This document shows, piece after piece, positions 1 to 64,000 of a stretch of 64,000 nt of DNA. Under the pieces are notes generated by a model. The model was not told the DNA's origin and did no database searches. It saw nothing but the letters and a program-made list of their open reading frames with translations. Each line of letters opens with the position of its first letter. Position 1 is the stretch's first letter. A program made the translations under genes and the position numbers. The stretch is from Lasiosphaeria ovina (Eukaryota > Ascomycota > Sordariomycetes > Sordariales > Lasiosphaeriaceae), in assembly GCA_033439765.1 (NCBI GenBank), contig JAULSN010000005.1, positions 2,309,001 to 2,373,000 of the forward strand, read 5' to 3'.

Positions 1-1127
1 TGGCCGACTGTTGTTACTCTGTCGCTTAGCTTTCTCTCTCTAAGCGGCCAGGGTTATATGTCATGCCATGTCCCCGGTGTCTACAACAAGGCAAGACGCT
101 CTGTTTCTGGCAGAGACAAAAAAGAAAGAAAGAGAAGGAGGGGGAAAAAACCACAAGACAAGAAAATCTTTGCTACTTCTTTCTTGCCAGGCATCTGGAA
201 CACGCGCTGCCGTCGATGGCGACGCGAGCGAGGCAGATGACTATGGGATCTTGGCGGAAGCGGCACGCAAACATGGGCAGGCCGCTCCGCAATCTACCGG
301 CTGTGGCTGGATGACATGCTGGGGGCCGTTTATGAGTCGTGTTTGAAGACTGAAGATTCTTTCTGGGCAATATGGAGAAAGTCGTCTCTTTGGCTGTTGG
401 ACTGCTTGCTACTGGAGTCGAGGGTTATTGATCGAGATGGAGAGAATTGGAAATGAATGAAGGATGGAATATGAAAATATATTTATACCTGTCTGTCTGG
501 CCATGAACAATCAGTCCCTCTCCGCCTACCTTGTTCGAGTCAGTCCCGTAAGAAGAAGAGTCATGTCTGATGACAACGTTGCCGTGACTGCTGCTGTGAC
601 CACACACCTCAGAAGCTCAGACCGGCGTTTGATTATGAGTGGCCGCCCATCCGACTCTACAATGATTAATTTCTTGGGTAAGCCGTCCCGAGCATCCGTC
701 ATTTGAAGTCCATGCGCAGTGACTATTTAATGGAACACAAATCCACGGCGGAGAGCAAACAGGTCGAGTATCTTGGCTAATAACTAATTACTACTTTCTT
801 CTTCATTCTCATAGTCCCAAAGCTTGGCTGTCATGACACCTTCTCAAGGAGAAATTCAATATATTCGGGCTTCTTGCGCCACATGAAGTCGAAACAGACT
901 TCTAATTAGTCAAAACAACGCTCAGGCCACGACAGACCAAGAGACGACAGAGCCATACCAAGACAATCCACGACACGGGCCAGCAGACTCGCGCCAAAGT
1001 CTATTTGGACATCTTATTTTTGGCCCCCCTTTTTCCATCTCTCCGCTCCAACTCCAGAGACAAATACAAAAACAAAGGGTATCCGGATATCTAACTTCAC
1101 TCCAAACTCCAACTCTACCATCACCAA
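1..1127. other. Left-edge spacer, no gene seen
   Basis: Reading frames here are short, overlap on both strands and lack family resemblance or intron signals. The stretch at about 118-150 is purine-rich (AAAG/GGAG). The right end is the 3' flank of the minus-strand gene that stops at 1128. I see no RNA gene or repeat boundary. Confidence 0.6.
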
Positions 1128-1706
1128 CTAGTCACTCAAGCACATGTCGCCGCCCGAGTCCGAGTCCGACGCCAGGTCCCAGGCAATGGGTCTCGACGGG
1201 TCATACGTGCTGTCGTCAACAGCCTTGCCCTTGCCCTTGTCCTTGGAACTGGCTGCCTCCTCCGCCTTCTCCTTCCTGGGGGGGTCGTACAGATCGTCAT
1301 CAGTCAGAGTCAGCGACTGCATGGGCCGGTGGCTGAGCGGCTCGGGATAGGTGTAGTTGAGCGGCGGCCGGAGCGGCGGCAGGTCCGGGAGCGGCTTGTA
1401 CAGCAGGGCGGCCGACGTGGGGCCGCCGCCCGCCGCGTCCTGCTTCTGCCGCTTCGCCCAGCTGTCGTCGTTGAACAGCGGCGGCGGCCCTCTCTTGAGC
1501 GCGCTGAGCGACGATTCTAGCACCGCCAAGTAGTTGTCGTCGGCCGCCGACCGCTTTGAGACGAACGGCTGCCGCGGCGGGTCCACGGAGAGCGTCTGGA
1601 ACAGCGGCGGCGACGATAAGCTGCCGCCCGTGTCCGCGAGCGACTTGTACTGCGACTGGTACAGCGAGGGCGACGTTAAGCCGCCGCCGCCGCCGCCGCC
1701 ACCGCC

Positions 1707-1746
<40 letters not shown>

Positions 1747-2243
1747 TCCGCGTCCGCGTCCTGCGTCTGCGGCTCCGCCCAGCTGTGCGCGTCGGACAGC
1801 GACGGCCCCTTACTGAGCGCTCTGAGGGACGCTTCTAGTATTGCTGAGTAGTTGGGGTCGAGCGGGTGCCGCGGTGGGAGCGGCGGCGGCGGCATCCACG
1901 GGTTGCTGTTTCGCGGGTTGCTGCGTCGGGCTCCGATGGCTAGAGAGCTGGGCGCGACGTCTATACTGGGAAGAGTCAGGCTTGTGGGCGCGGCGGACTG
2001 CGCGGTTATGCTTGGCAGAGTCAGGCTGTCGGTCGGCTTGGGGGCCTTCTTACGCCCCATGAGCTGTTTGGTTTGCGAGTTTGAGATGAATTTGCACACG
2101 ACGGTTGAGAGAATGAGGGGAGACGTAATTACCATGCATTTGCCGCACACCGAGTCCGGGGCGTAGACATACTCGCCGCAGATAACGGTGAGGTCCATGA
2201 AGAAGTGGCAAGGCCACCTGTTGAACGAGGCGTTGAGATCCAT
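1128..2243 (-). CDS. Low-complexity protein with internal duplication and poly-Gly tract
   Basis: A 371-residue single-exon frame starting at an ATG (2243-2241) about 110 nt downstream of a minus-strand TATA box. I do not recognise a family. The N-terminal 45 residues are hydrophobic and carry three Cys (CGEY...CGKC). A basic stretch GRKKAPKP follows. The body contains two copies of a ~60-residue unit: NYSAILEASLRALSKGPSL...WAEPQTQDA and NYLAVLESSLSALKRGPPP...WAKRQKQDA. They are separated by about 24 consecutive glycines encoded by a GCC/CCG repeat (1681-1741). The C-terminus is charged with a KDKGKGK stretch and an acidic Ser/Asp end. The composition suggests a disordered, possibly nuclear protein. 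Function unknown. Codon-regular duplication and the TATA box argue that it is a real gene. Confidence 0.6.
1681..1741. repeat. (CCG)n trinucleotide repeat coding poly-Gly
   Basis: About 20 CCG/CCA units within the minus-strand gene at 1128-2243. They are read as a glycine tract between the two internal repeats, and the length is likely polymorphic. Confidence 0.9.
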
Positions 2244-2352
2244 TTCGCAGCAGGTATGTGTAGTCTAGTTATCGAAGCGGTGCCTGGTTTGTTTCCGACC
2301 AACTGCATAGGCAGCTACGTAAATAACACTATAGTGTAGGCTGATTTAGGCG

Positions 2353-2360
2353 TATTTATA
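2353..2360 (-). promoter_or_regulatory. TATA box of the 1128-2243 gene
   Basis: Minus strand reads TATAAATA, 110 nt upstream of the ATG at 2243. The sequence between looks like an untranslated leader. Confidence 0.6.
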
Positions 2361-2721
2361 CCTCGGGTTTTAGCGGCGGCGGTTATCGCCAGTCATATAT
2401 CAGAGACCAAGAGGATGACTTCCCGGCTCGACCGAGGCGACGTGACCAACTGGCTGTGTCACTGAGGTCGGGCTTGCCGCGTTACTCACTCCAAGTGCCG
2501 GGAACCTTCCCAAGTTGCAGTGTTGCACTCGCCGAGACTGCAGCAGCTGTCGAGCACGTGGCAGCCGCCGACGAGTCTTGCCTTTCCGTTTGTAAACAGA
2601 GCATCGAGGGAAGCAAACAATAACTTGAAATGTCAAATCTGTTACTCGTCGGCATTGGGAATCAAATGGCCGGCGTCATGAAGCCCGGCATGGATGGCCT
2701 CGGAGCCGCCCTAGGTTCGCC

Positions 2722-2729
2722 TATAAATA
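2722..2729 (+). promoter_or_regulatory. TATA box of the 2871 gene
   Basis: TATAAATA on the plus strand, 142 nt upstream of the ATG at 2871. It forms a divergent promoter region with the minus-strand gene that starts at 2243. Confidence 0.6.
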
Positions 2730-2870
2730 CGTCTACCACGCTCTACATTCAATGGCCTTACTCATGTACACTCACAGGAATCGACACCCATGGTTTCAAA
2801 TCTTGGAACCAATTTGACCCTTGAAGCTTCGGCCTCGCAGAGTTCATAAACCCGCAGCCACTCGCCCACC

Positions 2871-3225
2871 ATGGCCGGTGAAATTGTGACCGTGTACAGG
2901 TGCGGCTACTGGAATACCCACGACTGCAAGAGCCTGGTGTTCATCAACCGTGCAGCCTGTCTCCATTGCGCGGCAAGTTTCTTTGCTGTCTCAAGCCCTC
3001 TCCGGCTCTTGAGCTGCCAAGAAGCTCAACTAACTATTCTGTGATGACTAGGCCGAAGGCCTCACATCGCCGTCCGCTGTCGACGCGCCAGCCGTGAGGA
3101 CCACCTTGGATGATATGTTTGCTGTGATGAAACAACTCCGCGCATCTCGTGGCTTGCAATGGCCCGATTATCGCAGCCCCACTACCACCCCTCCCGCCAA
3201 CAACACCATGGCGAGGAGGAGTTAG
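2871..3225 (+). CDS. Small Cys-bearing protein, two exons with a GC-AG intron
   Basis: Exon 1 is 2871-2972 (CACC ATGG start context), the intron is 2973-3051 (79 nt), and exon 2 is 3052-3225, giving 91 residues. The donor is GCAAGT, not GT, which exactly fits the fungal GC-AG consensus. The branch point ACTAACTA and the acceptor CTAG are good, and only this donor keeps the frame. A GT donor four bases later would shift it. The head MAGEIVTVYRCGYWNTHDC... holds four Cys (11, 19, 30, 33). The tail is polar and begins AEG. The gene 2 kb downstream (4916) has the same plan, with a Cys-rich head ending CxxC just before an intron and a tail starting AEG, so the two are probably paralogues. There is no signal peptide. 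Family not recognised and function unknown. Confidence 0.6.
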
Positions 3226-3799
3226 ACTTACGACCGGGCTGGGGAGAACGTAGGACACTATTTCGTAGATGTAAGGCTCGTCCGCCGTCCCCTCGGAGAG
3301 CTATCAAGGAGGCAATCGTTTCAAAAGGGGTTAAAAGGGGAACGCAGAGAGGAAGTCAAGAGTGAAGAGATGCGAAATGTAATGAGCGTGGGCGAGGGAA
3401 GGGCAATTAATTTCAAACTCGAGACTCTAATACCACTAAGTACTCTGCAGATGTAAACGAGAGTGGCCCGATTACTCGCTGAAATACAGACAAGGCATTT
3501 GTTTAGAGGCCAGAGGGTATCAAAGGAGGAGACGCATAATTAAGAAAACGAGAGATATAGACAATGAACAGAGGCAACACAGCGGTTGTATTACTTTATC
3601 TATTTATAGGAGATATTGCAAACAGCAATACGCAGCAGATCGACTTGGCCACGGCACTCACTTGAACCACCAAACACCTCCCCAGCCGGACTGGAGGGGG
3701 AGGTTGGTGCAGCTGCCGAGCACGTGGCGACCCGCAGACCAGGACCGGCCTCTTCATCTGTAGTCAAGCCGAGCAAACCACTGATCGGCATGTCCAATT

Positions 3800-4740
3800 T
3801 CTCACAGACAGCCTGCCAGGACCGAGGCCAACAGAGCCCAGCACCAGGTCATCCGAACCATCCCTGCAGGTGGCAGAAGGCCAACGGCCAGCGTAGCACA
3901 GAAACAGCCACCTGGCCTGCAACCGCTCAAGCAGATTTCTGGTACGGACAGAGCCATAGGTCAGCAGCCCCTTAATATGACGTAGTACAGACAGAGCCAA
4001 CAGTCTGCCAGCCCCTGAAGTGGGAAGAGGAGGGAGCCCCAAAAAGCACCAGCATCATGTGGCTCCAAGCCAGACGTCCTACCTTCAGTAGTTCGACGTC
4101 CAGAGCTATGGTCCGAGCTTGATGGCAGGACAGGGCCATTGGCCTGCCAGCCCCTGAGCAGCACGGGAAAGAAAATTGTCCGCTTTCAAGTCCCTGAGAC
4201 GCGTCGGAAGAAGGACCAGCCATTACCCACACTGCCATCATGTGGCTCCCATGCGGACGTTCTGCCTCCAGCCATTTGCGTGATGAGATTCGAGCTCGAT
4301 AGCCAGACAGAGCGATCGGCCTTCAAGCCTCTGAGGAGGATGGGAAGAGAAGCCGGCTCCCGACAGCAGTGGCTTCATCTGGCTCCCAGGTGGACGTTCG
4401 GCCTCCAGCCGTTTGCATAGCGAAATTCAAACTGGATGGCCAGACAGAGCCAACTACATCCCAGCCCCTGAAGAGGATGGGGAGAGAGGCTAGCTCCTAG
4501 CCGTGTTGGCATCATGTGGCTCACAGGAGGACGACCTACCCCAGCCGTTTACATCGCGAGACCCGAACTCCATAGCCAGACAAGGCCATCAACCAGCCAG
4601 CCAGCTCATGGACAGCATGAGAGAAAGAGCCGGCTCCTTACCACACTGGCATCATGGCTCCCATGAGGACGTCCCGTCTTCACTGCGTGCATGACGAGAC
4701 CCGAGTTCGAGGTCAGAAAGATCCGGCATCCTTTTGCGCA
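3800..4740. repeat. Diverged tandem repeat, period about 137 bp
   Basis: At least five copies of a GC-rich unit are recognisable. Landmarks are GACAGAGCCA-like starts near 3990, 4129, 4306, 4443 and 4579, each followed by GCCAGCCCCTGA, a purine-rich GATGGGGAGAGA segment, then GGCATCATGTGGCTCC and CCAGCCGTTT. Spacing is 139, 177, 137 and 136 bp. The second unit carries an insertion. Frames inside are not conserved between units, so it does not look coding. It fills the space between two of the small Cys-bearing genes. Confidence 0.75.
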
Positions 4741-4915
4741 TAAGTACGGCCACGACGCTCCCAGTTCCACGGTCTTGCTTGTCCACATCCACACACCAAC
4801 CGGCGCTGGTCATCATCGCCATCATCACCATTGCCATCGCCATCGTCAAGCCCTTGCCCTGATTCCACTGAAAGCGACCCAACCCAGCGCCATTCTCCAC
4901 GCAGCACTGCCCACC

Positions 4916-5495
4916 ATGAACGGAAGGGGCGGCTATCCCAGCGGAAGCGGAGGGTTTGCCAAATGCAATTGCGAGAATTTCAAAACTTCGAAGGCCTGCA
5001 CGGGAAAGACGTTTGTGAACGGAAGCGTTTGCAGCGTTTGCATGGTGGGTTTTTCTCCTCCTCGTCTTTGGGTTTGTCAAGCCAAGCCCCCCCTAGACTT
5101 CAGACCTAGAAGCGTCCACTACCGGCCAGACCGGAGCAATCCATAAGGAAGCACTTGGGCTGGGAGGGAGACTATGTTCGGGGATTTAGCTAATAGTCCG
5201 CCTACCTATCCAGGCCGAAGGAGATTTCGACTACCCCGAGCTTACAAAGGGGCAGAAGGGGGCTCGCATCCGCGAGCATATGGCTAGAGCCAGACGTGGT
5301 GGCTCCCACGGTGGCTCCCGCGGTGGTTGTTCTGGCGGCAGCCAGGGTGGTGCTTCTGGCGGCGGACAGGGTGGCGGACAGGAGCGGCTGCAATGGAGGC
5401 GGACAATGACCCAGCGGATCGAACACGGCCGCCATGAAGGAGAACCAGGCACGCAACCAGCCTTGGGAAGAGAGCAAGATGCACCGCTATGCTGA
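4916..5495 (+). CDS. Small Cys-bearing Gly/Ser-rich protein, two exons
   Basis: Exon 1 is 4916-5044, the intron is 5045-5213 (169 nt, donor GTGGGT, branch AGCTAATAG, acceptor CCAG), and exon 2 is 5214-5495, giving 136 residues. The head (43 residues) holds five Cys in a C-x-C...C...CxxC layout (17, 19, 28, 39, 42). The tail begins AEGDFDYPELTKGQKGAR. It continues with an imperfect GGS/GGQ repeat (RRGGSHGGSRGG...) and ends RTMTQRIEHG... . The same head-intron-AEG plan as the 2871 gene suggests tandem paralogues, with the tandem repeat between them as part of the duplicated tract. No signal peptide and no known family. The Gly/Arg tail resembles RNA-binding RGG-like tails only loosely. Confidence 0.55.
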
Positions 5496-6159
5496 GATTC
5501 GCCCGCTGCCCCCTTGGAATACACGGTGAGTATTCATGTCGCTGAGCGTCGGAGGGGGGATACATTGAGAAAAGGGGGAAAGAAAAACATAAAAAAATGA
5601 ATCCACATATGCGGCGGGCGGGATAAGGAGCAGATAACTTTTTTTGGGAAACATAATAATCAACAAAAGCCGGCCGACGGCGTTTTTGGGCAAACAGACC
5701 TCTTTGCTTTGTTTCTCTCTTTTGCTGCAAGTAAACCCTAACGCGGTTGCCGGCCGAGATGTGAAAACAAAACACCAATAAGCCATCTGAGCTCCTGTGT
5801 TACGGTGGTGACAAAACAGTCAGTCAAGTGACAAACTGTCGGTCAAGTGAGACGGGGCTGCGAATCGCAGCATGGAGGCGTCGTGTATGTGATCCGTTTG
5901 AAGATAAGCATCGTATGCCTACAAAAGGAAACGTCGCCGCCGTCAAACGGGTGTGATAACCGCCAAAGGCTTGTCCCTTTCGAGTATAAGTAGGCAAGTA
6001 CATCCACCACGATTGCGGCTCAATGGCCGTGCTATCCCTTACACTCACTCACTCGCCAGCAACCGTGCCTACTACCTAGATAGTTTGACGTTAATAGACG
6101 GCGACTCGAAGAACCATCCCCCCCAGAACAACTACCGCAGCACGCACCATTCCCCAACC

Positions 6160-6496
6160 ATGGGCTGCCAACCCAAATGCAGCTGCTGCCAGTTCAACGC
6201 CTACGACAGCCCGGCCACGGACTTCGCAAAGATAGCAGCCAAGGCGAGGCTCCCGACCCCAGACCCCCAAGAGCCTGGGCTCACTGGCTACCTGCTGCGC
6301 GCGAGGTGTCATGAGGGCAGAATCATTGGCTAATTAACTGTCCCAGAACAAGGACGGCGACCCCTGGCCAAAGCCTGGGAAGACAGAGCAGCAGCCAGCG
6401 CTAGCCCAGGCTCCACATCAGGATGACAAGGATACCAAACCCGAATCCAAGGAGGGAGGAGCAACTAGTGTCAGCCAATGCTCCAAGTCAGAATGA
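6160..6496 (+). CDS. Small Cys-bearing protein, splice site uncertain
   Basis: The ATG at 6160 (CAACC ATGG) opens MGCQPKCSCCQFNAYDSP, with four Cys in eight residues. Without splicing the frame ends at 6333 (57 residues). The segment GGCTAATTAACTGTCCCAG ending at 6346 is a good branch point and acceptor, and the sequence after it is open for 49 hydrophilic codons to a TGA at 6496. A GT donor at 6306 joins in the wrong frame. A GC donor after AAG at 6243 (GCGAGG) keeps the long frame and gives 77 residues. Which is right cannot be decided here. It is the third small Cys-headed gene in 4 kb, but its tail does not begin AEG, so kinship with the other two is only suggestive. Confidence 0.4.
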
Positions 6497-7418
6497 TAAA
6501 GACACCACACTTGGGCCCCAGAAGGGATGAGTAGCGCTGTTGGGTTTGGTCGATGGATAGCAAGTCTTGGATTCGCTGGACGGTCTTTCTTCTCTTTCTT
6601 CAGGCGCGAGCAAGTTTCATGGTAACCAACAAGGGCAGAGAAATGAAGGGAGGCGGACAAGACAACGACGGGCTTTGCTAGTAGGGGTAGTCAAGAAACT
6701 GGCAGCACAATGACGAAGGGATTATACAGGAAGGCCTGGTACAATATCACGCAGTAACCGGAATGATGGTGTGGCTGGACTTTGTGCGTATGAGAGAAAG
6801 ACCCGTGTCATTTCCTATTTACCACCCGTTATATTGTGCAAGGAAGGCATGCTCTCCCAGTCACTCATTTTCCTTCCTCATCACACCCCTAAAAGACTAG
6901 AACCCGCCCCCCAGAGAGTGAGAAGTAGAAGAAGAAAGAAAGAAAGAAAGAAAGCCATTGTCCAACCCAGCCCAACTCTCCAGACCAGAATTGTTTTTCC
7001 ATGTCAGCCAGATATCCCCCAGTCCCTGCTTTCCTGAACCCGTTGAGGTGTACAAGCCGTGGTTGATTGATTAGCTGGCAGATATGGGTAGGGTAGAGTT
7101 AAAGTCGAAGCCGAGACCGAGAGAGACAGTGGCCGAGATGGAAAAGGAAAGACAGAAAATGAAAAGGCGACGGATTAAAACCATCAACGACCAGAGAGAG
7201 ACACTGATGGAATCCTCTAAGAGGAGAAATCTGTAATGGCACCAAGCACGGCGTCAGTAAGGTATACAGTAAATCTCACGAGAATACAGTGATGGATGGG
7301 TGGGTGGATGGACAGATAGATAGGAACGAGAAGGGGAAGGGGATGTCATGACGACAACGACAACAACAACATCATCATCACCATCATCATCACGCACAAC
7401 CCCCATGGAAGGATGAAA
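6497..7418. other. Spacer between convergent genes
   Basis: I see no gene. There is a short AAAG run at about 6934-6953 and ATC/ACA repeats at 7347-7395 leading into the 3' end of the minus-strand gene. Confidence 0.5.
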
Positions 7419-7523
7419 TCATGGCTTCCAACCCTTCATGAACGCGGCGCGGTACCGGAGCATGTCACTCCTGTACTCATCACCATCACCCTCACCACCA
7501 TCAAGATCATCACCACCGTCAAA

Positions 7524-7559
<36 letters not shown>

Positions 7560-8167
7560 GTCATCATACTGACCCTCATCGCTGAGCGCCGAGACGGTGC
7601 CCGTGTTAGGCGCCGGGACCTCCTTCTTGATGCGCACGGGGTTCTTGCGCTCAGGCTTCTCCTCTTTAATGTCGGCCTTGGAGTCCTCTTCGTCGTCGTC
7701 GTCGATCTCGGACGCGACGTCCTCGGGCGGCGCCAACTTGCGCTTCTTGGCGCTCTTGCTGGGCGTGCCCGCGTCGCTCGACTCCTTGGCGGCGACTACC
7801 GCCTTGCCGCGCGGCGTCGCCGGCTGCGGCGTGATGTCGTGCGCCTTCAGCAGGCGCTCGTACCGCTTGGCGCTGTAGGAGGGGGGTGGTTAGTCAGTCA
7901 GTTGGGGGGTTGTCTTTTAACAGTGAGGGACCAGGAGAGGGAATATAATCAAACGCCGCTACGTGTGCAGATACGAGACTTACGCGGCGGCCTTGGAGAC
8001 GATGCTGAGCTCGTCAGCGACAGCTCCAAAGTTGATCTAAAGGCGTGGTAAGATTTACGAGGCGGTATCTGAGAGGGGATTGGGGAGAGACGTACCTTGC
8101 CTGCGGCCGAGTGGCGGATGCAGGACAAGAGGAACTTGAAGTGCGACTCGGTATCGACGGTTGGCAT
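7419..8167 (-). CDS. Myb/SANT-like domain protein with acidic tail (cluster member 1)
   Basis: Three exons: 8167-8096, 8036-7984 and 7872-7419, giving 192 residues. Introns of 59 and 111 nt have donors GTACGT and GTAAGT and acceptors TTTAG and TACAG. The N-terminal 48 residues form a Myb-like domain of the fungal Myb_DNA-bind_8 type: ESHFKFLLSCIRHSAAGK, then INFGAVADELSIVSKAAA, then the third-helix segment AKRYERLLKAHD. Intron 1 (phase 0, before INFGAV) sits where the 24.3-kb paralogue also has an intron. Intron 2 (phase 2, in helix 3) is within a codon of the intron used by the minus-strand array. The tail has a Lys-rich patch (SKSAKKRKL, a likely nuclear signal), then acidic blocks including about 13 consecutive Asp. 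A DNA- or chromatin-binding role is inferred from the family. Confidence 0.75.
7526..7563. repeat. (ATC)n repeat coding poly-Asp
   Basis: An uninterrupted TCATCA run inside the preceding gene, read on the minus strand as a run of aspartates. It is likely length-variable. Confidence 0.85.
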
Positions 8168-8791
8168 CTTGGCGGTTGCAGACGAGGATTGAATGCTGTG
8201 ATTGGATTGTGAGCCTTGCGTCGCTGCTTGAGTGAAGACAGCGGCTGATTGGGGGCGGCCTGTGACAGGCAGGAGCGGGAGAGCAGCGACGGTGAGTCAG
8301 ATCCGTACCCAAAAAGTGAGACTCGAGATGGTAACTCGACGACTCAATGAGAGGGGAATTCAGAGCTACTAGAGGGATTTGTGTGCTCTATCTCGGGGTC
8401 TTGTCTGGATGTGTGGAAATGTGCGAGGACAGGGCTGGATGAGGACAGAGCGGGACAGGATATGTCGGAAGGTGCAAAAGACCGAGGACGGGAGCGGGGA
8501 GGGGCAAGAGGCCAGGCAGGGCTCGAGACCTAAAGGACAGGCGGCTCGTTGACAGCCCGGGGAAGCTGCTACGGGGGATCTCGCCTGTCGTGCGACAGCT
8601 TACCTCGGTCGGGGTCAGATCCAAATAATTATCTGGATCGGGGTACGGAGGATGCGAGATCAGGACTGAAATAAAGCTTAGACTGGATAGTCGAGAAGCC
8701 TGTCAGTGTCGAGTGCTGTGAGACCACGAGAGAGGAAAATGAGTTTGTGTCTGGACGTAAAATTCGGCTACCAGATAGATGGGGCTTGGGG

Positions 8792-8798
8792 TTTTATA
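8792..8798 (-). promoter_or_regulatory. Candidate TATA box of cluster member 1
   Basis: TATAAAA on the minus strand about 625 nt upstream of the ATG at 8167. If used, the leader would be about 600 nt with short upstream frames. Confidence 0.35.
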
Positions 8799-9743
8799 GG
8801 CACAGACAGAGTCTCTTGTCCGGTGTGGGGCCGCAGAGGAGACGGTCGACTACAGTACCGATACGGCCCGATTACACATGCAGTACTGGACATCGTCCGT
8901 CCAAGCTATTTGATTCCAGGTGAGCTCGAGGGCCAAGTGATGTCATGCAACGGCCACTTGACTGCCAGTCGAGGATTGCTCCACTACTCTCCCGGGTCAC
9001 GCCTCTCGCAGCCGAGATGCAGCCAATTATCTATCTGTCTGCCTATTTTGGCTGCCAAGGCTCCAAGTCAAAAGGGGTTTCTATCCTATCGTCTCATGAA
9101 TTGCAAGTTAATTAGGTACCAATAGTTTGAGCCTTGGATGTCTTTTGTATGCCACTTGATGCCTTGAACTGGCCACGAGTGGCAGTCAATCGGGTCACTG
9201 CCGATTCCCCCGCCATTGGTTCTAGGAGGACTGTCTTGTCTTTGAAAACCGAACTAGCTTTGGGGTTTGGTACCCGGTGTCTTGGTAGCTGAGTGAGAGG
9301 CTTTTGAGTGTGAGACATGTCTGATATCGTGAAAGGAAGCCGGACAGTTCTAACTACATACGAGACCTGATCCTTCCAAATCAATACCTTAGCCGGTCAG
9401 GGCAAGACCTGCAGCAAAAAGAAGTCCAAACCCGGGGCGAGTGTCCCTCTCTCCGTGGGCAGCCCGAGGGAGTGGTTGGCACTGTTTCGTGGCCGAGACC
9501 TCGGGCTCAACGTGAAGCTGGCCCGGGTGAGGAGATTCTCACTTGAGCCCTCGCAATACCTCGCTCCCAAACATGCTCCCGCCTGCCAAAGTAGTGGGCC
9601 ACCAATCAACCCAAGCACCAGATAGGGTTGATTGTCACTTGACCTATTGTTCCTCTCTCCGGGTCTGGTTTCAAACGTGCCTTCCCCACCCACCCACGCC
9701 CGCCACCCGTCAACTCGTCGACTGCGCTGCTTGCCTGCCTGCC

Positions 9744-9751
9744 TATAAATT
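9744..9751 (+). promoter_or_regulatory. Candidate TATA box of cluster member 2
   Basis: TATAAATT on the plus strand, followed by about 450 nt of pyrimidine-rich (CTTCC, CACACA) leader-like sequence up to the ATG at 10238. Confidence 0.45.
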
Positions 9752-10237
9752 CCCGGCCCTCGTCCCCTCGACCCAGCCTTCTTCCTTCTTCCAGCCCACA
9801 CCAACAATTTTCGTGAGATTCTCTCCTTCCGCTTCCCACCATTCACGCTTGCCATCAAGAGCCCGACATTGGTTTCGAGCTTCATCAACTCAAACACCGT
9901 AGGTCAACTCTTCCATTAACTATCTTGCACCTTCTCCCACCATTCCTTGCGGCTTCTTCCCGACCGCAATTGGGCAAACCCACATTTCAATTTCCACAAA
10001 GATTTAGATGCCCAAACTACCTAGCGGCCTTGTCTTTCCATCACATCCATTCAATTGCCCCATCCGCTGCTTGGTCGTCTTCCCAAAGTTTTTACCTCCT
10101 GCCTTCCCAAGTTTCATTCTCCATTTCAGTCATCCAAATCCACACACACCTACACACAATCTGTGTATGAGATCGCTTACTCAATCAATCGCATCCGCAG
10201 GCCCAAACAACACCAGTCTTCAAAGACAATCGCCAAC

Positions 10238-10996
10238 ATGCCTCCCAAGAAGTCAGCAGCTGCCACCTCGGAGAGCGCGGACGGCCCAGCTGTTCCCACC
10301 CTGAAGGGCAAGGTCCCCACCGAGGGTGACACTAAATTCATCTTCGCCCTTCTTGAGAACTTCTCCACCAAGCCCGACTTCGACTGGGAGAAGATTGCCG
10401 TCATCCTCGGCCTCAAGGATACAAAGTGCACCAAGGAGCGCTGGCGTCAAATCCGCCTCAAGTACGACATTGACGTCCCCGAGACTGCGGGCGCTGCTGC
10501 CACGCCCAGCCGGGCCAAGAAGACTCCTGCTACTCCTGCTACTGCTGCTGCTTCCGGTGACGTTGGCGGCGATGCTGTCATGGAGCCCTTCACCCCGACT
10601 CCCAAGAAGCGTCGTGCTCCTGCAGCGAAGAAGGCTGCGCCGAAATCGGCATCGACTGTTGTTAGCGAGGACGAGCTGGGCGGAAAGGCCACTCCCAAGT
10701 CGGCGGCCAAGAAGCGTGGCTCCGAGGACGGCGAGAACAACGATGCCCAGTCACCCCCCAAGAAGAAGCCCACCCCACGCAAGCGAGCCCCGGCGAAGAA
10801 GGCGGCCGCCCCCACTTCGGCCAGCGTCGCCGAGGAGACAGCCAAGCTCAAGCTGGAGGCTGGTGGCAAGGAGGAGGAACCCCATGTCAAGGAGGAGCAG
10901 TCGGCTGAGGCTGCCGATAAGGACGGCGACGTCGACATGAAGAACGACGGTGCTAAGGAGGACTCGCCGCTGTCAGATGCTCCCGATGGCATCTAA
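10238..10996 (+). CDS. Myb/SANT-like domain protein with basic tail (cluster member 2)
   Basis: Intronless, 252 residues. The start at 10238 has a CAACATGCC context. In-frame codons upstream lie in the leader. Residues ~30-75 are the Myb-like domain: EGDTKFIFALLENFSTKP, FDWEKIAVILGLKD and TKERWRQIRLKYDID, with the tryptophans expected of helices 2 and 3. The rest is disordered, rich in Ala, Lys and Pro. It has repeated TPKKRR / PRKRAPAKK motifs that look like nuclear signals and AT-hook-like minor-groove binders, and an acidic end with DMKNDGAKED. It resembles a histone-H1-like tail joined to one DNA-binding helix-turn-helix. Closest in domain sequence to the members at 24.3 and 27.2 kb. Role inferred as nuclear and DNA-bound. 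Confidence 0.8.
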   Translation: MPPKKSAAATSESADGPAVPTLKGKVPTEGDTKFIFALLENFSTKPDFDWEKIAVILGLKDTKCTKERWRQIRLKYDIDVPETAGAAATPSRAKKTPATPATAAASGDVGGDAVMEPFTPTPKKRRAPAAKKAAPKSASTVVSEDELGGKATPKSAAKKRGSEDGENNDAQSPPKKKPTPRKRAPAKKAAAPTSASVAEETAKLKLEAGGKEEEPHVKEEQSAEAADKDGDVDMKNDGAKEDSPLSDAPDGI

Positions 10997-13900
10997 ACCT
11001 GGCACTCATCACCAAATTGCTTTCTATGGCTTGTTCTACCCCATTCGCCCTCCTCAGCACCTGGCCGCGCCATGATTGTCTCCCAATCTCTCTTTCTATA
11101 GTGCAGTAGTTGGACAACCTGTGTCGCATCTTCTGCGTACTGACGCATACCGAGCGAGGATATTTGGCTAGGCTGGGAAAAATAGGGAGCATATGTTGCG
11201 CTTGGGGTAGTTTTTTTTCTTTTCCAGTTGGGCACGTTTTCTTTCACTAAAGGTACACAAGCTGCGTCGTGGCTAGGCAGATGACTCTTACTCTCGAGCA
11301 GGAAGCATCACGGAACTAGCTAGGCTGATTGTATAATACACACACTTTATCATTACGCTCTTGATCTTGATGCCTTGTGAACTTTGAACTGTTCGTCTGC
11401 GCCTGTGGGAGTGGACTTCATGTCCGAAAAATAATTTCACCTAGGGGTGGCCCGCCTTGCACGTAGCCTTTTCGTGATGGCCTTGCAAGGCACCTGCTTT
11501 TCCTAGACGGCATGTCACCACACTACCAGCGCAACCAGGCTGTAAAAAGGAGGCCACAGCCCTAAATAACCTTGACCATCAGTGATACCCAAACCGCTCC
11601 GGCCAATACGCCCAGAGGCAGTGGACTTGGCTTTCCTACCTAGGGCCAGAAAACGCAGCAGCACCTGGATACAGCCAGCCAACCAGCCAGCTGCCAGTGG
11701 AAAGGACAGGCAGAACTACCACAGCCAACAGCACCCTTACCTGTGCAGAAATCCACACAGGACAGCCTCATGAGGGGCAATCGACTGTATTTCCAGTCGC
11801 CCAACCGAGATGGATATCCCTCCAACTCGTAAAAATGACCCAAACAAGAGATCAGATACGACAGCTCATCGCCAGCAGCTTAAACTAATCGCGCCGCCTG
11901 CTCTGCCATCCCTGCCACCTCCGCCGTCATACTACCGGCCAGCACGCCACCACGAACCAGCACCGCTCATTCCGCCGATAGAGCATGCCCCATGACTGAA
12001 CCGTCAGGGCTGTGTTCTCGCAACGGTGTACGCTGATCGCCGTACAAGATCCAAGAACCGAGATTCAACAGGGGACTAAGAGAACAAGATGCGTGAAATA
12101 GCCGTGGACAGATCCCCGTGCTCTTTATTCTTCTGCTACAGAAATAGCACAGCACAGCTCGGCCAGCCGAGACGACGCCCAGAAAATACAAGGAGACCAG
12201 GCTGGCGTTGGAACACGAGCCAAAAACGAGCAAGACTGCATGCTAATTATTGTTCTTATGCTGGGATAGCCTACAGCCTACAACCTACAGCCAATACAAG
12301 TACCGTTGCCCAGACCTTCAGACAACAGGTGTCTGTTTTTGTCTGCTGGTGCAGCGGTAGCTTACGACAGTTCTTTGCAAGACAGGCTCGAAACCTCTTT
12401 CCTTCTCCTACCCAGCCGACGCCAGCCCCGAGCCAGGGCACGAATCCCCTTCCACGTCCCAACTGGCGGCGATAACGGGTAACAATCCGGCCGCATCAGA
12501 ATGATAACATCCAACGGAACCAGACACTGAGACGATAATTACCCCGCGCATCTCGGGTGATACCCGCCTCGAGCAGAAGATGAAGAAGACGAAGAGGGGC
12601 GGTCCCAAAGCCACCCCGCTCCGCCTGCCATGATTACTTTCCCGGCGCCAGAAGCCAGACGACGAGATCACTGGCGGGTCTAACTATTACAACCAGCCCT
12701 GATGAATCATCACGGGCCGGCCTGCTGTGCAACTACCAACATCAAGCATCAGCCATGGGTCTGCGAAGTCATCCAACCTGAGCAGCTGGATCCGCACCGT
12801 CTCGGGGAATTTTTGGATAATCAAGAGCGCAAAGGCAGGGATTACAGGCGAGGCAGGTTGACGGCTGGTTGGTTGTTAGCAGCATTGGCAGCAGAACTGG
12901 CAGGAAATCATATTAAAGAAACAAAGAGGGGAAAAAAAGGGGCAGACAGGTTGTGGTGCTGCGGTGCTGGATTGTCTCCTAGAAAGACAGTGGCAAGGAT
13001 ACATATATCGTCAACTGTGGAATTTCCATCCCTCTCTCTCTCTCTGTTCTTCTTCTTCTTCTTCCTGATCCCCCCCACCGCACTCCACCGAATCCACGAT
13101 AACAGACATCATATCTACCCAGGGAAACCGATAGCAACTCAGACGAGCAAATGACCAGACACAAGCGTTGCTTGCAATGCGTGCATATTCACGTTTAGAC
13201 CTGGTCTCGCAGTGAGGGCCAGGAATCAGGGATCAAAGTTCTGGCACTGGCTGGCCCCAGTGAAAGTTCGGACATGGCAGGGAGGTGTATAGTTGATTAT
13301 GCCGGGCAAGAGAGAGAGGTCAGGAAAAAACCAACGACCTACCCTTGGTCAACCAACGATGGCCTTCAAGGCCCTGTTCGTGGCTGGAGAAAGAAAGTAA
13401 GGGGGGCAGTGGACAAAAGCAGACCGCACTGATAGGGTACCGGCCGAGCCGGCCCAGCCCAAAAGGAGTCACAAACTAATCCCAATCCCGATCCCAGTAC
13501 CACACGAATCCATGCAACCCATCAGCATATTATCTGTCCAACCCGGTTCCGTACCATACCATACCACACCGTAGATAAAATGAATGAATGAATGAATGAA
13601 TCAATGAATGAATGAATGAATGAATGAATGAATGAATAAATGAATTAATGAATGAATGAATGAATGAATGAATGCTGACTCAGCAACCTAGCCCCCCACA
13701 CACAACTTACACCCACCACACCACCTCCAGTCCACAACCCCCCAAAAAACCCCCAAAACCCCTCCCTCAAAATGAAATAGTCCGTAATATTCCAGCCCCA
13801 TCCGCCAAGTTCAACTGCCCAGGTAGTTCAGTTCGGTGCAGAAAAAGATAGCGACATGTGACACGTTTGCCTTGACGTCCGTTTAGAGGCAATCAGGCGG

Positions 13901-14767
13901 CGCGTTGCCGCGGCAACAAATGCTTGGCGTTTCCCCTTTTTCCTGCCGTCCGCTGTCTGTCGCTTTTTGCTTGATCCCCACACCCTTCCCCCTCCCCCAA
14001 AATTAATTGAAACCACATCCGCGCCGGGAATTTCAATTGTATTTGATTGAAGGCACCGCAAGGATTGATATTCAGGCTGTGGCGCGTATTGTTGCAGACA
14101 GGTACGTAGGTAGACAATTAGTCATGCACCACACAGACAGGCAATCAGTGACGCATCACACATTGTCAAGAGCAAGTAGAAGAATGACTGGCTTCCTATA
14201 CGAGATGGCTATCTGCCATAACCAGCTGCGATATCAGGCCTCCAATAATGAAGAAGCCTGCGACTGCAGCAAGTATCGAAAGCCTATCTCGTAAAAGCCG
14301 TGTCCCAGTATGTCCCAGTGCCGGTTGATGTGCGGCCAGTGTAATAAACAAGGAGAACTGAAAGAACAGAAGCCGATTCCGTGCCATGCCGCTGCTTTCC
14401 AAGGGAAAGCAAAATCCGCAAAGCCAGGCCGAGCTCCAACGCCATGCTGCTTCCCAGTGTTATCTCCAGTCCGATTGCCCATGACGCCCAAATCAACCGA
14501 AGAAACCAAGTGAAAATCCCAACTCCATGAACCGCCCACCAAAGAAGAAACCCAGCAAGAACCACGAGCAATCCGCCATTATCCGAGAGGTATTTCCCAG
14601 AAACAACTCTCCCGCGAGGACCCCATGATGCCCTGATCAAAACGAACAAGGTATGCCGCCTCGCCATGAAGAAATGTTACTGGACTCAGAGTCAAAGTTG
14701 GAGATAAAACCCTTCGGCCCCAGGTTATGTCGAATGCTGCTGGTAGAAGCCGAGTTCTTAAACCTCT
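10997..14767. other. Gene-poor spacer with simple repeats
   Basis: Frames here lack family resemblance and splice logic. It includes the 3' flank of member 2, CCAGCC-rich stretches (11.6-11.7 kb), a pyrimidine tract near 13.03-13.07 kb, a (TGAA)n microsatellite and poly-C-rich sequence around 13.69-13.77 kb. No RNA gene recognised. Confidence 0.5.
13581..13674. repeat. (TGAA)n microsatellite
   Basis: About 23 tetranucleotide units with three single-base interruptions. Confidence 0.95.
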
Positions 14768-15377
14768 TTAGGCGGCATCGGAAAAGTCGTTGGGGGGTAG
14801 CTCCTGGCTGTTGAGAGGATAAACCGTTAGCGATGTATCACGAATGAAGGTAGTGGGATACTTACTCCGAAAGAGGCTCCTCCTTCTTGACTTTCTTTGA
14901 GGGAGTTTTATTGTCGCACTCCTCATCGTCCTCCCCCTCAGAATCTTGCTTCTTCGCCTTGCGCTTGGCGGAAGTCTTCTTAGCAGGGGTACTGGTAGCG
15001 CTACGCTTGCGAGGAGTCTTGGGCGTGCCCGATGCACTCGGAGCAGACTCAGCACCGCCGGCGACGGCTCCTCCATCCTTGCGACGGAGCTTTTGTAGAT
15101 GCTGCCTGCGAAGAGAAACCGTTAGCTTGTGAACATCCCAATTGAAAGTGGTGCACTAGGCAGGCAAGACAAAGCCAAAGCAAGCAGACGCGAAAAGAAA
15201 GTGGAAGTGAAAGTGAAAGTAGTACGTGATCGCCTTCACGGTGCAAGTGTAGCCCATTTCATGCATCCGAGCCATAACACCACGGAGCTGCTCCTGGGTT
15301 GGCTGCAGCTCTTGGGTGATGGCCGTGAGGAGATCATGGTCGGCGTGGTGACCCCAATTCATGCGATCGGCAGCCAT
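14768..15377 (-). CDS. Myb-like domain protein with complete three-exon model (array unit 6)
   Basis: Exons 15377-15226, 15105-14866 and 14807-14768, giving 143 residues. Introns are 120 and 58 nt (GTACTA...TTCGCAG and GTAAGT...CAACAG). The first exon codes MAADRMNWGHHADHDLL...GYTCTVKAI and ends two bases into a Thr codon. Exon 2 completes it and continues QHLQKLRRKDGG, the third helix expected of Myb_DNA-bind_8 domains. The tail is Lys/Ser-rich (TPRKRSATSTPAKKT, AKRKAKK, PSKKVKKEE), a clear nuclear signal, and ends DFSDAA. This is the last (3'-most) of the head-to-tail units on this strand and the only one whose second and third exons are unambiguous. Role inferred as DNA- or chromatin-binding. 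Confidence 0.75.
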
Positions 15378-15423
15378 GTTTGCTTGGGTAGAGGAAGCAG
15401 TTGAGATCTTCAAAGTGAAGAAG

Positions 15424-15738
15424 TCAAGAAGTCAAGAAAAAAGAAACCGAGCCAATTCGAAATGTGAATGCGCGAATGAGTGCTGCCTTGTAGAGCTGGT
15501 GCCGACGGCTGACTCTTGTGCGACGGTGGATGAGGAAGAAGGAAGAAGGGAGAGGTTGCAGAGGAGAGGAAGAGGGGCGGGGGAAATACATTGCGGCGCT
15601 CGCAGTGTAGCTGTATCCCTTCTCAGCAACGCGGTTGAGGATCTGGTCCCACTCTATCTGACTTGGGGGCGCCTCCAGGATGACTGCCTGCAGCAGAGCC
15701 AGGTGGGCATCTGCATCCCAAATAGTCGGCTTTGACAT
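15424..15738 (-). CDS. Minimal Myb-like domain gene (array unit 5)
   Basis: Exon 1 is 15738-15590 (149 nt), starting MSKPTIWDADAHLALLQAV and ending GYSYTASAA plus two bases at a GTATTT donor. This is the same phase-2 position as the other units. A plausible own second exon is 15508-15424 after an 81-nt intron (acceptor GTCAG), giving RRHQLYKAALIRAF and a stop, 77 residues in all. This lacks the Lys-rich tail of unit 6. Alternatively exon 1 could splice to the second exon of unit 6 (15105), which is in the right phase and would restore QHLQKLRRK. Only transcript data can choose. Confidence 0.5.
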   Translation of the reverse strand: MSKPTIWDADAHLALLQAVILEAPPSQIEWDQILNRVAEKGYSYTASAAMYFPRPSSSPLQPLPSSFFLIHRRTRVSRRHQLYKAALIRAFTFRIGSVSFFLTS

Positions 15739-15971
15739 GATTTTGGGCTTGATTCCGCGATATTCTTGTTGCGTGGTGACGGTGAAGCGGGTTTTGCGCG
15801 CACAAACGTAAAATTTGCCGCCAGGCTTGAGAGGTGAGGAAGCGGGGGGGAAGAGGGAAGGAGTAGCTAGCGACTGAGACGGGAAGAACTGGGGATTTCG
15901 GCTAGCCAAAAACAAAACTCAGGCAAGTGCCCCGCAATCAAAAACTGGAGTATGAGATCTGGTGCACGAAC

Positions 15972-16123
15972 ATGAGAGCCCCCTTGGAGAACTGGTGCTT
16001 GTCGCTCAAAGCTGCCGTGATGGCAGTGTAGTCGTCCGGGTTCGGCCGGAAGTGAGCTACAAACGCCATTAGAAGGTCTGTGTGGACCTCGGCATTCCAG
16101 TTCATGAGCTGTCGAGAACTCAT
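15972..16123 (-). CDS. Minimal Myb-like domain exon (array unit 4)
   Basis: A 152-nt first exon, the same length as in units 2 and 6 and in the 19.46-kb gene. It starts MSSRQLMNWNAEVHTDLL and ends KHQFSKGAL plus two bases at a weak GTTCGT donor. The core W-N-x2-V-H-x-D-L-L matches its neighbours. A TATATAAG box lies about 100 nt upstream. No convincing own second exon follows. An acceptor at ...GGCTAG before CCGAAATCCCC would run in frame through 58 codons into unit 5, giving a two-domain product. It may be a partial gene, an alternative first exon or part of a fusion. Confidence 0.45.
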
Positions 16124-16223
16124 TTCTAACAATCGTAGGGAGGTAAGGTAGTCTCGTCTGGCTAAAGACGAGGCGAAAGAGAGGTTGAGGGAGCGAGGTA
16201 TGGGGAGAGAGGCGGACGGCAAG

Positions 16224-16231
16224 CTTATATA
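16224..16231 (-). promoter_or_regulatory. TATA box inside the Myb array, ahead of unit 4
   Basis: The minus strand reads TATATAAG, about 100 nt before the ATG at 16123 and followed by a pyrimidine-rich leader. It suggests that unit 4 has its own transcription start. Confidence 0.5.
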
Positions 16232-16342
16232 CTCGAGCAGGTAGGTGATAAGCAGGTAGGTGATACAAGGCACTGCCCCGTCCAGCTCCAGTACCTGCCG
16301 CCGCCTGCCGCAACGTGAAAGGAAGGGAAAACAGAAAAATAC

Positions 16343-16482
16343 CTGATGGCGTTCCAGCCCATGTTGTGGCCCCGCGCTTGCATGACCTCGACGATTTGTT
16401 GATGCTGTTCTTTGGTGAGCGGACCTTGAACCTGCATCACCGCCTCAAATAAATCCTCTCGGATTTCTTCCCATTTAGCCAT
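16343..16482 (-). CDS. Minimal Myb-like domain exon (array unit 3)
   Basis: A 140-nt first exon, MAKWEEIREDLFEAVMQV...ARGHNMGWNAI, ending two bases into an Arg codon at GTATTT. It has the same phase and position as the other units, though the opening W-x3-R-x-D-L core has lost the usual Ala-His. A near acceptor (GCGGCAG, 38 nt away, short for an intron) would continue RRQVLELDG and stay open into unit 4. Otherwise no second exon is evident. Status uncertain for the reasons given under unit 4. Confidence 0.45.
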
Positions 16483-16947
16483 CGCGAGATTGAGATGTAA
16501 TGAGTAGGCAATACACTAAAGACGCTGCTGTGTGTAGCTGAGAGAGATGAAGTTGCGGGAAACGTGATTGAGTCAAGCTGCCGGAGCGGAAATTTTTGGA
16601 GGAGAAGGAGTGGAAGAGGAGAAAAAGGCTTGGAGGGATCCTTATCAGCTGCGAATTACGCAGCCTCCGGACCGTCTCCACAACTAAGCTGCCCTGCCTG
16701 AGCAAACAAGAGCACAGGCCATGCACGGAGCCTCAGATAGTGATTCAAATCTAGACGCGAGATAAGGGGGATAGCAGCAAGATAGGATACCGTACCGGAT
16801 ACTGTCCCAGTTGGTTTCGTGGTCGCGGTCCTTCATGAGCTCGACGATCTTTTCCTGGATCTCTCGCTCCAAGAAGGGCTGGAACGCCGTATACATGGCG
16901 ATCATCAGGTCCATGTGTGCCTGGTTGTCCCAAATGTATGAAGGCAT
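16475..16947 (-). CDS. Minimal Myb-like domain gene (array unit 2)
   Basis: Exon 1 is 16947-16796 (152 nt): MPSYIWDNQAHMDLMIAM...HETNWDSI plus two bases at GTACGG. A candidate exon 2 is 16697-16475 (intron 98 nt, acceptor GCTCAG). It opens with a G CAG codon join exactly as in unit 6 and reads RQGSLVVETVRRLRNSQL, giving 124 residues. The predicted stop falls just past the ATG of unit 3, so the two units would overlap by eight bases. The domain is well kept (W-D-x2-A-H-x-D-L). The tail is Ser/Phe-rich and looks like leader sequence, so the exon-2 model is weak. Confidence 0.5.
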
Positions 16948-17132
16948 CGTGTATAGCTTTGTTGGCTGTAGGGGGGAGTCGAGAAAGGTAGGTAGAAAGC
17001 CGCAGAGAGACGGAAACCAAAAAAAGGAGAAGACTCGGGAGAGAAGACGGGTGGTGACGGAGGGAAGTTTTTCTGAAACTTTTCGAAAAATACATGTACG
17101 ATCACGCGTCCACAGCACGAAGCGGAACTTAC

Positions 17133-17308
17133 CGAATACCCTGCCACGTGAAGTCGAGACCCTTAGTCTCCAGGAAGCCCATGATCACATCTTTATTCTT
17201 GGAGATCGCAACATTATTTATGGCCATTACCTCGGCCAACGCGCCGCAAAGGGCCATGTGCGCGTCGTTATTCCACTTCGACTCCTTCGCCTGGGCAGGA
17301 GTCTCCAT
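17133..17308 (-). CDS. Minimal Myb-like domain exon (array unit 1)
   Basis: A 176-nt first exon with a good start context (CACAAATGG): METPAQAKESKWNNDAHM...GLDFTWQGI plus two bases of an Arg codon at a consensus GTAAGT donor. It is the 5'-most of the six regularly spaced units. An acceptor at GTTTCAG (17073) would give RKTSLRHHPSS..., which is not similar to the QHLxKLRR continuation of family members, so the second exon is unresolved. The well-kept domain and donor suggest that the exon is expressed, not a random relic. Confidence 0.5.
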
Positions 17309-17586
17309 TTGTGCTGTGGTAAGATGCGGGAAATGTGTAGACTTTCGCCGGGTTTGAGTCGTAATGATCGGTCGTAATGGATTGCTTTGATGCTGTTTGG
17401 AGAAAAGGGCAGAGTAGTCCGGTGCGTCAATGAGGTTTTGGATAGGAGGAAAGCGGAGGAAGAGGACGAGAGCCCAAGCCGGTACTCTTAATTTATTTGG
17501 GGGGAAAGAGAAAGGGAAAGAGAAAGTGGGGCGCGCGGATAGAGCAGAGTCGACACCTTCACTACGGTATCACTTGAAGGTCTCGC

Positions 17587-17587
17587 T

Positions 17588-17620
<33 letters not shown>
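17587..17620. repeat. (GCC)n trinucleotide repeat
   Basis: Eleven or so perfect GCC/CCG units upstream of array unit 1. The plus-strand frame across it (17430-17711, 93 residues, Pro-rich) has no other support as a gene. Confidence 0.9.
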
Positions 17621-17622
<2 letters not shown>

Positions 17623-18169
17623 AGGTGCCAGGCAGCTGGGAGACGATAGATGTTACACGGAGCCGGTGTATGGCGAGGCATGAATTGCGGCCGCGGCCTT
17701 CTCACAGATAGCGTATCCTCATTTCTAGCTTACACAAATCGACGCATTCCGCGTGCTGCTTCTACGCCGACCTATACGCAACTGATTCAAAATATAATAC
17801 AGAATGAAGCTACTCAAATCGAGGCCGGCCAGCCTCGTCGCCAGAACATCCACCCTTACTCGCCCATTCATCATCAAGCTGCCGACAACTAGGCTAACAA
17901 CGCCCAGGCGCTCTGGAGTGAGCGACCAGAGACAGATCATATTCCACATTGTCTCATCCCGTCATTGCCGTTACAACCCACTCAAAAGCACAGCTATCCA
18001 GACAAGACTACGTCCAAAACTCCGACCCGTTCCAAACAGAAAGCAATCCTTGCAGCCAGATGCCACCGACAGAGTCGACGACGGCGGATAGCTAGAGCCA
18101 AAACGCCGGATAGAGCTACCCGTCAATTCTCAGCCCTCTGACCAGACACGCTCATCAGGCACCCACTCG

Positions 18170-19458
18170 TTAGGCACCCAGACGTTCTCGTCCGACGATA
18201 TGCTCTACGCCTCGCCATAGTTGAAGCTGGAAACAAGTCAGCACGGGCTCCGTCGCGGAAAGAGAAGGGAAAAGATATAGGAAGATAATACAAACTCTGT
18301 CGTGTAGCCATGCCCTTGTGGAGGGTTGCTATTGTTATGGGCAGCGAGAGCGTTCATAACGGCTTCGTCTTCCAGCGGCGTCGTGTCCTGGCCATTGTCG
18401 AGCCTGGGACGCTTTGCGGGTTGCTCGTCGTGATCGTGATCCTCAAGGCTGGGGTCCACGGCTATATCGTCATGCACGGGTGTCTGTTCCTCGCCCATGC
18501 TGGACGAGCCTTCGGCAGGTGACTGCAGTGCCTCGCCGCCCTGGCCGACCTGCACGCCGCCAGAGCTTGGGAGGCCAGAGACATCGCCAGGAACGCCAGA
18601 CATCGGCAAGCCGTGAACGCCGGGCAGGCCGTGCATGTTGTGGACGCCGATGAAACCGTGCATGCCAGCAACGGGGGCTTGGTGGGGGACCCCCGAAAAG
18701 CCGGGGACGACGGGCGAGGCGGAGGCGCTGCCTTGGCCCCCCTGAGCGCCGGCGCTGCCTTGCTTCCTTGGACGACCGCGGCCGGGGCCAGGCCTGCGGG
18801 TGATGGGATTCAGGGTGGGATCAACTTTCCTTACCGGGTCGGATGGGGGCGGGTTGGCTGGCGGGTCGATTTTATTAGAAGCCCGACGCAGCCCCTGGAA
18901 GTGTTGCCTAGATACGGGTCAGTGAGGTGGCCGAGTGAGAGTGGCGGATAAAGGCATATGGACGGGGACATGATATGACAAGACGATGTCCAAGCTCTCA
19001 GGGGCTGGGTGTCGAATACAAAAGGGGGAAAGAGAGAAGCATTCAATAAGCCTGCTCTGTTTGAGAGGACTGAGACTGGCAGAAACCGACAGACAAAGAG
19101 ACACGCCAAGACAAGAGAAAAGACGTGAATATTGTATGTCGATGCAGGCCGGGCAGCTATGAGATCAGGAGTGGTGATGATGGTGGCGGTGATGGTGATG
19201 GTGATGGTGATGGTGATGGTAGTTGGTGGTTGGCATTTGAGACGGGTTGTGGAGCCATCTTGTGTGGACTCGACCCGACTCAACTCGGCAGAGACTGAAG
19301 ACTCACCGACATCCTTCATTTGTAAAGCCATAGCCCATGGAGCGCATGTGGTTGCCGATGGTGGTCCATTCTGCGCCGCTGATGACGCCAATGTTCTTGA
19401 CCGACAGAATGGTGAAAAACAGGTCCTTGTCGGCCCGGTCGTTCCAGTTCTTGTTCAT
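18170..19458 (-). CDS. Myb-like domain protein with AT-hook (cluster member)
   Basis: Exons 19458-19307, 18907-18292 and 18226-18170, giving 274 residues. Introns are 399 nt (GTGAGT...TCTAG) and 65 nt (GTATTA...TCCAG). Exon 1 has the same 152-nt length and phase-2 end as array units 2, 4 and 6. Domain: NWNDRADKDLFFTILSVKN, AEWTTIGNHMRSMGYGF and TNEGCRQHFQGLRRASNK, the most canonical Myb_DNA-bind_8 copy here. It is followed by an AT-hook, PGPGRGRPRKQG, predicted to bind the minor groove of AT-rich DNA. Then come a Gly/Val/His-rich stretch of imperfect GVHGLPG-type repeats and an acidic end with PAKRPRLDNG, a likely nuclear signal. The short third exon is the least certain part. Without that splice the frame ends at 18238. 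Probably the source gene from which the shorter array units derive, or the reverse. Confidence 0.7.
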
Positions 19459-19512
19459 GGCGGGCGGGCGGAGACAGGCGCGCGCGGCGGCGGTGGCGGC
19501 GTCGGCGGATGG

Positions 19513-19551
<39 letters not shown>

Positions 19552-19553
19552 TC
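19513..19553. repeat. (CGTG)n microsatellite
   Basis: Ten GCGT units in the presumed leader or promoter of the gene starting at 19458. Confidence 0.9.
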
Positions 19554-19751
19554 GGCGAGGCGATGCGATACTAGCAATGTGCAAGTGTCTGAAAGCGATC
19601 GCGCCGGTGGATCAGCGTGGCCGTTGAGAAAATTGCTAAGGGCTGCTAAGCAGAGATGTCAATCCAGCCGCCCGAGACGACCTGGCCCAAACACTTGTCC
19701 TCAGTACTGCGGGCTCAGCATTTAACCGAAAGCCGGGCAAACTTTCCCCTC

Positions 19752-21692
19752 TACGGCATACTATAGGGCCAAGTCGGCCAAAACCAAAAATCGGTATATA
19801 GGTCTACCCCGACCGTACAATGGCATTTTGGTTTTACTACATAAAGACAGCACATTACGCCTTTGCATCAAACAGGGTAGTACAATCGTAATAACCATTG
19901 TGGTCGATAACCCTCTTATGCCCTCACCGAATTACCCTACGTACATTTCGCCGTTGCCTCGTACAATGCTCTCCCTAATTACCATATGCTTGAATTATCA
20001 CTCTTCGTTAGCCACCTACCTACCTTTACGTGTACTATGTTGTGAGCCATCGTCAACTACCTGCACTCTATTATAAGCCATCGTCAGCCACTTGCTCTAT
20101 TACCTCCATTTATATCGTACCCCAGTTGCACTGTAACCTCTTAACCCCCCCCAACCCCCCCCTGTCAATTGACTGGCGCGGGCAACTGACCTGCGTACAG
20201 GTTGACCGCAGGACCCGGGTAACTGGCTTGAAACTAACCTACCTTCTTCTTTATATATTACACCAAAATCACTATTGCTTAAGTGCAATAACAAGTTAGT
20301 GCAAAAACTGGCCAATGCTCTCAACAAAGAGGGTTATACTACAACTGGGCCTTCGATCCGTAGCTAGAAAATTTTCCCTTTTCTTGCGAGCCAGTTACCC
20401 AGGTCCTGCAGTCAACCTATACGCAGGCCAGTTGCCCGGGCCAGTCAGTAACCTGTCAATTACAATTGCAAGCCAGGTCCTAGGAGCCAGCCAGTCGCCC
20501 GGGTCAGTCAGCCAGCCTGTCGACTGCAAGCCAGTTGCCCGGGCCGGTCAAATGCAAGCCAGCCAGTCGCCCGGGTCCTGCAGTTAACCTGTACGCAGGT
20601 CAGTTGCCCAGGCCAGTCAGTCAACCTATGCCCAGGTAGGTTGCCAGGGTCTTGCAGTCAAGCTGGGCAGTCAATCCAGTCAGTCAACCTATCAATTGCA
20701 AGCCAGGTGCCCGGGTCCTACAATCAACCTGCCAGTCAGTTAGTCTATACACAAGTTAGTTGCCAGGGCCAGTCAACAGATAGGAAGGTAGGTAAGTTGC
20801 AAGCCAGCCAGTTGCCCGGGTCAGCCTATTGACAGGAAGGTAGGTAGGTTGTAAGCCAGTTGCCCGGGCCAGTTAGTCAACCTGTATGTAGGTAGGTTGT
20901 CAGGGTCTTACAGTCAAACCGGGCAGTCCAGTACTATATGGCCCGGGTATGAAAGATGTAATTACGTAGCCAGGTAGTAATATTACATTCACGATACGTA
21001 GGCGCGTTATATACCAAACTAAAAACCCAGCGCCCGAGCGGTCCTACTGACTGGCTCTGGGTCCTTGCTTGTAGTTGACGGGCTGACTGGCCCGGGCGAC
21101 TGGCTGGCTTATAACGTACCTACCTTCCTGTCGACTGGCTGGCTCCTGGGACCTGGATTGTAGTCGATAGGTTGGCTAACTGGCCCAGGCAGCTGGCTTG
21201 TAACGTACCTACCTTTCTGTCAACTGGCTAGCCTAGGCAACTTACCTACGTACTGCTTGACTACAAGACCCGGGAAGCTAGCTTGCAGTTAACAGGTTGA
21301 CTGCCCGGCTTGACTACGAGACCCTGGCAACCTAGCTGCGTGTATTATGTAGGTTGACTGACTGGCTTGTAAGGAAAGTGAAGATTTTTCTGGCGGCGGA
21401 TCGAATAACCGGAACATCTATAGAGCCGAAAAGGCCCGGTTGCAATGTAACCCTCTCACTGCGAGAGCTTGGGCCAGTTTTGGCACTTAACATTGTATTG
21501 CAATTAAGCAATAACCTTAATACGCTATTAAGGCCCGGAAAATAACACATATAAATCTCTATTAGGATATTGTTGTAATGTGGTGAATAAGCGAGTACGA
21601 TAAGTGACAAAGCGTTGACCCCCCTAGGGTCAAAGTAGTAAAGTACGGTCTCAATTTTGGTTTTGGCCGACTTGGCCCTATAGTATGCCGTA
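19752..21692. mobile_element. Fold-back type element with inverted ends and TA target duplication
   Basis: The ends are inverted copies of CGGCATACTATAGGGCCAAG and continue GTCGGCCAAAACCAAAA (about 38 bp), each flanked by TA at 19752-19753 and 21691-21692. Inside, the arms at about 20270-20400 and 21365-21510 are again inverted homologues. The centre (20.4-21.3 kb) is a mosaic of short repeats such as CCAGTTGCCCGGGCCAGTCA, GTCAACCTGTACGCAGGT and their complements. No transposase frame is present. The layout fits a non-autonomous fold-back element mobilised by a Tc1/mariner-like transposase (TA duplication). The whole is AT-richer than its flanks. Confidence 0.75.
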
Positions 21693-24310
21693 CCCTCACC
21701 ACCAATCAGAAATCGGAAGGGCTGGGCGTTGCTGCCTCAGGCGGTAGCCCCAAAACGGCTCTTGGCGAGATAAGGACACGCCCCGCCTCCTGTGGGGAAG
21801 CACCCCGCCCCGCCTGGAGTCGAGTCTCCAGGTCCTCGTGATTTGGCGCCAGGGTCGCGAGATCAGTCACACAGTGTCAAGTGCGACGCGCTGTTAGCCA
21901 GGCCCGTTCCAACCTCCTTCTTTCCTGCGGCTGTAACGGCCCCTCCAAACCCGCCAACCCGCCGCTCCCACTCCAACATGCAATCGAGGCAGCAAAGCAG
22001 TCTGTCAATTGTCTGCAATTGGAACCGCAACATTTCATCCTCAATTCTTTCAATTATTTGAGTAATGGCCTATGACAAGAGGACAGACAATTGCGCACAC
22101 TCTGGATGCCGTTGACATTAAATTGACATGACGTGCCCATTTTGCAGCCTTGCAGAAGGCCGTCGTTGGATATCTGGGCCAGCGAGCCTGCGGCCCCGAC
22201 AGACTGCTTGAACTGAAACCCTCTGGGCTGGGCGGGGTACCTCGCAATACTATGTACATTCAGCAGGTGGTGTCTGACCGCTACATTGCCGCTTTCGCTT
22301 TTGCAGCAAGGCTGGCCGAGACTTGCTCTCAACCGCGTCCCTTGTGCTCTGACGTGCCTCCTGTTGGGGCCACGTACACCCTACAGCCGCCTTGGTACTG
22401 GCGATGTAGAAGAGCTGTATGCGTATGCGCAGAGCAGAGTATCCAAAACGGCAAGCCTTGGCGCAGCGCGCCTTGATAAGTTTCATCCAGAGAGGTTCGC
22501 GGACCATTTTTCGCAGCACCGGGACAGCGGCGGTCGCCAATGAAAGCAAGCGACAAAAGGGACTCTTAAAATTCCCAACCCCCCCCATTTCCCCAAATCT
22601 GACTCGAATGACTCACAGCTTCCTACGTACTACTGCGTAGAGTGTCCCCGTGCCGCCGTATCACACCGTTCCTGGGCTTGGTTTCCGATCTTGCATGACA
22701 TCCCGGACCTGGCCTGGGGAAGCGGAGGGCAATGCCACAGCCTTTTTGGAGGGGGCAGCAGTTTGCTAGCTCAGCTCAGATATTATTATTGTGAGTGTCA
22801 AAGTTTAAGCAGTTGCAGTTGTCGCGCCAAATGTTGTCCATTACCATGTTTGCTTCTTGGTCGGACGCGCAGCAGCAAACGACGAAAACAGCGTGCATTG
22901 GGCCGCTGTATTGGTGATTGGATTCGCCACTCGGGGGAAGGGGATTGTCTATCAATGTCGCCAGCAGATTGGGGGAGACACGGACTCGAAGCTGTCCGGG
23001 GGGGGGGGGGGGTGGTGCCACACACACACAATCCACTGTCGGCAGGCGACAGGGATCTAGATGGTCAAGCTGCATGGGAATGTCTTGTCGAGGCAAAGGA
23101 AAGAAAAAAAAAACCACTTAACGCGGTAGCGCCGCGATGGCGCGTCGCCCTGTCTGGGTCCCCCACCACCATCACGACGTCGAGTGTGGGTGTGGGTGGG
23201 CGGACGGACTTGTGCTCCTTTTCTTCCCTTGGGGTTTTTGTTGAGATGTGCCTGCTTCCCCCCCCCCCCCCCCTTTGCCCCGCCTCCTGCTGCAATGCCC
23301 AGGCAACCATTGCCCCGGCAGCCATTTCAGGAGGCATGAATACAATATACAATACAATACAGGGAAAATAAAATAAGACACCAATATGTGGATGAGCTGA
23401 GTTCCGTTTTCCTCCTCTCGTGGGCGCAAATGGATGTGTTACGGGGCTGCAGACTACCTACCTACCTGATTAGACTGGCTGGCTGGAAATAGAGAGGATG
23501 AGCGAGCTCCGTGGCGCCTGAACCCAGTCCTGCCTACCTACTACCTTACCTACCTTGTGCTTCTAATTAGTTCCAGCTCCAGTTTTGACTCGAATTCGAA
23601 TTCCAATTCCAATTCCAGTTGCATTTACCTTTGCATTTGCATCTGCAGTTGCAGTTCCTGTCTGACCCTCCTCGCATTGGCAAACGGGCTTGACCTTGAC
23701 CTTGCTTGACGCACCTTCTTTTGTTCGCATGGCATGGCATGGTGGCGGCGGAGAGAAAGGGCTATCTCTTTTTCTTTCTTCTTCTCTCGGCTTGCTGCTG
23801 ACAATAACTGCGGATCGCTTGCCTATCTTTGAGTAAAAGGGGACCTACCTACTGCCTCTACCTACCTGCTCCCCGCCAGACCACCCGGCAGAGGCCCTTC
23901 GACTTCTCTCCTCTCAAAACCCGGTGAAACAAGAATACAACTCCGCCAGCCTCACTAAAGAGAGAGCCGTCCGTCCGTGACTCAATCCCCCACCCTCTGC
24001 AGCACCGCAGCGGGACGAGGCCTGCCAACGTCATCCTCAGAACCGCCTGATTCCTTCTCTATAGCGTACAAAATACCTACCCGCTCAGCTGCTGTCCCCT
24101 CCTTGTCACTCGATTCCCCCGTGTCTTTCTCTCTCTCTTTCTCTGCTGGCTGTGTCGGCTGGCCCTCGACCGCTTGCCCGACCAGACCAGCGAGACCAGA
24201 CCAGCGAGACCAGACCATACCGACCCGACCCGATCCGACTCGACTTGATCCGACTCGACTTGATCCGACTCGACTCGGCTCGACTCGAGACCAGAGCAGC
24301 AGTTGCCATC
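21693..24310. other. Spacer and leader ahead of the 24.3-kb gene
   Basis: No gene supported. It contains a 15-base G run (22998-23012), a 16-base C run (23258-23273), CTACCTAC runs (23.45-23.56 kb) and GACTCGACTTGATCC pentamer-like repeats at 24.23-24.29 kb in what is probably the leader of the next gene. Confidence 0.5.
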
Positions 24311-25342
24311 ATGTCTGCCAACGACAGTCCCATGACGCGCTTTCTCTTTGCGATCCTACAGCAGAAATGTCTCAAGGATGTGAGTTTCTTCCCCCCTCCC
24401 TTCCCATTGTATTAACTAGCAACCAGTCCGCCAGACGGACAGACGACAGCAAGTGCAGCAAAGGTGATAAGAATCATCAACAGCTAACCCACGCGTCCTT
24501 CCGCGATGTAGATCGACTGGGAGAAAGTCGCCCACGACCCGATCCTGCTGCAGGACATCTCCAACGGCCACGCGGCGCGCATGCGCTACTCGCGGTTCAA
24601 GTCCACCATGCTGGGCCTGCAGCCTCAGCGCCGGAACCGCACCGCCTCTAATCCCTCACCTACTGGTACATCATCATCCCGCGTCTCCAAGAAGAAGCGA
24701 GACGACAAGGCCCGGCGCGACAACGAGCGAGCTGCCGCCGCCGCCGCCGCCGCCGCCGTCAAGCTTGAGACCGGAGGCATCATCATCAAACCCGAGCCCG
24801 ACGTCCTCGGCGGCAGGCGGCTGTTTCCCACCACCACCACCACCACCACCACCACCCCGGAGCCGCCCCATCACCACCACCACCAGCAGATGGCCGGTCT
24901 TGACCTAGGAGGGGGAGATATGCACGCGCGCAGCATGCACATGCAGCGGCTCCTAACGCCGTGTAGTGACTCGGACGTCATGGCTGCCTCTACCGCCATG
25001 GCCGCCACCACCGCACACCCCTTCTCTACCATGGCGAGCCCCGGCAGCGAGATGGACATTCTCAGACAGCAGCAGCAGCAGCAGCAGCAGCACGCCGACG
25101 CGTCGTTTGACTTTTCCGGCGGCGTGCACCACCACCAACAGCACGACAACAGCAGCGGCTCGTGGCACCACCAGCAGCTATCGTACCATAGCCCGCCGTC
25201 GTACCAGTCCCCGGCGTCGTACCACAGCCCGGCGTCGTACTCGGGTTTTGCTCTCGGATATGGGAACGGTGGTGGCGATGGCAGTGAGGGCGATTACGAC
25301 GTGTTGGGTGCCATGCTGGAGCAGCATGACGATGGTGTTTGA
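24311..25342 (+). CDS. Myb/SANT-like domain protein with poly-Gln and His-rich tail (cluster member)
   Basis: Exon 1 is 24311-24379, the intron is 24380-24511 (GTGAGT, branch GCTAACC, acceptor GTAG), and exon 2 is 24512-25342, giving 299 residues. Domain: MTRFLFAILQQKCLKD, then IDWEKVAHDPILLQD and AARMRYSRFKSTMLG. The intron falls in phase 0 just before the IDWEKV helix, the same place as in the 7.4-kb paralogue. The tail has a basic patch (RVSKKKRDDKARRDN), poly-Ala, poly-Thr from an ACC repeat (24834-24857), His runs, poly-Gln (CAG repeat, ~25068-25090) and SYHSPxSY repeats. Low-complexity Q/H/S tails of this kind are common in transcription regulators. Just after the stop a different frame stays coding-like (see findings), so the true C-terminus may be longer. 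Confidence 0.75.
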
Positions 25343-27242
25343 TGGCGATGAGGACGATGCTGGCGATATTGCGGTCAAGCGCGAGTGGGAGTCGCAGCAC
25401 TACCGTCCGTCACCAGGTCTAGACACGATTCTGTTTGGGGAGAAAGAAAGGGGCTTCGCTGTCGAGGTGCGGTCTGGGGCGTGTTGGTTTTCTTTCCATT
25501 CTTTTGTTTCGTTCACTCGTTCACTCATTCACTCGCTCACTTCACTCACTCACCCAGGGCTTTTTCCTAAGCTTGGGGGAGGATTTGTGAATTCTTTGTT
25601 CGTTTGTTTGGTCGCGGTCTTCTGGATTCTAGAGGCTGAGCCAAGGGGCTTGGAGGAGGGGATTCCATCTGTCTGTCTGGCTTTGGGAACGGTACTTGGG
25701 GTTCTTACAAACGGCTTGGGGCTCGGGGTGTTTTCCATTTCGTCCTTGGGTCTTTTCATTATTTTCCAGGGGGGTTTGGGTTTTGTTTACTTGCCGGCTG
25801 CTGCTGCCGACTCTGGGTTGGCTGGCCTGCTGGATGGCTGGCTGGCTGGATGGCGCGCGTGTGAAGGAAGGCTCTCTCGAAAGAGTGAGCGTTCTCACCT
25901 CCTCTCCTCTCCTTGATGCTGGTCTCGCTGGCGGCGAGCTCGGCCGAGTTGGCGCAACTAGATTACAGCGTGTGAGTATGAGGGCACTCTATCTCGCCTA
26001 GTAAATGAATTTATGACTACTACCTGACATGACATGATATGATATATGGCGGCGCTATTGAATCTACTTTTGTTATGAGGCTCGTGTAGACAGCGGCCTC
26101 AGTATATCTCGCCTGCCCGGCGGTGTTGCTCGTTATCGGGCTCATCTAGCCGGCAGCTTCTGGCCACGTCCGGCCTCCTCGGCTGCTGCCTGCCTTAACG
26201 GTCTGATACCAGCTGCAGCAGGCCCGGTTCTTGGCGTGGCAGCAGTTTGATATTTCATCCGAGGCATCCCAACGCCTCTTCGGCACTCATAGAGGAGTCT
26301 ACGTCACCCCCGCCTCAATGCCCTTCAGGTCTCGGGGCTATCTCCACTACTTCCTCACTACTAACTCGTCACCGGACCAACACAACACCGCCTTCTTTCC
26401 TTCCTCCCCCACAAAAGTTCAGCTTCGCACCGTAAGAATTCCGAATCCGCTTTTAGCAACGATCTCGTCTTGAACCTTTTCACTTCCCTTACCCGCGAGA
26501 TTTTGATTCCCCTCTTCTACCCTCCTCCAGCTTGGCCCAGACTCGTAGTCTACGGCTTCGAGTCTCGCCTCTGGTAAGTTTTGTCGAGCTACCCTCACTA
26601 CGTCCCTCGGCACCTTTCGACTCGCCGCTCCCCGCATAAAGCTTTCTCTGCCCTCTACATCGTCTGGTTCTCTCTCGCACCTTCTCGCCCAGAATTTTTC
26701 CTGCCTCTCACACCATTCAGCTTCCCTGCTCTGAACCCGACAAGATATACGTCGCAGCATCGCGGGTAAGTTGATACGCTCCCGGCCTGTTACATTACGC
26801 ATCGCTTTCACCTTCCCTCCGATTTGTAGCCCGAAGCCTGCCTATCTTGAATTCCTGCGCGTGACCATCCCGTCTCGAGCTCTTTCCTAAAAGGTTTCGC
26901 TCGCCGACACTTGAGAACCTTACTTCATATCACACCACCCGCCACCTCCTCCTACTTTCCATTCTTCCCCTCACCTTTTCAATACGGCTCAAGATTGTGG
27001 ACCTGTTAGCCTCGTACATTACATTCTCAACTCTCCTTCTCATATCTCAATTTTCCTACTCACATCTCACATCTCGCACCTCGCCGCTTCACCCGATCAC
27101 CAACCCCCGAATACTTCACTCACTGGGTCGAGTACTAATAAGCACCGCATCAGATCCACACGTACCCCTCAACTCACAAAAAGGTCCCAGCAACCCCCAA
27201 GAGCAAGAAATTCGGCAGTACCAAACAGAAGGCCTAGCCAAC
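25343..27242. other. 3' flank of the 24.3-kb gene and long leader of the 27.2-kb gene
   Basis: No protein gene supported apart from the frame noted after 25342. The stretch 26.35-27.24 kb is pyrimidine-rich, leader-like, and contains consensus GTAAGT donors at about 26574 and 26766. The 27.2-kb gene may therefore have introns in its 5' untranslated region. Confidence 0.4.
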
Positions 27243-28494
27243 ATGACGAGCAAGGCGATGAGAGCCGCCGCCGCGGCCGCCGCGGCAGACGACGGCATGG
27301 GCGACGGCGACAGTTCACGCCCCCCCATGCCCAACCAGGCCGAGAGCTACCTGTTCTACACCATGCACCTCGCCATGAAGAGCAAGCCAGATTTTGACTG
27401 GAATGCCGTCGCCGACATGAACGGCTTCAAAAACGCCGAGACGGCCAAGGTAAGCCGACCGACTCTCCAAACCGTGCAACACGGCAATTCCATCCGTGCC
27501 AGCCCGCTAACCGGCATGTGATTTCCTCGCCGTCTAGGTTCGCTACGGCCAGATCAAGCGTAAGCTCAAGATGGAGAGCTGGACTACTCCGGCCTCGGGG
27601 GCGCCGGGACCGGGTTCGGCCAAGCGCACGCCCGCTGGCGCCGGTTCCGGTGCCAAAAAGCAGGCATCATCAGCAGCTGGCTCGAGGCTGTCGTCAGGAA
27701 AATCCTCAAAGTTCGCCACCCCGAAGCGAGGATCCAAGGCGTCGAGGGCGTTCGACGACGAGAATGATGGAGAAGACGGCAACGAGGACGCCGGGCGAAC
27801 CAGTCCCGGCACGCCAACTCCCGCTGCGCCCAGACAGTACCAAGTCCCGGCAAACTCCAACGCCGAGCCAGCCTCCAAGAAAGCCAAGGTCAAGCACGAG
27901 GCAATTACAAAGAAGGAGGAGTACGGAGACTGTGGTAGTAGCGTTGCCATGGGGATCCCCCGGTTCCCCCCGGTCGAAGACACGGCCACAGCAACCATGC
28001 CCACTCCCACTGGTGGCGGCGGCAGCAGCATCTTCGGCGAGGGCAACCAAAGCCACGCCTCCGGCAATCTCGCTGCCCGGTCGCGGGTTCCCGGCCGCGG
28101 CGGCGGCCGCGGCGTTTCAGGCCCACAACACAAGCCAGCCGCCTCGCGCACCAAGACGGCGGCACCATCCAAGACCCCCGGCGCAGCAGCATTTAAGGAC
28201 ATGATGTCGGCGGATAAGGTCGCGGCTAATCAGGCATACGGCGCCACTGCTCTGGGACCCGGATCCACCAACACCTTGACGGCGCCGCCGTACGTATACG
28301 ACACTTCGGCGGCAGGCAGCGGCGAGCACCAGCCCATCGTGCTCGACATGGACGGCCACGACAGCTACCACCCCAGCCAGCACTTCATGCAGGCGCTGGA
28401 CCATATCGACTACGCCGGAAACGACAACAGCACTGGTCGCGACGGCGGTGCCGACTGGGACTTTGATCCCAGCGGCGCAAGCTACTCTGTCTAG
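27243..28494 (+). CDS. Myb/SANT-like domain protein with Ala/Gly-rich tail (cluster member)
   Basis: Exon 1 is 27243-27449, the intron is 27450-27537 (88 nt, GTAAGC, branch GCTAACC, acceptor TCTAG), and exon 2 is 27538-28494, giving 387 residues. An Ala-rich start precedes the domain: AESYLFYTMHLAMKSKPD, FDWNAVADMNGFKNAETAK and VRYGQIKRKLKMESW. The intron interrupts the third helix (phase 0). The tail carries basic patches (TPKRGSKASR, SKKAKVKHE), a Gly/Arg stretch (RVPGRGGGRGVSG) and an acidic, His/Asp-rich end (DMDGHDSYHPSQHF...DWDFDPSG). The domain is closest to the 10.2- and 24.3-kb members. Probably nuclear and DNA-bound by family inference. No partner is visible. Confidence 0.8.
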
Positions 28495-29305
28495 GCTTGG
28501 CTGTTGCCACCTCTCGTTGCTCAAAAACGAGCAAGCCACATCAGATCTCATCTCTCGCGTATTCTTTTTTTCCTCTTGTCTACCTACTTAGCACCCAGTG
28601 ATGGATGGCACGAACAACAGGACACGGTCTTGTTTTTTTATTTTTATTTTGTTTGTCTTGGTCCTCTTTTTCGCCTGCCTGCTTTCGATCATGGCCACAC
28701 CACCAACCACACCAGTACTTTCTTTTTTTTTCCCCTCTCTTCTCGGGGTTCACGCACTCCACGGCACACAGCACACAGCACACAGCACACATGCTGCGGT
28801 GTGCGGTGTTGAGATTCGCACCGCACCGGCAGAGATATCAATCACCAACCACCAGACGCAGTCCTGCTTTTCGTTCTCTCATTTCCTCTCGGCATTCTTT
28901 CCGCCCGCGGCAACGCCACTCTTCATGGATGCTTTGTGGGCATCGTCTTGGCACAGCTCTGGACGGACGATGAGGCTTTGGGTTTCTGCCTGCGTGGGAA
29001 ACCAGCAGCATAATTAATTAGCTTGGGAGGGATCTCGGCGACGGGGCTTCATTGTCCAGCACGGTCTCGCTCGCTCACATGGCTGCCCGTGTTCTCCTTC
29101 CAGTGACTTCTTGGCCAAAAGGGCACGGCCAGGCGAGAGTCGGCTGATAGTGCCTGGTTGACTAGCCCGCTTGTTGCGGAAGAGTGGACGGCGAGACGAT
29201 GGCCACGCCGTGGAGTCCCTGCGTTTGATCACTCGATCTTGGAGGAGGGCGCATTCGTGGGCGAGGAAACTCTTTCAAGGGGGAATATTGTATTGTATTG
29301 TACAT

Positions 29306-29340
29306 TTTGTTTTTCTTTTTCTTTTTCTTTTTCTTTTTCC
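29306..29340. repeat. (TTTTTC)n repeat
   Basis: Five or six pyrimidine hexamers in tandem. Confidence 0.85.
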
Positions 29341-30502
29341 TTTGTTTCCGCCTGCGTGGCCTGCGGATGCGACTTCATACGGCTATTCTCGCGTTCATGG
29401 TTTCCTTCTATTTTCTCCTGCGGCCGGCTAGGCAGTTCCGTCTTTGCGAAGGACGCCGCCTTCGTTAGCTGGCAGTCGAACGAACACGGACACGGACAGA
29501 CAGGTAGCTTCTTTCTCCGAAAGGGAAACAAGTGGGCAGACGCACACAGCTGGATGGGAGTAGAAGGGGGCAGGTGGGATGGATTAGTGGAGGGCTGGGA
29601 TTGGAGTTCAGACTCGTGGCTCGGGTCTTCGATGACAGATCGCAGTGGTCAAGAGAGAGGTAATCTTGAATCTGTTGCTCTAGCTGCATAGCGCGACAGC
29701 CGCTTTACCTCATCACTGGTCACCAACAAAAAACCAAATAAGAAAAAAGAGAACGCAATCAGCAGAGCTCAACATATTCCCCGCCATGTCATCAGCACCG
29801 CAGAACCCGCGGGGATGGCCTACGGAAACAGACCGCAACAGCAGCCGCCGTCGTCATCAAATCTTCTCGCTCTGCTTTTCACAGATGGGCTGGGGAGAGG
29901 GTTGTGCGCCGCCGCTTTGCGCGGACAAGCCGGCCAGGGATGTCTGGGTAGTACTAGGCTCGTTCTCTTATAATAATGACATCACATTCTCTCTATACTG
30001 CTTTAGGTTTTCTTCTTCTAGTTGTGTGCGTGTTTGGCTGGCTGGCTAGCTGGCCCTGTCCGTATGGAATAGGATGTTTGCCTCCTCTCCTGTCCAGCCC
30101 GGGGGAGAAGAAAGGACACCGGGATGATGGGGGGGGGGGGGGGGCGGGAAATGGAAAACTCATAAACACCAACCATCCGGCGTCTCTGTGATTTATGTGT
30201 ATCTCATGTACAGATCCTACGATGCCAAAGATGGATAATGGGCTGATTTCTTTTGGTTTCCCTGATTTGTTCGTACAGGAAAAGCGACAGACCAGGCAAA
30301 CAGAGTACGGTTCTCGGCAGCTAGCTAGCCACTTAGGTGAAGGAATATGCCCCGAGTTTCGTTGCCTTAAATCAGCCAGCCTCCTTTACACGTCATGATT
30401 GTAGCACTCATGCCCGTAAGCCCGTATTGTCTTGTCCAGACTCACATGCATAGCCGTCCTTTGAGCGTTGAAACAGCCCAGCCATCCCAGGGGCCATGTA
30501 CA

Positions 30503-30550
30503 TGGAAAGCTGGGAAGCTGGAAAGCTGGAAAGCTGGAAAGCTGGAAAGC
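30503..30550. repeat. Decamer tandem repeat (GGAAAGCT-type)
   Basis: About five near-identical AAGCTGG(A/G) units of 8-10 bp in tandem. Confidence 0.85.
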
Positions 30551-31320
30551 CAGGTACAGGAATGGACAACTACAGAGACAGTACCAGGGCAGTACAACAC
30601 ACATCACCGTCCATACAATCAATCTAGCCTACAGACTCGGCTACAACCCCCTCAACCCGACTAGCTGCAAAGTCGGCAAGGGACTATCTATAGTTATTAG
30701 TACAGATGACAGCACCATTAGCACTTGAGTTCGACTCTTCGTCCTTCGATCTCCTGTCTAACCAGTCCGCAGCAACACACCAAAACCAGCATACAGACAA
30801 CATCACAGCCTGGAGGCACTGTGTCGATTCTTCATTTCCAGCCTCACCCAGCCCAGAGGGCCGTTATCGGCCCATTTCTTCGTCGAGTCATCCAATAAAT
30901 TTCTTAAACTTTCAGGGAAATAGCCAGAAGCGAAACCGAGAAAGAAGAAAAGAAAAAGAAAGTAGGCAAATATGCTCCGGGTCAAAGGGGAAGCGCCGAA
31001 CTCGTAGCTCAGGGGCACCGCCGAGGAGAAAGAAAAGAAAGAGGGTGGATCAAACAAACATGTCACTACCACGCAGATATAAAAGAGGCGAAGAAATTTT
31101 GGGGGGGGGGAGGGAAGTCCTATATCTTGCCCCTTTCTTCCTCCGTCTCGCAGCCAGCCTCGTTCATGCGCTCGTTGCTTTCTCTCACGATACTTGCCAG
31201 CCTGCGAGTTCCCCTTCCTCCTAACAAAGCACGTCCGTCAAACACTTGACACACGGCAACCAACAGTACCACAAGATGCCACAGCTGTTACTCAGTCAGA
31301 CCGAATCAAATCAAATATGG

Positions 31321-31360
31321 ACAAGTCAAGTCAAGTCAAGTCAAGTCAAGTCAAGTCAAA
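31321..31360. repeat. (AAGTC)n pentanucleotide repeat
   Basis: Eight CAAGT/AAGTC units in tandem, followed by a GCATA-type degenerate repeat. Confidence 0.9.
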
Positions 31361-32724
31361 TCAAGCTAAGAGGTACCATAGCATAGCATAGGATAGCATG
31401 GCATAGCATGGCGTTTCATGGCATGGTAATTCCCCTCGCCCCTTTTCCCTAGGGAGGGCTTAATTTTCCGACATGTCCTACAAGAGAGGACCCGGCTATA
31501 TGTCTGGCCGTCTGGCCGTCTGCCTGTCTAGGCAGTATGTAAACATCAAATAACAACATGTTAAAAAACAAAAACAAGAAAACAAAAAAAAAGGGAATCA
31601 GGTTTAGGTATCATAAAAATTTCCCCCATGTGTGGGTTTCTCCCCGAAAAACAAGACAAAGACAAGAACAAAATCCCTACGAGAAGTTGCAACACAGTCC
31701 CAGAAACAACAACAACAACAAAATCCAGCAAGCCCACCCACCCACCTCGGCCGCGCCTTTCTCTTCTTCTCTCCTCTCCTCTAGCCCGATCCCTGGCGAG
31801 AGGGAAGGGAGAAAACAAACACCCCAGCCAACCCCAAAAGCTGCCAAACAGACTTCAGCACACAAGGAGCAAGAAGAAACACAAATTAAATAAAGTGAAA
31901 AGGGGAAACAAAACGCCCGCTTCCCGCCGCGCCGCCGCCGCCAATATCAGGTTACAAAAAAACGGGGTTTGGGTATGTCGCATATTCATTGCTGTACCTT
32001 GAAAGGGGGTGGGCAAGGCAGCTAAAAGATTTCCCCCAAGTGGAAACTCTCCTTTTTTCCCCCCGTCCCTCCCTCTGTCACTGCTCTGCCCTCCCATCCC
32101 GGCAAGAGGCTAGACAGACAGCCAGACAGCCCCCGTCAAATATCATTCCGGGGGGGAAGGGACTCGTTTTCATAATACACATGTCCGGAGATGAAAACAA
32201 AAAACATAAAGGTAAAGAGTAAAAGCCTCCCTGCCCTGCTGCCCTGCTGCCCCCTTGGCAGGATAAAAAAAAGAGACAAAAAAACACCCCTCCCCTAGTC
32301 CCCGTCCCTGTCCCCATACCTATCCATCCCCATCCCCGCATACATACACATGGGGAAAGAGGCGTAAGTAAATAATAATAAAAAAGCCGCACATGTGGAA
32401 CTTTGAAAACGACTTGTGAAATGAAAGGAGAAAGAAAAAACCGGCCGTATCGGGGCATCATGTCATGTTAGGTCGAGGCGAGGTAGGGTGGGCGTAATAG
32501 ATATGGAGGGAGGTAAGTAGGCGAGGTAGGTACTGAGAGGGGGGCAGTGTATACAGATCCGACCCAAAGATCCGTGTCCCTAACCCAAGGCCTCATAGTG
32601 AAATAAGGCTCCTGTGCTCTCAGTAAGTATGTATGTAGGACCGCCGTGATGCGGCGCGGCGCGGTGCGGCTGACGCGGTAATTCAGCTCGGGTCAGCCAC
32701 GTAGGTAGCCGACTCGCTCGCTCG

Positions 32725-35594
32725 CTATGTCTTGGTGCCGTTTGGTGGAGCGGCCGTCTTGGCACCCGCAGCGCCGGCGCCAGATCTGTCGCGGTCGCGC
32801 AGAATGACGGGCTTCCAGTCGACGCTCTCGCGGTCGGCCCAGCGGCGGAGGATATCGAGGACGGCGGCGACGACGTCTTCGACGGGGGTCCAGGGGCCGA
32901 CGGGCGGGGTAGTCTTCATGCGGCGGTCGTCGACGGCGTCGCCGAGGGCGGCCGCCTCGGACCAGGTGGGGAGGCGAGTCTTTTCGTACCTGACCCAGCG
33001 CGTCCAGCCGGTGGCGGCCGCGGCCGCGTCGAGGGACCCAAAGGCGAGCGTGATCTGCTCGAGGCAGACGGCGTGCATCTGGCAGGCTAGGGCGCGGAGA
33101 GCGGGAATGTTGCGCACGCGCTTCTCGAGCTCGTGCAGGTGCGGCAGCAACGACTCCCATATCGACACGTCGCACACCTTGCGGTCGCGCATGCGCGCCT
33201 GGTTCAGCGAGTGGAACGACACCATGTAGGCGAGCACCATCTCAAAGTGCAGGGCAATCACGCGCCGCTCGTCGGACGCCGTCATCTTGTTCCCCCGCTC
33301 CCGGCATATGTCGTCGCGCGTGTGCTTCAGCCGGCTACCCAACTGCCGGTACGCCTCGTTCCGTTCCCGAAGAGACTCGACCGTGGGCCGCCCTTTTATT
33401 GGCTCTGCGTTGTCCGAGCTCGTCGGCGGACGCTCCGAGGTCGCCGGCGTGAGGCCTGTCCAGTTCCCGGGCGTGTTCGACAGCGACTGGTTCGACGTCA
33501 CGCGCGACATGGCCGTGGCGCTTTGTTTGAGCGGCGTAGATGGGGCGGGCTTTGTTGCTAGCACGTCCGTCGCCAACTTGCTCCGCTTCGAAGCAGCAGC
33601 TTCTGGTGGTGCGTCGTCCGCTTGCCGGGGGCGTTTCCTCGCCGGCGGCGGTGTGCCTTCCACGCTCATCGACCGCTCCTTCTTCAGCGCATCTTTAGCT
33701 GCTTTAGACGGCAGGCTCAAGAGATCCTTCAGTCTTTTGGCGTTTGCCTTCTTGAATTTCAACGTCACAACACGAGATGGCTTGCTGGGCTCTACCACCT
33801 CGGCGGTTTCGTCCCTTGGTTTTGTCTTCCTCGATGTGGTCGTCGGCTCCGAACCCTGGCTGCTCGCCAAGCTTGGTGTCCCCAGGCGCGCGAGCTCTGC
33901 TTCGACGATTGGTGGAAGCGTAGGAGAAAGGAGCTCCGGTATTTTGAACGGAACCCTTGGCTTCTTCGCTGCCGGTTGGCTATCGGGCTTGTGTGACTTT
34001 GCAGGCCCTTTTTGTGCTGGTTTCTTCCGCGACCTCTCCTGTTCCTCCTGGTCGGCTCCAAACAACGAAGGGTGAAGCGGCGACAGCAGGACCGGGAGAT
34101 ACGACTTGGACAGTGACTCCCCCTTTCGAGGTGTTGATGTGCCGCTGTCAGAATGCGTTCTCGTCCCATTGACTTGTATTGTTGATTTCGGAGAAGCCGT
34201 GTCCCCCCTTTCCCTGTCGGCCGTCGAAGGGGCTAGCCCATTCGCAGTTGGGTGTAATGATTCGCTACTCGCATCTTTGTGTGCTCTTTCCGCTACGCGG
34301 TCACGGCGGGGCGGTGTCTCGGCCTTTATCGGACGGCGGGGCGGTTCTTGTTTTGGGGGAGTGGCTTCGCTTTTGGGTCGCTTCTGTGGAGGCAGACTCC
34401 CGTCTGTCTCTGCGCCCCTCTTACGGCTGCCCGCTTCGGGTTGCTGCGGCTTCGGTTGAGCAGTCCTGTCATTGGTGTCAGTCTCATGTGCCGATAACAG
34501 TTCGCGCCTGCAACACATACCTCTCGCCATTTTGCTCTGACCGCGGCTTCTCTAGCCGCGGGTCCTGGCGCGCCTCGAGCTTCTCTTGCGGCTTCACTTC
34601 CTCCGCCTTGGTATTCTCCGGGGCGGCCTTTTGGGGGAGGGCGCCATTTGGCTTGCTTTCTACCTTTGCTGGCAGTTCGTTGTCTTTGGGCGATAGAGAT
34701 TTCTTCCTGTTCTGGTAGTCCTTGATGGATAGTTTTTTCTTGACCTCGCCTCTGGCGAGAACCTTGACAGGCATCAGTGGGTTGTCGCTTTCCTGGCAGA
34801 CGTCATATGATGGCCGCGTTATCAGCACGCCGCGGCTCGCATCCGAGAGGTATGTCATGTACTGTAGGGGGCCGCTTGGGCCGGTGAACCAGAATCCTTC
34901 CGGTGTTGGGTATCTCCGGTCAAGCGACAATGAAAGATGGTGCGGGCGGTTGGGGAGCATGCGCTGGGCCACTTTGTCTGCATTCTTGGCCGCTCCATCC
35001 ATCGTCCCATTCATTTCTGCGACATCGGATTCGCGCAAAGGGAGGGTCGTTCGCTCTTGTGGTCCCAATCGAATTGCATCCGCTAGAGCCGAGCCGGGGA
35101 GAACAAGTAGCGACGCGAAATGGGGCTGGGAGCGCGCCGGGTGCCCGATGTCGACCGCCGTGTGTCCTTCGGGGACGGCTGAGTCTGGGCAGAGTTGCGG
35201 AAGCTATGCGCGCAGATGCAGGCAGGACGGCGCGTGTGAGGGAGGGAGACGAGGCAGCTCGGTCGCGCAGCGCGGATCACCTGTCTGGCGGGCCCGTTAG
35301 CATCGCGTTCCAGAGTTTCGATGGATTGCAGCAGCGGCAGCGGCGAAGCTCCAGCTCCGGGTTGCGGGGCAATTGGTATCGCAGCACAAAGCTAAGAGAA
35401 GCCGAAGCCAGGCGGGCAGGTAGAGAGAGGTAGGCGCAAGGACGGTCCAGTGCACTTACCCAAACAAAGAAAGTATGATGTCTCGAGACGATGGGGTGTG
35501 CGCGCCGTGGGCTGCAATTCGCTTCACTTCGCAGCGGGTAGCGAGTCGCAGACCGGCTCGCGACGTCAAAATGAGGGACCTTAGGGTGTCGGGT
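32725..35594 (-). CDS. Uncharacterised basic nuclear-type protein, multi-exon, 5' end uncertain
   Basis: Well-supported exons: 35391-35281, 35203-34521 and 34465-32725. Introns are 77 nt (GTGATC...CATAG) and 55 nt (GTATGT, branch ACTGAC, acceptor GACAG). A further upstream exon ending at 35460 (donor GTAAGT, 68-nt intron) is in phase and open back to an in-frame TAG at 35597-35595. The order of features is a PEGHTAVDIGHPARSQPHF region and then a conserved-looking block with SLSLDRRYPTPEGFWF, GPSGPLQYMTYLSD and KKKLSIKDYQNRKK. After a long Lys/Pro/Ser-rich disordered middle comes a ~200-residue helical C-terminal domain (ESLRERNEAYRQLGSRLKH ... ALACQMHAVCLEQITLAF). No known family recognised. 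The basic middle suggests a nucleus-located scaffold. At least 840 residues by this model. Confidence 0.65.
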
Positions 35595-37548
35595 CTAGCT
35601 CTTTCCCAACCTCGGGGCAGCGACAGCGACCTTGACGATGCGGCCGAGCAGACACGAGCACATCTCCCAGGCGGCAAAATGTAGACCGTGCCCGCATGCG
35701 ATGGCGACGGTGACGGTGAAGGCTGCCAGTCAATCGGGTCGAGGTTCGTCGCACGTGCGAAGTCGGTTTTGGCGCCTAGAAGTGGAAGGCGGCTCAGCGG
35801 TCGTCTGTGGCGCGGCGAGTTGGAGGCGGTGATGTGCAGCAGCGCAGATGTGGTGGTGGTGGTGCCCAGTGGTGGTGGTGGGTGCTGGGTGTGTTGCAGG
35901 GAGCCGAGGGTGGGATGACTGCCGAGCGCGCGAGAGCAGTGGAGAGCGAAAGCTGCGAAACGCTGGCAAGGTGACAGGGTTAAGGCCGGTGCGTTGCCGT
36001 GGGTGTGGTGTGGGCGTAGGCACCAGATCGGGCAGAGAGGATGAACCACGGGCAGGCCCCCGCGCAGCGTGCAATTAGGTGGGTCAAGATATTCCGGAAC
36101 CTGGAAGTGCTACGGATACCTGAAGTCAGGTAAGGATGGAGGCCACGGATGCTCCATGTGTACTGCACTGCACCGTACCCGGCTTCTTTACAGCAGAACT
36201 AACGTTACTGCCCGAGGTACCATACCCCGTGTCGTGCCGTTGTGAAACGGGGACGGGTATTGTTGTTTTCTGAGTTGGCATCAAACCGTTTGGCTCTTAA
36301 TCCCACGCTGTTCTGCCTCTTCAACTTGTTCTTTTTTTCGGCAGGCGGCTAACGTGGCCTGTTAATGTGTCGGGCTCAAATGGCCTGTCGTCATTCTAGT
36401 TCTAAGTTTTAGCGCCGCCGGGCACTAGCAGCAAAGATGTCGGGTGTTGGACCTTGGTGAGATTCCGGGGTGGATCGCCTTTAGAAGAAGCTTTCTTACC
36501 TAGCCCACGTTTCCATTGTAAGCCCAGATTTACCATTTACTGGGTAACCTCAACCTCGAAAGCAACAGAGTCTAACCATGTAAATGGCATTTGGCTTTTC
36601 TCCGTGCTGCCTTTCAGGCATTGACGCCTTCAACACGCACATGAACCGCCTGAGAAACTCAGAGACCTGCGGATTACACCACACCGCCGTCCAGCCCATC
36701 CCGTCCTACCAGCCAAGGTCTGGTCTGGTCTGTATGTACCCACATCCGCACATGTAAGGTACCGATATCCATCAGTTGCGCGCCCTGCAAAGGCCCCTCA
36801 TTCTTCAGCCCGTACATACCTAATCGGATTCTTCTATTCTGAGATAGAGATGGGCCCCATCAGACATGAAAGGCACAATACAAGGAGAAACGAAAGCACG
36901 CAGCAAAAGACTCAAGGTCACATTGCCCAATCGTGCCTATGTGCAGTTCCAGAATTTTAACAAAATATGTACGGAGCACTGAGCCGCATTTTTCACGCTC
37001 TGGACCTTATTTTTCTTCTCCAAACCAGGTGAGCATGCGGCCAGTGCCTTGGCGCGCCCCGCCGTGAGACCTTTGACTTGGGCGGCCGTGTCAAGCAGGA
37101 TGTGTCACCCGCGGAAAGGCACGCGACACCAATGTTGCGTGCACATCATCAGAACAAACCTTGATCCTAGCTAGCTTAGGTAACAAACAGGGCTGGTGAA
37201 CCAGACTCCCTAATGTGCCGACACCGAGTTCAAGAGATTGACCCAAATGCTCACGCCGTTGCGGGCCAATTTGTGACTTGCTTGTGTCCTGCTTCGCCTT
37301 CCTCAGCAATTAGAGGAAGCGCCAGCAAGTATACCTAGGTATTTATTTATCATCCCCGACCAGTGACTCCAACAGTAACCAAACACCCGCCCCCTTTTGC
37401 CCAACTACCTCCTCTTCCTACACTCCAATGACAGATAGGACTAGCGAACAGGGTATCCCTACATTTTTACCTGGGCCCAACCGTGTGCCCATACGTGCGT
37501 CCTCCACAAGCCTTCGGCATCTGAGGATAGAACAAAATCGGCAATCGA
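35595..37548. other. Promoter region and spacer between two minus-strand genes
   Basis: The first part is probably leader or a small first exon of the gene ending at 32725 (possible ATG at 35697). The remainder, about 36.1-37.5 kb, shows no gene. It is lower in GC with scattered CTAGGTAC-type motifs. Confidence 0.4.
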
Positions 37549-39740
37549 CTATCCATCGTCGCTGGCATGGATGACGGCGCCATTAGCGCTCGAGTCGAGT
37601 CGTCGTCTTTTGAGCCCCTGTCCGGCCAGACCCTCGACTTGTCTGCCCCGTTCCTTAGAATCCCCGTTTTGGTGCCAATCGGATTTCGTCTTAACCGAGC
37701 CGGCAAGGCCCGTGAAGTCAGTAGCTAGCTTCTCTTGATCTTTTTCAATCTTGAGCAGTTTCGCCTTTATTCCGCCAACATCGATCTCCCGGACTTGCTT
37801 GGATAGGCTACCAATGTCGGCCATCATCTGGCTCGGTGTGGAGTAGACATGCTCCAGGTGTCTGATGATATGCTCAGCGAGCGCCTTGGTCGACAGATTG
37901 CTGAATTGCGAGTCCAACACCGTGATTTGATGGGTGAGAAATTTGGTCTTCTCCGCACTGTCCTCGGTGACCCTCTTGACGGCCCTGTTCGCTTCCTCGA
38001 GTCGGTCCGATATCACCTTGATTTCTTTAGCAAACCCATTTACCGCGGCTTTCAGCAGATCGATTTCCGGGGTAATCGAGTCGACAGTGGCTATGGCCTT
38101 TTCCAGCGCCTGAATCCGTAAATCATGGCCTGTGGTCACCTCCTTCTGGTCATCTATCATGCGTCCAACCGAGGCAATCATCATCTCCTGGAACGTTTCG
38201 ACCTTGTTCAGAATCTGTGCCTGATCGCTCAGAATCTGTGCCTGATCACTCAGTCCCGAGGCGGGTGCTGGTGCGGGTGGCAGGTCCGGCTTGAGACTGA
38301 GAGTTCGGACCGCTTTCGTAATGTTGCCCATATCAGCCTGGAGCTGTCCTACATGTCCTTGAAGCTCGGGCCACTGGAAAGAAAATGTCTCGGCAACAGT
38401 ATCCAGGACCGCAAAATCGACATTGTCTAGTTGGTTCTGTTGATTGGAGAGTATTTGGTTTTGCTCCTCAAGTTGTCTCTGGAAAGAGGACACGACATTC
38501 TGCAGGTTCTGCTCTTCTTGTTGGCGCTGGGATAAACGCCCATCAAGCTCGCCAACCCTCTGCGATAGGGAATTATTACTAGATTCGTATTTCTGGCGTA
38601 ATGCGGAAATCTCGGCAACTATCGGTGCTGTATCTGGGATTTTTGTCTCTTGCAGATGATTGTCGAACTTTAACTGCTCGCTCTGGAGCAGTTTAATTGT
38701 CTCGGTTTGCGCTTGAGCATCGTTCCGTATTTTTTGCATCTCAGATTGAAAGCTCTGCGTGATTTCGGACTTGAAATTCTCGAGTTCTTGTTGATGCTGT
38801 TGCTTGAGGCTCTGTATCTGAGCTTGGAGCTCCTCCTTCTCCTTGTTCGCCTTTTCTTCGCGGTCGCTGAGTGTAGTCTTTAGAGACTCTAACTCGCGGG
38901 CAAACTCATTGTTTCGACTTTCGATTTGGGGGTCCTTGGGGGTTGCTTTCGTCTCGCCCACGTGGCCCTCTCGTAGTGCGTGCAATACTCGAGATGACAA
39001 CTTCTCTAGTAATCTCTCCTTTTGCTCCCGAGTCTTCCGCAAATCCACATCCACATCATCCCGTTGCTGTTTGTCTCGTAGTCTGAACCGGCTCTGTAGT
39101 TCGGGAATCGAAGGGAACTCGGTATGCTTTGACATAGTTCTTTCGTGCTCGATCCGTCTTTGGGCCAAGATGGAATCGAGCTTTTCCCGATCAGAACTGA
39201 GCCGGACCTCGTCCACGACGAGTTTGGTCAGTTCCTTAAATATATCGGTTATTGTCTTCACTGGACTCCCGCCCTCAGCCTGTACCGGGGATTGTGTCGC
39301 CGGAGAAGCTAAAAGTTGTGTCAGAATCCGAGACAAATAAAGGTTTTAACGAAAAACCAGAACCAGGAGAATATACATGACTTAGCGCCATGGTCTAGTC
39401 GCAGACGGCTGGCGCTAGTGTCGATTTTGGCAACATGTGTCGCAGGAGGTTTCGGGGGCAGGTGGGGAGGCGGAAGAGATGTACGATCGCGTTCACGGTC
39501 GCGTTCACGGTCGCGTTCCCGATCCCGATCGCCCCAACGACTCCGATCCCGGTCCCGATCTCGATCCTTATCGCTTTCCCGCGGAGAGCCGTCGGGTTCC
39601 CGTGCAGAGGACCGGTCGTCTACTCGATAACTCTCACGGCGGCGGTCGAGGCGGTCGGAGCGATCGCGGTAGTCGGGAGGGCGGCGATCGTCGCCGCTTG
39701 GACGGCGCCCATACGCGTCAATCGAGCGGTTGTACGACAT
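37549..39740 (-). CDS. Long coiled-coil protein with RD/RE-rich head
   Basis: Two exons, 39740-39377 and 39308-37549, giving 707 residues. The 68-nt intron (donor GTATAT, branch TCTGACAC, acceptor TTTAG) is the only donor choice near the junction that keeps phase, joining DHGAKS to SSPATQSPVQAEGG. The head is extremely charged with alternating Arg/Asp and Arg/Glu (RDRDRDRSRWGDRDRERD), like RD/SR-type regions of RNA-processing proteins. From about residue 150 to 620 it is a heptad-rich coiled coil (EEKANKEKEELQAQIQSLKQ, FKSEITQSFQSEMQKIRN), interrupted near residue 460 by a Pro/Ala linker. The end includes KRRRLDSSANG, a likely nuclear signal. Family not recognised. Structural or scaffold role inferred from composition only. 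Confidence 0.75.
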
Positions 39741-42665
39741 GACGATCTTCGAGTCAGCCCGGTGGCCACGGCCAAAAGGATCGTCTTCCTAAAGGCGACG
39801 ACTGCGCGTCAATCAGGCACGACACTCCCCCGAGAGCCAAGCCAAACTGTCATGGAGATCTGAAATGCGGGCCGTCAGTTGGGCTGGCGCCCAAATCCTC
39901 GGTTGGGACGGTAGGCTGAGGGACAGGGTGTTCCGGGGAATATATGGGATGTGCAATGGGAGACAGTGAGCACCGCGAGATTTACGCTGTGGTCCACGAC
40001 GCCTCAATGTGCTGCCGCAATCCAGAGGGTTGGTGCAGCGTTTCCCGACGCGTCGCCAATTCAGCCCTGTCTGAACCTGAAATTCTGCCCCGCAACCAAC
40101 ACACGGGTATGTGGATACACGTCGAACTCGTCCGGAAGCAGCAGAAGAAGTGTGCGCCGTCAAATTAATCGCAGCAGGCGATGGGGTTTTGAGTTCTTAT
40201 AATGGCCCGAAGTTTTGGCTGTCTTAGGGAGGGGGGGGGGACTCTTTTAAATGGAGGAGGGATTTCAGCTCTCTTGCTAGACATCATTGGGCAGGATTAC
40301 TGTCAGGCACCTGCCGTCTGTTGTGATTGGCCAGGGTTGCTCTATCCCTGTACGGTGTGAAGAATTGGGTTCACGCAACCATTCGAAGAACTAATGGATC
40401 TCCAAGTTTGTACGTCCCCAAAAAGTCTTATCAACCCAAATTCTTTATTCGCACCTTCCCATACTCCATATATACCGTACACAGCGGAGCTTCTAGAATT
40501 TTTATTGATTTTAAACAACTTTCCGCAACTTTACATGTTTATCCTCTTGATCTGAACTCTACACACTGTGTACACACAGTGTGGGGCCAGGAGACAGCTC
40601 GAGCTCGGACCAACCCGGCCGCAAAGGTGCTTGCTGTACAGGGCATTTTTTTGTTAAAATGTTTCAAACCATTGAAGCCTCCTAGCCAAGCCGGCTCGGA
40701 TCTATTGGAACCCCCAAGATCGAATCGGGGGCTGTGTGGTTTCTTCGTGGTCTAGATCACCCAAGTGGGAGGAACTTTGTCCAGGAACGGCCTATCTAAT
40801 AAATCTTGAGTCTTCTCTGAATCTCTTTTTCTTAGTGGTTTTCTTGGTACCAGACATATTTGCATTGCAATAGACGATATCGTAGGTACGGGATCCCGTA
40901 TGATCAAACTAGGTCCAAATCTAGTCGTATCTGAGTAGCTTTGAGCGTATCTGGAGGGATCTAATTAACGAGCACATGAAGAAAGCCACGCTGCAGAGCA
41001 CGGTTCACGTAAGGACGTACCGAGGTAAGATACAATTGCCGGCATGTTATGCGCTTTATTTATACGTATTCGCTCTCTGGTCTAAGCCCAATAAAACCAT
41101 GTCGCCCTAAAATTGACCCTAGTGTGCAAAATGAGCCATTCTCTTTCCTAGCTTCTGTTTACTTCCTTAGCTTACGCCCGAATGCCCTCAAGCTCCCTCA
41201 CAACCGGAGATCCGCTCAGTCTACGGCATTCCGGTTGCCCTGAAGGCCCGGCCGGGATACGGATTTCCGTGGGGATATTCAGAGGTCTTGTTGGCTATAT
41301 AAAGACGATTTTAACCTGTATTTTGGACCGATCTAATCAGACAATTCAATGCTCAGTCAATCCAGATCACGTGCAACAAACCACGACATGTCCGATTGCC
41401 GAAAGGCGTTCAATCACGTAGTGAAGCCTTATTGCTTTTTTCTAGCCTCTTTTTCTATTGCAACAGAGACGGTCGCCTTGGCTTGCACTTTTCTCTTCTA
41501 GGCCTATAGCTTGCTATTGCACGTGATCTGGATTGACTGAGCATTGAATTGTCTGGTTAGATCGGTCTAAAATACAGGTAAAAAGCGTCTTCTTATAGCC
41601 AAGAAGACCGCTGAAATTCCCCACGGAAATTCGTATACAGGGCAGGCAGTCCGGGCAAAAGGGATGCCGTAGAAATGAACGAATTTCCGGTGCAACGGAG
41701 TTAGAGGGCATTCCGAGCGTAAGGGAGGAAAAAACAGGCATCTGCATAAGCAAGGGAAGAAAAACAGGCATCTGCATGCAATGTGGGCCAATTTCTGGCG
41801 ACACTTGCATTAGTTGACTCTGTATTGAAAGAGTGGCTTAGCACACAATTCTCATTCTCTAAGGCGGGTCATGATGTCCTCACACGTCTGAGCAAATCTG
41901 CAGTTCGTGGCCGCACAATGTTTCGTAACATGTCAGTTGGCTATACGGTCCAGCCCGACAAAACTTTGCAATCCCCACCTGTTTCAGCTTCCTGGAGATA
42001 CCAGGAGACTTATGTCGGGGTATGGCGGTTGTTTGTGCACTCGAAGCCGGTTGTGTTTGAATTTGGCTGAATCAAAGCCCTGGTTTCTGGGCACTCCTTG
42101 GTATTTCACTCGTCATGTCTTTTAATTACCAATACTACGGACAGTCTCTTCATTCTTGTCTCATATCATGTACAAGAGGAACATTCAAGATTGTAGCCAC
42201 TTCCAAGCCTGGCCGTTTGAATTGAGGAGTAAGAGGAAACCCTGCCCTTGGGAAGCAGCGGAAATTGAATATGAGGGAGGGCGCTGCAGTTCAGTGACAG
42301 AAATTCTCAAAAAGAGGAATAAACTCAGGCATCTTGAGTTGCTATTCGGCTTCATGCACCGATAAGCCATCTTCCCTCTCTCGCCACAGCTCAATTGCAG
42401 AACTGATCTGATTTGGTCAGTTGTAAGTCCGGCAGCTGGGGTTGGAATGGATCCGGCGACGTGATTGGGTGGAGTGTAAGTGGGGCGGCAGGATGCGAAC
42501 AGTGGGACGGAAACGCGCCCGACAGGCGGCGGGAGCCAGAGAGGCGCAGAGAAATCATCAGCCTCGCGAAAACGAGTGCTCACCTCGGACCCTGCCCTCG
42601 CCCAGACAACACCCAAACTCATCAAACACCCCAAAAGTGACCGACCCGCCGACAAAGCGCGCAAG
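39741..42665. other. Promoter region and repeat-derived spacer
   Basis: Between the divergent coiled-coil gene and RVB2. The stretch 40.2-42.3 kb is AT-richer and contains degenerate repeat sequence, including the inverted repeat at 41.1-41.8 kb, a palindrome ACACTGTGTACACACAGTGT at about 40561, and frames broken by stops. The last 200 bp are the likely RVB2 promoter. Confidence 0.5.
41100..41810. mobile_element. Degenerate inverted repeat (fold-back relic)
   Basis: Left arm about 41100-41382 and right arm about 41514-41810 are inverted homologues. The best-kept part is the inner 36 bases around CAATGCTCAGTCAATCCAGA, which is identical. The outer parts have diverged with many C/T and A/G differences, as expected after repeat-induced point mutation. 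About 130 bp of unrelated sequence separates the arms. No transposase frame and no certain target duplication. Confidence 0.6.
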
Positions 42666-44242
<1,577 letters not shown>

Positions 44243-46146
44243 ATCATTCGCAGGGAATATAAATCGGTGGCTATGCGGGCGTTCTATGGTGGGGGGGCGG
44301 GAAAAATCATGTCTTTTTTTTTTTTTGTTTGTGTTTCTCTCTCTTTCTTTAAAGACGAGAGAGAGAATTTTGGGGGTAACTAACCTATTCATGTATGTAC
44401 AGTACGGCGCAGTCCTGCGTTAATGGCCCTGGCGAGGAAACCGAATCCGAGCTTTTGACATTTTTGGTCTAGTTTGCGCCGTGCGCTGAGCGACATGCTG
44501 TATAATGAGCGCCACAACATGGGTTGGATACACACATCCGCCGGAAAATAATTTTCTGGATATTGATGGGTGCGGCGGCGTCCCTAAGCTCGAGAAGTTT
44601 AACTACCTTACGCACCTAGCTGACAACATCACAAACAGAGTCGCGCCGTCAACAACGAGGCTTGTCAGCATTATCGGCAGCGGCGGATTCCCAACCTAGT
44701 TCCCTGCCCGTCTAGGGTATCGCTGTCTCTTTGGTATCAATGCTGTTTGCATTGTATTTCATTGCAGCGATCGACACGGCAGAGAACAGGCTCTACTAGG
44801 TTCGTGCCGCTAAAGGCATCAGGTTCGAATATAGTCAGACATTGCACGGCCAGTCTGCCAGTCTGCCAGCAAGTCGTGTGTGTATGGTACTTAATCACAG
44901 TGTATATGCGGTTTGGCGTCAGACAGTTCTAGAAGGGCGCTGGGTATCGACGTAGGCGTTTTCACCGCCGACTTGCTTTGGGCTCAGTCGCGAAGTTTCT
45001 TATGATGTGTATAGGTAAGTTAGAGTACTCGGCTGCGCCGCCAGGTCGAACTCTAGTGATTCGGTGACTGGATATCGACACATGGGTAGTTAGGGTAGGC
45101 AACCCTCCGATATCTAACTTGCATCACACCTCCCGTCGGGAAGTGAGTATCTTGTTTGTAACCCTATTTCCTTTCTGCCCCTATATTAGAACCCGACATT
45201 TGTCTGAAGGAGAAATATATACTAAATCTGTTTTGTCTCTCCAGATGGCCGCAAGCTGACATACTACAGCCAGTCATGACATGGTATGCATCTTTCATCG
45301 ATCGATAATTATAGTCTTAACACGCTTCAGAAGACAACTCTCTCCATCTTGCAGCCGCTGCCCTGACCACCAACTCCGCTCCTTACCTGCCTCGGGCGTC
45401 GCGGTCCTCCTTCGCGGCCCTCGCGTTCATGACGGCCGAACGCAAGGCCGGCCAGCCAGCGCATAGCATGGCGTATAGTGATACCTAAGTACTGGAAGAA
45501 GGCATGTATGTACACGCTCGATTGGTGAACTTGTCAGCTGGCTCTCCGGGCGCGAGCTTTCGGCTTCCTTCTCCAGGATCGTGGTGACGGGGAGTCGCCG
45601 TTACCTTGGCGGACATAGAGCGGGCGGCCCGGGAAGGATTCGAAGTCCAGGTATGGAGGGCCGTCCGGTTTATTAGTGGACGTGGAGCTAGTCGCTATCA
45701 CAGTCGGAGACATTGTTCGATCTGTCGGTATCGAGATAGACTCAGTCTATTGACATCCTTGTGTAGGACGGCGAAGGATATTCCATTCGCTCAGATTGGA
45801 ACCGGGAGTGACGATCTCGAGCTCTTCACAGCAACGGCCGACGAAAATCAAGCCGGATACATCATGATTCCCGCCCCACACCAGTCCACCGCCTCAAGGC
45901 TGGGAAATGTCCTTTCTTTTCGCGTTGAGCGCGAACGCGACATCAAGGTCTTCTTGGGACCACTGCTCTTCTTCGTCTGGTGGTTGGGATTCGTGCTGGG
46001 TTCTTCGGACGTAAGCTGCTTCGGGCCATCCAAATGCTTAGTCCCCCCCCCCTATTCCCCTTATGTACACGGCGGGATTCATCAACTGAATAAGCCCGTC
46101 TAGTACAGTCTCTTCTCAGCATTATCCATGCTTCAATGCAGTCGTG
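44243..46146. other. Spacer downstream of RVB2
   Basis: AT-richer than the genes, with no RNA gene recognised. It contains one weak frame at 45606-46103, listed separately. Confidence 0.5.
45606..46103 (+). pseudogene. Possible gene fragment, unrecognised
   Basis: A 165-codon open frame without an ATG start (it opens at TTG). The second half looks protein-like: KDIPFAQIGTGSDDLELF, TADENQAGYIMIPAPHQS and a hydrophobic stretch KVFLGPLLFFVWWLGFVLG that could span a membrane. A GTATGG donor after GFEVQ and a TGTGTAG acceptor ahead of the protein-like part suggest that an intron may lie between 45652 and 45768. No upstream exon with an ATG was found. It borders transposon-derived DNA, so it could be a remnant of a displaced gene. 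Function unknown. Confidence 0.25.
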
Positions 46147-46387
46147 TACCATCCCCACCTAGTGAATCACCTTTTTTACACCAAAACACTACGTCTTTGA
46201 ACAAGAATAGCGCACTTAATTGCAAAGCTATTTATAATTCAAATGTAGCAAAATGTAGCCAATTGACTGCTTAATCCATATATCGTACTGGCACACGAAG
46301 TGCACGGCCAGATCTTGTCACTCTTACAGGCAGCTCTTCTTCTTCAACCTCATCTTCATCATCCACCTCTTCAATTTGAGGTTCTGT

Positions 46388-47619
46388 TTAAGGCTCAAGT
46401 TGCGGCTCTGCGGGAACCTCGCCGCCTAGTAGTATAGTCCCTAGGTCCATGAGCCGCTTGTTAGGATTTAGAATTTTCCTTCGTTTTTGGGGCCTAATGC
46501 GCTCCAGTTGAGCCTCTAGGGCTTCAATACGGTGTTGCTTGAGTACCAATTCGGTCTGAAGCTTCTCAACGGCTGCCGCAGCTTTCTGGAACTTCCATCT
46601 AGTCCGGAGACTGCTTCCTTTGCTAAAATCGCTAATCTGACGCCCTGTGGTTGGTGTATCAGGGAGGACAGGGCGGACAGGGGGTTCAGGGGTCTTTGAC
46701 CGCATTGAAAGGGCCGTTGTCAAGTGGCTGTAAGCCGTGAGAGGTGTGGGCAGGCAGGAAGCAAAGATATATGTTGTTCAGGAAGCATATCGTCATAAAG
46801 TCATCCTATATAGCAAATGTAAAGAATACTAGACGAATAAACGTACGGGACTTATCTCGTACAGTTGTGTGACTACCGTGGCCATCAAGAATAAGTAGCC
46901 GGGCCTCGCTGTCGTAGTTGAGCAACGGGTCGGTTTGTGGAATAAAAATATCCTCAAGCCAGCTTATTGCGATCTGGTTGTCAGTCCTCCCCTTTTCTGT
47001 AGTAACGAAGCCCCAGTTGCAGATTTTGCGCATCTCCTGTTCAAACCACGAGGTTTGTAGCTCTTTCCTTTAAAAAATAATGCCGGGATCGAGTGCCAAG
47101 CCGGCGGCACTGATGCATTCGATCATGGTGGACCAGCCGCGGCCCTGGTCGCTTTTCAGGTAGGTTTTCTTAGTCTCTGAGATCCCCAGAACTAAGTTAT
47201 CAAGCCCTGTATGGTCTGTTAGTATAGGACGTCAAAATAAACATAGATACTTACTAAAGCCCGCCATAATGCCAGCCTTATCGACATTAAACGTAAGCTC
47301 AGGCCTGATCCAGCCGTATTCTCTCTCCCTGATGTTAAAGTACCAGTTGACAGCCTTGGGGGTGAAGCCGTTGAAGCGAGAGGTTTCCATTCTTTTGCCT
47401 ATTTTGGCTTGAATGGCGGGATTCCGGGCTTTGAAGCCTGCAATCCAGTTTTTCCCGACAGGCTCGAAATCCCCTGTTTCTTTGCACAGCTTTGTAACTA
47501 TGCTATACACTTGTGACTAGCTCGGTGCATAGCCGAGACTTTCCTGCCAAAGGATCCACTTAACGAGCCCCTCTTCTTGAGGTTCTGTGAACCTGCGTTG
47601 TGTTTGGAGGATCTCTTCT

Positions 47620-47652
<33 letters not shown>

Positions 47653-47726
47653 TCTCCTTGAGTCGTCGGTTCAACGTTGTATAGGAACACCATGCTTTTG
47701 AGCTGCTTTGCGAATAGAAAGCTCAT
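46388..47726 (-). pseudogene. Broken pogo-type transposase (CENP-B-like DNA binding plus DDE)
   Basis: Pieces in order on the minus strand: an N-terminal CENP-B/Tc5-type helix-turn-helix region (EEGLVKWILWQESLGYAPS) stopped by TAG and resuming SQVYSIVTKLCKETGDF; KNWIAGFKARNPAIQAKIGK; first catalytic Asp in ELTFNVDKAGIMAGF; a plausible intron (GTAAGT...CATACAG, about 47264-47210); a frame break around GIIF/KELQTSWF; second Asp in LLILDGHGSHTT; another interruption; third Asp in PAHTSHGLQPLD; and a basic coiled C-terminus. At least one internal stop and two frame breaks make it non-functional. A 30-base G run sits within the N-terminal coding part. Confidence 0.85.
47622..47651. repeat. 30-base G homopolymer
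   Basis: Uninterrupted run of about 30 G, read on the minus strand as poly-Pro inside the relic transposase. Confidence 0.95.
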
Positions 47727-48077
47727 TGTCTGTGACGTCTAGGTACGCATTGACCATATTATCGTCACTTTGTCCAGACATTGTGGCGGTACAAGACGCT
47801 ATTCACACTCAAAGGTAGGGGGAGGAGAATGTCAGGAAGCCATGTTTGAGTTAATTTGGGAGTTACTTTGCGACGATGTAGGGAAAAAAAAATTAGGGCT
47901 TGTGGGCTGACAATCCACACTAAGATTAAACTACATGCAATTACATAACTAGCTCGATTGTCTGCTTGCGAATAGCTTCACAATTTAACTACGCTGTTGT
48001 TGTTCAAAGATGTAGTGTTTTGGTGTAAAAAGGGTGATCCACTGGGTGGGTGATCCGGTGGGGGGTTGGGGATGGTA

Positions 48078-49140
48078 ATATTTCCCCCGGTATATTGGTG
48101 TTAGTCGCGATCAGTTTGGAGATATTTATAGTGGGAGCTTACGGGTGAAGCCCTATTCACAATCTCCATTACGGACCAAAAAGAAAAAGGACGTCGGCAA
48201 AGGGGACCGTCGCCGCGTGTCACTTATATTCAACGAACCCGGGGGCTTCCCCGGGCCGACTGCTCCCCACAGGTGACGGGGGTTCTTGTCGATCACGATG
48301 TGATCGAGCGAGGTCCGCGTCGATACCGGTTTGACGCAGAAGATTACCTATCTGCCTGCCTGCCATCCGACGAAGCTCGCGCTGGATCGGACAACTGTGC
48401 CCCGTAATTGTTTCAATCTCTTCGAGCTCGGCTTGGGATCCTGGACATCCTTCATGCCCATTCCTCGGGCAAGCCAGTCCGCGAGGCATGTATCAACTAG
48501 CGCCCTATGGTTACCGTAGTCGGTGTAATGATAGGAGGGGGAGGGGGGCGAATAGCCCCAGCTCCCGGGCAGCGGAGACGGCGGGTCTCATGCGCGCGGG
48601 CAAATTCTGCATCCAAGTGACTGTGCTGGCTATCGATCTCATCGTCGTCGTCACAGGCGTTGTCCAGGCTGACGGTGGTGATTCTCTCGTTGCACGTCTT
48701 CGAAGGACAGCTAGGTCTAGCAACCTATTGTAGTTGAGGTCCACGGAAGGTCAACCACAGTCTGGCCTTTGCGTTTGACTTCTGCAGTTATTGGGTCGGG
48801 TTATACAAACGGCAAAAACTGGGGGGGGGGGGGGGGGGAGGAATTATGTGTAAGGGTGGGTGTGAGGTTTTTTAAATTTTATTAATGCCTTTTTTGATGA
48901 TTTGTCGTCTATCTAGGGATATGGTCCTCCATCCAGGCTTCATTAATATTATGTACATAGGCACCTAGGCAAGACTGGTGTCCTTTCCAGTAAACTTTAG
49001 CATTGCAAATAACTTGAAGTTTTGGGGGTTCAACTTTCTTTACAGCACCCTATCAAGGGGTTATCATTACATACATTATTTACAACAAGGGCGTGCTTTC
49101 ATTACTCACGACCCGCTTCAAGTGAAGCATATCCTCTCCA
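48078..49140. other. Spacer with repeat relics
   Basis: No supported gene. A frame at 48220-48489 (minus) has no recognisable family. An 18-base G run lies at 48821-48838. The right end is the 3' flank of the LIN1-like gene. Confidence 0.45.
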
Positions 49141-50592
49141 TCATACAAACGTTGCGACTCTTGTCCAGCCATGCTCGTCGCCCGCATGGCGGAACTCGAC
49201 GCCCTCGGCAAAATAGCCGGCGTCCTGCCAAGCCTTCATCGTCTTGCCATCAAATGGCCCTTGCTTGTCGGCGTCGTCGCGGCCGTCCACCCACCGGAAC
49301 TCCCACATCTTAGTCACCAGACCCTCGGCCTCTTCGTCTTCCTGGGCGGGCTCGACCCAGTCCTCGCCCGTCTCGGTGCGGTAGTCCCGCACCAGCCGCT
49401 CCCTCTCCGTGTCGTAGATGCTGCGGTAGTCCCGCTGCAGGAGCTTGTCCGCGGCATCCGTGATGGCCTCAATGACTTGCGTGATCTTGACGTCTTTAGG
49501 GTCCTTTTCCTTGGCAGTGTCAACATCCATGGCATCGCTACCCGTCTTCTTCATTTTCTTCAACTTCCAGCTCGGTACCTTCTTGGACTTTGTCTTGGCC
49601 TTGCCCAGCCGGGCCAGGGCCTCGAGCACAGTCTCGCCCCGCTCCAGCCGCAGTATCAGCGCCTTCAGCAGATCCGACGTCAAGATGCTGTCGTCCTGGC
49701 GCTGTTTTTCGCGCATCTCGGCGTCGCGCTTCTCTCGCGCGGCTGCCGCTTTCTTCATGTCCTTCTTGCTGATGTCGTCCAGCCAGCGGTCGTGCACCGA
49801 GTCCGCGTCAAGGGCCTTGCGGATGTAGTTTCCCGCCTCGTCGAACGCGCCTTCCTCCTGCTCCTGTCGCATGTTGAAGGCATCGATCTTGGGTGCGTGT
49901 TTCTTAAGCCCGCCGAGGCCGACTTCTTCGTCTATGCCCTCCTCGGCAATGGCCGCCTCAATGTCGGCGTCGTCTTCGTCGTCGTCAGAGCTCTCATTGT
50001 CGTCCATAGCGTAAGCACTGAGATTGCCGTCTAAACGAATCCTGCCGCCGCTCTTGCTCCTGGCTTCTTGACCCTCGATTTCGTCATCGGCAAGGAAACG
50101 GACGTCTTTGTTCTTCTTGCCTGCGGTTTTGCCGGCGGCCTTGCTGTTGGCTGCGTCGTCATCGTCATCTTCCCCAAACATGTCGATTTCATCATCATCT
50201 TCGGCATTATCGCCTGGAACAGCAGACGAGTTATAATTGTCCATGGCTTTGGCTAGGTCCACGTCGTCGGCATCTGCGCCCTTCTTCTTACTCTTGCGCT
50301 CCTCAGCCCGGGCATTGAAGAACTCATTTTCCGAGTCCGAGTCATAGCCATCAATGTTGATGGCACCGCGTTTCGTAGCACGACCAGTTGTGCCAATGAC
50401 ATCTGCGGCAAGGAGGTCCTCATTGTCGTCCGAGTCCGAGTCTCGCGCGGTCGGTGCCAGCGCTGACGGGTTCCGCACGTCAAATCTCACCTTCTTGCTG
50501 CCACCGGCTGTATCGGCATCCTCTCCATGGTGCACCCGTGCAAATTCCTCGCCAGCCCTCTTAGGACGCGCTGCTGAGAATCGGGATGCCAT
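49141..50592 (-). CDS. LIN1: LIN1/CD2BP2-like U5 snRNP protein with GYF domain
   Basis: Single exon, 483 residues. I chose the ATG at 50592 (MASRFSAARPKRAGEEFARV) over an in-frame ATG 35 codons upstream, because the longer head is Arg-rich leader-like sequence and the family starts close to the R-P-K-R motif. The order is a basic head with KKVRFD, acidic Ser/Asp-rich regions with GYDSDSENEFF, a helical middle (DDISKKDMKKAAAAREKRD), and a C-terminal GYF domain (WEFRWVDGRDDADKQGPFDG... YFAEGVEFRH). GYF domains bind Pro-rich peptides. Yeast Lin1/Snu40 and human CD2BP2 (U5-52K) associate with U5 snRNP during assembly in the nucleus. It is divergent from UFD1, with 0.6 kb shared upstream sequence. 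Confidence 0.9.
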   Translation of the reverse strand: MASRFSAARPKRAGEEFARVHHGEDADTAGGSKKVRFDVRNPSALAPTARDSDSDDNEDLLAADVIGTTGRATKRGAINIDGYDSDSENEFFNARAEERKSKKKGADADDVDLAKAMDNYNSSAVPGDNAEDDDEIDMFGEDDDDDAANSKAAGKTAGKKNKDVRFLADDEIEGQEARSKSGGRIRLDGNLSAYAMDDNESSDDDEDDADIEAAIAEEGIDEEVGLGGLKKHAPKIDAFNMRQEQEEGAFDEAGNYIRKALDADSVHDRWLDDISKKDMKKAAAAREKRDAEMREKQRQDDSILTSDLLKALILRLERGETVLEALARLGKAKTKSKKVPSWKLKKMKKTGSDAMDVDTAKEKDPKDVKITQVIEAITDAADKLLQRDYRSIYDTERERLVRDYRTETGEDWVEPAQEDEEAEGLVTKMWEFRWVDGRDDADKQGPFDGKTMKAWQDAGYFAEGVEFRHAGDEHGWTRVATFV

Positions 50593-51201
50593 GTCGTGAG
50601 ATGCTTTGTGAAATCTGAACCGATTGGGCTGAGCTTGTAACTGTAATCCAGGCAGGCTCCCGTCACGTGCTCGTGATGCACGTATCCAATATCTCATAGA
50701 AAATCCCTAGAAACAAAACAGGCTGCCAGATGTCGACCGAGAATGATTACAAGGAACCGCTTTGGTATAAAGTGTTGGAGTGAAGACGAAGGTGAAAGTG
50801 AAGGGGGCGAGTGGGTATGAAGACGGTTGTAACATTCCTCGTTCATACATGGCAGGGCAGCACCGTACCTCAGCCCGGCTTCAGCTTTAGTCCCCGCTTC
50901 TCCACAGGCAACTGGTCGCGCCACAGCACCTATTAGCCACAATTTACCCCGCCGCCCCGCGTGGGCTTATTAGGCGGCCAGGTACCTAAACAACGTACTC
51001 GAGTTGGAGTTATGTCATCCGCTGGTGCCTTCCCACCTCGCCCAAAGCTCCCAGCTTCTCGTCATTAACTAAACAAGCTTTGCTGAGCACCCATTTTCAC
51101 TCTCGTGTCCTCCAAAACCTTACAAACGTGACAGCACGCTAGTGTTCGCATAAAACTCCGACACCGACGATCGCCGCAGCCACGGCGAACATACCGTCAA
51201 G

Positions 51202-52506
51202 ATGGTAGGCTATCCTTTCCCTGGCGGGCCAGAGGGGAATAACCAGCAGCTAATGTTGTCGTGACCGCAGTTTGACCCCAGCAACCCAGACCATTTGTAC
51301 CAAATGGCTCGTGGAGGCATGGGTCGCCCTCGAGCTACCCAGCGCTTCGATGAATACTACCGCTGCTACCCTTTGGCCATGGCACCCGGAGCGGACCGGC
51401 CGGAGCTCAACTACGGCTCAAAGATCTTCCTCCCGCCTTCAGCCCTCGACAAGGTGTCGCGGCTGCACGTCCAGTGGCCAATAATGTTGGAGCTCTTCAA
51501 CGGGGAGAAGGGAAAGCACACACACGGCGGTGTCCTAGAGTTTGTGGCCGAAGAAGGAAGGGCCTACGTTCCGTACTGGGTATGCTTGCGCACGTGTTGC
51601 ACGTCATGACTGTGGACTTGTCTGGTTCTAACTGGCCTGCAGATGATGAAAAGCCTCGAGCTCGAAGTCGGCGATATGATCCAGATCAGGACAACCTCCC
51701 TGGAGCTAGCGAAGCTGGTAAAGCTGCAGCCCCAGTCCACCAACTTCCTCGACATCAGCGATCCTCGCGCCGTTCTCGAAAAGGCATTCCGCAACTTTGC
51801 AGCGCTAACCAAGGGTGATGTGTTCAACTTCGAATACAATGACGAGGTCTACTACATGGCGGTTTTAGATGTGAAGCCTGAGACTGACAAGATGGGCGTC
51901 AGTATGATCGAGACGGATGTTAGCGTCGACTTTGCACCGCCCGTTGGCTACGTGGAGCCCGAGAAACAACCTCGCGGAAGCGGCACGAGCACACCTCGTA
52001 GCGCGCGCGGAGGGGGTTCCGGTCCTGGCGTACCTGTCGGCGGTCTGATGCACAACCAAGGCACCATGGCACAAGCAATCAACTACGATGCCATAGCTCC
52101 AAGTGCAATGCTGGGGTCAGCTGGCAACTTTCTAGGAGAGGGTTTGCGTCTTAAGGGTAGCAAGGCATCAACACCCAAGCCTGCGACTCCCGTGGCGGGA
52201 ACATCGACCAATGTCGGTGGCGACTTTGGGTTGCTGCCAAAACGGCGGAGTGGCCCGCAGCCGCTTCGGCTACCCCCGAACAAGCTCTTCTTGGGCTACG
52301 AAATCAAGCCTGTTAAGACTGCGGCCGATAAGGAACAGGAAGCGGCAAATGCTCTGCAGCCGCACTTTGCCGGGCAAGGCCAAACACTGAGAGGGGTAGT
52401 TAAGAGAAAGGGTGATGACGAGGACAAAATACCGGAGAGGCCAGAAAAGCAAGAAAAGAAGCCGCAAGACGGCAAAGGAAGAAGGCTGGATGGGCGGAAC
52501 GTCTGA
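51202..52506 (+). CDS. UFD1: Ubiquitin fusion degradation protein 1 (Cdc48 cofactor)
   Basis: Exon 1 is just the ATG (51202-51204). The 66-nt intron follows at once (GTAGGC...CCGCAG). Exon 2 is 51271-51579 and exon 3 is 51643-52506 (63-nt intron, GTATGC...CTGCAG), giving 391 residues. The N-terminal UFD1 double-psi-barrel/UT3 region is plain: MFDPSNPDHLYQMARGGMG, GSKIFLPPSALDKVSRLHV, WPIMLELFNGEKGKHTHGG and ELEVGDMIQIRTTSLELAK. The C-terminal tail (residues ~205-391) is the Gly/Pro/Lys-rich part that binds Npl4 and Cdc48, with FLGYEIKPVKTAAD. UFD1-Npl4 brings polyubiquitinated substrates to Cdc48/p97 for ER-associated and nuclear degradation. Confidence 0.96.
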
Positions 52507-53440
52507 TAGTTGCTACCATTTGGAGGAGCTCGCTCCGGGTGGATGGCGTTGTTAATTTAAGGCGGTTGGGACTGAAGGGGCTTGTCGGGAAATGATACAC
52601 TACGACGGAAGGTAGACAGATATCTGGTTGGCGAAAGCGAAACATGTCGGACTGGGCTTTATTTGCGCCGCCTAGCTGTTAAGTCGGCGTCTCTTGAGTT
52701 TTTTTATTGGGAAATCTTGATACGTAATACAGTGCCAGTGCTTGCTCAAGTTGTTGGCAAGACAGACAAGCGCCATGCAACTGCGCGGATCTCAGCCCTA
52801 TAAAGAGGTAGGTTGCCATATTTGCACAACCAGCACAGTCCGTTTAACTTGAAGCCTTGCCATAGACTTGGGGCTTTCGGCTTCCGAGTTCCAAGTCCCA
52901 TGCTTTGCTACTCAAGAAAAACTAATAAATGATCAGAGAAATGAAATCTCCAGAGCAAGATATGAATTTTGGTGCCATGGTCCCTTTTCCCCGTGAAATC
53001 TTCTTTTTCCGGTCATTCAAAATTCCCGACTTCTGGGTTTGATGGGTGAAAGACGAAGGACGAGAAATACAATACAACTTGGATTGTGCGAGTACGGCAA
53101 AGCAATGGGACGGCCCCAAAACTCAAAGCAAGCAACACGAGAGCTAGTGCGAAGTGGGGCAGGCCGGGTAAACCCCGGCTCTCTTTTGGCAGGTGGGGTG
53201 CAGCCGCCCGTGCAAGGTTTGAATAGGCGGACCAGGATAGAAAGCTCTGCTGTGGTGCTCCCCCCACCATCATCGGCCCTCTTTCAATCAACTTCGAGGT
53301 TGTGACCGCTGCGACAACACTTTCTGTTGCCCGCTCCTTTCGCAAGCAACGCCTCGCTGTGGTTTTCATACAGAGAACAAAAAGGGAAAAGGTTCTATAT
53401 ACGTCCAACCGATTTTGAATGGTGCAGCCAAGGTGCTATC

Positions 53441-55822
53441 ATGATCACCCACGGCGAGTCGACGACGGATTTCGTCTCGACTGAGCACCGTCGATCGCTC
53501 CGGCCACGCCAAGCGCCCGGGGCCCGGGGTACTGCAGCGGGTGGTGAGACCGCGCCCCGCGCCGCAATTAAGGCTGGCGGCCGGGTCACGCGAAGCAGTG
53601 CTGGGGCTGCTGTGCCAATCGAGGCCTTTTCGGTCCAGGGCAGCTCCGCACCGCCACCTCGCCCACGGTCTTCCTCGCCCACCCCGACTCGCAACACACG
53701 GTCGCACAAGCGGGTCGCGCCGCCAGGCGCTCCTCGTGCAAGCGCCAATCGTCTCTCAAAGCGGAGACGGCATCAGTCGGGATTTTACGACGAAGACTCG
53801 AACAGTGAGGAAGACCTCGACATCGGCGACCTCGATCTGGATCTGGATCTGGATGATGAAGATTCGGAGTTTTCCGCATTGGTGCAGCCGATATCTAGCG
53901 CTCACGACAACGGTGCGAACGGGGCTCCCAGGGCATTGAGATCGAGGGCTCGTCCTTCGCCAGCAAAGAGAAGACATACGGCAGCTCCGGCAGCTCGGAA
54001 CCGGCGCCATGTTGCACGCCCCGTCAAGCGCGCGGTGGGGAAATCGAGACCCGCACCCCAGCCCGATACCCTTCAGACGGTGCCAAACCCCGAAAATGCC
54101 GTCATCCCGGACTGGGCAAGCCTTCCCTACCATGTATGGGTCCAGATCTTCCAACATGCCTTTGCAGCCCTGGAGAGCGGCAGCATCCGAAGCGCTGTAA
54201 ACTGGCTTCTGTCGACCAGTCGTGTCGCCCGTGCAGTCGCCGAGCCGGCCCTGACCATATTGTACTATTCCCCCCCACTTCTCACGAGATCCATGGCACA
54301 CAAATTGGTGTCGCATCTGTCCCAAGACCCGTCGACAACTATGTTCAACTACCGACCAAAAGTGAAAAAGCTCTCGATTGATGTCGAAGAGATTGCGGCA
54401 AAAATGTATTCCGGCAGCCCTCTTGATTTAAAATCGTTGATCGGCCGTCTCCCTCAACTAAAAGTCATTGACTTTTACCACCGAAAAGACGAGGCGCCTT
54501 ACCGCAGCCTTGATGAAAACCTTCGATGGCACTATCCCGCCGGCCTTTTCGAGGCCTTGGATGTGGAGGAGGCTGAATCTGATACGTATGTCCCCAGGCT
54601 CGCTGGTTGGCGATGGAACCGCCGAATGATGGGCCAGGGGTTGGATCTTGCCAAGATCAAAACACTCCACATGGTGCCATCATTCAGACACTTGAAGAGA
54701 CTCTCTCTTGTCAATTACCAAATCCCGTCGCTCCATGCTGCAACGAAAGAGGACGACGAGGAAGCCATTGCGCGGGACCAGGCATACATCCAGAGCGTGG
54801 CTGATGCCATCTCTGTGCTTCCCGACTTGGAATACCTCTCGATCGAAACATCGACTGTTGTGACGGACGACTTCCTTCTTCTTTTGCCCAAAACTCTTCG
54901 GACCTTGTCGCTGATTAACTGCTGGGAGGTAACTGGACCCGGTTTTGCCACCTATCTGGTCTCGCACGGCCAAGCACTCCAAAACTTGACCCTGAACCAC
55001 TGCCAGTCTCTCGACTTGTCGTTCTTGGCGGTTCTTGGTTCAGCCTGCCCAAACTTACAGAATCTATGTGCGGATCTGAAATACTACAACCATCACGAGT
55101 ATTACAATGATTCGGACCCCCTCTACAAAGACGTTCTGACGGTCAACCAAATCCCCGATTGGCCCGCGGCATTGGAGCTGATAGATCTGAGAAACATGAG
55201 AAAGTGGTCGGCTGAAGCTGCCGAAGTCTTTTTCCAGTCACTGGTAGACAGTGCAGCTAAGTTATCGAGGCTGCGGGCCCTTCACCTGAAGGCCATGTTG
55301 GACATTCCCATTCGCCAGCGCTCAGAAATTCGCGACAAATGGGATGCGAGGCTCAAGGAGGTTTTCCTGCGCAAAAAGACAGATCCTCTGCCTTTATTTT
55401 CTCTACGCGACCGGCCTATCGACGAGGAAGTTAGCCCACTACCCAAGTCGCGCAGGATGGCGGTCGAAAGCCCATCAAGACGAAGCACTCGCATCGTTGC
55501 CCAGCTGTCAAACCCATCTTCTCGTGCCAGTAGCGTTGGCCGAGATTTGAGAATTTGGCGCGCTCGGCCGTCGTACGCAGAGCCCGACACTGACGACGAG
55601 GACCTGGAAGCCGAGTCCGATGGGGCAGACCACCCCACGTCAAGCGACGAAGGCGATGCTCGCTCACCCACAACTGCGACCGATGGGTTTATCCAGGGCT
55701 TGTGCGACACCGTCGAGATTCAGCTCGACAATCAGAAACCCACAGAGGAGATTTTTGAAATGAACGACTTCATGGATGAGAGCGACTCAGACGATTCGGC
55801 AGACGAAGACTATGGAAGCTAG
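53441..55822 (+). CDS. F-box-like protein with leucine-rich repeats
   Basis: Single exon, 793 residues from the ATG at 53441 (MITHGESTTDFVSTEHRRSL). The open frame extends upstream without an ATG. Residues 1-215 are disordered: Arg/Ala/Pro-rich with a Glu/Asp block (EEDLDIGDLDLDLDLDDED). Residues ~220-265 are F-box-like: PDWASLPYHVWVQIFQHAF ... WLLSTSRVARAVAEP. LRR-type strands follow (LKVIDFYHRKDE, LKRLSLVNYQIPSLH, LEYLSIETSTV, LRTLSLINCWEVTG, LQNLTLNHCQSLDLSFLAVL, LELIDLRNMRKWS). The end is acidic. It is expected to act as the substrate-recognition part of an SCF ubiquitin ligase, binding Skp1 by the F-box. The substrate is unknown. Confidence 0.85.
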   Translation: MITHGESTTDFVSTEHRRSLRPRQAPGARGTAAGGETAPRAAIKAGGRVTRSSAGAAVPIEAFSVQGSSAPPPRPRSSSPTPTRNTRSHKRVAPPGAPRASANRLSKRRRHQSGFYDEDSNSEEDLDIGDLDLDLDLDDEDSEFSALVQPISSAHDNGANGAPRALRSRARPSPAKRRHTAAPAARNRRHVARPVKRAVGKSRPAPQPDTLQTVPNPENAVIPDWASLPYHVWVQIFQHAFAALESGSIRSAVNWLLSTSRVARAVAEPALTILYYSPPLLTRSMAHKLVSHLSQDPSTTMFNYRPKVKKLSIDVEEIAAKMYSGSPLDLKSLIGRLPQLKVIDFYHRKDEAPYRSLDENLRWHYPAGLFEALDVEEAESDTYVPRLAGWRWNRRMMGQGLDLAKIKTLHMVPSFRHLKRLSLVNYQIPSLHAATKEDDEEAIARDQAYIQSVADAISVLPDLEYLSIETSTVVTDDFLLLLPKTLRTLSLINCWEVTGPGFATYLVSHGQALQNLTLNHCQSLDLSFLAVLGSACPNLQNLCADLKYYNHHEYYNDSDPLYKDVLTVNQIPDWPAALELIDLRNMRKWSAEAAEVFFQSLVDSAAKLSRLRALHLKAMLDIPIRQRSEIRDKWDARLKEVFLRKKTDPLPLFSLRDRPIDEEVSPLPKSRRMAVESPSRRSTRIVAQLSNPSSRASSVGRDLRIWRARPSYAEPDTDDEDLEAESDGADHPTSSDEGDARSPTTATDGFIQGLCDTVEIQLDNQKPTEEIFEMNDFMDESDSDDSADEDYGS

Positions 55823-58800
55823 AAGCGTCGACGCTCTACAAACGTGAGCTACCACCGTCAGGCCTCGCCTGTTTCGAACGGGAAACCAAGAAAGAGAATA
55901 GAAAAGGCTGGACTAATTATTTGGTTATGACAGACCCTCGCGTTAATTTGCCCTCGACCGGCTACCAGCCAAATGATAGGCAACTATCTCTAGGCTGGTG
56001 CTAAGTGCGGCGCCGCGAGCTGTGTCTCTTAATTACAGCAAAGCTGTTGTCTGAAGGTTCTGCTTTCTTCTTTTTCGCTCCGATGTCTCGAAAGTAATGG
56101 GGCTGGCGGCTGGCGGTTACTGGTTTGTGATATTCTCAACAGGGCCTCCTCGCGAGCTTGCGTTTTCTCTCTCTCGTCTCTCATCTCTCATCTCTCCTCC
56201 TTTTTGTAAGGTGTAAATCACCTACACACTTGTTAGTTGTGTGTTTTTATTCCCTGCATGGTCGGACATGCAGCCATGTATGTCTTGATAACTGTACGTA
56301 AACGCAACGCGAGCACAACAAGGACAAAAAAAATGGAAATCTCACTTGAGCTCTGAAGGGCTTCTTGAGGGATAATCAGCAGGCAGGCACGTTTGTTTCC
56401 GGTATGTATTTTACCTGAGATGCTCGCGGTGATTATGTGCTCCATTGCGCGGCCTGCGCCTGTTTCCAAGCTATCGGGATTCTCGAGCGACGAAGGTCCG
56501 CGCAAGGCTACGTTTTTATTCTCCGGTTCCTATGGCAATGTAGCAATGTGCATTAATCATGAGGCGGCAGCTGCCCTTTTTCTCGCCCAGGCTACTCGAA
56601 TAATTAGTGGTGGTTGGAATGGGCGTGCCCCGCGCTGTGTGTTTGGTGGTTACACGGCATTATCGGTCTTGTTGTGGTGTGTGTGTGGTTCCGGCCCTGT
56701 GGTCCAATGATCTGTCCGCCGGTGTGTCTGTCTCTGACATGGCCGGCCTTTTTGTCTGCCTGCCTTCTACCAGCCTCCTTATATGTTTCAAAGGACATAT
56801 ACCAATATATATATACCTATATATAGATATATATATACTCGTGCATTCGTTCATTTTTAGTGTGTGCACGGTAGTGGGTGTAGGCCATTTGGCTTTGCTT
56901 TGGTGATGGATCTAGCTGTGGAAGTCGTTCCTGGAGTAAGGTAGACGAAAGACTCGTGCATTCGTTAGCAGGGCGTGGGTTTTTCTTTTCTTATTTTCTT
57001 TTTACACTGACGTTTGAAACTCCAACAGCTACGTATTTACCTGATTCTGATCCTAGGTCAAGTCCGGAGCCGCAGGCTTCATTGTTTGGGAGCATAGATA
57101 GGTAGGTATGGCGTGTTTCGATGCCTCACACTCACAGCAGTATTCGGGACTCGGGGGTGAGATTGTGATATTTTAGGCAACATTCGTATTGAAGAGCTGT
57201 TCCTTATATCCGCTGCTATTCAGCTGGGGTAGTTAATCACCTTGCTCTGAGATATGATTGCTGCTCAGCCTGCTTCGTCAGCTGGGCCGCATCTGGATTT
57301 TCAGTGTTTGCGAGTGGCTCAACAAAATAGGACGATGGACTCTGGGTAGGGACCTTGGTTGACTCAACTCGACTGAGTCGAATACGTTTGTTGAACCAAT
57401 TAGTACCTCGGCGTTAAATGTGCATTCATAGCTCTGTTTATGAGGAGGTGGTGGAGGTGTATTAACATGAGCATGTTTGGCACGCCCCAGATTGGTCGCC
57501 GCAGGATATTCAAATCTCAGACTTCAGGTTTACAACGAGACCAGTGTTTGCTGCCTCAGTATGTACCTACCTGAATTGAGGCCAATGGCGGGGCAGGTGG
57601 CACGCTTTCCAACTTGTCGGAATAAGAATCCATGCTACGCAAACACGCCAAAGGACGACTCACCGATACAGCTCGTGGCCGCCTAGGACGGTTTGAAAAT
57701 GAACCGAAAACGACAGCTCATTTGAATACCATTTGCCCTGCCAGCTGCAAGATGCAGACGAAGTGGCGACTCGTCTTGGGGGGCTGACTAAGTTTGTGCA
57801 CAACTCGAAACGGGGGAAGCTTTGCCCTTGTCCGCCAGAAACTGGCGTCCGAACGTTGAATCGATTCATTACAACGAACCAAGATGTCTATTCCCCCGTT
57901 GTACCGAAGGGCGACTGGATAGTAACTCGCTTCTCGGCGATGCCAAGTAGGCAGACAGGTAGCTCACGAAGCTGACAAACAGTGCCGCACAGCATTGGTT
58001 TTACTCGGTCAGGTTTGTGCCTCATCTGGCGGAAGATGCGATCCGACCAAGAAGCCAGCCGAACCAGAACTAAGAAAACTGCCCGTAGCAGCAAAAGAGG
58101 TTTTTGTTTATCTTTTTATTCGCTACCAGGCTGGTTCGCATTTCTATTCCCGAATTCACCGGATTTACAAAGGCTGGGCACGTCGGGGGACATGGATGGC
58201 AGCCCCGGGGTTTTGAATGGCAAAAGGCTGACAAACGAGAAAAGCCGCTAATGCATCATCTTCTTTGCACTCGACTTCGATTGCCTGTTTGTTATCATGC
58301 CACCGCGGCTTTGATTCCCTTTACTTCATTCACTTATTGCCAGTTGACACGCTCGCGAGGGGTCCACGCTACGCAACTGGGTGCGACCTGGCAACCCCCC
58401 CACTTTATGACATGAAATTCTTCTCGTCGGACCTAGACCTCCTGTAGTCATTCCCGCGGCTGATCACACCTCAACAATGGAAGCTCAAGTATACTCCCAC
58501 CGTTGACTGTGATGCCGAGAAGCCACCTCCTTACCAACCGTAATTCGAAATTCACTCTTGGCAACCCTTTAAATAAGCCGCCCAGCCCTAGTTGTGCTTT
58601 TTAAGTATGGTTATCCTCTTCTTTCGGTGCCCTCGTAATTAAACCGACGCTCAGAATCGATAGAAATCTTGCAGCCTTGCACCCCTTTCGCCGTCCTTCT
58701 CGAAGTAAGTGCCCAACAAGAAAGGCTTTCGTCCATCAGAACTCGCCATTCCAGCAGCAGTACTCCGTACCCCGGCGAAGAGCAAAAGCCTTGATCCCTC

Positions 58801-60167
58801 TCGCCTTTGCTCATCAAACCTGAAGCCTGAGTCGTGGCCCTCATTACGGTCAGTGCCACGTGCGGTCTTAATGGCCCCAAACAACCCGACCTGCAACCAC
58901 AATTTTACTCTTCACCTAGGGCCGGCTCCCATTTCAAACTCAACAACACAACACCTTGTCCTTTCCATCCACCCAGAATACCCCGCACCATCAGTTTGCG
59001 TGTTTCTGCGATTTTTAATTCGTTTTCTCTTTTCGGCGCGGCACAGACTCTCCCCAATTTTCTTCTCCGGCACCACACAACTGCTGATTCGACTCGGGCC
59101 CCTGGCGTCGACAAGGGTTTCTCTCCTCTAGTGGACTGCTAGCGCACTACCCGTCTTTGGAGCACCCGCTGCACGCAATATCGGTACCGGCTTACCGCGC
59201 ACCCTCCCGCTAGCCCTACCCCTCGACGGTGGTTTGAGTGGACACACCTGACGGGGATCGCGAGAATCTGTTCTCGCCCATCGCCCTTCCGTACGGTACG
59301 CGTCTTCTCCCACGTCCATCACCTCCCGCGCTTCCGCTGCCGTACAGTGACTACCCCTTACTATTCCCATCTGTCTCTGATGTCACCTCCCACCCGGACG
59401 ACTGTATTTCCTTGATAGCGGCGGTGGCCGTCGTGCGTCTTGCCGTTGATTTTTTTTTCGTGTTCGACGACGCCCTGCGCCGAGCCCCCCGTGGCTCCGG
59501 GACGCTCGTCGCTTTCGCGGCACCCCTGTCTCTGTTGTCGCTCAGGCTCAGACTGCCCCGACGCTCTCTTCATCGACCAACGCCACGTCTTTCAAGTTGA
59601 CGCATGAGACGACGAGGCGCTCTTGAGTGTCGACAGACTTTCGACTAGGCAGTCGTTGTCACTACAGTGCAGTTCAATGCAGCCAGTGTATCTTACCTAG
59701 TGCTCCATGCCTGGCCGCCCCTCTGTTATTATCCGTCGCACCTGCCTCTTCATCAAAACCATACACTTTTATTAGTCCGCCCAGTCCGGCTCTTCTTGTT
59801 CCCTTTCTTGTTTTACTTTAAACTTTGATCGTTCCTGACGCCTCACCAACTCCCTCGGCGCCCGCAACCTGCAGACTCTTCAACCCACACGTCGTCAACT
59901 ACCTACCTGCCTACCTATTTGCTATTATTCGGGTTCCGTATCCATCACACCTGATATCAAAAAAGTCAGCAAACCGCTCATCAGCGCTCCGCCTCCCCTC
60001 GTTAGGTTCGGGCCGCACAATGCGGTCCTTGTTGTCGTCGCTGTCCCGTCGCTCATGCCATTGTCATTAGTTTTCTAGTTCATTCTCGGCCGTCTCCATC
60101 AAAGGCGGACTCTCTTTGTGTTGCACGCTTTCTCTGGCCCGTGGGTCTCTGATGTCTTTATCCAGCA
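55823..60167. other. Spacer and long promoter/leader of SUZ12
   Basis: No gene supported between the F-box gene and SUZ12. It contains a TATATA cluster at 56803-56835. A TATA-like TTTAAATA lies at 58568-58575, and 58.6-60.1 kb is pyrimidine-rich leader-like sequence. If transcription starts near 58.6 kb, the SUZ12 leader would be about 1.5 kb, possibly with introns. Confidence 0.45.
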
Positions 60168-62526
60168 ATGACGGGCACACACTCGCGCAACCGCAGGCTG
60201 CCTTTCCTGCACCGGAACTGGATCAGAGCCACCAACCACTGGAACACCAAGATGGGAAATAACGCGTCGTCGCCGTCTCGCGACGCTGTCGACAAGTGCG
60301 GCAACGGCGAAGATCGTTGCCAGCACAGCAACAAGCGCCCCCGCATCGACAACGACTATGACGGCTTTCCGCTCTTTGAGCCTTATGCCACCATCCCGCG
60401 GGCCCTCCGCATCGAACTCCTCAAGGTCTGCCACAAGGACGCGCCTCGCGTCAAGAATGGCATCCTCAACGGTCTAATCCCGCCAAACGTCAAAGACACA
60501 AATCACTTCAGAGTCCGTTGCAGTATCAAGGTCACGTGCCGTAGAGGTGACGAGGATGTCGTCTTGCACGCCGACAGCCAGCTGTGCGACGTCAACATGT
60601 TCAAGAACCCCGCCGGCTCCTCTCCAATGGCCCGCTTCTCCTCCATCCAGCCCTTCTACATCCCCGAAGACAAGATCAGTCTCGAGCATGACGAGGGCGT
60701 GGTCTTTGGCCTCGCCGACTCATACCAGGTGGTAATCCGGCTCGAGTCCGGCGGTGGTATTAACTGGCCCCCCAATGACCTCCTCCCACCCGACAACTCA
60801 GCCCATTGGAATGACAGGCGGCTCCCTCTTAGGCAGTGGGCGTTCACCGCCACCATTGTCGACATATACAACCGCAACCGCAAAACCATTCGACTGAAGC
60901 TGAAGAAGACTTCCCAGGGCGACGAGATGACTGATTTTTCCATAGACGTTGATGTCCGCTGGTTTACGCCAGTTTCCACCCAGCTTGCGCGTGGGAAGGA
61001 TATCAAGCAGTCCATCACAGTATCTGCCCGGAACGAGACTGTGCTGCCGCCAATTAACGGTGTTGTGAACGGGAATTCACCCACAAAGGTCGTGAACGGT
61101 GTGAACGGCACCGATATCGGTGTTAATGGCGTAAACGGTGCCAACGGGCACCAGCAAGACCACATAGACGACCACGGCCTCGAATACCTGGCCAATGGAG
61201 AGGCAGATAAGCTCCCGAATGGGATTACAAATGGTGCTTTTTCAGAGCTCCCCGACGACTTGGCCGAGGGCGAAGTGACGCCAAGTCGAACCAGACGGCC
61301 GAGGCCAGAAATCAACTACAACGTCAAGCACATCTGGAACACCGCCGTTGGGAAGGAGCCCAAGAAACGGCGGAGGTTAGACGACGAGATTGACCAGCCT
61401 GACGAGCAGTCCATCACATATTTGCTTCCACCCGAGCAAGTACACACCGAGAAGCTCGCGTGTCTGATTTGCGGTGCGGAGAACGAGCGGATCACCCAGC
61501 TACGAGCTCATTGCCAGAGCCACCCGCAGTATGACTTTTATTTTCAACCCCGGGACGCCCGGACGAAGGGAGAGCTCAGGGTTCAGGTCACGCCAAGTGC
61601 CACTAATCTTGCCCAAGCGCTCCGGCCAAAAGTTTATCAGCTCGGTCTCCCAGTCAAGCCACTTGACCTAGATAAATATGTCGAGGGCGACCTCTCATGG
61701 GTCACGTCTCGTCTAGGCCCCGATGACGATCACGAGATTATTGAAAAATTCGTTCCGGCGAGGGTTCCCAAGGCAAGCCTCTCTACGGATAGACAGTTCT
61801 CTTGCAGTACAAAACTAACACATCCCCAGAAACTCGCCAGCAAGCGGTCAAAGAAGAAGATAGTGGTACCCAACATCAAACAGCCGCTTTTCGACCCGCT
61901 GAGCAAAGCACAGCTTGTGCCAGGCGCTGAAATCCGCCAGCACCCGGTAGACGATTCATGGCTTCTTCTCAAACATCGTGATAGCTTGCAAGACTTTCTT
62001 GACGTCGATCCCGGGGAGAAGGAGTACATGCAGGAATGGGACTCGTTTGTCTTGAACAAGCACATCTCTTCTGAGCAGTACCTGCCGCGCGTCTTCGTCG
62101 GCTTTGTGAAGGAGAAAGCGGGCTGGATTGTGCCCAAACGGAGTCGGTTGGAAGAGTTTAGCAAGCACGTTTCGATGTTGCTGGCAAGGCGAGCCATCAA
62201 CGAGGCATCCATTTTCGAGGCCACCAAGATAATCAACGAGGCGAGGACCAAAAACTCTGGCGAGGCGCCCAAAGTACTACCCAGGCATAACGTTACGGGC
62301 GGGTGCAATGCCTGCGGCAAACCTGTGCCGGTGTCGGCAATGTTGTCCTGCTCTATCAAGGTAAGCGGTATCCCATTGTTCAAAGCCCAGTGGGCAAATT
62401 TGAAGGAGCGCTTCTAACGTTCTCTTTTAGGCGTGCAAAAAACGTCTGTACCACGTGGATTGCGTGGACGGTGTGGACGAGGAAGTTTTGGAAGAGAAAA
62501 CTTGGGTGTGCGGCAAGTGCTCCTAG
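60168..62526 (+). CDS. SUZ12: SUZ12, Polycomb repressive complex 2 subunit (VEFS-box)
   Basis: Exons 60168-61772, 61830-62360 and 62431-62526, giving 743 residues. Intron 1 is a 57-nt GC-AG intron: AAG|GCAAGC, branch ACTAACA, acceptor CCCCAG. It has no stop and a length divisible by three, so an unspliced frame also looks open. Intron 2 is 70 nt. Features in order: LPFLHRNWIRATNHWN; an N-terminal WD/C2-like region; a linker with NGVNG repeats; a C2H2 finger, CLICGAEN...LRAHCQSH (about 430-455); the VEFS box (about 570-690: EYMQEWDSFVLNKH, WIVPKRSRLEEFSKHVS); and a C-terminal C4HC-type, PHD-like motif (CNACGKP... YHVDC... WVCGKC). SUZ12 binds and activates the EZH/KMT6 methyltransferase that makes H3K27me3. 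ATG 60252 (MGNNASS) is an alternative start. Confidence 0.93.
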
Positions 62527-63514
62527 AGCCAGTCTGCTCAACTAAGGAATATATGCCGGAGGCCGTGGCACAAACAAGTTGGCATGCAAAGCCATCCAAA
62601 AACAGGAACTACGTCGTCTCAGAGACCAGGCAGACGAGCATTAATATCCGAGAGAAGAGAGGTAGGAGAAGACATACGCACCATGTAATATAGTCCCAAG
62701 CAAGCAACACACATCACGCGAAGGGGCCGGTTCCCAGTTATCGGCTCGGCGCTATCATATATTAACAGGTGGAAGAGGTCAGGAGTCGTTTTGGTGGGGG
62801 GGAGAGCTTAGGGCTGGCTGGCTGTATCCATTTCTTAGCTGTATTTGTGAAAATGGAGACAAGTCATTGCTACGACTCCATGCTCTGTTTAACCGAGCTG
62901 CTGTATTATACTGGGGGGCGGAATGGATGCTAGTAGCCCGCACGAGGCCGCAGAACTATCTTTGGGTTTTTTACTTTTTCCGAGGCTAGATATAGTTGCT
63001 AAACGTGCTCTTCGTCTTGACGTTATTTTCGAGCCGACCGGCGGCTCTTGGTTTGTTCTGTAGGTCGTGGATGCGTCTATAATACACACCTACGTAGGAT
63101 TTGATACCGTTATGGAAGCACGACGACACCACACGCACACACCCTTGATATCCTCGTCTGGTGTCCATGGTTCTCTAAAAAGATGTTCCTTCCCTGTGGC
63201 GTATTCCACGGCTGTAATTCCTCTCGGTGGGTAGCGGGTCGGTTGCTGCTTTACCGGCGGCGTAGAGAGAACCACAAGTAAGGTTAGGTTAGGTAGGTAG
63301 GTAGGTAGCCAGCCAGTCCTCAGCATATGGGACAACCTGGTAAAATACCCTAGGCAATAGACTGGCGTGGCAAATGGATAGACGACGTGTTGAAAAACAA
63401 GGGAACCGGGAGAGGTGATATACAGATAATAGTTCAAACCAAAATGTTTTTTTGGCCGCTTATAAAGCCGTGTTTTGGATTCGGAGGAAAGGGCTGGAAG
63501 CTACCTAGCTAGTT

Positions 63515-63515
63515 T

Positions 63516-63550
<35 letters not shown>

Positions 63551-63551
63551 T
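63515..63551. repeat. (CA)n(TA)n microsatellite
   Basis: About ten CA followed by about nine TA dinucleotides. Confidence 0.95.
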
Positions 63552-63702
63552 CACACTTGTTACGAGACGACAAAATCACTGTCAAAATCACTCAAGGTAA
63601 TCCCTAGCAAGTAATAGGGCAAGGCAGGCCCTGAGACGAAAGAAAAGAGGGACATGAACACCGAAAAAGCATATCATCGATGCCGCAGACGCCCTACACT
63701 TT

Positions 63703-63953
63703 TCTGACTTTTCTGTCTCACGTCCTGCTCGCTGTAACGAGGCGATTGCGAGTCTAGTTTCACGTCCTGCCCGCCGTGGACAAGGCGTCCACGATTCTCC
63801 TTTTACGTCATGCCCGTTATGAATAGGCGTCTACGGCTTTCGTCTCACGTCGTGCCCACTATATGTGAGGCTTCTGCAATTTCGTTTCACGTGTTGCCCG
63901 CTATATGTGAGGCGTCTGCGATTTCGTTTCACGTGTTGCACGTTGTGAATGAG
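63703..63953. repeat. 42-bp minisatellite, about six diverged copies
   Basis: Units start TTTCACGT or a variant, then (C/G)(T/A)TGCCCGCTATATG, GAGGCGTCTGCGATTTCG. The last units carry CACGTG. Copies four to six are most alike and copies one and two most diverged. Confidence 0.85.
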
Positions 63954-64000
63954 GAAAATGGTTGCAGCAGCAAGGCGTGCAAAACTCATTAATATACCTA

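Follow-up and report, generated by a model that had tools for sequence, protein, structure and literature searches.

A putative array of variable first exons sharing a single tail in the fungus Lasiosphaeria ovina

Comparative analysis of a minus-strand locus in the ascomycete Lasiosphaeria ovina suggests that it is probably one transcription unit carrying a variable-first-exon array, in which six starts would be spliced to one shared tail. The window, by which we mean the whole stretch of 64,000 nucleotides analyzed (contig JAULSN010000005.1, positions 2,309,001 to 2,373,000, of assembly GCA_033439765.1), contains six such units (U1 to U6), each opening with an ATG and with a first exon of 47-59 codons. 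An earlier note on this DNA had suggested that the locus may work in this way, as alternative first exons with their own starts and a shared tail, and this reading is the one best supported by the comparative data, namely conservation unit by unit, the occurrence of Tyr after the donor, the completion of helix 3 by the tail, and the annotated Lasiosphaeria miniovina protein P0040. The locus displays some of the features by which variable-first-exon clusters are recognized, namely tandem homologous first exons with their own start codons and a single splice phase fitting one constant region. Its parts are as follows, with a slash marking the exon-intron boundary.

17133..17308, minus strand: unit 1 first exon, 59 aa, donor CG/GTAAGT; L. 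miniovina orthologue P0041
16796..16947, minus strand: unit 2 first exon, 51 aa, donor CG/GTACGG; metagenome counterpart in P0042, and the subject of a codon-position test
16343..16482, minus strand: unit 3 first exon, 47 aa, donor AG/GTATTT; counterparts P0040, P0042, P0043, P0055, and P0056
15972..16123, minus strand: unit 4 first exon, 51 aa, weak donor AT/GTTCGT; counterparts P0040 (joined to the tail), P0045, and P0047
15590..15738, minus strand: unit 5 first exon, 50 aa, donor AT/GTATTT; counterparts P0003, P0004, P0005, P0030, P0035, P0045, P0047, P0053, and P0054
15226..15377, minus strand: unit 6 first exon, 51 aa, donor AC/GTACTA; 29 of 44 database rows show it running straight into QHLQKLR
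15121..15126, minus strand: GCTAAC branch site of the putative shared acceptor, whose AG ends at 15106; the first CTRAC..YAG pair 3' of all six donors
14866..15105, minus strand: putative shared tail exon, with QHLQKLRRK (the remainder of predicted helix 3) and a Lys-rich tail
14768..14807, minus strand: final exon with the stop codon; the preceding intron (14865-14808, 58 nt) has a GCTAAC branch site

The layout agrees with what had been described before: all six ATGs (17308, 16947, 16482, 16123, 15738, and 15377) and their spacings (361, 465, 359, 385, and 361) are correct, the first exons measure 176, 152, 140, 152, 149, and 152 nt, so that three of the six have the noted length of 152 nt, and in all six the GT follows the second base of a codon. 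The 15106 acceptor is likewise in frame with all six donors, as had been claimed, and the joins stay open through the tail; the donor numbers given in that description denote the final base of each exon and 15106 the final base of the intron, with the tail exon beginning at 15105. The codon split by the junction is completed by the G of the tail exon to give R, R, R, M, M, and T for units 1 to 6, and the proteins from the six unit-to-tail joins, all open and 139-151 aa long, are as the array would require. A profile of 43 unit exons, the six window units themselves included, recovers all six units among the open reading frames of the window (E 1.3e-15 to 3.6e-27), and profiles of single units cross-match some of the others, for example that of U4 with U5 (E 2.8e-6) and U6 (E 2.3e-5). 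Units 2-6 show merely 18-26% protein identity to unit 1, which rules out a recent tandem duplication as the origin of the array.

In the proposed mechanism, each of the six units would possess its own promoter-like upstream stretch, ATG, and 5' splice site and no canonical 3' splice site, so that a transcript begun at any unit would splice out everything up to 15106. From unit 1 to unit 6, the introns to the shared acceptor would then measure 2027, 1690, 1237, 866, 484, and 120 nt; introns of up to 2 kb are long for such a fungus, which counts against the array. No CTRAC-YAG pair of branch site and acceptor occurs between the unit 1 donor and 15106 (expected in shuffles, 2.5; fraction at or below the observed, 0.061), an absence that lies within chance, as 49 of 248 overlapping window tiles of equal length likewise have none. 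The same scan does recover the acceptors at 15106 and 14808 of the tail and at 18908 of the neighboring gene. Also unfavorable are two looser CTRAY sites, within U2 and U4, and the weak donor of unit 4 in L. ovina (GTTCGT). Upstream of the units, five of the six regions are richer in pyrimidine than 90% of 1160 window tiles, an indirect promoter signal in favor of the array, whereas that of unit 1 is not rich (0.56); TATATA occurs once among the six upstream regions.

Database proteins that read through the unit donors provide traces of these sites. The residue past the donor is Tyr in all five U3 rows and in all 15 U6 rows, one of which is L. ovina's own P0001, matching G/TAY and favoring the array. 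Unit 5 is mixed and speaks against it, since among nine rows four end exactly at the donor, one continues with Tyr, and four continue otherwise; of these last, P0004, P0005, and P0030 resemble short joins to unit 6, and P0003 seemingly reads on. As for the annotated gene models, P0040 runs from the GALM of U4 directly into QHLQKLRRK, bypassing units 5 and 6 just as the array would predict, but it is the only annotated model in which an upstream unit is joined to the tail. The L. ovina models join U2 to the middle of U4 (P0046) or use a later U6 donor (P0001), and the L. miniovina model P0041 splices U1 locally, all of which count against the array. If confirmed by transcripts, the array would explain why the locus is split or fused from species to species in database models.

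A structure prediction for the U6-type family gives three helices, at residues 12-26, 30-42, and 49-63, with moderate confidence (mean pLDDT 60.6 overall). The splice junction, at residue 53 of P0002, falls inside predicted helix 3, and therefore no upstream exon alone would encode the whole domain. The second half of this helix is absent from each upstream exon and is supplied by the shared tail, in favor of the array, and QHLQKLR is invariant across 25 aligned relatives. The six proteins would thus have in common the end of helix 3 and a basic Lys-rich tail, and would vary in helices 1-2 and in the opening turn of helix 3. The units had earlier been called Myb exons, but searches with family profiles gave no match, to Myb/SANT, GARP, or any other family, that exceeds a curated cut-off. 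The joined unit 3 model reaches 16.4 bits against PF08461, a winged helix (E 0.0089; cut-off 21.4), a relative upstream of the array, unit 0, matches PF13837 (Myb_DNA-bind_4) below cut-off (E 0.078), and TIGR01557 (myb_SHAQKYF, NCBIfam) matches one of 11 members at E 0.19. The name GARP applies to the Myb-like domain of plant ARR10-B and SHAQKYF proteins. Of the solved structures searched, the plant ARR10 B-motif (PDB 1IRZ, E 0.22) gives the best hint, a collinear match over profile positions 3-58 with HLQK.R in register in helix 3; the E values of 0.22 and 0.19 are weak, however, and unrelated dynein light chains follow closely (0.49 and 0.5). 1IRZ was not among the matches listed for the full-length profile against solved structures, and a Foldseek search with the predicted structure gave no noteworthy match. 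"Myb-like" may be regarded as a reasonable, weakly supported lead rather than a result, with the plant GARP domain as the best hint.

Relatives were collected in three protein searches, giving 39, 5, and 16 matches with four in common; the best database match is P0001, Lasiosphaeria ovina B0T24DRAFT_680488. An exon tree of 43 rows was built from the six L. ovina units, the counterparts of U1 to U5 (1, 1, 5, 3, and 9, respectively), and 18 U6 rows chosen from 44 in the database, omitting P0044, which is a partial U3 from another place in L. miniovina, and P0046, the misjoined model of L. ovina itself. The tree separates the six units with five changes, the minimum possible, against a mean of 21.8 in shuffles, none of 200 being as low, and so supports the array. 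Counterparts in other fungi or metagenomes cluster by unit rather than by species, weakly for U4: only 15% of bootstrap trees have a branch that sets U4 apart from the rest, a point against the array. The tree has few columns, many open forks, and long branches, and U1 and U2 are represented by two rows apiece. When L. ovina is compared with L. miniovina, 50 of 59 residues are identical in U1 (P0041), 46 of 47 in U3 (P0040), and 44 of 51 in U4 (P0040). Taken at the protein level, these comparisons indicate that the variable exons are under selection across species.

The order of the units also recurs. U1-U2 is found in P0041 (U2 being read there in another frame), U2-U3 in P0042, U3-U4 in P0040, U4-U5 in P0045 and P0047, and U5-U6 in P0003, P0004, P0005, P0030, and P0035, and this sharing of neighbors across sources is more in keeping with inheritance of the array than with independent duplications. 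In Podospora didyma, proteins with U4-U5 and with U6 and the tail come from equally long contigs (5285177), as they do in Parachaetomium inaequale (309832). Against the array, all six units together were not found in a second genome among the database relatives, the U1 counterpart was found in Lasiosphaeria only, and outside Lasiosphaeria U2 and U3 occur only in metagenome-type proteins.

The profile of unit exons revealed a seventh relative upstream of the array, unit 0, which the earlier note had overlooked and which seems to be a complete relative that has a separate tail, a candidate whose exons were mapped up to 18835.

19307..19458, minus strand: unit 0 first exon, 152 nt, phase 2, opening with MNKNWNDRADKDLFF, donor GTGAGT
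18835..18907, minus strand: start of the unit 0 second exon, QHFQGLRR..., with the acceptor AG at 18908 after an ACTGAC branch site, drawn to a candidate donor at 18834

Unit 0 is like the array units in its 152-nt first exon of phase 2, in the splitting of helix 3 at the identical place, and in its QHFQGLRR continuation, and unlike them in its own acceptor and different tail. It thereby serves as a positive control, exhibiting the local acceptor and tail that units 1-5 appear to lack. The array itself would appear to have grown through duplication of the first exon only. Exons related to unit 0 lie at C9:190183, C32:210732, and C32:180674, and a Gly/Pro-rich open stretch in the unit 0 gene (window 19458-18200, minus strand) contains RPGPGRGRPRKQG, which we take to be AT-hook-like.

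At the search sensitivity used, the tail is single in the L. ovina genome save for one decayed piece on contig C1 (L003, C1:349000-358000, at about 6000-6330), which is 71% alike and has a unit-4-like stretch just upstream by eye. A copy of units 1-4 without the tail is present on contig C32 (L029, C32:617000-626900), 87-96% alike over five aligned blocks; the ATG is gone in units 1, 3, and 4, stops in the window's frame interrupt the same three units, and unit 2 is open. The array in the window shows none of this damage. In units 1-3 of the C32 copy, 22 of 33 differences are C>T or G>A. Shorter fragments of units 1-4 or their flanks occur at thirteen further loci (L030-L042), and the copy and broken fragments of units 1-4 are found mostly on contig C32, also on C2 and C23; copies of units 5 and 6 elsewhere in the genome were not among the matches listed, and the counts are lower bounds.

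These copies bear on one of the alternatives, already raised in the earlier note, that the locus consists of one live gene (unit 6 plus the tail) and decaying duplicates of its first exon. Unit 6 alone adjoins the tail, and the genome does contain decayed fragments of units 1-4 at other places; nevertheless, all five upstream units have kept their start and frame, with a GT at the homologous position, their conserved counterparts form distinct lineages in other sources, and the truly decaying C32 copy looks quite different, so that this alternative is contradicted and we hold it to be very improbable. A somewhat less remote alternative, still improbable, is that the units form segments within larger multi-domain proteins, such as U5 with U6 and the tail or U3 with U4 and the tail, as would be taken from the records P0003, P0004, P0005, and P0030 (U5-U6-tail), P0040 (U3-U4-tail), and P0045 and P0047 (U4-U5). 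The linkers in these records vary by eye, though, and that of P0040 is poorly conserved, the translated stretch after the U3 donor up to U4 keeping 28 of 84 alignment columns, 18 of the columns being gaps; this contrast with the conserved exons also favors the array. In addition, only one of the five ATG spacings in L. ovina (465) is divisible by three, and no CTRAC..YAG acceptor precedes any unit.

Units 1-5 could on the other hand be separate tiny genes, locally spliced or unspliced, each making its own small protein and leaving the tail to unit 6. Each unit does have its own ATG, with a pyrimidine-rich upstream region in four of these five, and unit 1 combines a consensus donor with a usable AG 60 nt on, as in the L. 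miniovina P0041 model, so that local splicing through a 60-nt intron to an open product of 165 aa is possible in L. ovina, a point against the array. Yet the read-through rows share nothing long past the donor by eye and their ends differ, and the three loose helix-3-like matches between donors (HYLRLR at 16742, RVYKL at 16235, and HATRI at 15775) do not lie beside any listed acceptor. The P0041 continuation reads unit 2 DNA out of frame, yet 7 of the 10 changes inferred from it for unit 2 fall at third positions of the unit's own frame, against 2 at first and 1 at second positions, small numbers as these are, and unit 0 exemplifies what a real local acceptor and tail look like. We consider separate genes unlikely, and prefer the variable-first-exon array.

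Clusters of multiple variable first exons are established in vertebrates for UGT1, protocadherin alpha/gamma, GCNT2, and UGT2A (PMC1885805), and they share with the L. ovina array tandem homologous first exons of near-equal length in one reading frame, downstream constant exons, N-terminal variation with a common C-terminus, and pseudogene relics. The L. ovina array differs in being fungal, in its total size of about 2.5 kb, and in its exons of 47-59 codons, which would divide one small, predicted three-helix domain that is presumably nuclear. Alternative first exons as an event class have been reported in fungi (PMC6176087 and PMC4035056), and a limited literature search found no report of a fungus with homologous first exons arrayed in tandem. 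On balance, we lean toward a promoter-choice array in the style of protocadherin and UGT1, at least partly predating the spread of the sampled Sordariales families, in which helices 1-2 of a DNA-binding-type domain would be swapped and the shared exon would supply the helix-3 contact end, giving six regulators with related targets and different partners or expression. The sequence comparisons show the anatomy, the reading frames, the conservation of the exons, their grouping by unit with counterparts, and their order in relatives; separate promoters, long splices, DNA binding, and differences between isoforms in use or partners are what we infer for such a system. If transcripts confirm the array, a fungus would possess a variable-first-exon cluster of the vertebrate style, its boundary lying within helix 3 of one small domain, and promoter choice together with one shared acceptor could then diversify a regulator in a compact genome.

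Elsewhere in the window, 10 long open reading frames were scanned; those at 60168-62414 (plus strand) and 49141-50694 (minus strand) contain VEFS-Box (polycomb) and GYF domains, and the remaining 8 gave no Pfam match at E 1e-5. An AATG tetranucleotide tandem repeat occupies window positions 13579-13678, about 1 kb 3' of the array's stop.
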